From positions 1-57,990 of the forward strand of contig JAPLCU010000190.1 in the NCBI GenBank assembly GCA_026392045.1: a DNA stretch of 57,990 nt. Direction: 5' to 3'. Positions 1 to 57,990 of the stretch are shown here, in pieces. Under the pieces are notes generated by a model, which was not told the DNA's origin, did no database searches, and saw only the letters and a list, made by a program, of their open reading frames with translations. The stretch comes from Armatimonadota bacterium (GTDB taxonomy: Bacteria > Armatimonadota > UBA5829). Each line of letters starts with the position of its first letter. Position 1 is the first letter of the stretch. The position numbers were made by a program, and so were the translations under genes.

Positions 1-239
1 GTGTCATAAGGAAATGCTAGATTTGAAAGCTTATCATGCTGCTCATCCTTCGAGAGCCTCAGGATGGCGAAGTGGTAACTTGGCGAAGTGGACTGAATGA
101 CTCGTGCGAAGACAAATCAATAACTCAGAACTCAGAACTCAGAACTCAAAACTCAAAACTATTACATCGAATGCTATGGGACGCTAGTGAATCAAGTTCG
201 GAATGACAAATACACTAAGACTGAACTCTTACGAAAATC
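1..239. other. Repeat-rich intergenic stretch at the window edge
   Basis: No convincing gene is seen. The stretch holds a fragment of the 'CCTTCGA...CTCAGGAT' repeat near 47-65, a heptamer array, and a short palindrome ending in TCGTAAGAG that abuts the first GTAA-ended element. It looks like a landing zone for repeats. Confidence 0.5.
122..156. repeat. Heptamer array, five units of AACTCAG/AACTCAA
   Basis: Three AACTCAG units are followed by two AACTCAA units in uninterrupted 7-nt register, and a degenerate sixth unit (AACTATT) follows. The same heptamer builds the 231-bp array at 48337-48567, so this is a dispersed short tandem repeat family. Its role is unknown. Confidence 0.8.
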
Positions 240-411
240 GTAAGAGCTCACTCTTGATGAGTACAATGTGAGCATGCTGAGCTCCGTCGAAGCACGCGGC
301 AGGGAAATTACATTTGATTAGACTTATCCACACCCTTCGTCCTTCGACGCTGCTCAGGATGGCTCAGGATGCTAGTTTGTACGTGTATTCTCACAAAGAG
401 TGAGCTGTTAC
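240..411. mobile_element. GTAA-ended MITE-like element, copy A (172 bp)
   Basis: The left end reads GTAAGAGCTCACTCTT and the right end is its inverted match AAGAGTGAGCTGTTAC. Inner arms carry GAGCTCCGTCGAAG and a diverged partner, so the whole copy could fold into a long hairpin. A 7-bp direct repeat GAAAATC flanks it at 233-239 and 412-418. This copy is about 17 bp longer than the other three through extra sequence in its right half. It encodes nothing. GTAA termini and 8-bp duplications are the hallmark of the IS66 family, so a non-autonomous IS66 derivative is inferred. Confidence 0.8.
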
Positions 412-483
412 GAAAATCCAGCAATTTCACCTAACCTTTTCCCAGCCCACTCGCGGAAGAATATTATAGAGGAGTTGATTTAT

Positions 484-708
484 ATGCTGCTCACAATGAT
501 TGACGTGGTAAGCTGCGAAAATCCAAAATGCAGGGATTTCGCCATGATCATCCCCGGAACACACGGGCTTAGGTCCTATTACTGTCCGCTCTGCGCAACA
601 GTCAGCTATGCCAGGCCAGTAGACGCAGCCCTGGCAACAATGCCGCAGAGGTATTTGGAGTATCTGCGTCAGTTACTAACTAGCCCCAAAGAATCAGTAA
701 GGGCTTGA
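484..708 (+). CDS. Small zinc-ribbon-like hypothetical protein (74 aa)
   Basis: The function is not recognised. The protein starts MLLTMIDVVSCENPKC and has two cysteine pairs, C-x4-C (SCENPKC) and C-x2-C (YYCPLC), about 25 residues apart. That is the layout of a small treble-clef or zinc-ribbon knuckle, followed by a basic, probably helical tail. An ATG at 484 is chosen because AGAGGAG lies 9 nt upstream. A longer reading frame opens with GTG at 400, but it would begin inside the right end of the adjacent mobile element and is unlikely to be the native start. A strong hairpin follows the gene. It could be a small nucleic-acid-binding or metal-binding protein, but nothing here settles that. 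Confidence 0.6.
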   Translation: MLLTMIDVVSCENPKCRDFAMIIPGTHGLRSYYCPLCATVSYARPVDAALATMPQRYLEYLRQLLTSPKESVRA

Positions 709-749
709 AGACTTAAAAGTGATGGTTCATCCGCCATACATGTCGAAAA

Positions 750-775
750 GCCGCTATGTGATTGCGCATAGCGGC
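750..775. terminator. Bidirectional hairpin terminator
   Basis: GCCGCTATG and CATAGCGGC form a perfect 9-bp stem with an 8-nt loop. AAAA precedes it and CTTCT follows it. It sits between two convergent genes, so it can serve both strands. Confidence 0.75.
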
Positions 776-789
776 CTTCTCATTTCAAG

Positions 790-1419
790 TTAAGACTCTG
801 TGTGAACTCGTTCTTTCTTTGGAGGGTCTTTCTCTATAACGCTCATAAACGCATCATCTGCGCTGATTATCTCTTCAGCAACCTGCCGCATGGTCTTGTT
901 TTGATTCCTGCATTTTTGCCTGAGATGGGTAAACGCATTCTCTTCAGTTATAGCTAACCTGGCCATAAGAATGTGCTTAGCCCTCTCAGTCAGTTTTCGC
1001 GTTTCAAGAGCGCTGCGGGTGTCCTCAGATTCCTTCCGAAGCAAAGCAAATTCGGATGCGCGAGCTACGGCAATCTCAATGTTTGCTTTCAGAGTATCCA
1101 TATCCGCCGGTTTCATCAGGTAGGTGAATGCTCCGGCCTCCGCTGCGCCCTCAATAAACTCGTCATCGGCGTAGGCGGTCAAAATCATAACAACCACTCC
1201 ACTTTGCGCGACAAGCCTGCGAGTAGTCTCAATGCCATCAATCCCAGGCAGCTTAATGTCTACTAATGCAACATCAGGGTACGTTTCAGCCACCATCTCA
1301 ACAGCATCTTCGCCGGTTCTGGCTACGCCAACCACCTCATGCCCTGCGGCTTGTACCATTGCCCTGATGCCAACTGCTACAACAGCCTCATCCTCAACCA
1401 CCAACACTCGATATCCCAT
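790..1419 (-). CDS. Response regulator with REC and ANTAR domains
   Basis: This is a receiver-plus-RNA-binding regulator. REC spans about residues 4-120, with the acidic pair E9-D10, the phosphoacceptor D54 in ALVDIKLPG and the conserved lysine in YLMKPAD. The C-terminal part (about 135-190, RKLTERAKHILMARL...) matches ANTAR, a three-helix domain that binds twin-hairpin RNA and prevents termination in the AmiR, NasR and EutV systems. The ATG at 1419 is preferred over the GTG one codon earlier because AGGAGA lies about 6 nt upstream. It begins 18 nt after the kinase stop, so the two form an operon and very likely a cognate pair. It probably acts by transcription antitermination rather than DNA binding. 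The target RNA is not identified. Confidence 0.92.
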   Translation of the reverse strand: MGYRVLVVEDEAVVAVGIRAMVQAAGHEVVGVARTGEDAVEMVAETYPDVALVDIKLPGIDGIETTRRLVAQSGVVVMILTAYADDEFIEGAAEAGAFTYLMKPADMDTLKANIEIAVARASEFALLRKESEDTRSALETRKLTERAKHILMARLAITEENAFTHLRQKCRNQNKTMRQVAEEIISADDAFMSVIEKDPPKKERVHTES

Positions 1420-1437
1420 CACATTCTCCTTTGTTCG

Positions 1438-3309
1438 CTAAATAATAATCGAAACGCGCGTGCCATTACCCGTGTCTTCTACATACAGCTTTCCGCCCAG
1501 ACCATATTTCACCAGGGAGGTTACCAAACCAAACCCAGAATCGGGATTCTGGGGCACTACAAAGCCATTTGACAGCCCAACGCCGTCATCTTTAATGGTC
1601 AAAGTGGTTTGCCCACTATCACTGGCAATGCTGATACTGATTGTGCCAGTTCCTTTATCATGGAATGCATGTTCTGCAGCGTTGCAGACAATCTCATTGA
1701 CAATGATGCCCAATGCGGTTGCCGTATCAGGCGTCACCCAGCAATCATCCCCATCAACACATAAACATATTGCATCACTACACCCCATTCCCATCAACGC
1801 ATGCTCAGCAATGCTGGCGATACATTTTTGCAATGAAAGCGAGTATGCTTTAACTTTTGGGGTCAGAAGGTCATGCACCGTCGCAACAGCCATAATCTGC
1901 CGTTTGCAACGTGCAAAAGCCGCATCACCAGTTGCGCTGAGATCATTACCTGAGATGTTCAGCAGGCCCGTGATCATCTGCAGATTATTCTTGATCCTGT
2001 GATGAGCCTCTCTGGCGAGCGCCTCTAATTCAAGTGATTTGGTCCTCTCCAGTTCAAAATGCCTGGCATTTTCAATTGCAGGCCCCAACACACTCTCAGC
2101 AAGTCTCATAAACTCCATCTGTTCAAATGTTAGCTCATAAGCTGGGGGTACAACTAAAAACAGTATAGGCTGAACAGCGCCCACAGCGGCAAGAGGCACC
2201 ATTACAATAGCGTTAATGCCCTGCGCTTTCAGAAACTCTTTAGCTTCAGCGTCAAAATGCTCACTGGATTCGACACTCGTAACAACAAGCGCATCACCAG
2301 ATTCATAAATTCTCACTTTGCTGTTGTTAACAAAGCCGTTAAGGTCAACATTCACGCAATATCGAACTCTAGCACGAGTAATTTCATCGTAATCTATAAG
2401 AGATATAAAGCCCTTTTCAATGCCTAACGCGTTTAATATCATCTCAAGCGAAAGTTGCAATCCCTCATCCAATACCCTTGCGCTAGATAACGTTGCAACT
2501 ATCTGGTTGAGAGTAGATAGGGCCTTATTTCTCACGAGAAGCTTTTCGCGCAGCTCTGCAGACTCCGTCACATCCCTGCAAATCCCCAGGATTCTGAGTC
2601 CGTTTGCTGTCTGGAGCATATTTGCAGTGAGAACAACAGTCCGCGAAGATCCATAAGTTGACACTATTCTGCACTGAAACTCAGGCAGCGGGCCGTGGAA
2701 AACGGCGGCAGTCGCCAGCGCAACGCGGAACCTGTCAACGTCATCTGCATGTATTATCTCGCTGATATGCTTCCCGCGAATAGCGCTTGCCGATATATTT
2801 GTGAACCATTCGACAGACTGATTCGTGAATGTAATATGTCCGTTCTCATCCGCCAAAAACACGAGGTCAGGTGATCTTTCAACCAAGTATTCATAGAATG
2901 TTTCGGGTTTGATATCTCGCTGCACTATCCCATCGGAATCAGATGAGCGGAACCTCGCGTATACAATACCGCCTACTTTATCCGTGCTGACAAAATGCGG
3001 ACCAAGAAGCAAAACACTACGTTCTCCGAGCAATTCCGGAGTCGTTACGACTTTCTTATAAGATCTCGCACCCCCGGCAAATCTTCCGCCAGCAAGTATT
3101 GTCTCACAAACACGCTTGGCCTCTTCGCGATCTATGCCTTCTATATGATCCAACAAATCCAAACTAGTGAGGCCGTCAGGCATAGTGTTATGGCCGCGTA
3201 AGCCTACTAGTGCATTGTTTACACTAACAATGCGCAAATCCACATCAGCTACAATAACAATTGTAGCCGCAGTAGCATAAGGTGTTGTTTCAGTGTTGCT
3301 CGTGTTCAT
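1438..3309 (-). CDS. PAS/GAF sensor histidine kinase, HisKA_2 type
   Basis: This is a cytoplasmic-looking sensor kinase of about 623 residues without clear membrane helices. Order: a divergent PAS-like region, a second PAS (YLVERSPDLVFLADENGHITFTN), a GAF region (about 270-410), the HisKA_2 phosphoacceptor box EAHHRIKNNLQMITG, and a HATPase with N-box NEIVCNAAEHAF, DDGVGL and GFGLV. The HRIKNNLQ form is typical of kinases that phosphorylate ANTAR or LytTR regulators. The frame stays open up to 3375, but a good promoter (-10 at 3361-3366) lies inside that extension, so MNTSNTET at 3309 is the preferred start. It has no strong Shine-Dalgarno site. The signal may be a soluble ligand or redox cue, which is an inference. 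Confidence 0.9.
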   Translation of the reverse strand: MNTSNTETTPYATAATIVIVADVDLRIVSVNNALVGLRGHNTMPDGLTSLDLLDHIEGIDREEAKRVCETILAGGRFAGGARSYKKVVTTPELLGERSVLLLGPHFVSTDKVGGIVYARFRSSDSDGIVQRDIKPETFYEYLVERSPDLVFLADENGHITFTNQSVEWFTNISASAIRGKHISEIIHADDVDRFRVALATAAVFHGPLPEFQCRIVSTYGSSRTVVLTANMLQTANGLRILGICRDVTESAELREKLLVRNKALSTLNQIVATLSSARVLDEGLQLSLEMILNALGIEKGFISLIDYDEITRARVRYCVNVDLNGFVNNSKVRIYESGDALVVTSVESSEHFDAEAKEFLKAQGINAIVMVPLAAVGAVQPILFLVVPPAYELTFEQMEFMRLAESVLGPAIENARHFELERTKSLELEALAREAHHRIKNNLQMITGLLNISGNDLSATGDAAFARCKRQIMAVATVHDLLTPKVKAYSLSLQKCIASIAEHALMGMGCSDAICLCVDGDDCWVTPDTATALGIIVNEIVCNAAEHAFHDKGTGTISISIASDSGQTTLTIKDDGVGLSNGFVVPQNPDSGFGLVTSLVKYGLGGKLYVEDTGNGTRVSIII

Positions 3310-3360
3310 TGATGTTATACTATTGATTTTATAACAGACAGGCTCTAGTATTGTATGTAT

Positions 3361-3389
3361 ATTATAGATTACCATGCAAAGTATTACAA
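3361..3389 (-). promoter_or_regulatory. Sigma-70-type promoter for the kinase operon
   Basis: On the minus strand TTGTAA is followed after exactly 17 nt by TATAAT. The start point would fall near 3354, leaving a leader of about 45 nt before the kinase ATG at 3309. Confidence 0.6.
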
Positions 3390-3489
3390 CTAGAACCTAT
3401 TTATAATAAACGACATTGTCGCTTTTTTGCCATGAAATAGTTTGTGGACCTTGGCTTTAGTCAAAACTTCAGAGGGGTAACAAAAGAAT

Positions 3490-4170
3490 ATGCCAAACCC
3501 TGCAGAAACATTTATAAATCGAAAAGAGGCAGGATTGGAATTAGCTCGCAAGCTTGATAGCTGCGTTGATTCCAACTGTATCGTCCTGGCGATCCCCAGG
3601 GGCGGTGTTGTGGTGGGCTATGAAGTGGCGAAGCATCTTCATGCGCCGCTGGATGTGATAGCGCCGAGAAAAATCCCTGCGCCAGGTCAGCCAGAGCTTG
3701 CTATCGGAGCCGTGGCGAGCTGGGGAAACCATGATCGGCTCATTGACGAGCGAACTGTGCGATTGCTCAATGTAAGCCCGCAATATATAGATCGCGAAGT
3801 AGATCGGCAATTGGCAGAGATCAACCGCAGGCTTCTGATATATCGGGGAACCAGCGACCCACCTGACGTGAAGGGAAAGCGGGTGATTCTGGTCGACGAC
3901 GGCATAGCAACCGGCTATACTACCAAAGCAGCCATATTAGCGGCGCGAAAACTGAATGCCGCAGCAATCACCCTTGCGGCGCCAGTAGGAGCAGCTGACT
4001 CAATCGAGATGCTGCGGCCATATCTAGACGATCTGATATGCCTTAAAACGCCATCCTCATTTATGGCAGTCGGGTATTGGTATGTAGATTTCGACCAGGT
4101 CTCAGACGAAGAAGTAATCGATCTGCTGAAAAAGGCTCGGGAGTTCTGGGCTAAACCCCATCGAACTTAA
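3490..4170 (+). CDS. Predicted phosphoribosyltransferase (COG1926 type)
   Basis: The 226-residue protein has the PRTase fold signature. An N-terminal AIPRGGVVVGYEVA loop is followed by the PRPP-binding motif VILVDDGIATGYT around residues 135-147, with the usual two acidic residues. The family is widespread but its acceptor base is unknown; members sometimes accompany stress or hydrolase genes. GAGGGG about 10 nt upstream of the ATG supports the start. Its last 20 bp overlap the convergent dehydrogenase gene tail to tail. It is divergent from the kinase operon. Assignment to the fold is secure, but the substrate is not. Confidence 0.85.
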   Translation: MPNPAETFINRKEAGLELARKLDSCVDSNCIVLAIPRGGVVVGYEVAKHLHAPLDVIAPRKIPAPGQPELAIGAVASWGNHDRLIDERTVRLLNVSPQYIDREVDRQLAEINRRLLIYRGTSDPPDVKGKRVILVDDGIATGYTTKAAILAARKLNAAAITLAAPVGAADSIEMLRPYLDDLICLKTPSSFMAVGYWYVDFDQVSDEEVIDLLKKAREFWAKPHRT

Positions 4171-5281
4171 TAACCATCTTGAAACGCTGCTTTTGATCTG
4201 CATGGGAATCCACTTCAGCGAATACCCTGGGCACGTCCTCAAGCTTTATAACATCCAGCCAAGGCTTGACGCTAAACCTGCCCGATTCCAGCCAGCTCAG
4301 CGCCCAGGGATAGTCGCCCGTGGCAAAATTGCAGCTTGTGGTTATCTTGCGCTCACTGCCGAGATTGAGGAAGTTGATGGGCATGTCCGTGTCATGCACG
4401 GCCATGTTCACCAGAGTGCCGCTCTTACCCAGTAGTTTCAGGCCAAGATTGAAGCTTTCTTGAGCGCCGATGCTATCGAACACGCTTCCGAAGCCCTCAG
4501 GAGAAATTGCGCGCAGTTCGAATAAAAGTTGTTCAAAGCTCTTGCCGCGCACGTCCACAACATGATCTATGCCCTGTTTACGCGCGAGATTGAGAGCAAT
4601 ATCGGCAATATCGGTTATCACAACCTTGCTGGCGCCGAGATATTTCGCCGCCTGAGCTATGCCGTTTCCAGCCGGACCCGCACCCATCATCAGCACCGGC
4701 CTGCCGGGTTGAATATCTCCCTGATGCGCCACATGCGCGCAAACCGCCAAAATGTCCATCATAGCGGTTTCCTCGTAGCTCAGATTTTCTGGAATAACAA
4801 AGCAACTGCTCGCCCAAGCTGGCACATATTCCGCATACGCGCCAGGGAAGAAATCCTGCTTGCCCCACCCTTGCCCATGTCCGAGATGAACGGTATTCGG
4901 GCATAACTGCGTTCGCCCCGCCGCGCATTCGCTGCAAGTCCCGCAAGTTTTCGAGCAGATTGGAGCAACCCGCTTACCCAAAAGACGAGAGTTTTTCTCG
5001 CTAAGGACAGCCACAACCTCGCCGGTAAACTCATGCCCGAGCACGATATTCGGCGGGTTATCCATGTGGCGGCCAAGAGTGTGCTGCGCCCAGGGGTTTT
5101 CACCAGCGTAATATCTGAAATCCGAACCGCAAACACCGCAAGCCGCCACTTTTACCAGAACCATATCGGGATCATTGTAAGACTCGACCGGCCAGACTGG
5201 TATCTCGCGGTATGTAAGCGTCTTGGGGGCCTCCAGCACAACCGCTTTCATTTTGGATGGAATATTCTTATTGTTGATCAT
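4151..5281 (-). CDS. Zinc-dependent medium-chain alcohol dehydrogenase
   Basis: This 376-residue MDR dehydrogenase oxidises a polyol or sugar alcohol with NAD(P). Visible features are the catalytic-zinc site CGVCGSDF and GHEFTGEV, the four-cysteine structural-zinc loop CSKTCGTCSECAAGRTQLC, and the nucleotide-binding stretch GAGPAGNGIAQ. Start: GAGGAGAG lies just upstream of the ATG. It begins 9 nt after the stop of the SDR gene, so the two are co-transcribed and may act on successive or alternative sugar intermediates. Threonine-, sorbitol- and butanediol-dehydrogenase-like members share these motifs, so the substrate cannot be fixed from sequence alone. Confidence 0.88.
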   Translation of the reverse strand: MINNKNIPSKMKAVVLEAPKTLTYREIPVWPVESYNDPDMVLVKVAACGVCGSDFRYYAGENPWAQHTLGRHMDNPPNIVLGHEFTGEVVAVLSEKNSRLLGKRVAPICSKTCGTCSECAAGRTQLCPNTVHLGHGQGWGKQDFFPGAYAEYVPAWASSCFVIPENLSYEETAMMDILAVCAHVAHQGDIQPGRPVLMMGAGPAGNGIAQAAKYLGASKVVITDIADIALNLARKQGIDHVVDVRGKSFEQLLFELRAISPEGFGSVFDSIGAQESFNLGLKLLGKSGTLVNMAVHDTDMPINFLNLGSERKITTSCNFATGDYPWALSWLESGRFSVKPWLDVIKLEDVPRVFAEVDSHADQKQRFKMVIKFDGV

Positions 5282-5290
5282 TATCTCTCC

Positions 5291-6145
5291 TCAAACTCCG
5301 CTGAATGCTGAAAAACCGCCGTCGACCGGCACCACTATACCCGTCACAAACTGCGACGCATCAGAAACCAGCCATAAAAGCGTTCCATTCAAGTCCTCGG
5401 GTTTACCGAATCTGCCCATGGGCGTGTGCGCAATGATCGTGTTGCCCCTGGCGGTAAGCTCGCCGGTCTTTTCATCGGTCAGCAGAAATCTATTTTGATC
5501 TGTAAGAAAGAACCCTGGCGCGATCGCATTCACTCGAACGTTAACAGGCGCAAAGTGAACCGCCAACCACTGGGTGAGGTTCGAAACCGCAGCCTTCGCA
5601 GCCGAATAAGCGGGGATTTTGGTGAGCGGCCTCAAAGCGTTCATAGACGAGATGTTGAGTATGACCCCATGCCCTTGTTCGGCCATTATTCGACCGAAAA
5701 CCTGAGATGGCAGCAAAGTGCCTATGAAATTGAGATTGAAAACAGACTGCACGCTGTCCGGGTCAAGATCAAAGAAAGATTTGAAACCATCAACGGCTGA
5801 TTTCAAGTCATCAGCTCGGCAAACCTCACTCGATGTAGTGGCGCGCGGGTTGTTGCCGCCAGCGCCGTTTATGAGAATGTCTATGACGCCATATTCGCCA
5901 ATTACGGCATCGCGGGCTGCCTCCAAGCTCTCTTTGTCCAATACATTGCAGCCGATTCCAATAGCTCGTCCGCCAATAGCATTGATTGCATCGGCGACAG
6001 ATTTAGCCGCATCTTCACGAATGTCCAAAACGGCAACATTGGCTCCGCGCGAAGCAAGTTCTCGCGCCATAGATTGGCACAAAACCCCACCCCCGCCGGT
6101 AATTACCGCTGTCTTTCCTTTGAGATCAAAAATATCCATAACCAT
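5291..6145 (-). CDS. SDR-family oxidoreductase, possibly fructuronate/mannonate type
   Basis: This is a classical short-chain dehydrogenase of 284 residues. The cofactor loop is TGGGGVLCQSMA, the NNAG-equivalent is INGAGGNNPRAT, the catalytic serine lies in ILNISSMNA, and YSAAK supplies Tyr and Lys. The long insertion after NNPRAT and the VPVDGGFSAFSGV C-terminus resemble the SDR group annotated as fructuronate reductase or D-mannonate oxidoreductase; that substrate is an inference. The gene heads a two-gene unit with the zinc dehydrogenase. A mobile element now lies between it and the upstream GH65-like gene. Without the element the gap would be about 30 bp, so they may once have formed one operon. 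Confidence 0.85.
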   Translation of the reverse strand: MVMDIFDLKGKTAVITGGGGVLCQSMARELASRGANVAVLDIREDAAKSVADAINAIGGRAIGIGCNVLDKESLEAARDAVIGEYGVIDILINGAGGNNPRATTSSEVCRADDLKSAVDGFKSFFDLDPDSVQSVFNLNFIGTLLPSQVFGRIMAEQGHGVILNISSMNALRPLTKIPAYSAAKAAVSNLTQWLAVHFAPVNVRVNAIAPGFFLTDQNRFLLTDEKTGELTARGNTIIAHTPMGRFGKPEDLNGTLLWLVSDASQFVTGIVVPVDGGFSAFSGV

Positions 6146-6164
6146 AAAAAACCTCGTGTGTTTA

Positions 6165-6318
6165 GTAAGAGCTCACACTTGATGAGTAGAATGTGAGCAT
6201 GCTGAGCTCCGTCGAAGTATGCGGCTACGAAGTGACATGTAACTAAACTTGACCGCGCCCTTCGACGGGCTCAGGATGCTAGTTTGTACATATATTCTCA
6301 CGAAGAGTGAGCTGTTAC
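6165..6318. mobile_element. GTAA-ended MITE-like element, copy B (154 bp)
   Basis: Same terminal inverted repeats and interior as the other copies (GTAAGAGCTCACACTT at left, AAGAGTGAGCTGTTAC at right). The 8 bp on either side are TGTGTTTA and TGTATTTA, a target duplication with one mismatch. It lies between two genes on the same strand and separates the GH65-like gene from the SDR/ADH pair. Confidence 0.85.
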
Positions 6319-6337
6319 TGTATTTAGACTTGATTTG

Positions 6338-8494
6338 CTATTTCGGCAGTATAGTTGCTTTGTTGGTTTTATCGATTATCACATCGAATGTCTTTCCACG
6401 CCACTGCACCCCCGTAATCTTAAGGCTCTTCCAAGCCTTCGGCAGGCATGGCTTGAATTGCAGACCAGCCGTGGCGGGGTCTTTTGGGAAATAGTCCATT
6501 CGAGCGCCAGCCAGGCCAAAGAGAGTTGCCTGTATCGGGCCTGCGGCTCCGGTTAGGAAGCACATCTGCTCCCATGTCCGCGACCGCTTCTCATTGAAAT
6601 AATTGAAAGGCCCTCTGAGATAATCTTTGTAGCTCCTGGTGAAATCAGCGTAAGCCTGATCACAATCACCGAGCCTCGCGGCAATTACAGCATGCGCAGA
6701 CGAAGTCATAGCCGGGCCGTTCTTATCAACCTTTGGCGCGTAATAATCGTAATTGGATTTATAAATCACATTCATATCCGCGCCAGGAATAGAAAACTGC
6801 AGCGGATATGCGATAAGCTCGGTATCAGCCTGCTTTGCCTTATCCCCCTTGTAGCCGTCGTAGGCGATGAATCGCTTTTTGGAGGCGTCATAGGGTATAT
6901 ATAACATACTCGCGACCTCAGACCACTTGGGGTTCGCGGCGTTACCAGTCAACTTCGCAGCCTGAGATGCTATTTTGAGATTCATCTGCGCGATGGCATT
7001 TGTATAGGCGCTGTTGTTTACCAGTTCGGCGTTTTCATCCGGCGGAACCACCTGCAATATCTCATATCGTTTCTTCTCTTTGATGAATTTTGCCTTACTC
7101 ACCCACCAGTCGGCGGTCGCCTTTAGAACGGGATAGCCGCGAGTCTTTAACCAATTGAGATCACCCGTCGCTAGATAATACTGCCACTGCGCAATTGCGA
7201 CATCGCCGTTTATGTGGCGCTCATGCCGATAGACAAGCCCCTTCGGCGTATCTTCTTTGCCGGTATAGCCGCTTTCCCAGGCGTATTGCGCTCCGGCGAA
7301 TCCATCGGCCTTGGCGTTCGCCATAGCCCCTGAAAGCGTTTTATAACGATAATCTACGATAGACTTCGCAAGCTCAGGATGCTGCAAAATAAGCGCGGGG
7401 AACATCCAGAGATCAGCATCCCAGAAGACATGCCCGCTGAAGGCGTTATTAGAAAGCCCCATCGGAGGAATGCTCCACTGGCTCCCCTCGCGCACGCTTT
7501 GCATGAGATAGAACATGCAGGAGTGAATAGCCTGCTGGTCTTGCGCGGGGCCGTCTATGATGATGTCTTTTTGCCAGAGTTTTGCCATTGCTGCTTTGTG
7601 GGCGGCGATGAATTTGTCGGGTGAGTTAACGGCGCGCTCAAATTCACGGGGACAACCTGGATTAACACCCCGCCTCCAATACGACCAACTACGAATATCA
7701 AACTGGCGGCCTGTTTTCACTTCAAGACTGACACTCCCAATAAACCCCATAACAGATGGATCAATGGTATGAAATAAGCTTAATTCCATATCTTCATTTC
7801 CCGAAGGATTAGACCTGAACGCCATCATGTCAGTGTAGAGATCATTACGGGGAAATCTTTCTCTATCTTCACTCCCATAACACAACAGAGGACCTGATTT
7901 GAAACCATCAATGCTAAAACATGACTTTGCGCTGACATTGCCTGTAAAGTCAGGGGTTAACTTGGCCCATACAAGCCCAGCGCCAGGCGTCGCCCTTGAG
8001 GCGACTATCGCGATACTGCCCGTCAGCGTTTTATCGCTTGCCCGCCAAGTCGCCTCAGTCGTGAAAGTGCCCGTTTTCATATCAAGTGTTTGTTTGTAGT
8101 CAGCTGTCTTGTCCAGTTTGAATTCTGCGCCAAATCTCAAAGTTAGCTTATAAATCTCACTCGGTTTTGATTCTGTTATTGATTCTATCTTGCCATCAAA
8201 GAAGCGTAAATCGCTCCAGGTTGGTGTCGGGATCAATTTCTCTTTATTGTAAAGCCCAGCCATATAGCACTCCGTCCCAACGCCATTGGCCATGATCCGA
8301 GTGGAAATAAAGCCATTGCCTAGATACGTGCCGTAGGGATTATTTGGGTCGTAAGAGACCAGCAGCCAGGGGTCGTTATTGGGCGGATGAGTTGGTTTCG
8401 GCTTTGGCTTTGCGCCCGGCATGAGTATCAAGCCGACGACTATCACAATTGCTATTGCAATAAGAAAGATGCCTCTCAAAACGCTTCGGTTCAC
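6338..8494 (-). CDS. Secreted or membrane-anchored GH65-like glycoside hydrolase
   Basis: A 718-residue protein that starts with a hydrophobic anchor or signal (residues about 8-26) and a Pro/Lys-rich linker. The catalytic part is an (alpha/alpha)6 barrel of the GH65 type: GHVFWDADLWMFPAL is typical of acid trehalases and the ATHL1 glucosidase, and RHERHINGDVAIAQW holds the expected general-acid glutamate. GH65 enzymes cleave or phosphorolyse alpha-glucosides such as trehalose, kojibiose or glucosyl-galactose. Export and ATHL1-like motifs favour a hydrolase over a phosphorylase; this is an inference. Its start overlaps the methyltransferase stop by 4 bp (ATGA), which shows translational coupling. 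Confidence 0.85.
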   Translation of the reverse strand: MNRSVLRGIFLIAIAIVIVVGLILMPGAKPKPKPTHPPNNDPWLLVSYDPNNPYGTYLGNGFISTRIMANGVGTECYMAGLYNKEKLIPTPTWSDLRFFDGKIESITESKPSEIYKLTLRFGAEFKLDKTADYKQTLDMKTGTFTTEATWRASDKTLTGSIAIVASRATPGAGLVWAKLTPDFTGNVSAKSCFSIDGFKSGPLLCYGSEDRERFPRNDLYTDMMAFRSNPSGNEDMELSLFHTIDPSVMGFIGSVSLEVKTGRQFDIRSWSYWRRGVNPGCPREFERAVNSPDKFIAAHKAAMAKLWQKDIIIDGPAQDQQAIHSCMFYLMQSVREGSQWSIPPMGLSNNAFSGHVFWDADLWMFPALILQHPELAKSIVDYRYKTLSGAMANAKADGFAGAQYAWESGYTGKEDTPKGLVYRHERHINGDVAIAQWQYYLATGDLNWLKTRGYPVLKATADWWVSKAKFIKEKKRYEILQVVPPDENAELVNNSAYTNAIAQMNLKIASQAAKLTGNAANPKWSEVASMLYIPYDASKKRFIAYDGYKGDKAKQADTELIAYPLQFSIPGADMNVIYKSNYDYYAPKVDKNGPAMTSSAHAVIAARLGDCDQAYADFTRSYKDYLRGPFNYFNEKRSRTWEQMCFLTGAAGPIQATLFGLAGARMDYFPKDPATAGLQFKPCLPKAWKSLKITGVQWRGKTFDVIIDKTNKATILPK

Positions 8495-9237
8495 TTTTTC
8501 ACCTTCCGAGCTACATAAAATATGCGGTCAGACCTGCGGTTTGGCCTGCGAAATTTATATGCGTGAAATGTATCCAACAGCTCGAAACCGGCATCGATGA
8601 GCATCATGGTGAGCTCAGTGATACTGTGGCCCCGCTGAACGTGCACTTCCTTGAACTGCCGCTTTTCATTGTTTTCCAGCACCTCGAATGTCATATTGAT
8701 CCGGCAAATACGGGTTGAATAATCATATTCGCTGTTCCAAATATACTTGGGATAGCGGTCAGGTGAGATATTGGCCTGATCGAAGAAATGGTGCGCCAGG
8801 GCGTATTCGGTATTGACGTCGAAAATGAACATCCCGCCATCCACCATGTGCTCCCCCACCCGCCTGATGCCTTCAGCGAGCTGCGCAAGGTCTGTGATGT
8901 AGTTGAGGCTATCAAAAAGGCTGATTGCGAGGTCGAATTTGCGCCCATCAAGATCAAGCTCAGCAACGTCCTGAGTGTGATATTCCACTTTGCTATTCTT
9001 GGCTTTGGCAACCTTGATCATATCAGCGGCGATGTCTATACCCACCACATCATAGCCCATGCTGGCTAGCAACTCACTCACATTACCGGTGCCGCAAGCA
9101 ACATCCAAAACGGTTTCGGGCTTAAAATCATATCTTTTCAGCAAACCCTCTATGTATTTCACCCAAAGCTTGTAGGGAACTCCCGACATAAGGGCATCAT
9201 AATGGTCTGCTATCTCTTCAAACTGCGAATCTGCCAT
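8491..9237 (-). CDS. Class I SAM-dependent methyltransferase
   Basis: A soluble methyltransferase of about 248 residues. Motif I is VLDVACGTGNVSELLASMG, followed by the acidic post-I strand VVGIDIAADMI and the motif IV region FDLAISLFDSLNYI. The C-terminal half (HVQRGHSITELTMMLIDAGFELLDTFHAYKF) fits small-molecule methyltransferases of the Methyltransf_25 group. The frame is open to 9285, but MADSQFEEIADHY at 9237 is preceded by AAGAGA and matches the usual family N-terminus. It is coupled to the downstream GH65-like gene, an unusual partnership whose logic is unclear. The substrate is unknown. Confidence 0.85.
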   Translation of the reverse strand: MADSQFEEIADHYDALMSGVPYKLWVKYIEGLLKRYDFKPETVLDVACGTGNVSELLASMGYDVVGIDIAADMIKVAKAKNSKVEYHTQDVAELDLDGRKFDLAISLFDSLNYITDLAQLAEGIRRVGEHMVDGGMFIFDVNTEYALAHHFFDQANISPDRYPKYIWNSEYDYSTRICRINMTFEVLENNEKRQFKEVHVQRGHSITELTMMLIDAGFELLDTFHAYKFRRPNRRSDRIFYVARKVKK

Positions 9238-9318
9238 AGTTTCTCTTTCATCACACAAGAATGTTCTACGATATATTCTTCTCAACAGCGCCGGTGATTC
9301 CCTTCCAGATATAGCAAA

Positions 9319-9345
9319 GGGGCTGCAGTTTTTTTCTGCAGCCCC
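9319..9345. terminator. Stable 10-bp hairpin with T7 loop
   Basis: GGGGCTGCAG pairs perfectly with CTGCAGCCCC around a loop of seven T residues. It lies upstream of the methyltransferase gene on the minus strand. It may end a transcript coming from the right or act as an attenuator. There is no following T tract. Confidence 0.4.
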
Positions 9346-9526
9346 TACACTGAAAGGAAGGAGAGAAAGTAATGAACGTTAGGAATATAAAATAATCACA
9401 AAAAACGTCGGTGGCCAGATTGCTTAAAAATCTGCGTAGTGCTGGCAGGTCACGATGTCGCAATATGCTAATCTGCTCCATTGGCAACTCTGCGGGCAGG
9501 CAGTTTGATAGTTACCTCTGGAATGG

Positions 9527-9570
9527 CGTATGATTTTACGGTATACCGCCTCATTTCAGAAAATCATACG
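9527..9570. promoter_or_regulatory. 11-bp inverted repeat with nested CGGTATACCG palindrome
   Basis: CGTATGATTTT and AAAATCATACG are perfect arms 22 nt apart. Between them lies the perfect 10-bp palindrome CGGTATACCG at 9539-9548. This could be a two-level operator or a folded RNA leader for the DUF697 gene. No known motif is recognised. Confidence 0.4.
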
Positions 9571-9772
9571 GTCCAGCCACCGACATATAGAGGATACCTT
9601 ATGTGCTGCAAGTAAGCAATTGTCAAATTGAGCTATTTTTGCCTGACCCCCTGGCACTATTACTGTGTAATACGATATTACTACTAGAGGTATGGGTATA
9701 TCACAAAGGAATTTGCCGTGATATGCAGAATACCATAATAAGCGATAGAATGCAGCGCCTTTGGAGGTTAGT

Positions 9773-10711
9773 ATGGCAAGATCCGTGAATGCCAAAATGC
9801 TCTCGAATATATGGAAAGCGTTTCACCAGCTCAATCCAAAGAATGTAAAAGCCGAAAGCGAGGCGCCAATACGCCTGGCTGTGGTGGGCGTGGAGAATGC
9901 GGTCAAAGATGCGGCTCAGTTTTTGGTGGGCATAGACCCCAAAGTATACGAAATGGCTTCTGATACTCTGCTGCTGCTCACCACCCCGCTCACGCAGCAA
10001 GCGAAAGATATGCTGCCCAAGTGCGACATTGTTTTGAGATCGTTTGATTTCGGCGAAGACCTTTCGCGCGTGGATCCCCGCCGCATATTCACATTCTCTG
10101 ATCAGGAAGACCTCCGTAAGATCATAACCGATATCCTGCGCCTGCCGGATCTCGAATATGCCCACCTCCCGCTCGCGCGAGCGCTGCCGGCCTTCCGCCC
10201 GGAGGTCTGCAAGAACATCATACAAACGATCAGCCTCGAAAACGCCATATTCGTAGTTTCAACGTCTCTGGGCAATATCATTCCGAACCCTTTGGCCCCT
10301 CTGGCAGCTTTGGCGGCATCCGCAGGCGATCTTGTGGTATTAACGGCAAATCAGATAAGGATGCTCTTCATGCTCGCCGCAGCTCACAGCCGAGATATTG
10401 GCTTCAAGCAGCAATCAGCAGAAATAGCTTCGATACTCGGCGCGGCATTCGGTTGGAGGTCTATTGCGAGAGAATTAGTAGGGCAAATTCCGCTTGGCGG
10501 AGGCATAATACCCAAGGCAGCAATCGCATTTGCAGGAACATGGGCAGCGGGCGAAGGCATCGTGTATTACTACACCACCGGGCGGCACATGACAAAGGAA
10601 GAGTTAAGGCAGCAGTTCGATCTTGCGCTTGAGAAAGGCAAAACATCAGTCGAATCTATAACTGCGAAAGTCAAAGAGACCTTCGTAAAACCAAACCTAC
10701 CTTTTGTTTGA
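9773..10711 (+). CDS. DUF697-domain membrane-associated protein
   Basis: A 312-residue protein. The N-terminal half (IRLAVVGVENAVKDAAQFLVG...) has the look of a degenerate nucleotide-binding or GTPase-like segment without an intact P-loop. The C-terminal part has hydrophobic helices and the stretch GAAFGWRSIARELVGQIPLGGGIIPKAA...GEGIVYYYTTG, which is the DUF697 signature found in YcjF-like and GTPase-linked proteins. The ATG at 9773 is preferred over the in-frame TTG at 9761 because that TTG is part of the Shine-Dalgarno sequence TTGGAGGT. The cell role is unknown. A promoter for the next gene overlaps its stop codon. Confidence 0.75.
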   Translation: MARSVNAKMLSNIWKAFHQLNPKNVKAESEAPIRLAVVGVENAVKDAAQFLVGIDPKVYEMASDTLLLLTTPLTQQAKDMLPKCDIVLRSFDFGEDLSRVDPRRIFTFSDQEDLRKIITDILRLPDLEYAHLPLARALPAFRPEVCKNIIQTISLENAIFVVSTSLGNIIPNPLAPLAALAASAGDLVVLTANQIRMLFMLAAAHSRDIGFKQQSAEIASILGAAFGWRSIARELVGQIPLGGGIIPKAAIAFAGTWAAGEGIVYYYTTGRHMTKEELRQQFDLALEKGKTSVESITAKVKETFVKPNLPFV

Positions 10712-10736
10712 CACTCTCAAGCACGTATGCTAGTAT
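10708..10736 (+). promoter_or_regulatory. Near-consensus sigma-70 promoter upstream of lpdA
   Basis: TTGACA, a 17-nt spacer and TAGTAT. The -35 box overlaps the stop codon of the DUF697 gene. Transcription would start near 10743, about 30 nt before the TTG start of the next gene. Confidence 0.75.
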
Positions 10737-10771
10737 TTACCTAGGAACAATCTTTAGTTGGGGGATCGGTA

Positions 10772-12319
10772 TTGAAGCAAAAGACTGACGCACGCGAAAC
10801 TTCTGCTGCCTGTGCACATATTGTAACGCCGGACGTGGATATAGCCGCCACATTGCTTGTGGACATCCCCGGCTTGAAGAGGTCACCGATCGTGTTCCCA
10901 AGCATCCAGGAACAAATTCTGCTCTCGCCCGACTTCGACATCGATATCTGCGTCATAGGCTCAGGACCCGCCGGATATGTGGCAGCCATCAGAGCTGCTC
11001 AGCTTGGCGCTCGGGTAGTCATTGTCGAAAACGGCGCTGTTGGCGGCGCATGCCTCAATGTCGGCTGCATCCCCACAAAGGTTTTGCTCTCCTGCGTGAC
11101 TATGCTTGAGAACTGCAGGCGCGCGTCTGAGTTTGGCGTCGATGTTTCTGGTTACAAGCTGAATCTGCCTGTGATGATGGAGCGCAAAGCTCATATAGTC
11201 AAGCAGCTAATAGCGGGGGTCGAAGGGCTTTTCAGGAAGAATAAAATCCGCCTGGTGCGCGGGACCGGACGAATCACCGGAGAGCACGAGGTAACCGTAA
11301 CCACCGGCATTGAGCCTGAGACTATCAAAGCTAACAAAATTATTATTGCAACCGGCTCAACGCCTGCAACCCTCCCGCTGCCAGGTTTGGAAATCGGCGG
11401 AGATGTGTGGACAAGCAGCGAAGCTCTTGAGTTTTCACAGGTTCCCAAGAAGCTTCTTGTGATTGGAGCAGGCGCAATTGGGCTTGAGTTTGGTTACACA
11501 TTCGAGGCATTGGGAACAGACGTAACCGTTGTCGAGATAATGCCCCAGATTCTGCCCGCCGCAGACACCGAAACCGCCAATGAGCTGCAGAAATTGCTCG
11601 AACACGGCGCAATGAAGTTTATGCTGAACGCCAGCGTCACGCGCGCCGAAAACATCAAGGGCGGCAAGCGTGTCTATATTCAATCTGACGGCATTGAGAA
11701 GGCATTGGATTTTGATAAAGCGCTTGTGGCGGTCGGTCGAAAAGCAGTATTGGAAGACATCGGCTTGGAGAAAGTTGGAGTCAAGCACGATGGCCGGAAA
11801 ATAATTGTCAATGAATCCATGCAGACGAATATTGCAGGCATTTACGCGGTCGGCGATGTGATCGGCGAACCTATGCTTGCCCATGTTGGCTGGACCGAGG
11901 GTATCGTGGCTGTAGAACACGCGCTGGGTTTGCGCTCAAAAATGAGCTACAAGGCTTTCCCCGCATGCGTATATACCAACCCGGAGTGCGCATCGGTCGG
12001 TTTGACCGAGGAGCAGGCAAAGCAAAGGCACGGCGATATTCGCATAGGCAAGTTTGGCTTCAGCCACAATGGCAAGGCTATGGGAATCGGCGAGACCCAA
12101 GGTTTCATCAAGATCATTAGCGAGCCAAAACATGGCGAAATACTCGGAGTCCATATAGTAGGCCCTGACGCAACAGATCTTATCATAGAGGGCGTTTTAG
12201 CCATTCAAAATGAGCTGACCATAGATGAGGTAGTGGCGACCATACACGCGCATCCAACCCTGAACGAAGTGTTCCAGGAAGCCGCTTACGACACCCAGGC
12301 CAGATCAATACATAAGTAG
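10772..12319 (+). CDS. lpdA: Dihydrolipoyl dehydrogenase with N-terminal extension
   Basis: This is the E3 flavoprotein that reoxidises dihydrolipoamide in 2-oxoacid dehydrogenase or glycine cleavage complexes using NAD+. Visible: the FAD loop VIGSGPAGYVAAIRAAQLG, the redox disulfide GGACLNVGCIPTKVLL, the NAD loop GAGAIGLEFG, the second FAD site IYAVGDVIGEPMLAH, and the C-terminal HAHPTLNEVFQEA with the His-Glu pair. It has 515 residues against about 460 for typical E3, because some 55 residues precede the Rossmann strand. The TTG start is supported by GGGGGA 7 nt upstream and by the promoter position. The extension has no recognisable lipoyl lysine motif. No E1 or E2 gene is in this window. 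Confidence 0.93.
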   Translation: MKQKTDARETSAACAHIVTPDVDIAATLLVDIPGLKRSPIVFPSIQEQILLSPDFDIDICVIGSGPAGYVAAIRAAQLGARVVIVENGAVGGACLNVGCIPTKVLLSCVTMLENCRRASEFGVDVSGYKLNLPVMMERKAHIVKQLIAGVEGLFRKNKIRLVRGTGRITGEHEVTVTTGIEPETIKANKIIIATGSTPATLPLPGLEIGGDVWTSSEALEFSQVPKKLLVIGAGAIGLEFGYTFEALGTDVTVVEIMPQILPAADTETANELQKLLEHGAMKFMLNASVTRAENIKGGKRVYIQSDGIEKALDFDKALVAVGRKAVLEDIGLEKVGVKHDGRKIIVNESMQTNIAGIYAVGDVIGEPMLAHVGWTEGIVAVEHALGLRSKMSYKAFPACVYTNPECASVGLTEEQAKQRHGDIRIGKFGFSHNGKAMGIGETQGFIKIISEPKHGEILGVHIVGPDATDLIIEGVLAIQNELTIDEVVATIHAHPTLNEVFQEAAYDTQARSIHK

Positions 12320-12343
12320 GCGCCGGGCACCGGAGAAAAAACC

Positions 12344-12649
12344 CTATTTTTCAATTTCCGGCGCAATTTCCTCGTGCAGGCCGTGTCCGCCCGATGCAAA
12401 ATACAAAGTAACGCCTTTGCCAGCTATCAGAGAGCCGGCAATGGTCATCACTACTAAATAGCCAATTTTTGCCAGAACATTAATAGCCGAACGGCCAAGC
12501 TCATTGGCAATAGGCTCGGAATTTCGCGCGCTTATGACATCCGCTGAGAAAAATCCATACGCAGCGAAAAACACAAACGTCAGCAAACCCACACCCAACA
12601 GAAATATAACGATCCCCAGTAGACGTCCAACCCAATCTTTTCTATGCAT
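12344..12649 (-). CDS. Small two-helix membrane protein
   Basis: The function is not recognised. The 101-residue product has two hydrophobic segments, LLGIVIFLLGVGLLTFVFFAAYGFF and the region around IGYLVVMTIAGSLIAG, with a charged C-terminal tail (HEEIAPEIEK). The ATG at 12649 is chosen over an upstream in-frame GTG. AGGTGG precedes it, and a TATAAT box at 12682-12687 would place the transcript start inside the longer version. It is convergent with lpdA and lies 24 bp from its stop. Confidence 0.6.
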   Translation of the reverse strand: MHRKDWVGRLLGIVIFLLGVGLLTFVFFAAYGFFSADVISARNSEPIANELGRSAINVLAKIGYLVVMTIAGSLIAGKGVTLYFASGGHGLHEEIAPEIEK

Positions 12650-12730
12650 GCAACCACCTAACAAATAATTACTACTCACTTATTATACTGCATAGATCGC
12701 AATCCATCTACAAATTGCGTCTTAATTCAT

Positions 12731-12797
12731 AGAAGTTATTTTTAGTTGCTTCGGTATCCTGATGCCGAAGCCTACCGCACATCATGAATAATATGGG
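12731..12797. repeat. GTTGCTTCGG hairpin repeat, copy 1
   Basis: The core GTTGCTTCGG...CCGAAGCC (12745-12772) forms a short hairpin. About 67 bp including both flanks are nearly identical to 46174-46240. Members also lie at 29852-29929 and, inverted and diverged, at 38319-38346. It stands in the 216-bp gap upstream of the fucosidase gene. Confidence 0.8.
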
Positions 12798-12895
12798 TTA
12801 ATTCACAGAAGTTATTATTGCCCATCTTTCACAGAGGAGAACCCACATACTGTCCATAACCAGTATTTGGTAATTCTATGCAATGAGGCAAACCA

Positions 12896-14278
12896 ATGAG
12901 ACAAATTCTCAAAACAGCATTAATAGCAATAATCGGCGCTGGGCTTGTTATATCAATGGTCTGCGCTGCCGAAACGGCTACCAAAAGAAAGGTAAGACCA
13001 ACAATGACATTTGAGCAATTCTGGGCAGATGCGCAAAAATCCGCAAAAACTGAAAAATCGCCTGAGAGCATACAGAAAATGCAGTGGTGGCGTGATGCCA
13101 GGCTGGGAATGTTCATCCACTGGAACATGTCCAGCATTATAGGCGGCGAAATCAGCTGGTGCCAGGATTTCTACTCTATCGGCAAGCAAAGACCAAATAC
13201 TGCGGGCGGCGCTGAACCTCAAGGTTATTGGGACGGTATCGGAACAAAAATCCCTGTCGCAGTCTATGAGAACCTGTATAAATCTTTTTATCCTGCGGAG
13301 TTTGATGCAGATAAATGGGTGAAGATGGCAAAAGACGCAGGCATAAAGTATATTATCCCCGTCTGTAAGCATCACGACGGCTTTGCCATGTGGGACACCA
13401 AGACAACAGAATACAACATCATGCACACGCCGTTCAAACGAGACATCATCGGCGAGCTCGCCAAAGCTACTCACAAAGCCGGGCTCAAGTTCGGAATATA
13501 CTATTCTCAGCGAGATTGGCATCACCCCGATTACCAGAACAATCTACCAAAATACAACGAATATATGTATAGGCAAGTTAAAGAATTGCTCACCAAATAT
13601 GGACCCGTAGACATTATATTCTGGGACGCTGGCAACTACCCGGACCCGAAAACGTGGGAGTCTGAAAAGCTATTCAAAATGGCTTATGAGATCAACCCGA
13701 ACATCATAATCAATGATCGTTGTTCGTGCGCTGCGGATTACAGCACCCCTGAGCAGGAAATTGGCGGGTTCAGGGCCGAGCGCAACTGGGAGTCAAATAT
13801 GACTTTCACCGGCTTCTTCTCCTGGCACAGTTTCGATAAGCCTGTTATATCTTTCAAAGAACTGATGAAACGAGTGATTTACTGCGCCGGAGGCGATGGC
13901 AATCTGCTAATGAACATCGACCCGCTGCCAACCGGCGGTATTCATCCTGATGAAGTCACTCGAATGACTGAGATGGGCGATTGGATGCGCAAATACGGCG
14001 ATTCGATATATGCTACAAGCGGCGGCCCAATCCACCCTGGCGCATGGGGAGCCTGCACACATAAAGGCAACAAAGTCTATCTTCACGTGATCGATTGGAC
14101 GCAAATACCTGAGAATATGCCTTCGCCAGGCGGAAGAATCGCTTCAGGTTCCGTTCTAACAGGCGGCAGTATCAAGACAATCCAAGCACAGGACAGCACA
14201 TTCACAATAGAAATGGCAAAAGAAGATCGCGCAGAGCCCGTGACGGTCATTGAATTGATCTTGGAGAAGAATATGTGA
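12896..14278 (+). CDS. Secreted alpha-L-fucosidase, GH29
   Basis: A 460-residue exported enzyme with an N-terminal signal peptide (MRQILKTALIAIIGAGLVISMVCA). It hydrolyses terminal alpha-L-fucose from glycans. GH29 features in order: WWRDARLGMFIHWN, YIIPVCKHHDGFAMWDTKTTEYN, KFGIYYSQRDW, then YGPVDIIFWDAGN, whose aspartate is the expected nucleophile, and GNLLMNIDPLPTGGI. A second GH29 lies 9 kb downstream. This one is shorter because it has little C-terminal beta-sandwich. It starts at ATG after an AATGAGG stretch, a weak Shine-Dalgarno site. tRNA-Pro follows within 70 bp. Confidence 0.9.
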   Translation: MRQILKTALIAIIGAGLVISMVCAAETATKRKVRPTMTFEQFWADAQKSAKTEKSPESIQKMQWWRDARLGMFIHWNMSSIIGGEISWCQDFYSIGKQRPNTAGGAEPQGYWDGIGTKIPVAVYENLYKSFYPAEFDADKWVKMAKDAGIKYIIPVCKHHDGFAMWDTKTTEYNIMHTPFKRDIIGELAKATHKAGLKFGIYYSQRDWHHPDYQNNLPKYNEYMYRQVKELLTKYGPVDIIFWDAGNYPDPKTWESEKLFKMAYEINPNIIINDRCSCAADYSTPEQEIGGFRAERNWESNMTFTGFFSWHSFDKPVISFKELMKRVIYCAGGDGNLLMNIDPLPTGGIHPDEVTRMTEMGDWMRKYGDSIYATSGGPIHPGAWGACTHKGNKVYLHVIDWTQIPENMPSPGGRIASGSVLTGGSIKTIQAQDSTFTIEMAKEDRAEPVTVIELILEKNM

Positions 14279-14345
14279 TGCATCGAAACGGATATTCATT
14301 ATTGCAAGTGAGGCTGCGCGTATGATATAATTGCTCTCGGTCGGG

Positions 14346-14431
<86 letters not shown>

Positions 14432-14433
<2 letters not shown>

Positions 14434-14460
14434 TGTAGTTGTAATGACTGCACCTTTTTT
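14432..14460 (+). terminator. Rho-independent terminator after tRNA-Pro
   Basis: GGTGTAGT and ACTGCACC form an 8-bp stem with one G-T pair, followed by TTTTTT. If the island reading is right, the island brought this terminator. Confidence 0.75.
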
Positions 14461-14603
14461 GTTTTATGAATGCTTGAGTGAATGATGACTCAATCTGCTG
14501 TAAATACTCTTGTGAATAACTTTACAAAATATTGTTTGTACGGTAGAATGCAGACAGTCATTCCGGCGAAGATCGGCCACGCGCTGACATATAGGATTCC
14601 GTA

Positions 14604-14720
14604 GTGGCGCGGCGCGGCGTGCCCCGCACACCGGAGACTGATGCTCAGGCCAGGCGCATCTATGAAAAGATTTTGGCTGACGAAGCTATGGAACATATCA
14701 ACGGGGAGCCGGAACTGTAG
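14604..14720 (+). CDS. Small hypothetical protein (38 aa) inside the island
   Basis: The frame opens with GTG and reads MARRGVPRTPETDAQARR...INGEPEL. Its charged, amphipathic composition with no rare-looking runs is coding-like. AGGA lies about 7 nt upstream. It ends shortly before the Shine-Dalgarno site of the next gene, so the two could be co-translated. No homologue is recognised. It may be a fragment of a larger gene. Confidence 0.4.
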   Translation: MARRGVPRTPETDAQARRIYEKILADEAMEHINGEPEL

Positions 14721-14737
14721 GACGTGGAGGAGAAATG

Positions 14738-15055
14738 ATGAGCAAATTGAACGATATTGAATACCTGACGCAATATGATGAGTCCGGGCCGGCTTTAAGA
14801 CTGGAATCAGCTCCGACATTGACGGAAGACGACAAATACACAGGGTATGTAATCAACATAAGCGACAAGCACATTGTGCATGCGCAAATTGAATTCTTGA
14901 CGTATGACAAAGACGGGGCAAGATTAGACACACCGTCCTCTGTGCTAATCCATCTTGCCCCTGGCGAGCGTTGGAAATTTCGGTTCTCCGAATTCGACAA
15001 TGCAGCGAGCATTAAGTTTTGCAGATTCGTTTACAGGTTTAGGGCGCAGGAGTAA
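14738..15055 (+). CDS. Hypothetical protein, FxLYD-like fold
   Basis: A soluble protein of 105 residues. The stretch YTGYVINISDKHIVHAQIEFLTYDKDGARLDT...LAPGERWKFRF has the alternating beta pattern of FxLYD-type or small immunoglobulin-like domains, which are usually found in secreted or regulatory proteins. There is no signal peptide. GGAGGAG precedes tandem ATG codons at 14735 and 14738, and the second gives better spacing. It lies inside the tRNA-flanked island, upstream of the toxin-antitoxin pair. Whether it belongs to that module is unknown. Confidence 0.55.
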   Translation: MSKLNDIEYLTQYDESGPALRLESAPTLTEDDKYTGYVINISDKHIVHAQIEFLTYDKDGARLDTPSSVLIHLAPGERWKFRFSEFDNAASIKFCRFVYRFRAQE

Positions 15056-15208
15056 ACCTTTCGGGTGTTAAGTTCGAAGAGTAATGCTTGCTGTGCCAAA
15101 CCTGCTGCACCCGGTCAATCAATTTGATGTTTTCAGAAAGGCGCAACAACGCGCTTATTGTCAGCAAGCGTGTACGTTCGTGTGTATCTGACGCGCAGTA
15201 TATTATTG

Positions 15209-15219
15209 ACCCTTAGGGT
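15209..15219. promoter_or_regulatory. Possible operator ACCCTTAGGGT
   Basis: A palindrome with 5-bp arms and a 1-nt centre lies 20 bp before the toxin gene and overlaps a TTGACC that could serve as -35. HigA-type antitoxins repress their own promoter at such dyads. No convincing -10 at proper spacing was found, so this is tentative. Confidence 0.3.
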
Positions 15220-15238
15220 TAATAGTATGTTGCATTAG

Positions 15239-15586
15239 TTGGTGAATGTGGATATACTATTTAGGACAGGAAAACTAGAGAAGCTGTGCAACAACAAGAA
15301 ACACCGAGATCAACGTTGCGGCCCATTACGTTCGAAGAAATTAGGCAAGCGCCTAGACGAACTCTTTGCTGCTGGCTGTTTGGCGGACGTGGCAAAACTG
15401 CCGGGTCCAAGGATTCATCCAATGACAGGGGATCGGCAAGGCCAAATATCTGTGGATTTGGATGGTCCTTACCGTTTGTTCTTTGTGGTGGCAAATGACC
15501 CAATTCCGTTACTGCCGGATGGCGGCTTGGATTGGGACAAAGTCACAGCTATTGAAATTGTGGAAATAGGAGACCCTCATGGCTAG
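15239..15586 (+). CDS. HigB/RelE-like toxin
   Basis: A basic protein of 115 residues: CNNKKHRDQRCGPLRSKKLGKRLDELFAAGCLADVAKLPGPRIHPMTGDRQGQISVDLDGPYRLFFVV. This is the RelE-superfamily mRNA interferase pattern, in which a helix pair is followed by an antiparallel sheet with LDGPYRLFF as a core strand. It would cleave mRNA on the ribosome when free of antitoxin. The start is weak (TTG 15239, or GTG 15242 or 15248), and no clear Shine-Dalgarno site is present. Its last 8 bp overlap the antitoxin start. Toxin-first order is the higBA arrangement. Confidence 0.75.
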   Translation: MVNVDILFRTGKLEKLCNNKKHRDQRCGPLRSKKLGKRLDELFAAGCLADVAKLPGPRIHPMTGDRQGQISVDLDGPYRLFFVVANDPIPLLPDGGLDWDKVTAIEIVEIGDPHG

Positions 15587-16676
15587 CGCAATTGTAAATC
15601 AATATAAACCTGACTTTGTGTCGCCTCCCGGAGACACTCTCCAGGAAACGCTGGAATGCATAGGGATGACCCAGGCCGAGTTGTGTGATCGCACAGGTAG
15701 GCCGCGCAAAACCATAAGTGAGATAATAAACGGTAAAGCGGCAATCACGCCTGATACTGCTCTTCAGTTTGAAATGGTGCTTGGTATTCCTGCCTCATTT
15801 TGGATAAGCCGCGAAACACATTACCGCGAAGCAATAGCACGGCAGGAAGAGCATGCAATTCTCGAAAATAAAATCACCTGGTTGTCCACAATACCACACA
15901 TGGCCATGGCTCAAAAGGGTTGGATTCGGAAACACAATGACTGCACAGAACAGTTACAGGAAGTGCTCCGCTACTTTGGTGTAGCATCACCTGAAGCTTG
16001 GGAAGAAGTATGGATGTCGCCTTTGCAGGTAGCCTACAGAAGGTCAGAGACTTTTGAAAGTGATCCAGGAGCTATCGCAGCGTGGTTACGCAAAGGTGAG
16101 TTAGAGGCGCGTGCCGTCGACTGTCAGCCATATAATCAAGCTATTTTTCTGAAAGCGCTGCAAGATATTCGAGCTTTAACAGTGGAGCCGCCAAGTGTGT
16201 TTCAACCTCGAATGCGCCAATTATGTGCAAATGCTGGAGTCGCAGTAGTATTTGTCCCAGAGCTACCTAGGACGTATGTCTGCGGCGCTACCAAGTGGCT
16301 AACGTCTACAAAAGCACTTGTCCAGTTGAGTCTTAGATACAAAAAGAATGATCATTTGTGGTTTACTTTCTTCCATGAGGCAATGCATATTCTCAAGCAC
16401 GGGAAGAAGGATATATTTATTGAATCCAATTTGAAAAGCAAAGAGGCAAAAGAAGCTGAGGCAGATGCATTGTCAGCAGAATTTATGATTCCTCAAAGCA
16501 AGTATGATACTTTTGCTCGCTCGCGGTCAATAACCAGACAAAAGATCAAGAACTTCGCGCGAGCCACAAACATAGCCCCCGGGATTGTTGTGGGCAGGCT
16601 ACAACACGAAAGAGTAATTCCGTATTCGCAGTTCAACGATCTAAAGATATCCTACCAGTGGGCTGACAAGAACTAG
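15579..16676 (+). CDS. HigA-like antitoxin fused to ImmA/IrrE metallopeptidase domain
   Basis: A 365-residue two-domain regulator. Residues about 20-90 are an XRE/HigA helix-turn-helix (LECIGMTQAELCDRTGRPRKTISEIINGKAAITPDTA). The C-terminal half has the zinc-peptidase motif FHEAMHILKH near residue 265 and the downstream acidic helix EAEADALSAEFMIP of ImmA/IrrE (DUF955) proteases. Such long antitoxins bind the toxin and the operator, and the protease domain may cleave partners under stress. The last property is an inference. It overlaps the toxin gene by 8 bp, so it is coupled. A hairpin at 16820-16854 lies downstream. Confidence 0.85.
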   Translation: MASAIVNQYKPDFVSPPGDTLQETLECIGMTQAELCDRTGRPRKTISEIINGKAAITPDTALQFEMVLGIPASFWISRETHYREAIARQEEHAILENKITWLSTIPHMAMAQKGWIRKHNDCTEQLQEVLRYFGVASPEAWEEVWMSPLQVAYRRSETFESDPGAIAAWLRKGELEARAVDCQPYNQAIFLKALQDIRALTVEPPSVFQPRMRQLCANAGVAVVFVPELPRTYVCGATKWLTSTKALVQLSLRYKKNDHLWFTFFHEAMHILKHGKKDIFIESNLKSKEAKEAEADALSAEFMIPQSKYDTFARSRSITRQKIKNFARATNIAPGIVVGRLQHERVIPYSQFNDLKISYQWADKN

Positions 16677-16990
16677 CGGGGCATTGTTATCCTGACCATA
16701 CCATTTTTGATAAAGAACTCCAATGCGTAAAACCCATGAACACGCTAAAAAATGGACGATGTCTGCTCACAAACGATATAATCTTCTCCCTCCAGTCAAC
16801 CTGCACAAGGTCCGCAAGGGTTTGAAGCTGTTCGTCCGGCGCTCAGCTTCAAACTAGTACTATTGCATTATGAATGCGGAACGGATCGGCGGGGCATATA
16901 TCAAATATATAGTCAAGCAGTTGATTCTCAATCAATAAGCCCCTACGCTTCGACTCTGAGGCACTGGCAAGCTCAAAACGATAAGTCCTG
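16677..16990. other. Gene-poor right part of the tRNA-Pro island
   Basis: No supported gene is seen. The stretch contains the hairpin at 16820-16854 and A/T-rich patches. Where a recombinase gene might be expected, only stop-riddled frames are seen. Confidence 0.4.
16820..16854 (+). terminator. Hairpin downstream of the antitoxin gene
   Basis: GTTTGAAGCTG and CAGCTTCAAAC are perfect 11-bp arms around a 13-nt loop. No T tract follows, so it may stabilise the mRNA end or be a remnant of a recombination site. Confidence 0.4.
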
Positions 16991-17018
16991 TCCTCTCGCC
17001 CCGACCAAAGTTTGAGGG
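16991..17018. repeat. Second copy of the tRNA-Pro 3' end (att2)
   Basis: A direct repeat of 14406-14433 with one mismatch. It does not continue into a tRNA on its left side, so it is only the attachment half-site. It marks the right limit of the integrated segment. Confidence 0.85.
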
Positions 17019-17043
17019 AGTCCACTTAGTGGGCTCCCTTTTT
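17016..17043 (+). terminator. Terminator just beyond att2
   Basis: GGGAGTCCAC and GTGGGCTCCC form a 10-bp stem with a 3-nt loop and a TTTTT tail. It has the position expected for the original tRNA-Pro terminator before integration split the locus. Confidence 0.75.
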
Positions 17044-17045
17044 GC

Positions 17046-17369
17046 TTGATTATTACCACATCAGCAAACCAGGTACTTACTAAACCCGGGTCTTAGCTCG
17101 GTCATCGCCAACCTCAACAAACGCATATTCCACCGGATATCTCCGGCAAGTCCACTTATCCACCAACGCAGGCGATGAAGCTGTTGGGTTTCAGATCGTT
17201 AAGTCTCCTTAAGCAATCCTACTTTCCTCAGCCAGGCTATTAGAGAGTTCCTAGACCTTACGGTCAGAGTTATCTTCAATAGACTCCGGGGCCAACCCGG
17301 GCGCATTATCTTGTACCCTCTGACTCGGTATTGGTAAACTTGGAGTTGCACGTTTATGCAATCTCCTAT
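17046..17369. other. Non-coding stretch before comEC
   Basis: No gene is supported. Frames on both strands are broken. A CCGGG-containing inverted motif occurs near 17285-17305. It may contain the comEC promoter, but no clear -35/-10 pair was found. Confidence 0.35.
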
Positions 17370-19004
17370 ATGATTATTTTTATGTGGGAAGCAAGCATAA
17401 AGTTGCCCGAAGGGCGGATGGCTGCGATTGCGATGGCTTTTGCGGCGGGAATACTGGCCTCCAGCTACTTCGATCCGATTTGTTGTCTGGCGATATGCGC
17501 CGTATTTGTAGTGGCGGGGTTGGTCTCGTTTCGCGACAATAGAAGAGCAATAGTTATCATTCTTGGCGCTGTGTTTCTTCTTGGAATGTATCGTTTTTTG
17601 CTGCATATTCAGACGCCTGTGGATGATATCTCGCGAATGCCCGGCCGAGTTATAGCATTCGAGGGAAGCATAGCCGAAGACCCGGACGTTCGATCAAGCG
17701 GTACGCGAATAGTCTTAAGGGCAAACAGTGTGCAGATTGGTGATGGTTGGCATAAAGTAAGCGGGCTTGTGATGGTCACCGTTCGCCTTGCCAACAAAGA
17801 TCAAATCAGGCTTTCTTATGGAGATCGTCTGCAAATAGACGCGCATCCCTATCGCCCATTTGATCCCACAAATCCTGGTCAATTCTCATACAAAGACTAT
17901 CTCGCGAGGCAAGGCATTCACACCTGCGCGTCTGTCAGAAATTTATCTCAGATTAAGATAATCACAGGCAAATCGGGCAATTCGCTTGTAAGATCGGCGC
18001 TTGCTGCCAAAAATTGCATCGCCGCAAGCATCGAGCGCATTCATCCCAAGCAGCAAGCCTCTGTCATAATAGGAATGGTGCTTGGGACATATTCTTATCT
18101 GCCAAAAAAGACATTCGACAATTTCGCGCGCACGGGCACTTTGCACCTGTTAGCCGCATCTGGTTATAACTGCTTTATATTGCTATGGTTGGCATTACCG
18201 ATTCTGAAGCTTATTCGCCTTCCTGCTAAGTTGAGAAATATCGTCGTTATCTTGCTCTTAGTATTGTATGTGATGATGGTCGGGACGATGCCGTCGCTTA
18301 TCAGAGCAGCGATTATGTCTGGCCTATGGCTTTTGGCGCTGCCCCTTGGACGAGTCCCGAATATCAAGAATTTATTTTTCACCGCCGGGCTGGTCACACT
18401 CGCAATTCGACCTTCGGATCTCTTTGATGTTGGCTTCCAGCTGTCTTTTGCAGCCGTTTGGGCGTTGATAACGAGCGCTTCTCTCATACAATCGGCATTG
18501 GTGAGGATGGGGCTATATAACGACCCTTGGAGCATATCATCTGCCGGCAACATTCAGCAGGTAACGAACGCGCTGACGTCTCAATCCAAATTTACCCGAC
18601 GACTCAAAAATTATGCCATTTGGGACTGGTCAAGACGAGAAGTGGTCTCTGCGGCAGTCGCAACCATTACCGTGACCCTCTACACAACGCCGATCGTGGC
18701 ATATTACTTTAATAATTTCTCGCTGGTCTCGCTTCCGGCCAATGTCGCGCTTGCGCTTAGCGTGCCAATAGTGTTCGCGGTCGGGCTGATATCTGTTGTG
18801 GCCGCTAATGTGCCATATATCGGGGTTGCGGTGGGTTTTATCGGCACAAAAGTGACTGATTTCATACTCGCGATTGTCAATTACCTTGGTTCCAGCCAAT
18901 ATAGCGCGGTTACAGTGGCCACACCAGGCCCACTCGCAGTATTTGGTTATTACATTTTGCTTTTCGTCGGATTGAGCTATCTGAGGTCGAAATATGCTAA
19001 ATGA
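17370..19004 (+). CDS. comEC: ComEC/Rec2 membrane channel, N-terminal and competence domains
   Basis: A polytopic membrane protein of about 544 residues that forms the inner-membrane channel for single-stranded DNA in natural transformation. The first part has two or three helices and an OB-like soluble segment (DUF4131; IAFEGSIAEDPDVRSSGTRIVLRA). The Competence domain follows, with the typical FARTGTLHLLAASGYNCFILLW, PSLIRAAIMSGLWLLALPLGR and DLFDVGFQLSFAAVWALI. The frame opens at a TTG (17331); ATGs at 17370, 17382 and 17418 are alternatives and none has a strong Shine-Dalgarno site. The usual C-terminal metallo-beta-lactamase part is not fused but is encoded by the next gene, which overlaps by 11 bp. 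Confidence 0.88.
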   Translation: MIIFMWEASIKLPEGRMAAIAMAFAAGILASSYFDPICCLAICAVFVVAGLVSFRDNRRAIVIILGAVFLLGMYRFLLHIQTPVDDISRMPGRVIAFEGSIAEDPDVRSSGTRIVLRANSVQIGDGWHKVSGLVMVTVRLANKDQIRLSYGDRLQIDAHPYRPFDPTNPGQFSYKDYLARQGIHTCASVRNLSQIKIITGKSGNSLVRSALAAKNCIAASIERIHPKQQASVIIGMVLGTYSYLPKKTFDNFARTGTLHLLAASGYNCFILLWLALPILKLIRLPAKLRNIVVILLLVLYVMMVGTMPSLIRAAIMSGLWLLALPLGRVPNIKNLFFTAGLVTLAIRPSDLFDVGFQLSFAAVWALITSASLIQSALVRMGLYNDPWSISSAGNIQQVTNALTSQSKFTRRLKNYAIWDWSRREVVSAAVATITVTLYTTPIVAYYFNNFSLVSLPANVALALSVPIVFAVGLISVVAANVPYIGVAVGFIGTKVTDFILAIVNYLGSSQYSAVTVATPGPLAVFGYYILLFVGLSYLRSKYAK

Positions 19005-19875
19005 TAATAGAATCCGGGCATTAGCCGCCTTGGCGCTGATTACAATAGCTGTCTGGGCTTACGCACTCGCGCCAGCGGGACATACGCTGAGCTTGACGGT
19101 GATGGACGTCGGCGAGGGTCTATGCATAGTAATGCGGTCGCCAAACGGCAAAACGCTGGTGATGGACTGCGGAACCAACAGTTGGCGAAACAATGATGAT
19201 GTCGGCAAGAGCCTCGTTCTGCCATACCTGCGCAAAATGGGGGTTCGGCAGATTGATGTCGCTGTAATAAGCCATCCTCACGAAGATCACATCAGCGGGT
19301 TTGAAGGACTCTTGCAAAACTGTCCTGCCAAGCTCGTTATTGACACCAAAAGCAGCGAACATTCGCCAACCTATAACCATCTCAAGAATGAGATTCGCAG
19401 ATCGGGCGCTACATATCGCTTTGCAAAAAGAGGGCAGACCATCGAGTTTGATGACGGCGTAATCATTCAAGTTCTGAATCCACCCTCAGCAAGTGAACCC
19501 GGGCAAGATCTCAACGAAGAATCGATCGTTTTACGCGTTATATACGGCAAAACGGCATTTTTGCTCGCTGGCGACATCGGAAACGTGTCTGAGAGCGAGA
19601 TTATGAACGAGAACTTGCCCATAAGAGCGCAAGCGCTGCAAGTAGGCCATCATGGCTCGCACCAGTCAACCTCCTATAGATGGCTCGAAGCTGTTAAACC
19701 CAATGCAGCGGTTATCTCCTGCGGCCGAAACAATACTTATGGCCATCCCGCAGAAGAGACATTGGAGCGTTTGACCGATTCGGGAACCCGCGTTTACCGC
19801 ACCGATAAGAACGGCGCGGTCTCATTCTACTCCGATGGCAACTCCATAAAAGTCAACGCAATGGTCTCTCATTGA
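18994..19875 (+). CDS. ComEC-type metallo-beta-lactamase domain protein
   Basis: A 293-residue protein with one N-terminal hydrophobic segment (ALAALALITIAVWAYALAPAG) and then a COG2333 beta-lactamase fold: MDVGEGLCIVM, the metal motif SHPHEDHISGFEG, AFLLAGDIGN and VGHHGSHQSTS. In most bacteria this is the C-terminal part of ComEC, thought to act as the periplasmic nuclease that degrades the non-transported strand. Here it has its own ATG, its own membrane anchor and an 11-bp overlap with the channel gene, so the split is a real two-gene arrangement rather than a frameshift. It is probably translationally coupled. Confidence 0.9.
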   Translation: MLNDNRIRALAALALITIAVWAYALAPAGHTLSLTVMDVGEGLCIVMRSPNGKTLVMDCGTNSWRNNDDVGKSLVLPYLRKMGVRQIDVAVISHPHEDHISGFEGLLQNCPAKLVIDTKSSEHSPTYNHLKNEIRRSGATYRFAKRGQTIEFDDGVIIQVLNPPSASEPGQDLNEESIVLRVIYGKTAFLLAGDIGNVSESEIMNENLPIRAQALQVGHHGSHQSTSYRWLEAVKPNAAVISCGRNNTYGHPAEETLERLTDSGTRVYRTDKNGAVSFYSDGNSIKVNAMVSH

Positions 19876-19974
19876 TATTCTCTTTGCTCACCTCATAATT
19901 TCATCTCATTCTTTGCCGATTATATGCCATAATCATGTATGGTATACTTCACGCAACATTAGGAGAAACCCGCA

Positions 19975-21129
19975 ATGGACCTTGTCGACATAGCAAAAAT
20001 AGGACCGGCCGTCGATCAGCCGAGAAAGACTTTTGATCAAGGAGCCCTCCTTGAACTGGCGATGTCAATTCGAGAACGGGGAGTTCTGGAACCGATCATT
20101 GTCCGCCCTATCAAAGGGCAAGATAAATACGAAATAGTGATGGGTGAGCGACGCTGGCGAGCATCGCAATTGGCGGGTCTGACCCAGATTCCTGCTATCA
20201 TCAGAGAGTTGAGTGATGATGACGCCGCCACGGATGCCGTGATTGAAAACTTCCAGCGCGAAGACCTGAACCCGGTTGAGCGCGCCCGCGCCGTCAAAAA
20301 ACTGCTCGAGTTCATGCCGTGGGAGAATTGCCTTAAAACGCTTGGCGTGGCCGACTCCACAATGCGCCGTTATCTGGATTTGCTAGATCTGCCTGAAGCG
20401 ATCCTTACTGAGATCGTCACTAAGCCTGTTGATGGCGAGGGTGAATTCCTCGAGGGCCACGGTATGGCGCTGCGCGCTCTCAATGGCAATTTCAAAGTGC
20501 AGATCCGCCTGGCAAAAAAGGTCAGGATCGAGAAACTCTCCGTCGAGGACCTGAAAAAGATAGTTGCGGCTATAATAGAAGTTCCGTCTAAAGTTGAAGC
20601 CTTTTTACAGGTTCCGCTTCACGTCACGATGGAAATTCTTAGAGGGTTACAGAGACAAGCCGAGAAGAAAAAACCCTACCAGCCGAAATCAGCGCAATCG
20701 CACCTCAAATCCGTGCAGAAAGCCTGCACGGGCGTTCTGGATGTGCTCGACGAGCGGTTAGCGAACTACCTATCCGTTTCAGAGATGAACCAGCTCCTGA
20801 GCGCAACTGCAGATATTGCCGAGCAAATCACGAAGTTCAACAGAGTGATGAGAGACAGCCTGCAGCAAACCGACATAACATTCAAAGAAATATATATCCA
20901 CTGCCCTCTCTGCGGCAGGATCGAGCTTATAGGCTCTCTGAGGTGCAGTGTGTGTTGGACGATTCTCAGACGCTGCCTGGATTGCGAAAACTATGATCAC
21001 AGTTATCAGAAGTGCTCGAAAAGCGGCTGCGCAATCTATATGTCCGATGCAGAGAGCCCTGAGGAACCATCACCATCATACAAATGCGTGGATTATTTGC
21101 CTAAGTTCGATATTCAGGCAGCCGCATAG
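19975..21129 (+). CDS. ParB/Spo0J-like protein with cysteine-rich C-terminus
   Basis: A 384-residue DNA-binding protein. The ParB/Srx N-terminal domain has QPRKTFDQGALLELAMSIRERG, the CTPase-type box GERRWRASQL (residues 57-66) and ENFQREDLNPVERA. An HTH region (TLGVADSTMRRYLDLLDLP) follows. From about residue 310 the protein departs from the family: CPLC, CSVC, CLDC and C-x4-C pairs follow in quick order, suggesting one or two zinc ribbons instead of the usual ParB dimerisation domain. AGGAG precedes the ATG. No ParA lies beside it, so a role as an orphan nucleoid-occlusion-like or regulatory ParB is more likely than plasmid partition. Confidence 0.82.
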   Translation: MDLVDIAKIGPAVDQPRKTFDQGALLELAMSIRERGVLEPIIVRPIKGQDKYEIVMGERRWRASQLAGLTQIPAIIRELSDDDAATDAVIENFQREDLNPVERARAVKKLLEFMPWENCLKTLGVADSTMRRYLDLLDLPEAILTEIVTKPVDGEGEFLEGHGMALRALNGNFKVQIRLAKKVRIEKLSVEDLKKIVAAIIEVPSKVEAFLQVPLHVTMEILRGLQRQAEKKKPYQPKSAQSHLKSVQKACTGVLDVLDERLANYLSVSEMNQLLSATADIAEQITKFNRVMRDSLQQTDITFKEIYIHCPLCGRIELIGSLRCSVCWTILRRCLDCENYDHSYQKCSKSGCAIYMSDAESPEEPSPSYKCVDYLPKFDIQAAA

Positions 21130-21153
21130 TCCCAATTCTCCAAGCCATCACAA

Positions 21154-21184
21154 AGGGTGATGATCACAATTTGATCATCACCCT
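21154..21184. terminator. 13-bp hairpin after the ParB-like gene
   Basis: AGGGTGATGATCA and TGATCATCACCCT pair perfectly around CAATT. No T tract follows. The right arm runs directly into the truncated second mobile element. Confidence 0.65.
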
Positions 21185-21311
21185 AGCAGCCTTCGGATAA
21201 AGTCTGCTAATCAGCCGAACTATGCTTCGTGGGCTCCCTTTTCGCCCCGAAGCACGCTGGAGAACCTCACCCTTCGGGACGAAAAACAGTCCCGAAGTAT
21301 ATCAATTTGAC
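21182..21311. mobile_element. CCTAGCA-ended element, truncated copy
   Basis: It starts CCTAGCAGCC, followed by TTCGGATAAAGTC, and is about 90% identical to 24706-24838, including the CTTCGGGAC/GTCCCGAAG hairpin. The right terminal repeat present in the other copy is missing here, so this copy lost its right end. It lies just outside the ubiD stop. Confidence 0.75.
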
Positions 21312-21330
21312 CACTGCTGAACTGAATAAA

Positions 21331-22779
21331 TTAGCTGATGCCAAGCTCATTCCAGATGGAATCAATTTTCGCCGCCACATCGGGGCTCATCTTGATATCA
21401 TCCGGCCAAGGCCTGTCATGACCCTCGCCTGGTATCTTTTTCGTGGCATCTATGCCCATCTTGGAGCCGTAAAGGCTCTGAGGAGCCGCGTGATCGAGCG
21501 CATCAACAGGCCCGTCTGAAAAGAAAACATCTCGGCGCGGGTCTATGTTGCTCCCCAACCGCCAAATAACTTCGCTCATGTTTTGAACATCCACATCTTC
21601 GTCAAAGACAGCGATAATCTTGGTAAACATCATCTGACCGAGACCCCACAGAGCATTCACCACTTTTCGGGCTTGCATGGGGTAGCGTTTCTTTATCGAG
21701 ATAAGCGCGAGGTTATGAAAAATCCCCTCCACCGGAAGGTTCATATCCACAATCTCGGGTAACTGTGATTTTACCAGCGGGAGGAATATGCGCTCAGTGG
21801 CCTTGCCAAGGTAGCAATCCTCCATCGGCGGCTTACCAACTATCGTGGCGGGATAGACGGGGTTCTTTCTATGTGTAACGCATGTGAGGTGGAAAACCGG
21901 ATATTCCTCGGCTGGGCAATAATAGCCGGTATGGTCGCCAAAAGGTCCCTCAATGCGTCGCTCATGCGGGTCTACATAGCCCTCAAGAACGATCTCGGAC
22001 TGCGCAGGAACCTGCAGGTCGATAGTTTTGCACTGCACCATCTCCACGGGCGATTTGCGCAGGAACCCCGCGAAGATCATCTCATCGAAATCCTCAGGCA
22101 AGGGCGCAGTCGCAGCGTAGGTTATGGCAGGATCTCCCCCGAGAGCAACAGCCACCGGCATTCGCTCGCCGCGCCGCTCATACTCGGCATAGTGACGTGC
22201 GCCCACCTTGTGCAAATGCCAATGCATGCCGGTTGTCTGAGAATCATACACATGCATCCGATACATGCCCACGTTTCGCCTGCCGGTTTCAGGGTCTTTG
22301 GTGAATACCATAGGCAGAGTTATAAAAGGGCCGCCGTCCATCGGCCAGCATTTCAATATCGGCAGGAAATCAAGCGAAGCATCTTTGCCGGTTTTAACAA
22401 CATCCTGGCAGGGCGCGGTCTTAACTTCTATAGGAAACGAACTGGAAAGCTTAAGCAGTTTCGGAAGCATCATAAGCTTATCCATAAAGCTTCCCGGCGC
22501 TTCGGAATGTATCAGCGCCTCGATCTCCGCGCCGATCTCATCCAAATTCTCAACGCCCAGCGCCCAAGCCATCCGCTTCATGCTGCCGTAATGGTTAATA
22601 AGCACAGGCATGTCAGCGCCAGTCACGTTCTCGAACAGCAGCGCAGGCCCGCCGCTCTTGACCACCCTATCCGCAATCGCCGTGATTTCAAGCTGCGCGC
22701 TCACCGGATGCTGTATTCTAACAAGCTCGTTTGCTTTCTCAAGCCTGGATATATAATCTCTAAGGTTGGTATATGCCAC
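21331..22779 (-). CDS. ubiD: UbiD-family prenylated-FMN decarboxylase
   Basis: A 482-residue soluble decarboxylase of the UbiD fold, which uses prenylated FMN to decarboxylate 4-hydroxybenzoate-type or futalosine-pathway intermediates in quinone synthesis. Diagnostic stretches: GGPALLFENV, VALGGDPAITYAATAPLPE, EIVLEGYVDPHERRIEGPFGDHTGYY with the conserved Glu/Arg network, FHLTCVTHRKNPVYPATIVGKPPMED, and the C-terminal DVFFSDGPVDALDHAAPQ. The partner flavin prenyltransferase UbiX is not in the window. Its length fits the family. Menaquinone-type decarboxylases share these motifs, so the quinone pathway is not determined. Confidence 0.9.
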   Translation of the reverse strand: MAYTNLRDYISRLEKANELVRIQHPVSAQLEITAIADRVVKSGGPALLFENVTGADMPVLINHYGSMKRMAWALGVENLDEIGAEIEALIHSEAPGSFMDKLMMLPKLLKLSSSFPIEVKTAPCQDVVKTGKDASLDFLPILKCWPMDGGPFITLPMVFTKDPETGRRNVGMYRMHVYDSQTTGMHWHLHKVGARHYAEYERRGERMPVAVALGGDPAITYAATAPLPEDFDEMIFAGFLRKSPVEMVQCKTIDLQVPAQSEIVLEGYVDPHERRIEGPFGDHTGYYCPAEEYPVFHLTCVTHRKNPVYPATIVGKPPMEDCYLGKATERIFLPLVKSQLPEIVDMNLPVEGIFHNLALISIKKRYPMQARKVVNALWGLGQMMFTKIIAVFDEDVDVQNMSEVIWRLGSNIDPRRDVFFSDGPVDALDHAAPQSLYGSKMGIDATKKIPGEGHDRPWPDDIKMSPDVAAKIDSIWNELGIS

Positions 22780-22855
22780 TTCTGCTCCAATTGCGAATTA
22801 GTTCGCCTCAATTATCCTACGGAGCAGTAAACTAAGTCAAATTCTTGTTGGGAAT

Positions 22856-23010
22856 GTAAGAGCTCACTCTTGATGAGTACAATGTGAGCATGCTGAGCCC
22901 CGTCGAAGTATGCGGCTACGAAGTGACATGTAACTAAACTTGACCGCGCCCTTCGACGGAGCTCAGGATGCTAGTTTGTACGTATATACTCACGAAGAGT
23001 GAGCTGTTAC
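22856..23010. mobile_element. GTAA-ended MITE-like element, copy C (155 bp)
   Basis: Ends GTAAGAGCTCACTCTT and AAGAGTGAGCTGTTAC. It is flanked by perfect 8-bp direct repeats TTGGGAAT at 22848-22855 and 23011-23018. It lies between the divergent ubiD and fucosidase genes, about 20 bp upstream of the fucosidase promoter. Confidence 0.9.
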
Positions 23011-23031
23011 TTGGGAATCGTCATCGCGGAG

Positions 23032-23060
23032 TTGACAAAACTCTTGTGCTAATCCATAAT
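23032..23060 (+). promoter_or_regulatory. Near-consensus sigma-70 promoter for the second fucosidase
   Basis: TTGACA, exactly 17 nt, then CATAAT. The predicted start near 23067 gives a leader of about 95 nt. The adjacent MITE insertion may have changed upstream control. Confidence 0.7.
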
Positions 23061-23159
23061 GTGTTTACCGGCTTGGGGTAGATATGTGTATATGAGCAAT
23101 ATTGTTCATCCACAAACTTCCCCATTGCGCCAAAAACCTATTTCTTAGAGAGGGATACT

Positions 23160-24710
23160 ATGAAACTAAAGATCACACGTAATGTTCTTATCGCCTGCAT
23201 GTCGCTGATGGCTGCGTGCTTTATCGGCTCCGAAGCGCTCGCCGCGGATACCCCGGAATGGAAAGGCGCGACACCTGCCCCCGTGCCTGCCGGGCCATTC
23301 AAGCCCACATGGGAATCGCTGGAGAAATACACGATTCCAGAGTGGTACAAGGATGCCAAGTTCGGCATATTCATCCACTGGGGCGTCTACAGCGTGCCCG
23401 GATTCGGCAGCGAGTGGTATCCCAGGCAGATGTATCAGCAGAACTCCGGGGAATTCAAGCACCACGTTGCTACTTACGGCCCGCAGTCCAAGTTCGGCTA
23501 TAAGGATTTCATACCCATGTTCAAGGCCGAGAAATTCAATGCCAAGCAGTGGGCCGACCTCTTTAAGAAAGCCGGCGCAAAATACGTTGTGCCGGTAGCC
23601 GAGCACCACGACGGTTTTGCGATGTATGACAGCTCGCTCACCAAATGGTGCGCAGCCAAGATGGGCCCAAAACGAGACATCATAGGTGAGCTCGCCAAGG
23701 CCGTGCGGGCAGACGGCATGATCTTCGGCCTTTCCAGCCATCGCGCGGAGCACTGGTGGTTCCTCAATGGCGGAATGGCGTTCGACTCGGACGTCAAAGA
23801 CCCAAACTACTTCGATTTCTATGGCCCAGCTCAGCCCGATCGAGGCCCAAGCAAGGCCTATATGGACGACTGGCTTGCCAGGTGCCAGGAGCTCGTCGAC
23901 AAATATCACCCCCAGGTGTTCTGGTTTGATTGGTGGATAGAGCAGAATGAGTTCAAACCTTACATTCAAGACTTCGCCGCTTACTATTACAACCGCGGAG
24001 CCGAATGGAAAAAGGGCGTTGCAATCAACTACAAAAACAGAGCGTTCCCTGAGAAAGCCGCAGTGCTTGATCTTGAGCGAGGCGGACTTGGCGGCATAAG
24101 GGACTCGCTCTGGCAGACGGACACATCCGTTTCGAAGAACTCATGGGGATACATCGTAAACCAGAATTACAAGAAGTCCAACCAGATCGTGTATAACCTG
24201 ATCGACATCGTCAGCAAGAACGGCGTGATGCTCCTCAACATCGGCCCCAAGCCCGATGGTACCATCCCTGATCCCGAGCAGAAGATGCTGTTGGATATAG
24301 GCAAGTGGCTGGCCGTAAACGGCGAGGCTATCTACGGTACCCGCGCGTGGAATATCTACGGCGAGGGCCCGCAAAAGATCAGCGGCGGATCGTTCAGTGA
24401 TGGCGCCGAGTATCAGTTCTCCCCCAATGACTTCCGGTTCACCACCAAGCCTGGCACAGTCTATGCGATCACGCTCGCCTGGCCGACAGATGGTAAGCTG
24501 GTTGTAAGGTCTCTTCCAAAATCGACAGCCGGCGCGGTCACCAATGTCAGCCTGCTCGGCTACAAGGGCAAGCTGCAATGGAACCAGGACGAGACAGGCC
24601 TGTCCGTCACACTGCCGGCACAGCAGCCCTGCGAATACGCCTATTCGCTCAAGATCACCGGTAAGGGTCTCAAAGGAACCGTTCCGGTCAACACAACTCA
24701 GGCTCCCTAG
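23160..24710 (+). CDS. Secreted alpha-L-fucosidase, GH29, with C-terminal sandwich
   Basis: A 516-residue exported GH29 enzyme with signal peptide MKLKITRNVLIACMSLMAACFIGSEALAA in several short runs. Motifs: YKDAKFGIFIHWGVYSVP, VVPVAEHHDGFAMYDSS, MIFGLSSHRAEHWWF, the nucleophile region PQVFWFDWWIEQ, and NGVMLLNIGPKPDGTIPD. The last 120 residues (EYQFSPNDFRFTTKPGTVYAI...) form the C-terminal beta-sandwich usual for GH29. It differs enough from the 12.9-kb fucosidase to suggest another linkage preference. AGAGAGGGA lies upstream of the ATG. The stop codon TAG lies inside the terminal repeat of a mobile element, so the last codons may have been altered by insertion. Confidence 0.92.
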   Translation: MKLKITRNVLIACMSLMAACFIGSEALAADTPEWKGATPAPVPAGPFKPTWESLEKYTIPEWYKDAKFGIFIHWGVYSVPGFGSEWYPRQMYQQNSGEFKHHVATYGPQSKFGYKDFIPMFKAEKFNAKQWADLFKKAGAKYVVPVAEHHDGFAMYDSSLTKWCAAKMGPKRDIIGELAKAVRADGMIFGLSSHRAEHWWFLNGGMAFDSDVKDPNYFDFYGPAQPDRGPSKAYMDDWLARCQELVDKYHPQVFWFDWWIEQNEFKPYIQDFAAYYYNRGAEWKKGVAINYKNRAFPEKAAVLDLERGGLGGIRDSLWQTDTSVSKNSWGYIVNQNYKKSNQIVYNLIDIVSKNGVMLLNIGPKPDGTIPDPEQKMLLDIGKWLAVNGEAIYGTRAWNIYGEGPQKISGGSFSDGAEYQFSPNDFRFTTKPGTVYAITLAWPTDGKLVVRSLPKSTAGAVTNVSLLGYKGKLQWNQDETGLSVTLPAQQPCEYAYSLKITGKGLKGTVPVNTTQAP

Positions 24711-24855
24711 CAACCTCCGGATAAAGTCTGCTAATCAGGCGGACTATGCTTCGCGGGCTCCCTTTTCGCCCCGAAGCACGCTTGAGAACCTCACCCTTCG
24801 GGACGAAAAACAGTCCCGAAGTATATCATTGTGACTTTATCCGTGCCCTGCTAGG
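24706..24855. mobile_element. CCTAGCA-ended 150-bp element with 23-bp terminal inverted repeats
   Basis: The left end CCTAGCAACCTCCGGATAAA and the inverted right end CCTAGCAGGGCACGGATAAA agree at most positions, both continuing GTC. Inside is a perfect 9-bp hairpin, CTTCGGGAC/GTCCCGAAG (24796-24821). It encodes nothing. It fills the gap between the convergent fucosidase and trpS genes, where the hairpin may serve as a terminator. No target duplication was identified. Confidence 0.75.
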
Positions 24856-24868
24856 CGCTAAGCCCTAT

Positions 24869-25837
24869 CTAAAAATTCATCGCCTCGCGCACTTCTGCCA
24901 TTGATTCTTTTGCAACCTTGCGGGCCTTCTCAGCGCCGGCTGCAAGGACTTCGTCCAGCTTTTCAGGATGCTGTTCCAGCTCACATCGACGCTCGCGAAT
25001 AGGCGTAAGGCGCTCGTTGAGGAAGTTCGCCAGCCTCATCTTACACCCCACGCATCCGATTTTACCTGCAACGCAATCTTCGTGCATATCCGCCTGCCCG
25101 TAAGTCTTCATCAAGCCATATACCGCGCATCCCTCAGGGTGACCGGGGTCATTCTTATGGATTTTGAGCGGGTCGGTGAACATAGTGCGCACCTTCGCGA
25201 CTGTTTCTTCGGCCGTATCGGCGATGTAGATGGCGTTTTCGTAAGACTTGCTCATCTTGCGGCCATCGAGGCCAGGCATAGCGGCATACTGGGTAAGCAT
25301 CGCCTTGCAATCCGGGAAGATATCGCCGTAGAGATAATTGAACCTTCGCCCAATCTCGCGGGAAATCTCCAGGTGAGGAAGCTGATCCTGCCCCACCGGC
25401 ACCACGTTGGCCTTATAGATAAGAATATCGGCGGCCTGCAGCACAGGGTAGCCCATAAGACCCAGGCTGACGGTTTCCAGATGCAGCTGCTCCTGCTTCT
25501 CTTTGAACGAAGGCACCCGTTCAAGCCATGAGATAGGAGTGGTCATTGAAAAGAGCAGATAGAGCTCGGCATGCTCCTTGATATCCGATTGCACAAAAAT
25601 GGCGCATTTATTGGGGTCGAGCCCTGCCGCGAGAAAGTCTATTGCCACCTGGCGCCTATAGTCTTTGATAAGTTCAGTCTTATCATAGAGTGTTGTTAGC
25701 GCGTGCCAGTCCGCTATGAAGTAAAACGCCTCGTATTCATCCTGGAGTTTCACCCAATTCGCCAAAGCCCCCTCAAGATTGCCAAGGTGCAGCATGCCCG
25801 TCGGCTGCATTCCGGAAAGAAGTCTACCTTTGCTCAT
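24869..25837 (-). CDS. trpS: Tryptophanyl-tRNA synthetase
   Basis: A class Ic synthetase that charges tRNA-Trp. Of 322 residues, typical for the bacterial enzyme. The HIGH-like motif is TGMLHLGN and the KMSKS loop is GRKMSKSYEN. Other family marks are YFIADWHALTT, GYPVLQAADILIY and GQDQLPHLEISREIGRRFN. A cluster DCVAGKIGCVGCK in the C-terminal helical part carries three cysteines and may bind a metal, as seen in part of the family. It begins 19 nt after the M50 protease gene and is probably the last gene of that unit. Confidence 0.96.
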   Translation of the reverse strand: MSKGRLLSGMQPTGMLHLGNLEGALANWVKLQDEYEAFYFIADWHALTTLYDKTELIKDYRRQVAIDFLAAGLDPNKCAIFVQSDIKEHAELYLLFSMTTPISWLERVPSFKEKQEQLHLETVSLGLMGYPVLQAADILIYKANVVPVGQDQLPHLEISREIGRRFNYLYGDIFPDCKAMLTQYAAMPGLDGRKMSKSYENAIYIADTAEETVAKVRTMFTDPLKIHKNDPGHPEGCAVYGLMKTYGQADMHEDCVAGKIGCVGCKMRLANFLNERLTPIRERRCELEQHPEKLDEVLAAGAEKARKVAKESMAEVREAMNF

Positions 25838-25856
25838 AATCTAATTAACCCTCTTT

Positions 25857-26483
25857 TCAAACACCTAGAAATAAGTGAAGCAACAGATTCATGGGCGGCA
25901 TTATAATAGCCGGAAGAATATCTGGAGCGAGGAATATTAGCCCCAGAAAAACCATAAAACCATATCGACCCATAAACATATCATACTGCATTGCCTGTTC
26001 GCGGGGCAGGAGCGCAGAAAGTATATGCGACCCATCCAACGGCGATATAGGAATCAGGTTAAAAAGAGCAAGGCTAATACTTATCACAACTATCATGAGA
26101 ATAAAATGAAACACATTTTGCGTAAGTTGTGGCCCCACAAATCTTAGAATCAACCCCAATACCGCTGCGGTAATCAGATTAGACAGCGGCCCCCAGAGCG
26201 ACACCATCAGATTATCCCATCTAGGGTGGCGAAAATTGTATGGATTTACCTGCACTGGCTTACCCCAGCCAATACCAAATCCAGACCATGAAGATAACAC
26301 CATCATAATGGTCCCGACCGGGTCCAAGTGGTCTAATGGGTTCAGCGAAATCCTGCCCTGAGCCTTCGGCGTCTGATCTCCAGCTTTCCAAGCCGAATAG
26401 GCGTGGGAAAACTCATGAATGGTGATGCATATTATCAGCGCCACCATTGAAATCATAAATTCCATTATCTTATTGTTATCCAC
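25857..26483 (-). CDS. Site-2-protease-like M50 metallopeptidase (rhomboid-like size)
   Basis: An integral membrane protease of 208 residues with about five hydrophobic segments. The zinc motif HEFSHAYSAW (HExxH) lies in the first long helix, and NLIPISPLDGS holds the third ligand aspartate, as in the S2P/SpoIVFB core. GRISLNPLDHLDPVGTIMM is typical of the bacterial M50 group without PDZ domain. The GTG start is preceded by AAAGGAAAA. It sits between lysA and trpS, a common neighbourhood for this unassigned protease. The substrate is unknown. Confidence 0.85.
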   Translation of the reverse strand: MDNNKIMEFMISMVALIICITIHEFSHAYSAWKAGDQTPKAQGRISLNPLDHLDPVGTIMMVLSSWSGFGIGWGKPVQVNPYNFRHPRWDNLMVSLWGPLSNLITAAVLGLILRFVGPQLTQNVFHFILMIVVISISLALFNLIPISPLDGSHILSALLPREQAMQYDMFMGRYGFMVFLGLIFLAPDILPAIIMPPMNLLLHLFLGV

Positions 26484-26524
26484 TTATTTTCCTTTGAGCG
26501 GGAGAACCGCTCTCTAATCTTAAT

Positions 26525-27850
26525 CTATTTAAGGTGTTCCGGCAATTCATCGCACTTCACGAGGTCCTCTATGGTCTCGCGGCGCACGACAATATCAGCC
26601 TTGCCATCAGCCGCGAATACCACCTCCGGGCGAGTGAACCTGTTATAATTGCTCGCCATAGAGTGGTTATATGCGCCCGTTGTCTGCACGGCCAGCAGAT
26701 CGCCGATTTTTGCTTCTGGTAATACTACGCTCTCTATGAGCATATCGGCTTCACAATGTTTACCAGAGACAGTGTAAACCTTGGTGGGCTTGTCTCCCGC
26801 ACGGTTCGCTAAAATCGCCGAATAGAGCGCGTCATAAAGCGCAGGGCGCGGGTTATCGGAAAGACCGCCGTCTACGGGCAAATAGGTCTTAACACCAGGG
26901 GCCTCAGGAATGCTGACTTCCTTGGGCGCACCGATGGTATAAATGGTCGTTCCGGCCTCGCCGGCTATTGACCTGCCCGGCTCTATAATAAGCATTGGCT
27001 TTTCAATGCCGGTCTCGGCCACGGCGCTCTTTACGGCATCGCTAACAACCTTCGCGAAATCCTCGATTGTGGGTGGGTTGTGATCTTCAAGGTAGCGCGC
27101 GCCAAGGCCGCCGCCGATGTCCAAAACTCCCATCACAGCGCCAGTCTTTTCGCGAATCTGCTTGATAAACGCAGCCATCACCGGCACGGCTTCCACAAAC
27201 GGGTCCAGCTCGAAGATCTGACTGCCGATGTGGCAATGCACACCCGCCAGGTTCAGACCCTCCGCGCGGCGGAGCGCGGCCTTAACCGCCTCCATAGCTT
27301 TGCCGTTTTTGATATTGAAGCCGAATTTGCTGTTTTCCTGGCCTGTGCGGATCAGTCTATGCGTGTGCGGGTCCACCCCGGGATTGCATCTCAGCAAAAT
27401 CTCCTGCGTTTTACCCTCATCCTCGGCTATCGCGCTTAGGACTTCGAGCTCAAGGAAGCTGTCCACCACAACATACTTCACGCCATAATCGACCGCCATC
27501 TCAAGCTCTTCGGGCGACTTAAAATTGCCGTGGAAAAGTATTCGCTCCATAGGAAAACCGCCGCATTTGGCTGTGTAAAGCTCACCCGCGCTCGCCACAT
27601 CCAGCCAAAGGCCTTCCTTGCCGACCAGTGCGCACATAGCGGTCACAACAAACGCTTTGCTTGCGTAAGCTATGGCGGCGTTGCCGTATTCTTTTTCAAA
27701 TGAAGTTTTATACGCGCGGCACTTCTCCCTGATGAACGCTTCGTCCATCACATATAGCGGCGTGCCAAACTGCGCGGCAAGATCCACCACATCGCATCCG
27801 CCTATTTCAAGGTGGTTTTTTGAATTTATTTTTTGTGTTCCAAGCAGCAT
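26525..27850 (-). CDS. lysA: Diaminopimelate decarboxylase
   Basis: A PLP-dependent fold-III decarboxylase that converts meso-diaminopimelate to L-lysine in the last step of lysine synthesis. 441 residues. Motifs: YASKAFV with the PLP lysine, HCHIGSQIFELDPF, VLDIGGGLGARY, LIIEPGRSIAGEAG, and the substrate-binding SGKHCEADMLIE, where the active-site cysteine is followed by an acidic residue. The C-terminal TTGAYNHSMASNYNRFTRPEVV is normal. It starts at ATG. It is about 40 nt upstream of the M50 gene, so it probably belongs to that transcription unit. Confidence 0.96.
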   Translation of the reverse strand: MLLGTQKINSKNHLEIGGCDVVDLAAQFGTPLYVMDEAFIREKCRAYKTSFEKEYGNAAIAYASKAFVVTAMCALVGKEGLWLDVASAGELYTAKCGGFPMERILFHGNFKSPEELEMAVDYGVKYVVVDSFLELEVLSAIAEDEGKTQEILLRCNPGVDPHTHRLIRTGQENSKFGFNIKNGKAMEAVKAALRRAEGLNLAGVHCHIGSQIFELDPFVEAVPVMAAFIKQIREKTGAVMGVLDIGGGLGARYLEDHNPPTIEDFAKVVSDAVKSAVAETGIEKPMLIIEPGRSIAGEAGTTIYTIGAPKEVSIPEAPGVKTYLPVDGGLSDNPRPALYDALYSAILANRAGDKPTKVYTVSGKHCEADMLIESVVLPEAKIGDLLAVQTTGAYNHSMASNYNRFTRPEVVFAADGKADIVVRRETIEDLVKCDELPEHLK

Positions 27851-28028
27851 GGTTTAGCCCATCCCGATAATATTTAGATTGTACAGAAAAAAACGAACCG
27901 CTTTCGCTGCAAGAATGGCAACCCGGTTCAACTCTAATTTAACACATGGAGCGCTGGATGTCAAATCGAAGCAAGGCAAAAAAGTCTTATCACGGGTGCA
28001 TGGAAGCAAGGAAGCGCTGAAATGACAG

Positions 28029-28598
28029 CTATGCCCGATTATACGTGTTCATAGCAGCCTCGATGCCTTCTTCCAGAATCGCGTTTAGGGCGTCTGCTGT
28101 TTCTTGCAAGGTGATGTCCATCTCTACGCGGTCTTTGCGGTTGAAACGCGAGAGCACGTGGTTGATAACTGTTCCTCCGCGCCCGATTCCGATGCGAATT
28201 CGGGGAAATTCAGATGAATGAATATGGCGGATGATTGAGGTCATTCCCTTGTGGCCGCCTGATGAGCCTTGGGGTTTGATTCTGATTTTGCCGAGCGGGA
28301 GGTCAAGGTCATCGTAGATTACCAGCATATCCGATGGCTCCAAGTGGTATTTACGAATAAGTTCACCTACCGCCAAGCCGCTGTTGTTCATAAATGTCTG
28401 CGGCTTGGCGAGGATTATCTGTTCACCGTAATGCTCGAAACTGCCTACCAGGCAATGACATTGACGGCTGAGAATTCGTATGTGTTTCTTCTTTGCGAAT
28501 ATGTCCAGCACATCAAAACCGGAATTGTGCCGGGTATGGGCGTATTGCCTGCCGGGGTTGCCCAGTCCAACAATCAGCTTCACTGTTGGTCTTTCCAC
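28029..28598 (-). CDS. pth: Peptidyl-tRNA hydrolase
   Basis: Recycles tRNA from peptidyl-tRNA dropped by stalled ribosomes. 189 residues with all family marks: VGLGNPGRQYAHTRHNSGFDVLD (catalytic His), LAKPQTFMNNSG (Asn), YDDLDLPLGKIRIKPQGSSGGHKGM with the conserved Asp and the lid loop, and IGIGRGG. The start overlaps the prs 3' end by 19 bp, so translation is coupled. The order glmU, prs, pth is the one known from Bacillus, where a ctc gene stands between prs and pth. That gene is missing here. Confidence 0.96.
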   Translation of the reverse strand: MERPTVKLIVGLGNPGRQYAHTRHNSGFDVLDIFAKKKHIRILSRQCHCLVGSFEHYGEQIILAKPQTFMNNSGLAVGELIRKYHLEPSDMLVIYDDLDLPLGKIRIKPQGSSGGHKGMTSIIRHIHSSEFPRIRIGIGRGGTVINHVLSRFNRKDRVEMDITLQETADALNAILEEGIEAAMNTYNRA

Positions 28599-29542
28599 TG
28601 TTTTTCAAATATTTCGCTCACGCTGCGATCAAAATGTATGCGTGTGATAGCGTCGGCGAGGAGGTCAGCTACTGAAATGACCTCGATCTTACCGTTGCGC
28701 CTGGCCTCCGGCAGGGGGATGGTGTCGGTAATGATCGTTTTGGTTACCGCGGAGGCTACCAATTTCTCCGGCGCCCCGCCTGAGAGCACTCCATGGGTGC
28801 AGGCCGCATAGACCTCTTTGGCTCCGAGCTTGATCAGAGCGTTCGCTCCACTCACGATAGAGCCGCCGGTATCGATCATGTCATCCAGCATAATCGCTTT
28901 CTTACCGTTGACCTCGCCGATCACTTCCATGACCTCCGAGCGGTTGGGCTCCGGCCTTCTCTTCACGATAATTGCGAGCGGAGTTCCCAGCGCCTCTGCA
29001 AGAGTCCTCGCGCGAGGCACTCCGCCGACATCCGGCGAGACCACCACGGTATTGTCGGTAACCTCGATGTTTTTCTTGATATGGTCGGCTATGATAGGCC
29101 CTGCGTAGAGGTTATCCACAGGGATATCAAAGAAACCTACGCTCTGACCGGAGTGGAGATCGATTGTCAACAGCCTGCTTGCTCCAGCTGCAGTCAGAAG
29201 ATCCGCGACCAATTTTGCCGTGACAGGTTCGCGGGGCTTGACCTTGCGGTCCTGCCTGGAGTAGCAATAATACGGCATCACCACATTCACCCGCCTGGCC
29301 GATGCCCTCTTGAACGCGTCGATCATAATGAGCAGCTCCATCAGGTGCTCATTGACGGGCGCTGGCATGGATTGTAAAATGAATACATCATCTCCACGCA
29401 CACTCTCTTCAACCTGCACATGGACCTCGCCGTCAGAAAAGCGCTGGATTACTATATTGCCCAGAGCAACTTTCATTTTAGCGGCAACTGTTTTGGAAAG
29501 CTCCGGGTTTCCCGTCCCGGAAAAGAGCATTAGCTCGTCCAT
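28580..29542 (-). CDS. prs: Ribose-phosphate pyrophosphokinase
   Basis: Makes PRPP from ribose 5-phosphate and ATP for nucleotide, His and Trp synthesis. 320 residues, class I. Seen: FSGTGNPELSKTVA, FSDGEVHVQVEESVRGDDVFILQS, the flexible loop YYCYSRQDRKVKPREPVTAKL, VVVSPDVGGVPRARTLAEALG, and the PRPP-binding IMLDDMIDTGGSI. The Shine-Dalgarno sequence AAAGGAG overlaps the last codons of the upstream glmU-like gene, so expression is coupled. It is a housekeeping gene with nothing unusual inside. Confidence 0.97.
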   Translation of the reverse strand: MDELMLFSGTGNPELSKTVAAKMKVALGNIVIQRFSDGEVHVQVEESVRGDDVFILQSMPAPVNEHLMELLIMIDAFKRASARRVNVVMPYYCYSRQDRKVKPREPVTAKLVADLLTAAGASRLLTIDLHSGQSVGFFDIPVDNLYAGPIIADHIKKNIEVTDNTVVVSPDVGGVPRARTLAEALGTPLAIIVKRRPEPNRSEVMEVIGEVNGKKAIMLDDMIDTGGSIVSGANALIKLGAKEVYAACTHGVLSGGAPEKLVASAVTKTIITDTIPLPEARRNGKIEVISVADLLADAITRIHFDRSVSEIFEKQWKDQQ

Positions 29543-29548
29543 CGTGTT

Positions 29549-30553
29549 TTACTCCTTTGTGCCGTCGGCCATTGTTACGTTGCGCAGCCGGACGAATGGC
29601 CCAACCTCGCAGTTTGCCCCGATATTGCTGCCCCGCTCGATCACGGTGCATGGGTGGATGATTGTGTCCTTACCAATCAGGACATCGCAGTCTATATATG
29701 CGCTCGCGGGGTCGATTATGGTCACCCCTGCAAGCATGTGAGTTTTGTTTATTCGCCGTCTCATCTCAGCCGCCGATGCAGCCAGTTCGACGCGGTTATT
29801 TATGCCCATCACATCGATAGCGTTGTCGGCTATCACAGCTCCCACCTTCCCGTTGCTTCGGTATCCTGATGCCGAAGCCGGTCCAGTGTTGTTGCTTCGG
29901 TATCCTGATGCCGAAGCTGGTCCAGTGTTGCCGAGCATTCCTATAACATCCGTGAGGTAATACTCACCCTGGGCGTTGTTGTTGCGCAGCATTGCCAGCT
30001 TTTCCGCAAGAAGAGCCTTGTGGAAACAATATATTGAAGTGTTGATCTCGCCTATTGCGAGGGTTTTTGCGTCAGCGTCTTTGGCTTCGGTAATGCACAT
30101 CACCGAGCCGTTGTCGTCGCGCACTATGCGGCCGTAGTGAGTGGCATCGTCCAGAACAGCCGTCAGCAGCGTTGCCGCGTTTCCGGTAGAGGCGTGGGTA
30201 TTTATGAGATCAGCGAGCGTCTCAGACGTGATCAGGGGCGCATCGCCCGGCAGCACGACAACATCCGTAATGTCCTGGGCAATGCTTGGCATAGCCTGCA
30301 GGCATGCGTGTCCGGTTCCGAGCTGCTCGAACTGGTAAGCGTAGGAGATATCCTCGCCGATGGCGGCCTTGACCTTTTCGGCCTCATATCCCACCACAAC
30401 GACCACATCTTTAATACCCGCGGCAATGCAGGCATCCACGATGTGCCGAGTCATAGCCTTCCCGCAAATCGTATGCGCGCCCTTAGGCAAGGCAGACTTC
30501 ATCCTCGTGCTCTTACCCGCCGCCATAATGACGGCAGCAAACTTGTTACTCAA
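29549..30553 (-). CDS. glmU: GlmU-like uridylyltransferase, shortened, with duplicated repeat insert
   Basis: The N-terminal part is the sugar-1-phosphate uridylyltransferase of GlmU: AAVIMAAGKSTRMKSALPKGAHTICGKAM, FEQLGTGHACLQ and VVVLPGDAPL. It should make UDP-GlcNAc for cell-wall synthesis. Two departures stand out. First, NTGPASASGYRSN occurs twice in a row where normal GlmU runs straight on to the VIADNAIDVMGINNRVELA segment; the insert is a translated copy of a dispersed hairpin repeat. Second, the left-handed beta-helix stops after about four turns (DGTKE-stop), so the acetyltransferase site is missing. About 334 residues against roughly 450 in GlmU. A TTG start with GGGGAGGG 6 nt upstream is preferred. 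It heads the prs-pth unit. Confidence 0.85.
   Translation of the reverse strand: MSNKFAAVIMAAGKSTRMKSALPKGAHTICGKAMTRHIVDACIAAGIKDVVVVVGYEAEKVKAAIGEDISYAYQFEQLGTGHACLQAMPSIAQDITDVVVLPGDAPLITSETLADLINTHASTGNAATLLTAVLDDATHYGRIVRDDNGSVMCITEAKDADAKTLAIGEINTSIYCFHKALLAEKLAMLRNNNAQGEYYLTDVIGMLGNTGPASASGYRSNNTGPASASGYRSNGKVGAVIADNAIDVMGINNRVELAASAAEMRRRINKTHMLAGVTIIDPASAYIDCDVLIGKDTIIHPCTVIERGSNIGANCEVGPFVRLRNVTMADGTKE
29852..29929. repeat. Tandem 39-bp copies of the GTTGCTTCGG hairpin repeat within a CDS
   Basis: Two adjacent 39-bp units differ at one base. Each starts with the hairpin GTTGCTTCGG...CCGAAGC and ends GGTCCAGTGTT. 39 is a multiple of three, so both copies keep the glmU-like frame and add 26 residues. 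Confidence 0.9.
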
Positions 30554-30678
30554 AACAACCCTCCCCAGCAATTCCCAGAGACAATTATAGCAGATTGGCG
30601 AGGGGATGGTAATGGCTGTTATGGTTTATAGATCAGAATTGACATGGATACCGTAAGACTGCTACGATAGAAGCTAAA

Positions 30679-31545
30679 TTGAGTCATTATTACATTTCGG
30701 AGAATGATCACTTGGCATGTACATACAGAGATGGCAAAAACACACGAATAGATAAACGTGGAACATTTTTGAAAGTATTAGGTAAAGGACTTCCGGGACC
30801 TGATGATACTATCAGCGATTTGATTGATCAGATGGATGCAGCAGTACGGAAGGAATACTCGGCCACCACAACAGGTGCATTAAGTAATGCGCACGGTGAC
30901 TGGTATGAATGGTTGCTTGCTATCATAGCTTGGAACACACACGCAAAGTTCAAAACAAAGTGTGTAGCATTGAAGCTTCCCAATATATCACGCTTTGATG
31001 TCTCAGAACTGTACTGTGATGAACTTCACAAAATGATTGTGCACCTTAGAAGCGAGGTCATGGATGCCTCAGCGGTAAAGATGATTACATCAAATCCGGA
31101 CTTTGTGGTGGTAAACCATCCCAAAGCCGCATCTATTAAACTGCCGCAGCCGATAACCACAGTTAACCCCAAGTTATTGGACAATATTGAAGCAGCATAT
31201 AAGCTGTTCTGTGGTGAATGCGACTTTGAATCTATTAGGGCGTATGTCGCAGCAAAATTCTCCTTTCGGCCTGACAGGCGTCTGCAGGTGCCACATGAAG
31301 GCAGCCTTATGAAAGCTTTGTATGTGCATCTTCAAACCCGATTATGGATTACACAACCAGACGGACTTAAGTATTATGCAGTCGCGGCAAAAGTGAAAGA
31401 ACCGGATAGAATTGCACTGTCGACTGTCGCCACGCACTCGATAACAACTGTGATGAGCGTGCCGCAAGCAGCTGTTGACCGTGTTTTTGAAACCCATCGC
31501 ATAAGGGATATCGAGAGTTCATTCCAAACTATATTGAATTCGTGA
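30679..31545 (+). CDS. Type II restriction endonuclease, Cfr10I/Bse634I family
   Basis: The 288-residue protein carries the catalytic pattern of this family. D141 in SNPDFVVV, K193 in AAKFSFRPDRR and E207 in VPHEGSLMKALY give PD-X51-K-X13-E, and an upstream Glu lies in GDWYEWL (E77). The published family layout is PD-X46-55-K-X12-13-E. Known members cut RCCGGY as tetramers, so RCCGGY or a CCGG-core site is the predicted target; this is an inference. It starts at TTG with a weak AGAAG upstream. Its stop overlaps the convergent methyltransferase gene by 17 bp, the normal pairing of a restriction-modification system. Confidence 0.82.
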   Translation: MSHYYISENDHLACTYRDGKNTRIDKRGTFLKVLGKGLPGPDDTISDLIDQMDAAVRKEYSATTTGALSNAHGDWYEWLLAIIAWNTHAKFKTKCVALKLPNISRFDVSELYCDELHKMIVHLRSEVMDASAVKMITSNPDFVVVNHPKAASIKLPQPITTVNPKLLDNIEAAYKLFCGECDFESIRAYVAAKFSFRPDRRLQVPHEGSLMKALYVHLQTRLWITQPDGLKYYAVAAKVKEPDRIALSTVATHSITTVMSVPQAAVDRVFETHRIRDIESSFQTILNS

Positions 31546-32788
31546 GAAATTGACGAATTGCCAACCCAAGTGCCTTTCCTAGCAGAGGCGGTACAGCATT
31601 GCCTATCTGTTTACCTACGCTGACAAGGGTCACGGTGTTCCTTTGGTGACATCTGAACATCCATTCTGGCGGAAATGATTGAATGGCTGCCATTTCATGG
31701 CTACTTAGCCCTCGGTTTTCATAAGGATGAATATACATTCCCTTCATAGGATTGTATGCAGCAGTACGAATTGTCAAAGCGGGACGGTCCAGACGCATCC
31801 GCCCAAATGTATCATGCCCTTGGTGTTTTCCTGTCTTCCAACAGTTTGGGCGAATATCCATCGGCAAAACTTTGAAGTTTTGGCCTATTCCAATGTATTC
31901 CATTCGACGGCGCACTATATCAGACGTATTCATCAGAGCATAGTCGGAACGGCTACGTGGCCAAGACTTGACATCATCAAGAGCTTCTTCCAAAGTCTTC
32001 CAAAGTCGAACTGGCTCTGATGATAAGTATCCTGTACGCGCGTGCAACATATCCCTTGTCTCAGCATTAACAAATGCTAGTGGGAACGGGAAGCACGGTA
32101 TATTCCCGGTTCTGCAGCCGAGCATAATGAAACGCTTTCTTTGCTGCGGAACGCAGTAATCCGCTGCATTTAGCACACCCTGACAAATGTAGTATCCCTG
32201 CGACCCAAGTTCATCAACTATGCGGTCGCGTATTTCTTGATTTCTGCCATGTCCAAATCCTTCGACATTCTCAAAGAGAAAGGCAGACGGACGGCAATCA
32301 GTAACAATTCGTATGAACTCAGCAAATAAGGTACCGTTTACTAGGTCAGCCACGCCTTCCTTCTTGCCAATATTACTGAATGGCTGACAGGGTGGCCCGC
32401 CAGCTACAAGTGCTAGCTCCCCAGGTAGGATGCCGGCTGACTTCAGCAATTCATAAGCGGAAACTTTTCTGATATCACCATTTGCCGCTTGCACGCTGTC
32501 CGTTGCGGGGCACCACTGTGGCCTGTTGTAAGCAAGTGTTGCGCGGCAATCTGCGTCAATCTCCACGCAAATTGCAGTCTCAAAGCCGGCCATTTCCAGG
32601 CCCAAGTCAAGGCCGCCAGCTCCTGAAAACAAGCTGATAACTTTGTTGTTCCTAAACGGCCGTGTTGATACTTGTGATATATCTATAAAGTTCAAACCAG
32701 TCATTTTGTCAAAATAGCGTTCCTTCGCTATAGGTGCGAACACCGTTCGGCGATCACTGGCTTTTGTTAGGAGGTTTCGCAGCGGCAT
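31529..32788 (-). CDS. DNA (cytosine-5)-methyltransferase
   Basis: A 419-residue C5 methyltransferase with motifs in canonical order: I FSGAGGLDLGLEMAGF, IV GGPPCQPFSNIGK with the catalytic cysteine, VI FENVEG, VIII QQRKRFIMLG, IX region RLDRPALTIRT, X GNAVPPLLGKALG. The target-recognition part lies between VIII and IX. It should protect the genome against the convergent endonuclease. The frame begins within vsr (35-bp overlap); an internal ATG at 32704 is a possible alternative. If the endonuclease cuts RCCGGY, this enzyme should methylate one C of that site. Confidence 0.94.
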   Translation of the reverse strand: MPLRNLLTKASDRRTVFAPIAKERYFDKMTGLNFIDISQVSTRPFRNNKVISLFSGAGGLDLGLEMAGFETAICVEIDADCRATLAYNRPQWCPATDSVQAANGDIRKVSAYELLKSAGILPGELALVAGGPPCQPFSNIGKKEGVADLVNGTLFAEFIRIVTDCRPSAFLFENVEGFGHGRNQEIRDRIVDELGSQGYYICQGVLNAADYCVPQQRKRFIMLGCRTGNIPCFPFPLAFVNAETRDMLHARTGYLSSEPVRLWKTLEEALDDVKSWPRSRSDYALMNTSDIVRRRMEYIGIGQNFKVLPMDIRPNCWKTGKHQGHDTFGRMRLDRPALTIRTAAYNPMKGMYIHPYENRGLSSHEMAAIQSFPPEWMFRCHQRNTVTLVSVGKQIGNAVPPLLGKALGLAIRQFLTNSI

Positions 32789-33209
32789 GGCCCGTATCTT
32801 TTCCTTTCTCGAATTCGGTTGCTAATCTTAACTGGAGTCTTTCCTGATTTCTTGTTTCACATTCCCAAACAATGATAACGCGCCATCCCATATGCTGTAG
32901 CTCGTTGATGATGTTTATATCCCTGGCAACATTGCTTGACAGTTTCGCGTCCCAAAACGCGCTGTTCGTTTGCGGTTTTTTTGCTTTACTGCAGCCCTCA
33001 TGCCCGTGCCAAAAACAACCGTTAACAAATATGATAGCCTTATATTTCGGCAAGACAATGTCAGGGCAGCCTGGTAAATCGTGTCTATGTAATCGATAGC
33101 GTAACCCAAGTCGGTAAATGATAGAACGCACCACCATTTCCGGTTTAGTGTCTGCTCGCTTTACGGTGGACATTATTCTGCTTCGTGTTTCCTTGTCGAA
33201 AATATCCAT
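32754..33209 (-). CDS. vsr: Very-short-patch repair endonuclease
   Basis: Nicks next to T in T:G mismatches that arise when 5-methylcytosine deaminates. 151 residues. The Vsr signature is complete: MDIFDKETRSRIMSTVK, the catalytic region LPGCPDIVLPKYKAIIFVNGCFWHGHEGC (Asp, and the zinc-binding Cys/His set), SNVARDINIINELQHMGWRVIIVWECE. The second methionine (33209) matches the family start better than the frame's first. It is upstream of, and overlaps, the C5 methyltransferase, as expected because it guards that enzyme's sites from mutation. Confidence 0.95.
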   Translation of the reverse strand: MDIFDKETRSRIMSTVKRADTKPEMVVRSIIYRLGLRYRLHRHDLPGCPDIVLPKYKAIIFVNGCFWHGHEGCSKAKKPQTNSAFWDAKLSSNVARDINIINELQHMGWRVIIVWECETRNQERLQLRLATEFEKGKDTGHAAAKPPNKSQ

Positions 33210-33440
33210 AACTGCACGAATCAACTTTTCTAAAGCAACCCTCTAAAGTTTCCTCGTTTCAAGCCATATTAATATACACCTAACAGCACCCAATATACAA
33301 GCTACGGTGGCTTTATTTGTGGGTGTTTTGGGACTTCTGTTGCTAAATGAACTACAGATTTTTATGCTACGGGAGTGTCTGCGACCACCGCACTTCCAAC
33401 ATTACGCAATCAAGAGTTCCCGCAGCATCTTGAAAATGCA

Positions 33441-33465
33441 GGGTCGGGATTGCAAATCCCGACCC
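33441..33465. terminator. 11-bp perfect hairpin GGGTCGGGATT
   Basis: GGGTCGGGATT and AATCCCGACCC pair around a 3-nt loop. It lies in the 290-bp gap between leuB and vsr, both on the minus strand. Related GTCGGG hairpins occur at 35777-35803 and 48294-48324, so it may also be a repeat family member. Confidence 0.6.
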
Positions 33466-33501
33466 AACGATACTTTACAGCACATACTTTAGACTTCTAA
33501 C

Positions 33502-34560
33502 CTAAGCGTCAGCCACGAACTGCGCGACCATGTCGCCAACTTCGCTGGTGGAGTAGCCCATTTTGCCTGCGCTCATGCTCTTGAGCTTGTTGCCGGTGAC
33601 GTATGCTATGGCTTTGTCGACCAGGTCAGCGGCTTTCTGCTCACCGATTGTATCTAGCAGCATCTGCAGCGCGCCAATGGCTGCTAGAGGGTTGATTATG
33701 TTCATTCCCGTATACTTGGGCGCGGAGCCGCCGATAGGCTCGAACATGGAAACGCCTTCAGGGTTGATGTTTCCGCCTGCCGCTATGCCCATTCCGCCTT
33801 GGGTCATTGCGCCGAGGTCTGTGATAATATCGCCGAACATATTATCGGTGACGATGACATCGAACCACTCAGGGTTCTTGACCATCCACATGGTGGTTGC
33901 ATCCACGTGGGCATAATCCGTGGTGATATCAGGATATTCCTTGGCCACTTCATAGAATGCCCGCTCCCAGAGATCGAACGCGAATGTGAGGACGTTGGTC
34001 TTGCCGCACAGAGTCAGTTTCTTTCTCTTGTTGCGTTTTCGGCAATATTCGAAAGCGTAGCGAATGCAGCGCTCGACTCCCTTGCGGGTGTTGATCGATT
34101 CCTGCACGGCAACTTCATCAGGGGTGCCCTTTTTGAGCACGCCGCCTGCGCCTGCATAGAGGCCTTCGGTGTTCTCGCGGACCACCACGTAGTCGATATC
34201 TTCCGGGCCTTTGCCCTTGAGCGGGGTATCAACGCCGGGATAGAGCTTGACCGGGCGAAGGTTGATATATTGGTCAAGGCTGAATCTCAAACTGAGAAGA
34301 ATGCCCTTTTCCAATATTCCGGGCTTCACATCAGGGTGACCGATTGCGCCCAGAAAAATGGCGTCGTATTGCCTGAGTTCATCGGCTGCCGTCTCGGGCA
34401 GGATTTCGCCGGTTCTCAAGTATCTGTCGCCGCCAAAATCGTAGTCTTTGGTCTCATAGGTGAAGTTACATTTCTTACTCGCCGCTTCCAATACCTTCAG
34501 GCCTTCTTTTACGACTTCAGGCCCGGTGCCATCGCCGCCGATGACCGCTATCTTGTACAT
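33502..34560 (-). CDS. leuB: 3-Isopropylmalate dehydrogenase
   Basis: An NAD-dependent beta-decarboxylating dehydrogenase of leucine synthesis. 352 residues. [14 protein letters not shown] is the start, [19 protein letters not shown] contains the substrate arginines, [15 protein letters not shown] is diagnostic, and [25 protein letters not shown] holds the metal aspartates. The LeuB2-like sequence is close to tartrate and isocitrate dehydrogenases, so another 2-hydroxyacid substrate cannot be fully excluded. The second ATG (34560) is chosen because AGGAGG lies 9 nt before it and touches the first ATG directly. No other leu gene is nearby. Confidence 0.88.
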
Positions 34561-34677
34561 TTGATACATCCTCCTGGGGAATCTTAATTGCGTTTTACTA
34601 TTATAGTTATTCGCCGTGAGCGCCCGATAATCCTCCAGTAAATCTATTTGAATGCTCAGTTCAGAAAATAAAGTGTA

Positions 34678-34706
34678 TTGACGCTAGCGAGCAAGCGTGC
34701 TAAACT
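34678..34706 (+). promoter_or_regulatory. Sigma-70-type promoter of the WYL regulator gene
   Basis: TTGACG, 17-nt spacer and TAAACT. The spacer contains the dyad ACGCT-N8-AGCGT (34681-34698), which may be an operator. Start near 34713, about 26 nt before the TTG codon. Confidence 0.6.
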
Positions 34707-34738
34707 AAGTCTACAATATAGAAGAAGAGGTTATAATA

Positions 34739-35734
34739 TTGGCTAAGTCATCTCTTTTGATAAAAATGATAGATATTATTAGAAGCCGTCCGGGGATTAC
34801 CGTGCCTGAACTTGCAAGTATCACAGAAAGGTCAGAGCGCACAGTGTATCGTTGGCTAAGCGAACTATCGACAGAGCTCAACACGCCAACATGTTTTATG
34901 GATGGCGGCTATTGCCTGACGGAGGTGTCTGATCCGAAGGCTGTCGATTTATCGCCGGAGGAGGTGCTTGCGATTAGGATGGGGCTCAAGTCATCGCCGT
35001 TTGGTGAAGGTTCCCCACTACAAACTCATGCGGATTCTGCGTGGCTAAAGATTCGCAATGCTGTGTCCTGGCAAAAGTTATCCGCATCAAAAGATATGGC
35101 CCAGAATCATCTTATGGATGTCAAAATGCCTAAGTCTAACGTCGATCCTGAGATAGTGGAGACGATAGAGGCTTCCGTAAACGGTCGTAAACGGCTGCGG
35201 GTGCTCTACAGGTCGCAAAAGAGCAACGAAGTGAAGACTTATGTTGTGGACCCGTATGCGGTGGTGTTCAAGAGACATAGCTGGTATTTGCTGGCGTTCA
35301 GTTTTGATCATCAAAAAGTAATTCAGATGAAGCTGGCGAGATTTCAGGGCGCGTTCGATACTGGATTGACCTTCGAGCCGCCAGTGAATTTTTCGGTGGA
35401 AAACTACTTTAGACTGAGTTGGGAAGCCTGGGCAGGAGGCGAGCCGACAACTGTTCAAGTGCGCTTCTCACCGAGGGTGGCCGCCATGATAATGGAAAGC
35501 AAGCGCCATCCGACTCAGGTAGTGCACAGCCAGAGCGATGGAAGCGTGATATTCGAGGCCGAAGTGGCGGGGATCGAGGAGATTGCAATCTGGATACTCG
35601 GATATGGCAAAGAGGCTGAGGCGCTGGAGCCGGAGTCGCTTCGGGATTATATTATTGAACAAATAAAGGGAGCTGCTGCAAATTATCAGGAAGCCGAGAT
35701 GCAAGCGCAGGGACTGGCTTGCGCAACGACATAG
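34739..35734 (+). CDS. HTH-WYL transcriptional regulator
   Basis: A 331-residue transcription factor. Residues about 5-60 form a winged helix of the HTH_11/DeoR type (IRSRPGITVPELASITERSERTVYRWLSEL). The WYL domain lies around residues 145-210 (RKRLRVLYRSQKSNEVKTYVVDPYAVVFKRHSWYLLAF; the W-Y-L triad is HSWYLLAF). The WCX C-terminal extension follows (FSPRVAAMIMESKRHPTQVV...FEAEVAGIEEIAIWILGYG). WYL domains are thought to bind nucleotides or nucleic-acid ends and often regulate stress or defence loci. It starts at TTG after AAGAAGAGG. It stands alone, so its targets are unknown. Confidence 0.9.
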   Translation: MAKSSLLIKMIDIIRSRPGITVPELASITERSERTVYRWLSELSTELNTPTCFMDGGYCLTEVSDPKAVDLSPEEVLAIRMGLKSSPFGEGSPLQTHADSAWLKIRNAVSWQKLSASKDMAQNHLMDVKMPKSNVDPEIVETIEASVNGRKRLRVLYRSQKSNEVKTYVVDPYAVVFKRHSWYLLAFSFDHQKVIQMKLARFQGAFDTGLTFEPPVNFSVENYFRLSWEAWAGGEPTTVQVRFSPRVAAMIMESKRHPTQVVHSQSDGSVIFEAEVAGIEEIAIWILGYGKEAEALEPESLRDYIIEQIKGAAANYQEAEMQAQGLACATT

Positions 35735-35776
35735 TCCAATTACCTACAATTCGCCCTAAGAGTGATATTATGAAAA

Positions 35777-35803
35777 GTCGGCCCCGATTTAATCGGGGCC
35801 GAC
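35777..35803. terminator. GTCGGCCCCGATT hairpin
   Basis: GTCGGCCCCGATT and AATCGGGGCCGAC are 13-bp complementary arms with a minimal loop; AAAA precedes and ACAATTTAT follows. It lies between two convergent genes (WYL regulator and the secreted protein). Confidence 0.75.
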
Positions 35804-35876
35804 ACAATTTATCTTTCTCCTCTTTCTAGCATTCCTTGATGCTTGAACATGGTTGTGGATTCAACAGATACTACCT

Positions 35877-38054
35877 CTAGAACCTGTATGGGACGGTTAT
35901 CGGTGTACCTTCTCCGGATTTCTTTGCGCTCCCGAATCGGGTCAGATAACCGCGGTCGTTATAAGTGTTCCAGTTGACAAACTCGTAGTTGGCGTTTATT
36001 GCCTGGATTGTCTCGAGCAACGCCTGGTATCCGTTTAGGCCATATCTGGAAGGTAGGTCTCCTCCGAGTAATGCGTTGGCGATATTATATACTTCGCCTA
36101 CCGTTCTTCCTTTGAAAAAACCCGAGTTGATGGTGAACTTTTCCAGGTCCCAGCCGGGAGTTCTAGGCATTATCGCGGCTTTGTTGTATGCGATGTTGAG
36201 CAGAAGCGCGATTTGTTCTCCTGCCAGCGCACCGGCAGGGGTATGGTCCCACGGATCGATGTAGTTTCTATCGAGCTTGCCGCAGGCGCCGGTTTGTGGA
36301 AGGAACATGCAAAGGCGCTTTAAGCTGCCGGATGTGCCATCGAACGTTATCGTCTTTGTTGTTCCCACTATGAGTTTGTTGTTGGCGAATGCCAAGTTAA
36401 ATTTGTTGTAGATTATGCCTCCTTGTATTACGCCGTTTTCAGGATCGGAGAAGGTTTTATAGCCTTCTTGAGTGAATGTGACCGGCAAGTTGCAAATTCT
36501 GTTGCTGGGCGCGGTCTGGATGCAGAAGTCTACTCTGACATCATGGCATGAATCAACATCATGCTTTAGTGGATAAGACCCTCCGCTTGGAACCACTGTA
36601 GTATGTGGGTCAATTACCCAGTTATCACAACAATACTCAGTTACAAGCCATTCTTGTGTTTTTGGATCAGGTAAATCGGGAGGCGTCAGCACATATTTGC
36701 CGCATCTGAGGCCTTGAGGTTCTTCCGGTCGAGTCGGAACTACGTATAGGCCGCAGTCTTGTTGCACAGCGGCATCTTCCCATAGACTATTGTCTTTCTC
36801 GACCTTGATATTTCCAAGCTTAATTCCGTCTGCGCACATCACACCCCATATACGAGATGGAAGTTGATTGTAGAAGTAGTTGTCGCCGTAATTCTTACAG
36901 GCCACGTCAGGTTCAGCAATGTCCAGTGTGATTGTATCAGGCGTCTCGAAATTGAGATGAGGAGACTGCCATGGCGATTGGGAAGCGCTGCAATGGTATA
37001 GTCCTTGCCATCTCGTGAGCTGATGATCGATACAGACGAATGGCGTAGCTTGGGGGAGGTCGAAAGTTGGCGCTTCCGGGTGCGGGATTTCTTCCATTAT
37101 GTAGAATCTGTCTTCCCACGTGCGTGTGGGGAACGCAAAGTGTCCATTTGCATCCGTTATCGCTGTGTCCAGGAGATCCCAATTATAACTGAAGAGGCGA
37201 ATGATGATGCCGGCGAGCGCTTTGCTGTTCGGCAAACGTGTTGTGGTGGTTATTGGGAACGCTCCAGGCAACGGACATGGGTTCTCATCCAAGAATTTAT
37301 AGCCGGTGATGTTTATCGGCTGCCAGTTTCCGTAATCCTCGTGGTAACTGCATCCTGGCGCAAGGGAGATTGTGACGGGATTGACGCTTCCATTAGGGCC
37401 TGTTTTTACCCATCCTGGGCGTATCTCTTCGGTGATGGTAAAATCAGTTGTGCCGCTGGCTTTGACTGGAACCATGAGCGATTCCGTGTTTCCATCAAAT
37501 CCGCTTGTCAGAGTCCACTCTTGGCAGGTATCCAGGCGTTTCACTACGAAGCGCCAACCCTCCAGGGTCTCTTCAACTCCATCCTTTATACCGTTAGCAT
37601 CCAACCAGTCCCAGAATTTGCGAATCCGGATTCTGGCCGCAGGGCAAACCAGGAAGCCTGCGCTCGCCTGGCACTCAAACTTATTTGGTTCCGGCGGCCA
37701 CCAATTTGAGAAGAACGAGAGTCTACCATAATATGGCCCGCTGGTTGCGCCGGCAGGAACCGGCCAGGTTGTGGAGTTGGCAATTTGGCTCGGAGCGCCG
37801 ATGAATGAGTCGCAATGAACCACGTTGCCATTGGGATCTATGATCTCCAATATGTAGTTTTGGTTGAACTGCGTCGCGTAGTCGATGGTCCATGAGAAGC
37901 TCACGGAGCCTGTTCCGTCGTTGAATACTGTTTGGGGTGGGGCCGGAGTTCGCTTGAGAGAGATACCCCCTTGTCCCAAAGCTATGCTTGCAGTCAATAT
38001 CCATAGCAGAGTCAAGCATAGAAAGACCGTCAATACCAGCTTTTGTTTGAACAA
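35877..38054 (-). CDS. Large secreted protein with SdrD-B/prealbumin-like domains
   Basis: About 725 residues. The TTG start (38054) follows AAGGAAG and gives a clean signal peptide (FKQKLVLTVFLCLTLLWILTASIALGQ); the frame upstream to 38180 lacks any export signal. Several SdrD-B or prealbumin-like modules follow: VCPAARIRIRKFWDWLDANGIKDGVEETLEGWRFVV, NITGYKFLDENPC...LAGIIIRLF, and DAAVQQDCGLYVV. The C-terminal 150 residues (LLNIAYNKAAIMPRTPGW...LLGGDLPSRYGLNGYQALLETIQAINANYEF) form a helical module seen behind such repeats in environmental bacteria. A surface or matrix role is inferred. It is divergent from the giant repeat protein, which also uses surface-type modules. Confidence 0.75.
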   Translation of the reverse strand: MFKQKLVLTVFLCLTLLWILTASIALGQGGISLKRTPAPPQTVFNDGTGSVSFSWTIDYATQFNQNYILEIIDPNGNVVHCDSFIGAPSQIANSTTWPVPAGATSGPYYGRLSFFSNWWPPEPNKFECQASAGFLVCPAARIRIRKFWDWLDANGIKDGVEETLEGWRFVVKRLDTCQEWTLTSGFDGNTESLMVPVKASGTTDFTITEEIRPGWVKTGPNGSVNPVTISLAPGCSYHEDYGNWQPINITGYKFLDENPCPLPGAFPITTTTRLPNSKALAGIIIRLFSYNWDLLDTAITDANGHFAFPTRTWEDRFYIMEEIPHPEAPTFDLPQATPFVCIDHQLTRWQGLYHCSASQSPWQSPHLNFETPDTITLDIAEPDVACKNYGDNYFYNQLPSRIWGVMCADGIKLGNIKVEKDNSLWEDAAVQQDCGLYVVPTRPEEPQGLRCGKYVLTPPDLPDPKTQEWLVTEYCCDNWVIDPHTTVVPSGGSYPLKHDVDSCHDVRVDFCIQTAPSNRICNLPVTFTQEGYKTFSDPENGVIQGGIIYNKFNLAFANNKLIVGTTKTITFDGTSGSLKRLCMFLPQTGACGKLDRNYIDPWDHTPAGALAGEQIALLLNIAYNKAAIMPRTPGWDLEKFTINSGFFKGRTVGEVYNIANALLGGDLPSRYGLNGYQALLETIQAINANYEFVNWNTYNDRGYLTRFGSAKKSGEGTPITVPYRF

Positions 38055-38318
38055 TTTGGTTTCTTCCTTCCTGGGTGGCGTTGCGATGACGCTTTTGGTG
38101 GGTGTGAGCGTCGGTCGGCCACTCTGTGTTATGTAGCAGGCATATACCCGCAGAACACTTGATTGTAAACAAGCATTCACACGCAGACATAAACATAACG
38201 CACTATCGCTAAAGATGCTATCAATGTGTGTGCTAGCTATAACGAGATGGACACTTGCAACAGTTGATTTTGTTTATTTAAGCGAATAGGCATTTAGATT
38301 GTGTTTGAACAAGGACTC

Positions 38319-38346
38319 GGCTTCGGTTGCATGCATCCGAAGCAAC
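38319..38346. repeat. Inverted, diverged GTTGCTTCGG repeat
   Basis: The complementary strand reads GTTGCTTCGG, then a changed loop, then CCGAAGCC. Stem and outer bases agree with the other copies, while the loop sequence differs. The conserved stem suggests selection for the fold or recent transposition. Confidence 0.65.
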
Positions 38347-38552
38347 TATTCAAATTTCAGCCGACAGAATTCTCCTGAAAAATATTTTGAAAATACCACT
38401 TGACAAAAGGTAATACATGAGGCACAATGCTAATAGATTGTAAAGTATAATCTCATAGCATTACTATATTAGGCTATTGAGTTTATATGGAACAACCAAA
38501 ACGGCAGTTTGTAACTGAGTCACAGGTTCTCGTAATCCACGCTGGGCTATAA

Positions 38553-38640
38553 CCGGCGGGATTTGCTATCCTTGGCCGGATGGATGAGTATGGCACGTAT
38601 TGTGCAAGCTGTCAAAGAGTGTGCAGAGTTTATACTCTGC
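38553..38640 (+). promoter_or_regulatory. Two-hairpin leader of the giant surface-protein gene
   Basis: Hairpin 1 (38553-38579): CCGGC/GCCGG outer and GGAT/ATCC inner stem around TTGCT. Hairpin 2 (38623-38640): GCAGAGT/ACTCTGC around TTAT. Both lie about 160-240 nt before the start codon, so a long structured 5' leader is likely. A twin-hairpin layout is the kind of target that ANTAR regulators bind, but the loop signature could not be confirmed. Confidence 0.4.
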
Positions 38641-38797
38641 ATAGGGTTTTGTGGCGTGATATCTAAACCAAAAAAGAGGAGGGGGACGAATGGTCTAGCA
38701 GACGATATCAAGCCAATTTACGTTGCATTCGCTTTAAGCATCTGCAATCAGTTTCTAATTCTCGGATTAAACTAATCAAATGAAAGGAAGAAAAAGT

Positions 38798-41700
38798 AAA
38801 ATGAACAGAAAAGTATCACTTATGTGTATGCTGGTCGTCATTGCTGGAGTTTTTCTGGTTCCTGGAATGGCAACCGCTCACAGCTATTGGGGTACGGTTG
38901 TCGATAATGCGGCAATCGTGATAGACACATCTTTGGGCAATATGACCGCGCGCGAAGAAGTGGCGGCCATAAACCAAAACTGGGATCACTGGAACGGGTT
39001 ATGCTCGGTTACCATGCCTCAGGTTCGCATGGCTGGTATGAGCCCAGTTAAAAATTATAGCACGGCTGATCTTGGAACCGTTAAGGTTCTAACTTATCGC
39101 CACATCGACCCGATCACAGGTCTACCTGTGACGCCACACTTTGCGGCCCTCACGCCCGTCGTGTCCGTCCGCTACGAGGCCTTACTTGAGCCGTTTACGG
39201 AGGTCAAGGAGGAGGTCACGGAAGCCACTATCAAAGAGCATCTGACTCTTCTTGGCACATCGACAGATTCCGTAAACGACTTCGCGTTAAACTTTACGCT
39301 GCCGACAACTGGTTGTTTCGAGCCTATAATTATTGCTACTCCTCTCGATGCGGGTGGATTAGAAATTACAGGCGACTATACAACTGGCACCGTGTCAACA
39401 GTGCTTGTCCAAGCACCTAGAGCCTTTAGCTTTGTAGTTAACCCCGGTTTTGAGGATCCGGTAAACGGCACACCCTGGTATAACCAGGCGGCATGGGGCG
39501 CTTGTACTGGCGCCACAACAACCGCCGAAGCCCACGAGGGCGTACAGTCGTGGGCAACAACTGGCGCTGCTATTGGCGCTATCGACTGCGTAGAGCAGAA
39601 TGTGCCGATTATGTCTGGCGGCCTGACCTACGCCGTGAGCTACTGGGTGAAAATACCCACAGCAAGCGAGTCAAACCCAGCCAAGGTTGATATCCGAGCC
39701 TGGTTTGGCACTCCTGCCAACTATTATATCAGCGGCTTCTACAGCGCTGGCGGCTCTGCCGGCATCACTGTAGCCACCCCTGATTGGGTACAGATTACAG
39801 ACGGTCTTGGTGGTTTCACCCCTGCTGCAGAGTGCACTCAGGTGATTCTGCGCGCCAGAATAACCTCCCTTGATCCCGCAATGGTTGCTTATGTTGACTA
39901 TGCATCAGTTGCGACTGGAGTATATTTCATAAGCGGCACAGTCGATTTGAGTGATGCTGGAGACCCTACGGGTACGGTGGTCACCCTCTCGAATGGCGCT
40001 AGCACAATCATCGCTGACTCAAGCGGCGCTTACTCGTTCCCGGTGGGTCTTGGCACCTACACTGTGTCGGCTTCCAAGACTCTTTATGCAACGACAGCAT
40101 CAGACCCTGTGATAGTGGATACTAAGGACGAAATCGTCCCGCTCATCACTCTTCCCAGGGTGCTAACCGGCACTATTAGCGGCACTATTACTGATGAATC
40201 TGGTCCTGTAGAGGGCATTATAGTGACAGCTTCTGACTTTGTTAACCATAGTCTGGTCCCGATCGACAGCGCGCCAACTGGCGTAGATGGTGTATACACT
40301 GTTGAAGTGGCTTTAACCGCCCCAGGTTCCCAGGGCTATTTCCTGGCTATTAAGAATATGCCTGTAGGCAAAACAGTCATAACTGGGCCTACATATCCTA
40401 TTGATCCTGAGAGTGGGTATCCTTATGGGTTCTCACCGCCGGCAACAGACAAGGATTTTGTGATAGGTCCTGATCCGGATTATGATACGGATCTCGTTTT
40501 CTCTGCAAGATCTGACGAAATATCTGGATCTAGTTGGCCACTTGCCTATTCCGAAAATGCGGTTACGGCGCTCACTGCTATTGGCACCCCTTCAGTTGAG
40601 AACATTGGCGGCGTGCAGTGGGAGCAGAATCTCTATGCTGACGGCGATGGCTATCGCTATGGCGTGGCCTACACTGCGCCTATCCCATGCCCCACGGGCG
40701 CCAGTATTGTTGTTGTTGCTAAACCACTTCGCAACGGCATAGGAACAAGCTGGACGTCTATTGTGGACTGCTTCTACAATAACCTCGTGATTGGTATTCG
40801 TAACAATACCGGCGAAGTCGTTGTATGTCGCAATAACACTTGGAACAGCACCGGCTATTTCATTGAAGACGGCCAGAAAGTGATCCTTAGCTTAGTTGTC
40901 CAGGCGGATGGCACATATATTGTATATGCCAACGGCTTGGCAATATCAACCGTGACCGCTTTAAGCCCATATATCAACATCACTCCTGGTGGAGCTGGTC
41001 ATGAGAAGAACATCAATGTCGGGCGCAACAACCCGGATGGATGGACTACATTCAATGGTAATATTGGTGATGTCTTCCTTTACAAGGTAGCTCTGGACAA
41101 TGCCAAGCGAGAAGCTTTGGAAGCCAGCCTTGGCACAAAGTTCGCCATTAACACCACTATCTACACTATTGACGCATCAGTCAGCGGCGTTGGCGGATCA
41201 ATGGTTCCGACCGGCACACTTTCCGTGCCCGCCGAAACTAATAAGGTATTCACCATCACACCCGCGGTCGGATATAGAATCGCTGACGTGGTGGTAGATA
41301 GTATTAGCGTCAAAGGTGATTTGGTCGCTGGCGCTGGGTTCAGCACTTACACGTTCTTGAACTTGGCCGATGACCACATCATGGTAACCACCTTTGAAGA
41401 GATACCTCCGCTGCTTGTCTCCGGCAAAGTAACAGATGGTACCGCCGGAATCCTGGGCGCGAAGGTCTACTTCAAGTTGAGCCCGAATGCATCGGTGAGT
41501 CCGAACTTTGAGACAACGACCATTGATGCAGACGGAAATTACTCACAGCTTCTCCCTCCGGGAGATTGGTATGTATGTGCAAGCGCAGATACTTACTTTA
41601 CTTCAGCGGACGTTACATTCTCTGTCGTTGACATACCTGTAGTTCTTGATGATATAGTTCTCGTTACAAATCCGAATTGGGATGTTCTGTTTATTGCAGA

Positions 41701-44700
41701 AAACACTGGATTTGGAGGCGGAAGCTGGGCTACCACTTACCCTGCAGGTGGATCACTTACAATAATAGGTACTCCGACCAATGAAACTATCGGTGGTGTG
41801 CAGTGGGCGAGGAACAAAGCAGATGGCGACGGATTCCACTTTGCCAACATACCTGAGGGTACTCCTCTGGTGATGAACGGTGGAACCATTGTCGTGGTCG
41901 CCAAGCCTATTCTCTATACACCCGGCAGTAACTACCAGCACCTCGTAAGCGTTCTGCTTAACCAGTTCTCGATTGGCATTCAGAGAGATACTGGACAGCT
42001 TCGCGTTTGGCGCGGTGGAATCCAATACAACGGCCCCATTATTCTTAATGAGCAGAAGGTTGTCTTCAGCTTGGTGGTACAGCCCACCGGCCCGTTCAAG
42101 GTATTCGCCAACGGCGTCCAGATCATGGACGAGTTGTCTACCTCCCCGTTCACCAACCTGTATGCGCCGTACTGGTATGGGACTGACATCAACGTCGGTA
42201 AGGCTTGGAACGGAGACGGCTGGTCTTCATACAACGGCAATATCGGCGACGTGTATGTCTACAAAAAGGCGCTTGATGATACCGCTCGCGCGGCTTTGGA
42301 AGCCAGCCTCATGGCTAAGTTCAGCGCATCCAATACGACCTGGATGATTAACGTATCCTACGGAACGGGTGGAACGATCCTTCCGGGCCCGGGCGACGTG
42401 GTTGTCGCAGATGGCGCTAATAAGACATTCACAATCACACCATCTGTCGGCTTTAAGATTCTTGACGTGCTGGTGGATGGCATTACCAATCCAGGTGCAA
42501 TTGCTGCGGGCAGCTACACGTTTACAGAAGTGCTTGCTAACCACACCATCTCTGCCACCTTTGAGGCGCTTCCTAACCAGCCCGTCTCCGGCAAGGTAAC
42601 AGACGGTGCAGCGGGAATTATGGGCGCTACGGTCTACTTCAAAACTAGCCCGAACGCATCCGTAAGCCCAACTTTCCAAACAACTACAATTGATGCAGAC
42701 GGCAACTACTCATACAGTCTTCCTTTTGGAAACTGGTATGCAGCTGCCGGCGCTGTTGGCTATAACACGTCAGCAGACGTTACATTCAGCATCGTTGATG
42801 TACCTGTAGTCCTTGCAGATATAGTTCTCACTGTAAACCCGAATTACGATCTGATCTTCAAGGCGTATTCAACTGACTTGGTTCCTGCCGATGGCTTGCC
42901 TACAGGTAACTGGAGCACGGCATACCCGGTTGGCGGATTACTTACCGCAATGGGAACTCCCACAGTTCAGGTCATCAATGGCACGAAGTGGGAAAAGAAC
43001 CTTGCTGACGGCCCTGGCTATCGCTATGGGTCAGCATACACTGCACCGATTCCTGTCAATGGCGTTACCGGCGTCGTAGTAATCAAAATGCCGGCAGCAA
43101 GAACTGCCAGCAACAACTGGGATTCCGTAATAGACGTGTTCTATAGTCGGTTTATCCTTGGTGTAAGAAACGACACCGGCTTGGTCAATGTTCGCCGCAA
43201 TGGCGGCGTTAACCTTGCCCCTGCTGGCACTGCCCTTATTGAAGGACAGAAAGTGGTCTTGAGCTGCGTTGTTCAGCCGACAGGCCAATATAGGGTCTAT
43301 ACCAACGGCACACTGATCTGGGACAACACTTCTCTAAGCACTATGACTTCCCTGGTTCCATTGGTTGATGGTGGTTTTGCTAACACTATCAATGTCGGAC
43401 GAAACGGTCCCGACGGATGGACGACATTCAATGGTAATATCGGCGATGTTTACCTCTTCAATACTGCAATCTCTGATGCTAAGCGCACGGCTTTGGAAGC
43501 CAGCCTCATCACCAAGTTTGCTATTAATACTAATATCTACACAATTGCTGCATCCGCAGGAGTTGGTGGAACGATAAGCCCGACCGGCACTGTGAATGTT
43601 CCTGGCGAAACAGACAAGACATTCACAATCACACCGGGTTACGGCTACAAGATCCTTGATGTGCTCAAAGACGGCATATCTGTTGGAACCCCAACCAGCG
43701 TTACGTTTGTTAATGTTACCGAAAATGGCCATACCATTGCTGCCAGCTTCGAGAAGCTGCCTGGTATTACTGGTACAGTCTCTGACGTTAACGGACCTAT
43801 CGACCTTGCGTTGGTGTCCTATAGCACTAACCCCGATGGCAGCGCTCCGGTTTACACAACCAAGACCGATGCCACTGGCACATACTGGCTGTATCCGCCT
43901 AGCGGCAGCACCTACTACCTGTTAGCCAAGAAGAGCGCGCATGTAACATCCGCTCCTCTGGCAGTCGCTTTGGGTGGAGTTGACGTTACTGGTCAGAACT
44001 TCGTTCTGGCGATTAGCGACGGACTTCGTGTTAATATCAAGGCTTCTGATCTAACTGTGGGAGCATGGGGAGCTCAGGTGTTGAACAACACCGGAACTCT
44101 CGGCGGCAACTTCACACCGGTAGGGATTGCTCCTGTTGTTGCAACAATTGTTGACTCCGCAGGAGTTAGCAAGAAGGCAATTACATTCGCTGGTGGAACT
44201 GGCGCCGTTGGCGCTGGAACCGGACTACAGTCCTCTGTTAATACGACTGCAGACTTCACTGGAAACAGCGACTGGTCAGTATCGAGCTGGGTTTATGTTC
44301 CAGCGATACCTGCTAGTGCAAACAGAACTTACTTCTCTTGGGCTTCAAGAGGAACTAACTTCAGCAGCGCTGAAATGCGATACAGCAACAACTATGCTAT
44401 AGCGCACTATAGTGCAGACAACGGATTCAACTTAGGAGTCCCGGCTGCTGGTAGATGGCACAACATCATCGTTAGCTATGATGGCACAGCCGAGCGACTC
44501 TATGTTGACGGCGTATTGGACCGGACGATAAACTCGCTTGCTCTTACACTAAAGGCAAACGAGAAGATGTTTGTAGGACGGGCTACTGAAGCCGCCGGCA
44601 CATCGAACTATGCTTGGACCGGATCTGTTGCATCCATCAAGGTATTCGATCAGGTACTGAGCACTGAAGAGATCGCTATGGAAAATGGCAACATCCCAAT

Positions 44701-44965
44701 CAAGGGTAAGGTAACGTTGCAAGACGGTATCACACCTGTTGCGGGAGCCCTGGTTATCGGCGGTCTCACCTCCCCACTTACTGATGTAAATGGTAATTAC
44801 ATGACAACTGCAAAATCTGGCGCCACTGTTTGGATCAGCGCTAGCAAAGCTGGTTACTTGACCGTTCTGCCTGTTGATGGCACGTATGAAGTGCTTGTTG
44901 GCGAAGTGCCTATTACGGGTATCGACTTCAGGATGGTTCATCCTACCGTCACTGGTATTGTGTAA
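38798..44965 (+). CDS. Giant secreted repeat protein (LamG-like and carboxypeptidase-regulatory-like modules)
   Basis: About 2,055 residues read before a probable frameshift. A signal peptide (KVSLMCMLVVIAGVFLVPGMATA) follows the ATG at 38798, itself preceded by AAAGGAAG. Then come a carbohydrate-binding-like segment (FSFVVNPGFEDPVNGTPW), beta-sandwich modules of the carboxypeptidase-regulatory type (YFISGTVDLSDAG; VSGKVTDGTAGILGAKVYF), and three long repeats of about 395 residues. Each repeat has a LamG-like part (IVVVAKP...GNIGDVYVYK...ALEASL), a GTLSVPAETNKVFTITP-type module and a regulatory module. A fourth, more typical LamG domain lies near residues 1750-1970. There is no sorting motif. 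It is probably an adhesin or extracellular matrix component. Confidence 0.8.
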   Translation, partial: KMNRKVSLMCMLVVIAGVFLVPGMATAHSYWGTVVDNAAIVIDTSLGNMTAREEVAAINQNWDHWNGLCSVTMPQVRMAGMSPVKNYSTADLGTVKVLTYRHIDPITGLPVTPHFAALTPVVSVRYEALLEPFTEVKEEVTEATIKEHLTLLGTSTDSVNDFALNFTLPTTGCFEPIIIATPLDAGGLEITGDYTTGTVSTVLVQAPRAFSFVVNPGFEDPVNGTPWYNQAAWGACTGATTTAEAHEGVQSWATTGAAIGAIDCVEQNVPIMSGGLTYAVSYWVKIPTASESNPAKVDIRAWFGTPANYYISGFYSAGGSAGITVATPDWVQITDGLGGFTPAAECTQVILRARITSLDPAMVAYVDYASVATGVYFISGTVDLSDAGDPTGTVVTLSNGASTIIADSSGAYSFPVGLGTYTVSASKTLYATTASDPVIVDTKDEIVPLITLPRVLTGTISGTITDESGPVEGIIVTASDFVNHSLVPIDSAPTGVDGVYTVEVALTAPGSQGYFLAIKNMPVGKTVITGPTYPIDPESGYPYGFSPPATDKDFVIGPDPDYDTDLVFSARSDEISGSSWPLAYSENAVTALTAIGTPSVENIGGVQWEQNLYADGDGYRYGVAYTAPIPCPTGASIVVVAKPLRNGIGTSWTSIVDCFYNNLVIGIRNNTGEVVVCRNNTWNSTGYFIEDGQKVILSLVVQADGTYIVYANGLAISTVTALSPYINITPGGAGHEKNINVGRNNPDGWTTFNGNIGDVFLYKVALDNAKREALEASLGTKFAINTTIYTIDASVSGVGGSMVPTGTLSVPAETNKVFTITPAVGYRIADVVVDSISVKGDLVAGAGFSTYTFLNLADDHIMVTTFEEIPPLLVSGKVTDGTAGILGAKVYFKLSPNASVSPNFETTTIDADGNYSQLLPPGDWYVCASADTYFTSADVTFSVVDIPVVLDDIVLVTNPNWDVLFIAENTGFGGGSWATTYPAGGSLTIIGTPTNETIGGVQWARNKADGDGFHFANIPEGTPLVMNGGTIVVVAKPILYTPGSNYQHLVSVLLNQFSIGIQRDTGQLRVWRGGIQYNGPIILNEQKVVFSLVVQPTGPFKVFANGVQIMDELSTSPFTNLYAPYWYGTDINVGKAWNGDGWSSYNGNIGDVYVYKKALDDTARAALEASLMAKFSASNTTWMINVSYGTGGTILPGPGDVVVADGANKTFTITPSVGFKILDVLVDGITNPGAIAAGSYTFTEVLANHTISATFEALPNQPVSGKVTDGAAGIMGATVYFKTSPNASVSPTFQTTTIDADGNYSYSLPFGNWYAAAGAVGYNTSADVTFSIVDVPVVLADIVLTVNPNYDLIFKAYSTDLVPADGLPTGNWSTAYPVGGLLTAMGTPTVQVINGTKWEKNLADGPGYRYGSAYTAPIPVNGVTGVVVIKMPAARTASNNWDSVIDVFYSRFILGVRNDTGLVNVRRNGGVNLAPAGTALIEGQKVVLSCVVQPTGQYRVYTNGTLIWDNTSLSTMTSLVPLVDGGFANTINVGRNGPDGWTTFNGNIGDVYLFNTAISDAKRTALEASLITKFAINTNIYTIAASAGVGGTISPTGTVNVPGETDKTFTITPGYGYKILDVLKDGISVGTPTSVTFVNVTENGHTIAASFEKLPGITGTVSDVNGPIDLALVSYSTNPDGSAPVYTTKTDATGTYWLYPPSGSTYYLLAKKSAHVTSAPLAVALGGVDVTGQNFVLAISDGLRVNIKASDLTVGAWGAQVLNNTGTLGGNFTPVGIAPVVATIVDSAGVSKKAITFAGGTGAVGAGTGLQSSVNTTADFTGNSDWSVSSWVYVPAIPASANRTYFSWASRGTNFSSAEMRYSNNYAIAHYSADNGFNLGVPAAGRWHNIIVSYDGTAERLYVDGVLDRTINSLALTLKANEKMFVGRATEAAGTSNYAWTGSVASIKVFDQVLSTEEIAMENGNIPIKGKVTLQDGITPVAGALVIGGLTSPLTDVNGNYMTTAKSGATVWISASKAGYLTVLPVDGTYEVLVGEVPITGIDFRMVHPTVTGIV

Positions 44966-45890
44966 GTATACCATTAGCGGTATCACTCCTGCTGTGGATT
45001 GCTCAGTATATGGTGATGCACTCGGCTATGCTGACAACACTCAGACAATCGATACATCGCTTGCCGCAACCGGCATGATTACTCTGGATGATATCGTTCT
45101 GATTGCTAAGAACGAAACTGACGCCAGCTACATCCAGAACGGCGGCTTCGAGACCGGTGATCTTACCGGTTGGATACAAGATCCTCCTGCATCTACCGCC
45201 ACAATCGAGATGGGTGTTACAACTGCTCAGAAGGCCTCCGGTACCTATGCTGGTTACTGGAAGGGTCTGGCGGGCGTTGGCTACTATCAGGGTTATCTGA
45301 CTCAGAGCATCCCTGTAGTTGCAGGCAGCACCTATAACGTCTACTTCAAGACCAAGACTGTCTTGGCCACTGCTACGACATGCGAAGGCCAGTGTGGCTT
45401 CAACTTCGGCGATTGGTGGGGCTATGACGGTCTAGGAACTAACTGGATGTTTACTCCTGTATACGGTACATGGGAGCAGGCTCAGAGATATCGCTTGTGG
45501 AACAACACCGCGAAGCTTACTGCTGTTCGCGTTGCTATCCCTGCTGGCGTTACAACCATCGGCCTCGTCCTTGGTCTGGGTACAGTCACTCCTGGCGATA
45601 CCCTCTACATTGACGATGTAGTTGTCGACAGAGTCGGCGATGTCTATGTTCCGCCAGTTACTGGCCCAACTTATGGCGCCAATAACAAGTCTGTCTTGAC
45701 TGACGACAAGCTCGTCGGTAGGAATGTCAAGGTCTGGGGTAAGATCATATCCATTGATCCTGGTGTATCCTATGTGATTAGCGATGGCTATAGCGCTGGC
45801 GTTACGATTAATGGTTCTACGACACAGATCGTAGGCGATATGGCAGTGGTCAAGGGTGTGGTTCAGACTGACAAGAGCGTCACTCCCTAA
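44963..45890 (+). pseudogene. C-terminal continuation of the giant protein in another frame
   Basis: About 305 residues continue in the +1 frame immediately after the stop: KYTISGITPAVDCSVYGDALGYADNTQTID, then a carbohydrate-binding-like module (YIQNGGFETGDLTGWIQDP...) and an OB-like tail (LVGRNVKVWGKIISID...). There is no start codon with a Shine-Dalgarno site near the junction and no gap, while a strong double terminator follows. One inserted base near GTGTAAG (44958-44966) would explain the break and give one frame of about 2,363 residues. Sequencing error, true mutation or recoding cannot be separated here. Confidence 0.75.
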
Positions 45891-45908
45891 CCATCTATTA
45901 ACAACTTA

Positions 45909-45969
45909 GTTACCTTCGGGTAACACTGACATAAGGCTGCACCGCTCTCGCAAGAGGCGGTGCAGCCTT
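45909..45969 (+). terminator. Tandem hairpins: TTCG tetraloop and 13-bp stem
   Basis: First GTTACC-TTCG-GGTAAC (45909-45924). Then AAGGCTGCACCGC and GCGGTGCAGCCTT (45933-45969), extended by CTC/GAG in the loop. The TTCG tetraloop is exceptionally stable. The pair ends the surface-protein transcription unit. Confidence 0.8.
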
Positions 45970-46043
45970 GAGAAACTCTCTTTTGTGCTATTGCCAAACT
46001 ACTCCTATTATGGGACGATGCGGTTAATAGTAAGTTGTGAAAA

Positions 46044-46109
46044 TATCCTGGCTCGGTATTAGAATGATTGGCGTAGTGGCCGGATGCATTCGTAGATCGA
46101 GCCAGGATA
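46044..46109. repeat. 12-bp perfect inverted repeat TATCCTGGCTCG
   Basis: Arms at 46044-46055 and 46098-46109 are exact reverse complements with 42 bp between them. It resembles the ends of a very small element or a structured RNA. No flanking duplication or second copy was seen. Confidence 0.5.
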
Positions 46110-46173
46110 CTATTATTTGTAAACGTAGTACTTCTCCATTACGACAACCTCAGCAATTCTTCAGCATAGATTC

Positions 46174-46240
46174 AGAAGTTTTCATTAGTTGCTTCGGTAT
46201 CCTGATGCCGAAGCCTACCGCACATCATGAATAATAAGGG
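46174..46240. repeat. GTTGCTTCGG hairpin repeat, copy at 46.2 kb
   Basis: Nearly identical to 12731-12797 across 67 bp, including the CCTACCGCACATCATGAATA right flank. Both copies lie upstream of genes for secreted glycoside hydrolases, here the GH127-type enzyme. Confidence 0.8.
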
Positions 46241-46329
46241 CAAGAAATTCGCAAACTCTCATCCATAAACGCTATAATATACGCAGCGAATGCGGCGGAT
46301 ATCTGGCGCTTCCGCGATGAGAGGTAAAC

Positions 46330-48258
46330 ATGGAACTGAAGGTTAGTACGATTCTTGTTGTGGCAGCGCTTATGCTTGCGGCGGCTATCGCCAATTGCGC
46401 AGAGATAGCCAGCCCAAAGCCAATCAAGCTTCTGGCGCAGAGTTTTCGGTTAGAAAAAGTGCGTCTGCTGGACAGCCCGTTCAAAACAGCTATGGAGCGC
46501 AACCGCAAATATCTTAATGATCTGGATGCAGACCGTTTATTGCACACGTTCCGAGTCACGGCAGGCTTGCCGACTACGGCGCAGCCTCTGGGCGGATGGG
46601 AATCTCCCAACGGCGAGCTGCGCGGGCATAGCATAGGCCATTTTATTTCAGGATGCGCTCTCACTTATGCATCTGCCGGCGACAAGGCTATGAAAGCTAA
46701 GGTTGATTACATTGTTGCTGAGCTTGCAAAATGCCAGCAAGAAATGCCCAAGCAGGGCTACAACAAGGGCTATTTGAGCGCATATCCCGAATCGTTCTTC
46801 GACCGTGTGGACAACTCTCAGCCGGTTTGGGCGCCGTGGTATACATACCATAAGATTTTCGCAGGCCTTTTGGATGCCTACACCTACTGCGGCAACAAGC
46901 AGGCTCTGGAAGCGCTCAAGAAAATGTCCCCCTGGGTCAAATTTCGCATGGATAGGCTGAGCGAAGAAAAGATGCAATCGTCTCTCAATGCAGAGTTCGG
47001 CGGGATAGGCGAATCACTGGCAAATCTTTACGCTATTACAAAGAATCCCGACGATCTTGCGCTCGCCAGGCGATTTGATAAGAAATGCTTCACTGACCCG
47101 CTCGCGAAAGGCGAAGACAAGCTCACCGGCCTGCACGCCAACACCCACATTCCGCAGGTGATCGCTTCAGCCCGCCTCTATGAGCTGACAGGCGAAAAGC
47201 GCTATGAAGACATCTCCACATTCTTCTGGAAGCAGATTGTAGACGCTCGTTCCTTCGCCACTGGCGGTACCAGTAACTACGAAGGCTGGCGCTCCGATCC
47301 CGGAAAGATGGCATCGCAGATTTCCGTTGAATCACAGGAATCGTGCTGTACCTATAATATGCTCAAGCTCACTCGGCAGCTTTTTACGTGGATGCCCGAC
47401 GCCAAAGAAGCCGATTACTATGAGCGGGCTCTTTACAACGGCATTCTTTCCACCATATACCCCGATACCGGCATGACCATGTATTATGTCGCAATGAAGC
47501 CCGGTCATTGGAAGATTTTTGGCACGCCGAACAACTCATTCTGGTGCTTCACCGGCACGGGCATGGAGAACCATGCCAAATATGGCGACTCCATCTATTT
47601 TCATGACGATAAGAGCCTGTATATAAACCTCTTCATACCATCCGAGCTGGATTATACCGAAAAGGGAATGAAAGCGCGTATGGAGACAGAGTTCCCTGAA
47701 AAGGACACCATTTCCATCGCATTCACGGCTAAAAAACCCGTTGATATGGCCGTAAAGATTCGTGTTCCCTACTGGGCAACCAACGGCGTCACGGTGAAAA
47801 TCAACGGCAAACCAGAGAAAGTGGAAGCAAAGCCCGTTTCTTATCTGACGCTGCAGCGCAAGTGGAAAACGGGCGACAAGATCGAGCTTAAGATACCGAT
47901 GAGCCTCCACCTCGCCCCGATGCCTGATGACGCGAACCTGGCAGCCGTTATGTATGGCCCGATTGTCCTCGCGGCCCAATTGGGCACAAAGGACTTCACC
48001 AAAGATATGCAGTTCGCCAATGATCAGCGCGAAAAGCATAACGGGCCATCAATAGATGTGCCTTGCTTCGTCGCCTCCGGCAAGCCGGTCGATGATTGGG
48101 TCAAACCAGTTTCAGGAAAGAATCTGACTTGGCGAACAGACGGCGTCGGCAAACCGAACGATGTCACGCTCATACCGTTCTACAAGCTCTTTGATGAACG
48201 CTATACTATCTATATGCGCCTCCACACTCCAGAATCATACCAGGCTATTAAGAAATGA
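46330..48258 (+). CDS. Secreted GH127/GH146-type enzyme (DUF1680)
   Basis: A 642-residue exported enzyme. After the signal peptide (KVSTILVVAALMLAAAIANCAE) comes an (alpha/alpha)6 barrel typical of beta-L-arabinofuranosidases: RLLHTFRVTAGLP, LGGWESPNGELRGHSIGHFISGCA, PWYTYHKIFAGLLDAY, TGGTSNYEGW, VESQESCCTYNMLKLTRQLF and NSFWCFTGTGMENHAKYGDSIY. The beta-sandwich domains follow (MAVKIRVPYWATNGVTVKINGK). Family members use a zinc-held cysteine as nucleophile. Here the usual CC before GTGMEN reads CF, while the ESC motif has an extra Cys. It starts at ATG after GAGAGG. It should remove terminal L-arabinose from plant or bacterial glycans. Confidence 0.85.
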   Translation: MELKVSTILVVAALMLAAAIANCAEIASPKPIKLLAQSFRLEKVRLLDSPFKTAMERNRKYLNDLDADRLLHTFRVTAGLPTTAQPLGGWESPNGELRGHSIGHFISGCALTYASAGDKAMKAKVDYIVAELAKCQQEMPKQGYNKGYLSAYPESFFDRVDNSQPVWAPWYTYHKIFAGLLDAYTYCGNKQALEALKKMSPWVKFRMDRLSEEKMQSSLNAEFGGIGESLANLYAITKNPDDLALARRFDKKCFTDPLAKGEDKLTGLHANTHIPQVIASARLYELTGEKRYEDISTFFWKQIVDARSFATGGTSNYEGWRSDPGKMASQISVESQESCCTYNMLKLTRQLFTWMPDAKEADYYERALYNGILSTIYPDTGMTMYYVAMKPGHWKIFGTPNNSFWCFTGTGMENHAKYGDSIYFHDDKSLYINLFIPSELDYTEKGMKARMETEFPEKDTISIAFTAKKPVDMAVKIRVPYWATNGVTVKINGKPEKVEAKPVSYLTLQRKWKTGDKIELKIPMSLHLAPMPDDANLAAVMYGPIVLAAQLGTKDFTKDMQFANDQREKHNGPSIDVPCFVASGKPVDDWVKPVSGKNLTWRTDGVGKPNDVTLIPFYKLFDERYTIYMRLHTPESYQAIKK

Positions 48259-48293
48259 TCGTGCTGCCCGAGAGCAGGAGCAGCGCTTATGTG

Positions 48294-48324
48294 GTCGGGA
48301 TTAGAGCAAAGCCCTAATCCCGAC
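48294..48324 (+). terminator. GTCGGGATTAG hairpin after the GH127-type gene
   Basis: GTCGGGATTAG and CTAATCCCGAC pair around a 9-nt loop. It shares the GTCGGGATT core with the hairpin at 33441-33465, so a repeat family used as terminators is likely. Confidence 0.7.
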
Positions 48325-48336
48325 ACCAACCCATCC

Positions 48337-48567
48337 CTTCCCCAACTCATAACTCAAAACTCAAAACTCCTCAAATCCCTTCCCCAACTCAAAACTCATA
48401 ACTCAAAACTCCTCAAATCCCTTCCCCAATTCATAATTCATAACTCAAAACTCAAAACTCCTCAAATCCCTTCCCCAATTCATAATTCATAATTCAAAAC
48501 TCAAAACTCCTCAAATCCCTTCCCAAACTCAAAACTCATAACTCAAAACTCATAACTCATAACTCAG
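48337..48567. repeat. 231-bp heptamer array, 33 units in strict register
   Basis: The array is read entirely in 7-nt words: AACTCAT, AACTCAA, AACTCCT, CAAATCC, CTTCCCC, AATTCAT, AATTCAA and AACTCAG. The set AACTCCT-CAAATCC-CTTCCCC recurs as a higher-order spacer between AACTCA-type blocks. The length is exactly 33 x 7. The last unit contains the stop codon of the minus-strand HTH gene. It is not a CRISPR: the units are far too short and there are no unique spacers. Confidence 0.9.
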
Positions 48568-49067
48568 CTATGCCTCCCTCGTCTCACCTCGCTCAGATAA
48601 ACCTCAAACCACCCTGCGTAAGGCCCTTCTCTGTATACTTGTCTCAATTTTCGGCGCGCTAGCCTTAGGTGAAGCTCTGTGCGGCGGCGCCCGATGCCCA
48701 GCATTTGCGCAATTTCCCGCGGGGTCATGTTGGAGAAGTGCAGCCTGAAGCAGATTTCTTCAATAGGCTTAAGCCCAGCAACATCAATAAGTCCATCCAG
48801 GCGTTGACTCAGCAGGTGTTGGTTTACCTCTTCGGGAATGTCGTCGTGTTGCATAAATGGTGAGTGCTTTTTCTCTAATCGACTTCGTCTTGCGAGCTGC
48901 ACCTCGGTGTAAGTCCCATGCGTGCGCCCCAGATGATCGGTCGCAGCCAGCAGCGCGTCTGCTGCTTGCTCCAAAGTCAGTTTTCCGGTCTCTAAGCGGC
49001 GCTTAACCTCCGCGACTGCGTCTTTCCGGCTCTTGATGGTTAGAATGTTTGCGTGTTTAGTATACAT
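48564..49067 (-). CDS. Sigma-70 region-4-like HTH protein
   Basis: A 167-residue protein. The N-terminal half is helical and charged (KDAVAEVKRRLETGKLTLEQAADALLAA). The C-terminal half matches sigma region 4: LKPIEEICFRLHFSNMTPREIAQMLGIGRRRTELHLRLARRKL, a helix-turn-helix that normally reads -35 elements. Region 2 is missing, so it is not a complete sigma factor and more likely a regulator or anti-sigma-type adaptor. AGGAGG lies 5 nt before the ATG and a consensus promoter precedes it. Its stop codon falls within the last heptamer of the repeat array. Confidence 0.75.
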   Translation of the reverse strand: MYTKHANILTIKSRKDAVAEVKRRLETGKLTLEQAADALLAATDHLGRTHGTYTEVQLARRSRLEKKHSPFMQHDDIPEEVNQHLLSQRLDGLIDVAGLKPIEEICFRLHFSNMTPREIAQMLGIGRRRTELHLRLARRKLRQVYREGPYAGWFEVYLSEVRRGRHS

Positions 49068-49108
49068 TGCGTCCTCCTGATTGTATGATTACTGATGTAG
49101 TAGACACT

Positions 49109-49137
49109 AGTATACTATTACAATGCCTCATTGTCAA
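49109..49137 (-). promoter_or_regulatory. Consensus sigma-70 promoter for the HTH gene
   Basis: On the minus strand TTGACA, exactly 17 nt, then TATACT. The box is surrounded by the AT-rich imperfect dyad TAGTATACTA, which could be an autoregulatory site. This is among the best promoters in the window. Confidence 0.8.
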
Positions 49138-49222
49138 CAGGTTGTGAACATTTATTTTGGATATTTTTGTTGTTTTGGAGCGAAGGCCATATAGACGAAG
49201 TTTTGGAGCTTGTGGAGTCGCT

Positions 49223-49627
49223 TTAATGCGGAGCAAGCAGGTTAAATGGGCGCCACGGCAGGTTGCGCGCGATTCCAAACACCGCCACCACCGCAACCAT
49301 CACCCAATACCATCGTGAAAAAGCCCTCGCCCAACCCATAGGTTTGCCGAGGGCTTTCGATATTTCAATCACAAACGAATAAGCAAGAAACGGCACAAGA
49401 ACCAACACCAGCGGGTTCATCGCGATAGCGACAACCAAATGGCCTTGCAGCAATTGGTGCAACGATCTTGTCATCCCGCACCCCGGGCAATAAAGCCCGG
49501 TAAGCATATTAAATGGACATCTTGGCAGCCACGCAGCTTCTAAGGGGTTTACATACCACAATAACCCCACCGCAGCCAACGGCGCCAGCACATAACTCAC
49601 CGCAAATCTTACTCGCTTGCTAATCAC
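49223..49627 (-). CDS. DUF2752 membrane protein
   Basis: A 134-residue membrane protein with three hydrophobic segments. The family signature CPFNMLTGLYCPGCGMTRSLHQLLQGHLVVAIAMNPL is complete, with the conserved C-x2-C and the MTR box near the membrane face. The function of DUF2752 is unknown. A GTG start follows AGGTGA. It lies downstream of the GT2 gene on the same strand and may be co-expressed. Confidence 0.85.
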   Translation of the reverse strand: MISKRVRFAVSYVLAPLAAVGLLWYVNPLEAAWLPRCPFNMLTGLYCPGCGMTRSLHQLLQGHLVVAIAMNPLVLVLVPFLAYSFVIEISKALGKPMGWARAFSRWYWVMVAVVAVFGIARNLPWRPFNLLAPH

Positions 49628-49684
49628 TCAAATCACCTGTTACGGATGACGACAGTTCCCATGATCTTGTCGTGCCTGGGGCGC

Positions 49685-50332
49685 CTATTCCCTAAACTTT
49701 CTCCCGTCCAGCATGATTTTGCCTATGTCCGCATACATTTTCATTCGCGCAACAAATCCACGCGCGAAGCCCAGCTTTTCTTCTTTCATGCAATGGGTGC
49801 AGTTGGCAAGGGTTACCCGCTCCACCCGCAGGTTGTGGGCGCGGAAATATTTGGTAATGGCAGTCTCCACACCAGAGCGCACATTTTCTAATTGAGGAAT
49901 CTTGAGGAATTCTTCTCTGCGCATTGCCCTTTGGCCAGATATATAGGGGGTGAGGAATTGCGCCAGATCTGTTGAGCTGCGGCCGCCTTTGAATACACCT
50001 ATAGTCATGTCTGCGCGGTTTTGGGCAATAGGCCGCACAATGGAGTTCACCTTTTCTGCATCCATCCCAACCAGATCGGCGTCCAGGAACAAAATCACAT
50101 CTGCATCGGTGCTCATCGCTCCCGCCCGCATTGCGCCGCCCTTGCCCTGGTTGGGCTCTAGCCGCACAACCTTAAGGCTAGGATCATCTGACACAAGCTC
50201 ATAAGTGCCGTCGGTGGAACCATCGCTCACCACTACGATCTCGTGCACCTCGCTTGCACCCTTGATGGCCTCTAAAACCGCGCTGATCCGCTCTTTTTCA
50301 TTATAAGCCGGCACAATAGCTGCTACTTTCAT
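49685..50332 (-). CDS. Family 2 glycosyltransferase
   Basis: A 215-residue soluble GT-A enzyme that transfers a sugar from a nucleotide donor. The N-terminal strand AAIVPAYNEKERISAVLEAI, the first acidic motif VVSDGSTDGTYELV, and the DxD-type LFLDADLVGMD are clear. The short length without membrane helices fits the dolichol-phosphate-mannose-like or processing subgroups that act on lipid-linked carriers. AAGGATAG precedes the ATG. It is followed by DUF2752 and preceded by a small membrane protein. Donor and acceptor are unknown. Confidence 0.88.
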   Translation of the reverse strand: MKVAAIVPAYNEKERISAVLEAIKGASEVHEIVVVSDGSTDGTYELVSDDPSLKVVRLEPNQGKGGAMRAGAMSTDADVILFLDADLVGMDAEKVNSIVRPIAQNRADMTIGVFKGGRSSTDLAQFLTPYISGQRAMRREEFLKIPQLENVRSGVETAITKYFRAHNLRVERVTLANCTHCMKEEKLGFARGFVARMKMYADIGKIMLDGRKFRE

Positions 50333-50366
50333 AAAACTATCCTTACGCTGTGTTCACAGCTCAAAA

Positions 50367-50786
50367 CTATTTCGTTGCGTCTACTTTAGGCGTTTTGGCC
50401 TCTTCAGAAACATCTTTCCAAGCCTTCTGGAAAACTTTGATTGTCTTGTCACGCGCATCGCCAAGGGCATCTGCCACATCGCCGATTATATCCTGCGATA
50501 CTCCATTAGCAGATTCCAAGCTCGCCAACGCCTTATCCAATTCTACCTGCGCCTGCACGAGTTTCTTCTTTTTGATCAGCTCTTTAGCCTTCTTGGTATG
50601 AAGTTGCGCATCAGCAAGTGTAGTCACCAGATCCTTTGACCCACCGGATTTCTTTGGTTTGACTACATGCACCTTACCCGATATCGCGCGTACTTCGTTT
50701 TGAAATTGCGCAATACGCCACTGATCATAGCCCACAATCCCAGCTACTATAACAATAAACAAGAAAAAGCAACCCATCTTTGCCAT
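50367..50786 (-). CDS. Membrane-anchored helical hypothetical protein
   Basis: 139 residues: one N-terminal hydrophobic anchor (CFFLFIVIVAGIVGYDQW) and then a lysine- and alanine-rich helical part (LADAQLHTKKAKELIKKKKLVQAQVELDKALASLESA) that looks like a short coiled coil or a TPR-like pair. There are no known motifs. GGAGGT lies 8 nt before the ATG. A mobile element has inserted just upstream, so its present promoter region is partly new. It may scaffold an envelope process, which is speculation. Confidence 0.6.
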   Translation of the reverse strand: MAKMGCFFLFIVIVAGIVGYDQWRIAQFQNEVRAISGKVHVVKPKKSGGSKDLVTTLADAQLHTKKAKELIKKKKLVQAQVELDKALASLESANGVSQDIIGDVADALGDARDKTIKVFQKAWKDVSEEAKTPKVDATK

Positions 50787-50817
50787 GCGAATCTACCTCC
50801 AAAGGCGCAATATTATG

Positions 50818-50972
50818 GTAACAGCTCACTCTTGATGTGTACAATGTGAGCATGCTGAGCTCCGTCGAAGTATGCGGCTACGAAGTGACATGTAACTAAA
50901 CTTGACCGCGCCCTTCGACGGAGCTCAGGATGCTGGGTTATTCATGTTTTCTCACTAAGAGTGAGTTGTTAC
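50818..50972. mobile_element. GTAA-ended MITE-like element, copy D (155 bp)
   Basis: Ends GTAACAGCTCACTCTT and AAGAGTGAGTTGTTAC. Perfect 8-bp direct repeats ATATTATG flank it at 50810-50817 and 50973-50980. With copy C it gives two exact 8-bp target duplications, which fixes the element boundaries and indicates transposition. Confidence 0.92.
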
Positions 50973-50986
50973 ATATTATGCAAGCG

Positions 50987-51014
50987 CTGGATTCCCGCCT
51001 TCGCGGGAATGACA
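50987..51014. repeat. Widespread ATTCCCGC-CTTC-GCGGGAAT hairpin repeat
   Basis: An 8-bp perfect stem with a 4-nt loop, flanked by CTGG and GACA. Translated it gives the spurious peptide RWIPAFAGMT, which is seen in many unrelated genome annotations. It lies just outside copy D. Confidence 0.75.
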
Positions 51015-51037
51015 AGTTGTCGAGGGAATGACAGTCC

Positions 51038-51093
51038 CTTCCCAACACCCAACACCAATCACCCAACACCCAACACCTATCACCCATCATCAT
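51038..51093. repeat. Second heptamer array, ACACCCA type
   Basis: Eight 7-nt words in register: CTTCCCA, ACACCCA, ACACCAA, TCACCCA, ACACCCA, ACACCTA, TCACCCA, TCATCAT. The base composition differs from the AACTCAN arrays, but the register is the same. The stop codon of psd lies in the last word. Confidence 0.8.
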
Positions 51094-51821
51094 CCCGCCG
51101 CGATTATATCATCAACTTCATCAACTTCCACAAGCCGCCCGATTACCGTCTTGCCGCCGTAGACCTGGTCGTTGAGCCCTACTTCAAACTCAACTTCCTC
51201 GCTGAAGATCACCAGATCGACCTGGCTTCCGCGCTCTATAAAGCCTATCTTCTGCGAATATTCCACTTTCTGCTGCGGCTCCACAAAGCAGCGAATCTTC
51301 GCCACAAACTTATCCGCAATCAGCACAATGGCGATCTTGATGCCGTCGCAGTCAATGAAAATGGTGTTGCGCTCGTTCTCCAGATGATATCTGCGCGCGA
51401 ACATATCCACCATTTTGCGCAGCCAAACCACGCGGATATACTCCCACAGGTCCAGCATCGGCAAATTGAGTTTGGCGCTCACTCTATGAATATGCTCGAC
51501 CACACCCGGCAGCGGGCAATAGTTGAAATGCACATCCAATGGAGACATATATATGCCTATCGCCCAGCCCTCATCTTCGAGCGTTTCGCATCCGGTTATC
51601 TCCGGCAGCGGGATCTTCTCACCGAGCTTTTCGGCATAAAGAGTTCCCGCTTCTATCTTCTTAATATACACAACCCTGCCGTCCGCCGGCGCGATAATCA
51701 GGCCTTCGCCCTTGCGCTCGGGCGTTCGTTGAGGATCGCGGTAAAACCACACTCGCCTCAGAAAAAGAAGCGCTCCAAGCCACAGCAGCGCTACTGCGAT
51801 CAATACATAAAGATAAATCAT
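51090..51821 (-). CDS. psd: Phosphatidylserine decarboxylase-related protein
   Basis: Converts phosphatidylserine to phosphatidylethanolamine at the membrane. 243 residues: one N-terminal hydrophobic helix (LYVLIAVALLWLGALLFLRR), WFYRDPQRTP, IIAPADGRVVYIKKI, IGIYMSPLDVHFNYCPLPG, and the C-terminal RGSQVDLVIF, where the GS pair is the self-cleavage site that creates the pyruvoyl serine. Its length and form match the short, archaetidylserine-like subgroup. It overlaps the ligase gene by 4 bp (ATGA), so translation is coupled. Its end lies in a heptamer array. No phosphatidylserine synthase is present in the window. Confidence 0.9.
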   Translation of the reverse strand: MIYLYVLIAVALLWLGALLFLRRVWFYRDPQRTPERKGEGLIIAPADGRVVYIKKIEAGTLYAEKLGEKIPLPEITGCETLEDEGWAIGIYMSPLDVHFNYCPLPGVVEHIHRVSAKLNLPMLDLWEYIRVVWLRKMVDMFARRYHLENERNTIFIDCDGIKIAIVLIADKFVAKIRCFVEPQQKVEYSQKIGFIERGSQVDLVIFSEEVEFEVGLNDQVYGGKTVIGRLVEVDEVDDIIAAG

Positions 51822-52801
51822 AACTCTCTAAAGCCCTTCCAGGCATAATACGGCAACCGAGGTATGAAATACGCCGCGAATCCGACAATTCCTTTCGCGA
51901 TATCCGCCTTCTGTTCTTTATTCACCGGTCTTGGCTCAAAAATGCCGTTTCGGTAGCCGTTATCCAGCGCGCTATATGCGCCCAGCAGCCCATCTTTATT
52001 ATACATCTCTTGAAGCTCATCTGATGCTGTTCGCTCAAGCATTTCCATTGGAAAACCGACAAGCGCCCTCAATTCCTCAGCTAGCCCCATAGTTTTATCC
52101 AACAATCCGGTCTTGCAAATCTCAGCGCGGAGGGTGTTATACGTCTCAATGCCAGGATCGAGCTCAATATCAAGCTCAGCGATAGCCTTCACAGCCCGCA
52201 TCAGCCAACGCACGCGGCCAAGGTCCCAGCAAGGGTCCAGCACCCTTAGCTCCACCGTCCCCAGGCGTTTCGAGAGAATAACGTCCTGAAAACGCCCTTT
52301 CCAATCATCCTGAATAGGCCCAATCGCCCATGACTGGCTCATTCTATAAGACTGCCCGAAATATTCGCCATCAACCATAGGCGAGTTTGCCGTAAACAGC
52401 CCTAAAATAGGCAGAAAGTGAATGAGATTGCCGTAAAGCCGACGATTATCCTCCATGCCGCCTATGTGAATATGCAATGCGCAGGTATTGGTTGGCGCGT
52501 TATAATTGATCAAATGCCCCATCGGCACAATCAAACCCGTGCATACCGAGGCCAGCTCCGCCCGCCTCACCGCCAGATCATCGACCAGCGCTTCGATATC
52601 ATCATGGACACCCGTGCTGATCTCGACCCCGCCCACCCAACCCTGCTTGAGGTCTTTGCCTCGGGCGAAATTGTGGGCAGAGTGCGTATAGTAATACGCC
52701 GGATCTTTGGCAAGGAGCCTGGCGAGGTAATAAAATGATTCGAGCGTCGGACGTTCCGGCTCGGTTACAAATACTTCTTCTTCAATACCGTACGTTGGCA
52801 T
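51818..52801 (-). CDS. Carboxylate-amine ligase, GCS2 (YbdK) family
   Basis: A 327-residue ligase of the glutamate-cysteine ligase 2 family, which forms gamma-glutamyl or similar amide bonds with ATP. Marks: YGIEEEVFVTEPE at the very N-terminus, VGGVEISTGVHDDIEAL, NTCALHIHIGG with the conserved histidines, YRMSQSWAIGP, and LGTVELRVLDPCWDLGRVRWLMRA. This group makes the first glutathione-like or other small gamma-glutamyl products in many bacteria; the real substrate is unknown. It is coupled with psd, an unusual partnership that hints at an envelope or aminolipid role. Confidence 0.85.
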   Translation of the reverse strand: MPTYGIEEEVFVTEPERPTLESFYYLARLLAKDPAYYYTHSAHNFARGKDLKQGWVGGVEISTGVHDDIEALVDDLAVRRAELASVCTGLIVPMGHLINYNAPTNTCALHIHIGGMEDNRRLYGNLIHFLPILGLFTANSPMVDGEYFGQSYRMSQSWAIGPIQDDWKGRFQDVILSKRLGTVELRVLDPCWDLGRVRWLMRAVKAIAELDIELDPGIETYNTLRAEICKTGLLDKTMGLAEELRALVGFPMEMLERTASDELQEMYNKDGLLGAYSALDNGYRNGIFEPRPVNKEQKADIAKGIVGFAAYFIPRLPYYAWKGFREL

Positions 52802-54985
<2,184 letters not shown>

Positions 54986-55128
54986 TGTAAAAGGGCTTTG
55001 ATCTGTGGTCGCTCGATTCCTGGGGCAACGGAAATAAGGTTGCAAAGCTGCTGAATCAAGCGCTATAGGATGAATCCCCTGCGCTTTGTCGGCCGTCCTA
55101 ATGCGAAGATGATGTGCTCAGAGAGTGA

Positions 55129-55168
55129 CAAGTAGGGGACAGAGTACCCTAACCCGTCTCCCTACTTG
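55129..55168 (-). terminator. Hairpin at the 3' end of the GrpB gene
   Basis: CAAGTAGGG and CCCTACTTG are perfect 9-bp arms that overlap the last codons of the minus-strand gene. It may end transcription from that side or be a small repeat. Confidence 0.45.
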
Positions 55169-55700
55169 CCTTCTCAGTTATCTCCCGGACGAAGGCGGTC
55201 TTGGCATCGGTGTAGGCCTCCCGGTCGAAACAATGCTGATTGGCCAAGCGGTACTTCAGCTCCTCGTATTCCCTGGCAACCTCAGGATGTGAACGCAAGT
55301 AACCCGAGAAGAGCAACCCCTCCCACAGCCGATGCCCGGCAGGAGCCATGTGGATATGACACTTTACCGCCTCGTCAGTGAAATACCCCTTGAAGAACAC
55401 AATATGATCCTTGTACCAGTCATGGCCATAGCCCAGTGCATCCAGCACTGGAACAATCTCCCGTTCGGCGACATCGAACGAGCTGATCTCCACGAGTATA
55501 TCAATACATGGCTTGGCGGCCAACCCCGGAACCGCCGTGCTGCCATAGTGCTCGATCCGAACAATCACCGGCCCAAACCGCTCTCTCAGGAACTGCGCCT
55601 CTTCCTCGTAGAGCCGCGGCCAGACCGAGCTATATTCCACTATCTCAATGGGAAACCGCTTCGCCTTCTGTTCTCTTTTCTCGATTGAAGTGTCACTCAT
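55149..55700 (-). CDS. GrpB-family (UPF0157) nucleotidyltransferase-fold protein
   Basis: About 183 residues. The family signature is complete: VEYSSVWPRLYEEEAQFLRERFG, RIEHYGSTAVPGLAAKPCIDILVEI (the GST and the aspartates of the polymerase-beta fold), YKDHIVFFKGY and KCHIHM. GrpB proteins are nucleotidyltransferase-like and their substrate is unknown. The open frame extends to 55913, but the upstream part is a low-quality hydrophobic sequence. MSDTSIEKREQ at 55700 is the family-like start, though without a clear Shine-Dalgarno site. It follows the sigma gene by about 210 bp. Confidence 0.85.
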   Translation of the reverse strand: MSDTSIEKREQKAKRFPIEIVEYSSVWPRLYEEEAQFLRERFGPVIVRIEHYGSTAVPGLAAKPCIDILVEISSFDVAEREIVPVLDALGYGHDWYKDHIVFFKGYFTDEAVKCHIHMAPAGHRLWEGLLFSGYLRSHPEVAREYEELKYRLANQHCFDREAYTDAKTAFVREITEKASRETG

Positions 55701-55913
55701 GCTGGGATTGTACCATTGCGGATCAAATTCGTCAAACGCCACCACGCCTGTGGGCCTACGGAGGAATAGCAGCAAGAGAAAGCAGAGAACAACCGCCTGA
55801 AGTAGACAACCGGTTGGAGTAATTGTGCGTAGCAGCCGCCCACAACCCAGTCCAAAGGCCAGTTTGGATATCCGCATATAATGCAGACCTAGATTGCGGA
55901 CAGTAATCATCAA

Positions 55914-57470
55914 TCACAAATGAGCAGCCATCAATCCAATGGCCTCCTCCTCGATCTCCCGGGCCTGGTTAAGCAGGTCAATTTCGCGCTGCCTTACCTC
56001 TGGGGACCAGTCGGCGATGGACTTGCCAAACCCATGACTGTGAAAGGCTTCTTTGAGCTCGACTGAGGCACGGTAGAGGAGACTCGCTTCCTGCGAGTAG
56101 AGATCGGCGGCTGGGGCTAAATCAGCCAAGTCCAGGTTCTGTCGCAAGAAGCTGGTTGCTGCCATGCGAGCATCCCAAAGGCTGCGGGAGTTCCACGAAC
56201 TCACAGAATACAACACATTCTGCTCCTCCTGGGAATAATCATCATAGTGCGCGATGTCTAAGGCCCATTTTGCAAGAGCATGCTCGCCATAGTGGTATGC
56301 TCCCCCTTTGTCCATTACCGGATCAGGGCGTGAGAAGTTCTTCACCGCGATCTCCATGGCCATCCTCAAGTTGTCTTCGCGGGACGCCGCTCCGATGTAT
56401 TCGGTCAGGAATAGCAAGAACGGCGGTAGCCTGTCAGCTTCGATCCGATTGGTCTGGTCACCGCGGTAGTAGTCACGCATCAGGATAGTGCGGCCCCCAT
56501 CCTCGTAACCGCAGATAACCGCCATATTGAAGCCCTCGTCATAGCCCAGCGCTGGCAAGCCCTTGTCAATGGACGCCACAATATCCGGCGCGAAGCGCTC
56601 CATATGCGCCTCTGGATTGCAAAGATGGTTTTCGGTCCGTATAAGCCAACCTGTGACATTCCCGGCAGCCTCTCTCTCCTCGGGAAACTCTCCCACAGGG
56701 CTCGACCCGCACCAACCGCCGCCGTCGATTGTTTTCCACCAGCGCGTTCGAAATGCAAGCCCGGTCCCGCCCATGATCGTTTCATAGCTGCAGGGGTGGT
56801 TGGTCACCGACAGCGCCGACTCCAAAGCTCCGGCAAATGTACATTCCTTGCCGCTTCCCCATGTGAGTACTGGTATCGACGAAAGCACCCGGCTTCCGAA
56901 GTCTTCGGGCAATTTGTTTGTATGTAGAGATTCGCTTACCATGTCTGTCATCCTTTTCTTCAGCCGTGTCCGGGCGGTGTGCAGGCGGCTCTTGACCGTT
57001 GAAAGCGGCACCTCCAGGAACCCGGCGATATCATCGTGTGAGTATCCGTTTATGTAAAAGAGGGCTGTAACGACGCGTTCGTTTTCAGGAAGAGCACGGA
57101 TAGAGTCAAGGACCCTGTCGCGCATCTCGCTTTGTTCGGCGAGTTCATAAGGACCGGCGGCAGCGGATGGTATCTCGGCCGCATCATCCAGTGGGACCGT
57201 CGGCACAAACTTACGCCGCGCGATCATTGCACACTGCGTATACACTATCCTCCGAAACCACCCCGGAAACGCTTCCGGTTCGCGCAGATTCGCAAGCTCC
57301 TTGTATGCTTGGATAAACGACTCCTGCGCGGCATCCTCTGCAGCAGAGAAATCACCGAGTATCGAGTAGCTATAGCCGTATGCCATATCCTGGAACCGAC
57401 GCACTATTTCGCCGTAAGAATCCAAATCCCCGGACTGGGTCCGAATAACAAGAAATGCGAGCTTTTCCAT
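55914..57470 (-). CDS. ECF sigma factor with 300-residue BtrH-like C-terminal extension
   Basis: Residues 1-175 are an ECF sigma factor: region 2 (YGEIVRRFQDMAYGYSYSILGDFSAAEDAAQESFIQAYKEL) and region 4 (LPENERVVTALFYINGYSHDDIAGFLEVPLSTVKSRLHTARTRL). The remaining 340 residues are unusual: ECTFAGALESALSVTNHPCSYETIMGGTGLAFRTRWW, WCGSSPVGEF, GYDEGFNMAVICGYEDGGRTILMRDYY. This resembles the cysteine-protease-like BtrH N-terminal fold found in peptide- and antibiotic-related proteins. The extension may sense or process a ligand that controls the sigma part; this is an inference. AGGAG precedes the ATG. No anti-sigma gene is adjacent. Confidence 0.82.
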   Translation of the reverse strand: MEKLAFLVIRTQSGDLDSYGEIVRRFQDMAYGYSYSILGDFSAAEDAAQESFIQAYKELANLREPEAFPGWFRRIVYTQCAMIARRKFVPTVPLDDAAEIPSAAAGPYELAEQSEMRDRVLDSIRALPENERVVTALFYINGYSHDDIAGFLEVPLSTVKSRLHTARTRLKKRMTDMVSESLHTNKLPEDFGSRVLSSIPVLTWGSGKECTFAGALESALSVTNHPCSYETIMGGTGLAFRTRWWKTIDGGGWCGSSPVGEFPEEREAAGNVTGWLIRTENHLCNPEAHMERFAPDIVASIDKGLPALGYDEGFNMAVICGYEDGGRTILMRDYYRGDQTNRIEADRLPPFLLFLTEYIGAASREDNLRMAMEIAVKNFSRPDPVMDKGGAYHYGEHALAKWALDIAHYDDYSQEEQNVLYSVSSWNSRSLWDARMAATSFLRQNLDLADLAPAADLYSQEASLLYRASVELKEAFHSHGFGKSIADWSPEVRQREIDLLNQAREIEEEAIGLMAAHL

Positions 57471-57990
57471 AACAGCTCCTATTCTACAGTATATGGCCTT
57501 CTATTAGAAAGATGCAGGTTCGTAGGAGCAGGTTGACTGTTTTCGATGTTTCGGAATTTCGGCATGCACTGTGCATTCAGAATTCATGACACCAAAAACC
57601 CGAAACATCAAAACCTCCCGGCTGCACGGCAAACCCCTAATCCCAGCTTCATCCCTTCATTCCATTCAGCGTCTCAGCGGTTCAGGAGCTCAAGACACCG
57701 CTGCCCCCTAACCTGTGAACAAGATTTAACTGAAATATACCAGAAATTAGGCCAAATTCGGGAATTCTCGTTGTCTTATAATTATGGGAGACAAAAGTTT
57801 TTGGTGACAAACAGGGAGGGCGAGGCTCCCGCCGAGCCGCTTCGTTAGATGTTTCGGTGCGCCAAGCTAAGCTTGTGTCACTCACCGGCCTGAAAGTGGC
57901 CGGACTGTAATTGCTTATTCGACAGTTAGCTGCCAGTCCAGGCTAGTCAGTAATGGCTGGTTTGAAGCGACTGCTCAGCGATTGCGCGGG
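57471..57990. other. Gene-poor right edge of the window
   Basis: No gene is well supported; the plus-strand frame at 57546-57848 has low-complexity, repeat-derived content. The minus-strand TATACT at about 57490 may belong to the sigma gene promoter. A CCGGCC/GGCCGG hairpin lies near 57885-57903, and a dispersed repeat lies at 57814-57840. Confidence 0.45.
57814..57840. repeat. GGGAGGGCGAGGCTCCCGCC-type dispersed repeat
   Basis: The sequence encodes the spurious peptide REGEAPAEP, which is common in planctomycete and related genomes. It carries a short GGCTC/GAGCC dyad. It is reported as a dispersed repeat; only one copy lies in the window. Confidence 0.55.

What the first reader, a model, noticed from the sequence alone, without database searches (positions are those of the whole stretch)
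240..411. A four-copy GTAA-ended MITE family with 8-bp target duplications, probably an IS66 derivative
Copies at 240-411, 6165-6318, 22856-23010 and 50818-50972 share inverted ends GTAA(G/C)AGCTCACTCTT. Copies C and D have perfect 8-bp direct repeats outside (TTGGGAAT, ATATTATG), B has 7 of 8, and A has 7 bp. GTAA ends and 8-bp duplications are established marks of IS66 elements. The 155-bp length, absence of coding and near-full-length folding mark a non-autonomous element. The whole-length hairpin would also place an RNA structure wherever it lands.
Basis: partly seen in the sequence, partly recalled or inferred. Interest (0 to 1): 0.75.

Follow-up and report, generated by a model that had tools for sequence, protein, structure and literature searches.

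The report
IS66-mobilised MITEs phased to promoters
Small hairpin-shaped DNA parasites in this uncultured bacterium are very probably moved by an IS66-type transposase found in its relatives, and many sit at the same base-pair-exact distance upstream of gene promoters, suggesting that the element homes in on promoters.

Summary
In detail: four 154-172 bp inverted-repeat elements with GTAA ends (7- or 8-bp flanking repeats) lie in the window. The genome (3.55 Mb MAG; phylum Armatimonadota) has 141 matches to the terminal repeat (read-backwards control: 3). About 34 of 52 complete elements have perfect 8-bp duplications. The IS66 interpretation is supported. The own genome has no IS66 gene, but a same-family genome carries a 1,440-bp single-ORF IS66 element with matching ends (GTAACAGCTCAGTCTTGATGAGTA) and a perfect 8-bp duplication; IS66 elements with transposases 43-60% identical to it keep similar ends, those 30% or below do not. 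Similarity to the MITE stops after about 24 bp, so the MITE is an IS66 'shell' rather than a deleted IS66.

Two further points. (1) The shell carries different palindromic cores in different genera. (2) Insertions are phased to sigma70 promoters: over 305 distinct element ends in four genera, a -35 hexamer (at least 5/6) starts exactly 15 nt outside the end in 26, against 1.6-1.8 expected, reading away from the element, usually with a -10 box; examples include tRNA promoters. I know of no report of base-pair-phased promoter targeting by IS66; the mechanism is inferred, not shown.

The parts
240..411 (+). MITE copy A, type I core, 172 bp (core repeat partly duplicated)
233..239 (+). left 7-bp flanking repeat GAAAATC of copy A; also the 7 bp between copy A and the neighbouring element end at 232
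412..418 (+). right 7-bp flanking repeat GAAAATC of copy A
1..232 (-). end part of a second element of the same TIR family (type III core interrupted by another MITE with ends ACCGTCCCATA), cut by the contig end; its end is 217-232
6165..6318 (+). MITE copy B, 154 bp; TSD TGTGTTTA 6157-6164 / TGTATTTA 6319-6326 (7 of 8)
22856..23010 (+). MITE copy C, 155 bp; TSD TTGGGAAT 22848-22855 / 23011-23018 (8 of 8)
22811..22840 (-). sigma70-like promoter reading away from copy C to the left (TTGACT, 18, GATAAT); -35 starts 15 nt from the element end
23032..23060 (+). sigma70-like promoter reading away from copy C to the right (TTGACA, 17, CATAAT), upstream of the ORF 23160-24710; -35 starts 21 nt from the element end
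50818..50972 (+). MITE copy D, 155 bp; TSD ATATTATG 50810-50817 / 50973-50980 (8 of 8)

Best explanation
These are non-autonomous transposons (MITEs) whose ends are those of a lineage-specific, single-ORF (ISBst12-like) branch of the IS66 family. An IS66 transposase acting in trans recognises the GTAA(G/C)AG(C/T)TCA(C/G)TCTTGATGAG ends and inserts the element with 8-bp target duplication (shown: ends, duplications and the cognate IS in a relative; inferred: trans-mobilisation). The interior is not IS66 DNA but interchangeable palindromic cores, so any segment between two suitable ends can be carried. Insertion is not random: a sizeable minority of elements lie phased to sigma70 promoters, with the element end 15 nt (8-bp TSD + 7) upstream of the -35 hexamer of a promoter that reads away from the element. 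The most likely mechanism (inferred) is that the IS66 transpososome selects the DNA just upstream of the -35 box, about -51 to -44, either through promoter-bound RNA polymerase (alphaCTD / sigma4 region) or by reading the promoter DNA itself. That lets insertions spare genes and core promoters while replacing the upstream regulatory region with a hairpin.
For: IS66 link: one search finds DDE_Tnp_IS66 in G002; one search gives TIRs GTAACAGCTCAGTCTTGATGAGTA / GTAACAGCTCACTTTCGATGAGTA with perfect TSD CGTATTCT around one 442-aa ORF; Pfam 7e-39 and NCBIfam transpos_IS66 1.9e-72, above cut-off. TIR similarity tracks transposase identity: G017 60% GTAAGAGCTCACTCTTAATGAG; G134 48% GTAAGAGTTCACTCTTGATGAG; those at or below 30% share only the general GTAA plus TTCA-like pattern. 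Transposition: about 34 of 52 complete elements in the own genome have perfect 8-bp TSDs, and the same is seen in G016, G018 and G008. One insertion has a paralogous empty site in a low-complexity repeat (L095 flanks joined match window 48376 and 48516). Promoter phasing: 305 distinct ends, TTGACA (5/6 or better) at offset 15 in 26 versus 1.6 per offset inward and 0.6% in an intergenic control; 11 of 118 ends in G000, 10 of 89 in G008, 5 of 63 in G016 (two of the G016 hits, in L250, are near-duplicates). -10 boxes of 4/6 or better at 17 of 26 versus 25% of intergenic TTGACA sites, p 1.5e-5. tRNA genes start 52-58 nt beyond three elements. Only 6 of 37 testable elements lie inside ORFs of 150 aa or more, versus 80% of random positions.
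Against: No IS66 gene in the own assembly; the partner seen is one copy in another genus. Sequence identity between MITE and IS is confined to the ends. No transposition assay. Phased promoters account for only about 8.5% of ends (roughly 17% of elements), and G018 shows none at offset 15 (35 ends). Purifying selection against insertions in genes and core promoters contributes and cannot be separated from targeting by sequence alone, although a one-base peak is not what selection alone predicts.
Confidence: 0.85

Rival explanations
1. IS66-mobilised MITEs that insert randomly; the promoter pattern is left by selection, since only insertions that spare genes and core promoters survive.
For: Elements avoid ORFs (6 of 37 versus 80% expected), and promoter-proximal intergenic DNA is the safe part of a compact genome.
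Against: The offset peak is one base wide (15: 26 ends; 14: 5; 16: 5; background 1.6-1.7), present in three genera, whereas an intergenic control is flat over offsets. Selection would give a broad upstream distribution.
Confidence: 0.2
2. The transposase recognises a short DNA motif (TTGAC 7 bp beyond the duplicated target) irrespective of promoters.
For: The motif position is fixed to the base relative to the TSD; 9 of 26 offset-15 sites lack a good -10.
Against: -10 boxes at these sites are far commoner than at other intergenic TTGACA sites (10 of 26 with 5/6 or better versus 5.9%), and there is a second group of promoters at offsets 3-11, three of the elements lying close upstream of tRNA genes.
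Confidence: 0.3
3. The ends belong to a different transposon family with 8-bp duplications and the resemblance to IS66 ends is convergent.
For: No IS66 gene in the own genome or in the other MITE-bearing genomes G007, G011, G014, apart from a 62-codon remnant in G007 with two stops.
Against: 24-bp match including the subterminal GATGAGTA with a TSD-flanked IS66 element of the same bacterial family, repeated in several IS66 elements.
Confidence: 0.04

Closest known systems
IS66 family, ISBst12 group (e.g. ISDge4 of Deinococcus geothermalis, PMC12898284; ISPpa5a/ISPpa7, PMC3281130, for the 8-bp TSD)
   Same: GTAA-type ends, 8-bp target duplication, single-ORF DDE transposase of about 440-450 aa in the partner element (L123)
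   Different: The window elements have no gene; they share only about 24 bp of each end with the IS; promoter-phased insertion is not reported for IS66 in what I could search
Bacterial MITEs with a TIR-matched partner IS (MITEAba12/ISAba12, PMC6382973; MITEPsy1/ISPsy2, PMC3189936)
   Same: Short, non-coding, TIRs and TSD length equal to those of an IS; identity with the IS confined to the TIRs (as for MITEAba12)
   Different: Partner is IS66 and lies in a relative rather than in the same assembly; several unrelated cores in one end family; phased to promoters
Mosaic Tn3-derived miniature elements (TIMEs, PMC4133298)
   Same: One set of ends mobilises different interiors
   Different: Other transposase family (Tn3); interiors there are other DNA, here palindromic repeats
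REP / BIME palindromes (PMC2817692)
   Same: Cores look like pairs of inverted palindromic repeats also found alone in the genome
   Different: No link to a REP-associated tyrosine transposase was tested; here they travel inside an IS66 shell

Membership tests
MITE | Short (<500 bp), non-coding, terminal inverted repeats, many copies | tested here: met
   113-188 bp mostly, about 70 copies, no coding capacity
MITE | Target site duplication of constant length | tested here: met
   8 bp: perfect at about 34 of 52 complete elements; 7 and 9 bp once each in type I
MITE | Ends match those of an autonomous element | tested here: met
   G002 IS66 element L123 983-2422
MITE | Mobilised in trans | not testable with these tools
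   Would need a transposition assay
IS66 family (ends) | GTAA termini and 8-bp duplication | tested here: met
   literature PMC3281130, PMC12888890
IS66 family (ends) | IS66-type DDE transposase in the cognate element | tested here: met
   PF03050 7e-39, NF033517 1.9e-72 for L123 1066-2391; absent from the own genome
IS66 family, classical group | accessory tnpA and tnpB genes | tested here: not met
   Partner IS is 1,440 bp with a 442-aa ORF filling it: ISBst12-like group
Internal-deletion derivative of IS66 | Subterminal sequence shared with the parent IS | tested here: not met
   Similarity ends after about 24 bp

The most novel reading that the evidence does not exclude
An IS66-family transposition complex in this Armatimonadota order targets active sigma70 promoters at base-pair-fixed distance, joining the element about 50 bp upstream of the start site, probably through contact with promoter-bound RNA polymerase: a bacterial counterpart of yeast Ty elements that insert upstream of RNA polymerase III genes. 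The MITEs, with exchangeable palindromic cores, spread as upstream-promoter insulators.
Probability: 0.4. Interest if true: 0.8.

Novelty: new variant of a known kind. Interest (0 to 1): 0.62.

Why it matters
IS66 transposition is poorly understood and target choice in this family is, as far as I could find, uncharacterised. A one-base-wide insertion peak upstream of -35 boxes, seen in three genera, gives a concrete, testable target rule and would mean that bacterial DDE transposons can home on transcription machinery, as eukaryotic Ty elements do. The elements also replace upstream promoter regions in many genes at once, including tRNA genes, so they could rewire regulation in a systematic way. 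The sharing of one set of ends by unrelated palindromic cores helps explain how common interspersed palindromes spread.

Tried and rejected
IS66 gene in the own genome: none. Autonomous element among the fetched own-genome loci with paired ends up to 3.5 kb: only one chance pair. IS66 scan of the genomic collection by one protein: three loci, two in named Armatimonadota MAGs of the order, one of them partial. Orthologous empty sites: the nearest genomes are other genera, no attempt made; only a paralogous empty site was found. Reading the element as an RNA gene or terminator: hairpin is strong, but it is the expected consequence of long inverted arms, and the terminator scan gave one weak site. 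Papers: no IS66 MITE and no IS66 promoter-targeting report found in the held library; this does not cover subscription papers. A test of promoter phasing in E. coli IS66 elements was considered and left out as underpowered.

Full report
Observation. C and D have perfect 8-bp flanking repeats, B has 7 of 8, A has a 7-bp repeat. Copy A lies 7 bp from the end of another element of the same end family, whose other part runs off the contig at position 1; its flanking repeat is thus shared by two tandem elements. The genome search shows 73 BLAST matches to copy C and 141 matches to the terminal repeat, against 3 for the reversed pattern.

Anatomy of the family. Scripts on the fetched loci give about 52 complete elements. 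Type I (148-188 bp, the window copies): 30 complete, 18 with perfect 8-bp duplication, 5 with 7 of 8, 2 with 6 of 8, one 7-bp (copy A), one 9-bp (L077), 3 without. These counts combine, because the script mis-chose the right end of two elements. Type III (120-123 bp, core TGTCATTCCGAACTTGATTCGGAATC): about 20, 14 perfect; some have a mutated outer end (..CTCTCTC or ..CACATAC) and still carry perfect duplications (L005, L041, L066, L071). One 388-bp type III element carries a second, nested MITE (L064). Types share only their ends. The 155-bp elements fold along nearly their whole length.

The transposase. PF03050 is absent from the own genome and so is any relative of the partner transposase. 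In the same bacterial family, genome G002 has one IS66 gene. Around it is a 1,440-bp element with ends GTAACAGCTCAGTCTTGATGAGTA and GTAACAGCTCACTTTCGATGAGTA and a perfect 8-bp duplication CGTATTCT. It holds one ORF of 442 aa that is IS66 by Pfam and NCBIfam. It lacks tnpA and tnpB, so it resembles the ISBst12 group (described as the single-ORF group in PMC12898284). Alignment shows that MITE and IS share about 24 bp at each end and nothing further. IS66 elements in other genomes of the phylum behave consistently: those with transposases 43-60% identical have ends of the same kind, for example G017 GTAAGAGCTCACTCTTAATGAG and G134 GTAAGAGTTCACTCTTGATGAG with duplication GCAAAAGA; those at 30% or below have only a general GTAA..TTCA pattern. 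Order-level relatives are named Armatimonadota.

Spread and cores. The end pattern is abundant in other genera: G008 104-120 matches, G016 76, G018 44, against controls of 1-6. Their elements have the same ends and 8-bp duplications but other cores: CCCCCCTTCTAAAGGGGGG-type in G018, ACCCTCTCCCTCAAGGGAGAGGG-type in G016, GTCATTCCGAGGAGGAACGACGAGGAATC-type in G008. In the own genome the type I core also occurs without the GTAA ends at about 20 places. I infer that the IS66 ends act as a shell that has captured resident palindromic repeats several times; how cores are exchanged is not shown.

Promoter phasing. While checking empty sites I saw -35-like hexamers beside many insertions. Of 118 distinct ends in the own genome, TTGACA lies within 40 nt reading outward in 12 and inward in 0. 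Promoter-like pairs (score 10 or more of 12, spacer 16-18) are outward in 21, inward in 5. I then tested three other genera. Pooled, 305 distinct ends (near-identical flanks removed) have TTGACA (5/6 or better) starting exactly 15 nt from the element end in 26 cases; the mean per offset inward is 1.6 (Poisson p about 1e-22); two of the 26 (L250 in G016) are near-duplicates. The peak is one base wide and present in G000 (11), G008 (10) and G016 (5), not in G018. An intergenic control gives 0.6% per end at this offset and a flat offset distribution. At the 26 sites a -10 hexamer of 4/6 or better follows in 17, against 25% of intergenic TTGACA sites (p 1.5e-5), and of 5/6 or better in 10, against 5.9% (p 1.2e-6). 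Three elements lie 52-58 nt upstream of tRNA genes with such promoters (L005, L006, L045). Copy C in the window sits between two divergent promoters, -35 at 15 nt on the left and 21 nt on the right. The autonomous IS66 copy in G002 also has TTGACA 7 nt outside one end.

Interpretation. IS66-type MITEs are well supported. Promoter phasing is a statistical fact of these genomes. The mechanism is open: polymerase-guided targeting, motif reading, and selection are rivals. The one-base peak argues against selection alone; the excess of -10 boxes and the second group at offsets 3-11 argue against a bare TTGAC motif. If the -35 starts near -36, the duplicated target spans roughly -51 to -44, the region contacted by the RNA polymerase alpha C-terminal domain (established knowledge; the link here is inference).

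Limits. The genome is a draft MAG, and copy numbers come from pattern searches. The control intergenic set is from the window only. The phasing test was not planned in advance: it was noticed in the own genome and then repeated in three other genera, of which two (G008, G016) show the peak and one (G018, 35 ends) does not. The literature search covers open papers only. No experiment was possible.

Noticed in passing
window 29852-29929 (also 12745-12783, 46188-46226): Short palindrome GTTGCTTCGGTATCCTGATGCCGAAGC; two tandem copies lie in frame inside the GlmU-like ORF 29549-30571, giving a 13-aa repeat (NTGPASASGYRSN), like palindromic elements inserted into protein genes.
   Followed up: no
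L189-L208 (own genome), e.g. L205 288-336: The type I core half CCGCACCCTTCGACGGAGCTCAGGATGCT occurs alone, without GTAA ends, some copies in coding-looking DNA and once as a 24-bp tandem array.
   Followed up: partly
L064 3128-3515; L036; L074; window 1-232: A second MITE family with ends ACCGTCCCATA sits nested in the core of type III elements.
   Followed up: partly
L049 (C90:1-141) and L094 (C193): Two contigs share exactly 141 bp (21-bp flank plus 120-bp MITE) and then diverge: an assembly branch or a rearrangement at a MITE.
   Followed up: no
own genome C24:28686, C96, C65, C107, C179: Five Y1 (REP-associated) tyrosine transposase matches; not linked to any palindrome here.
   Followed up: no
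window 115-160 and 48302-48571: Low-complexity arrays of AACTCAAAACTC units, one of which elsewhere in the genome was the target of a MITE.
   Followed up: partly
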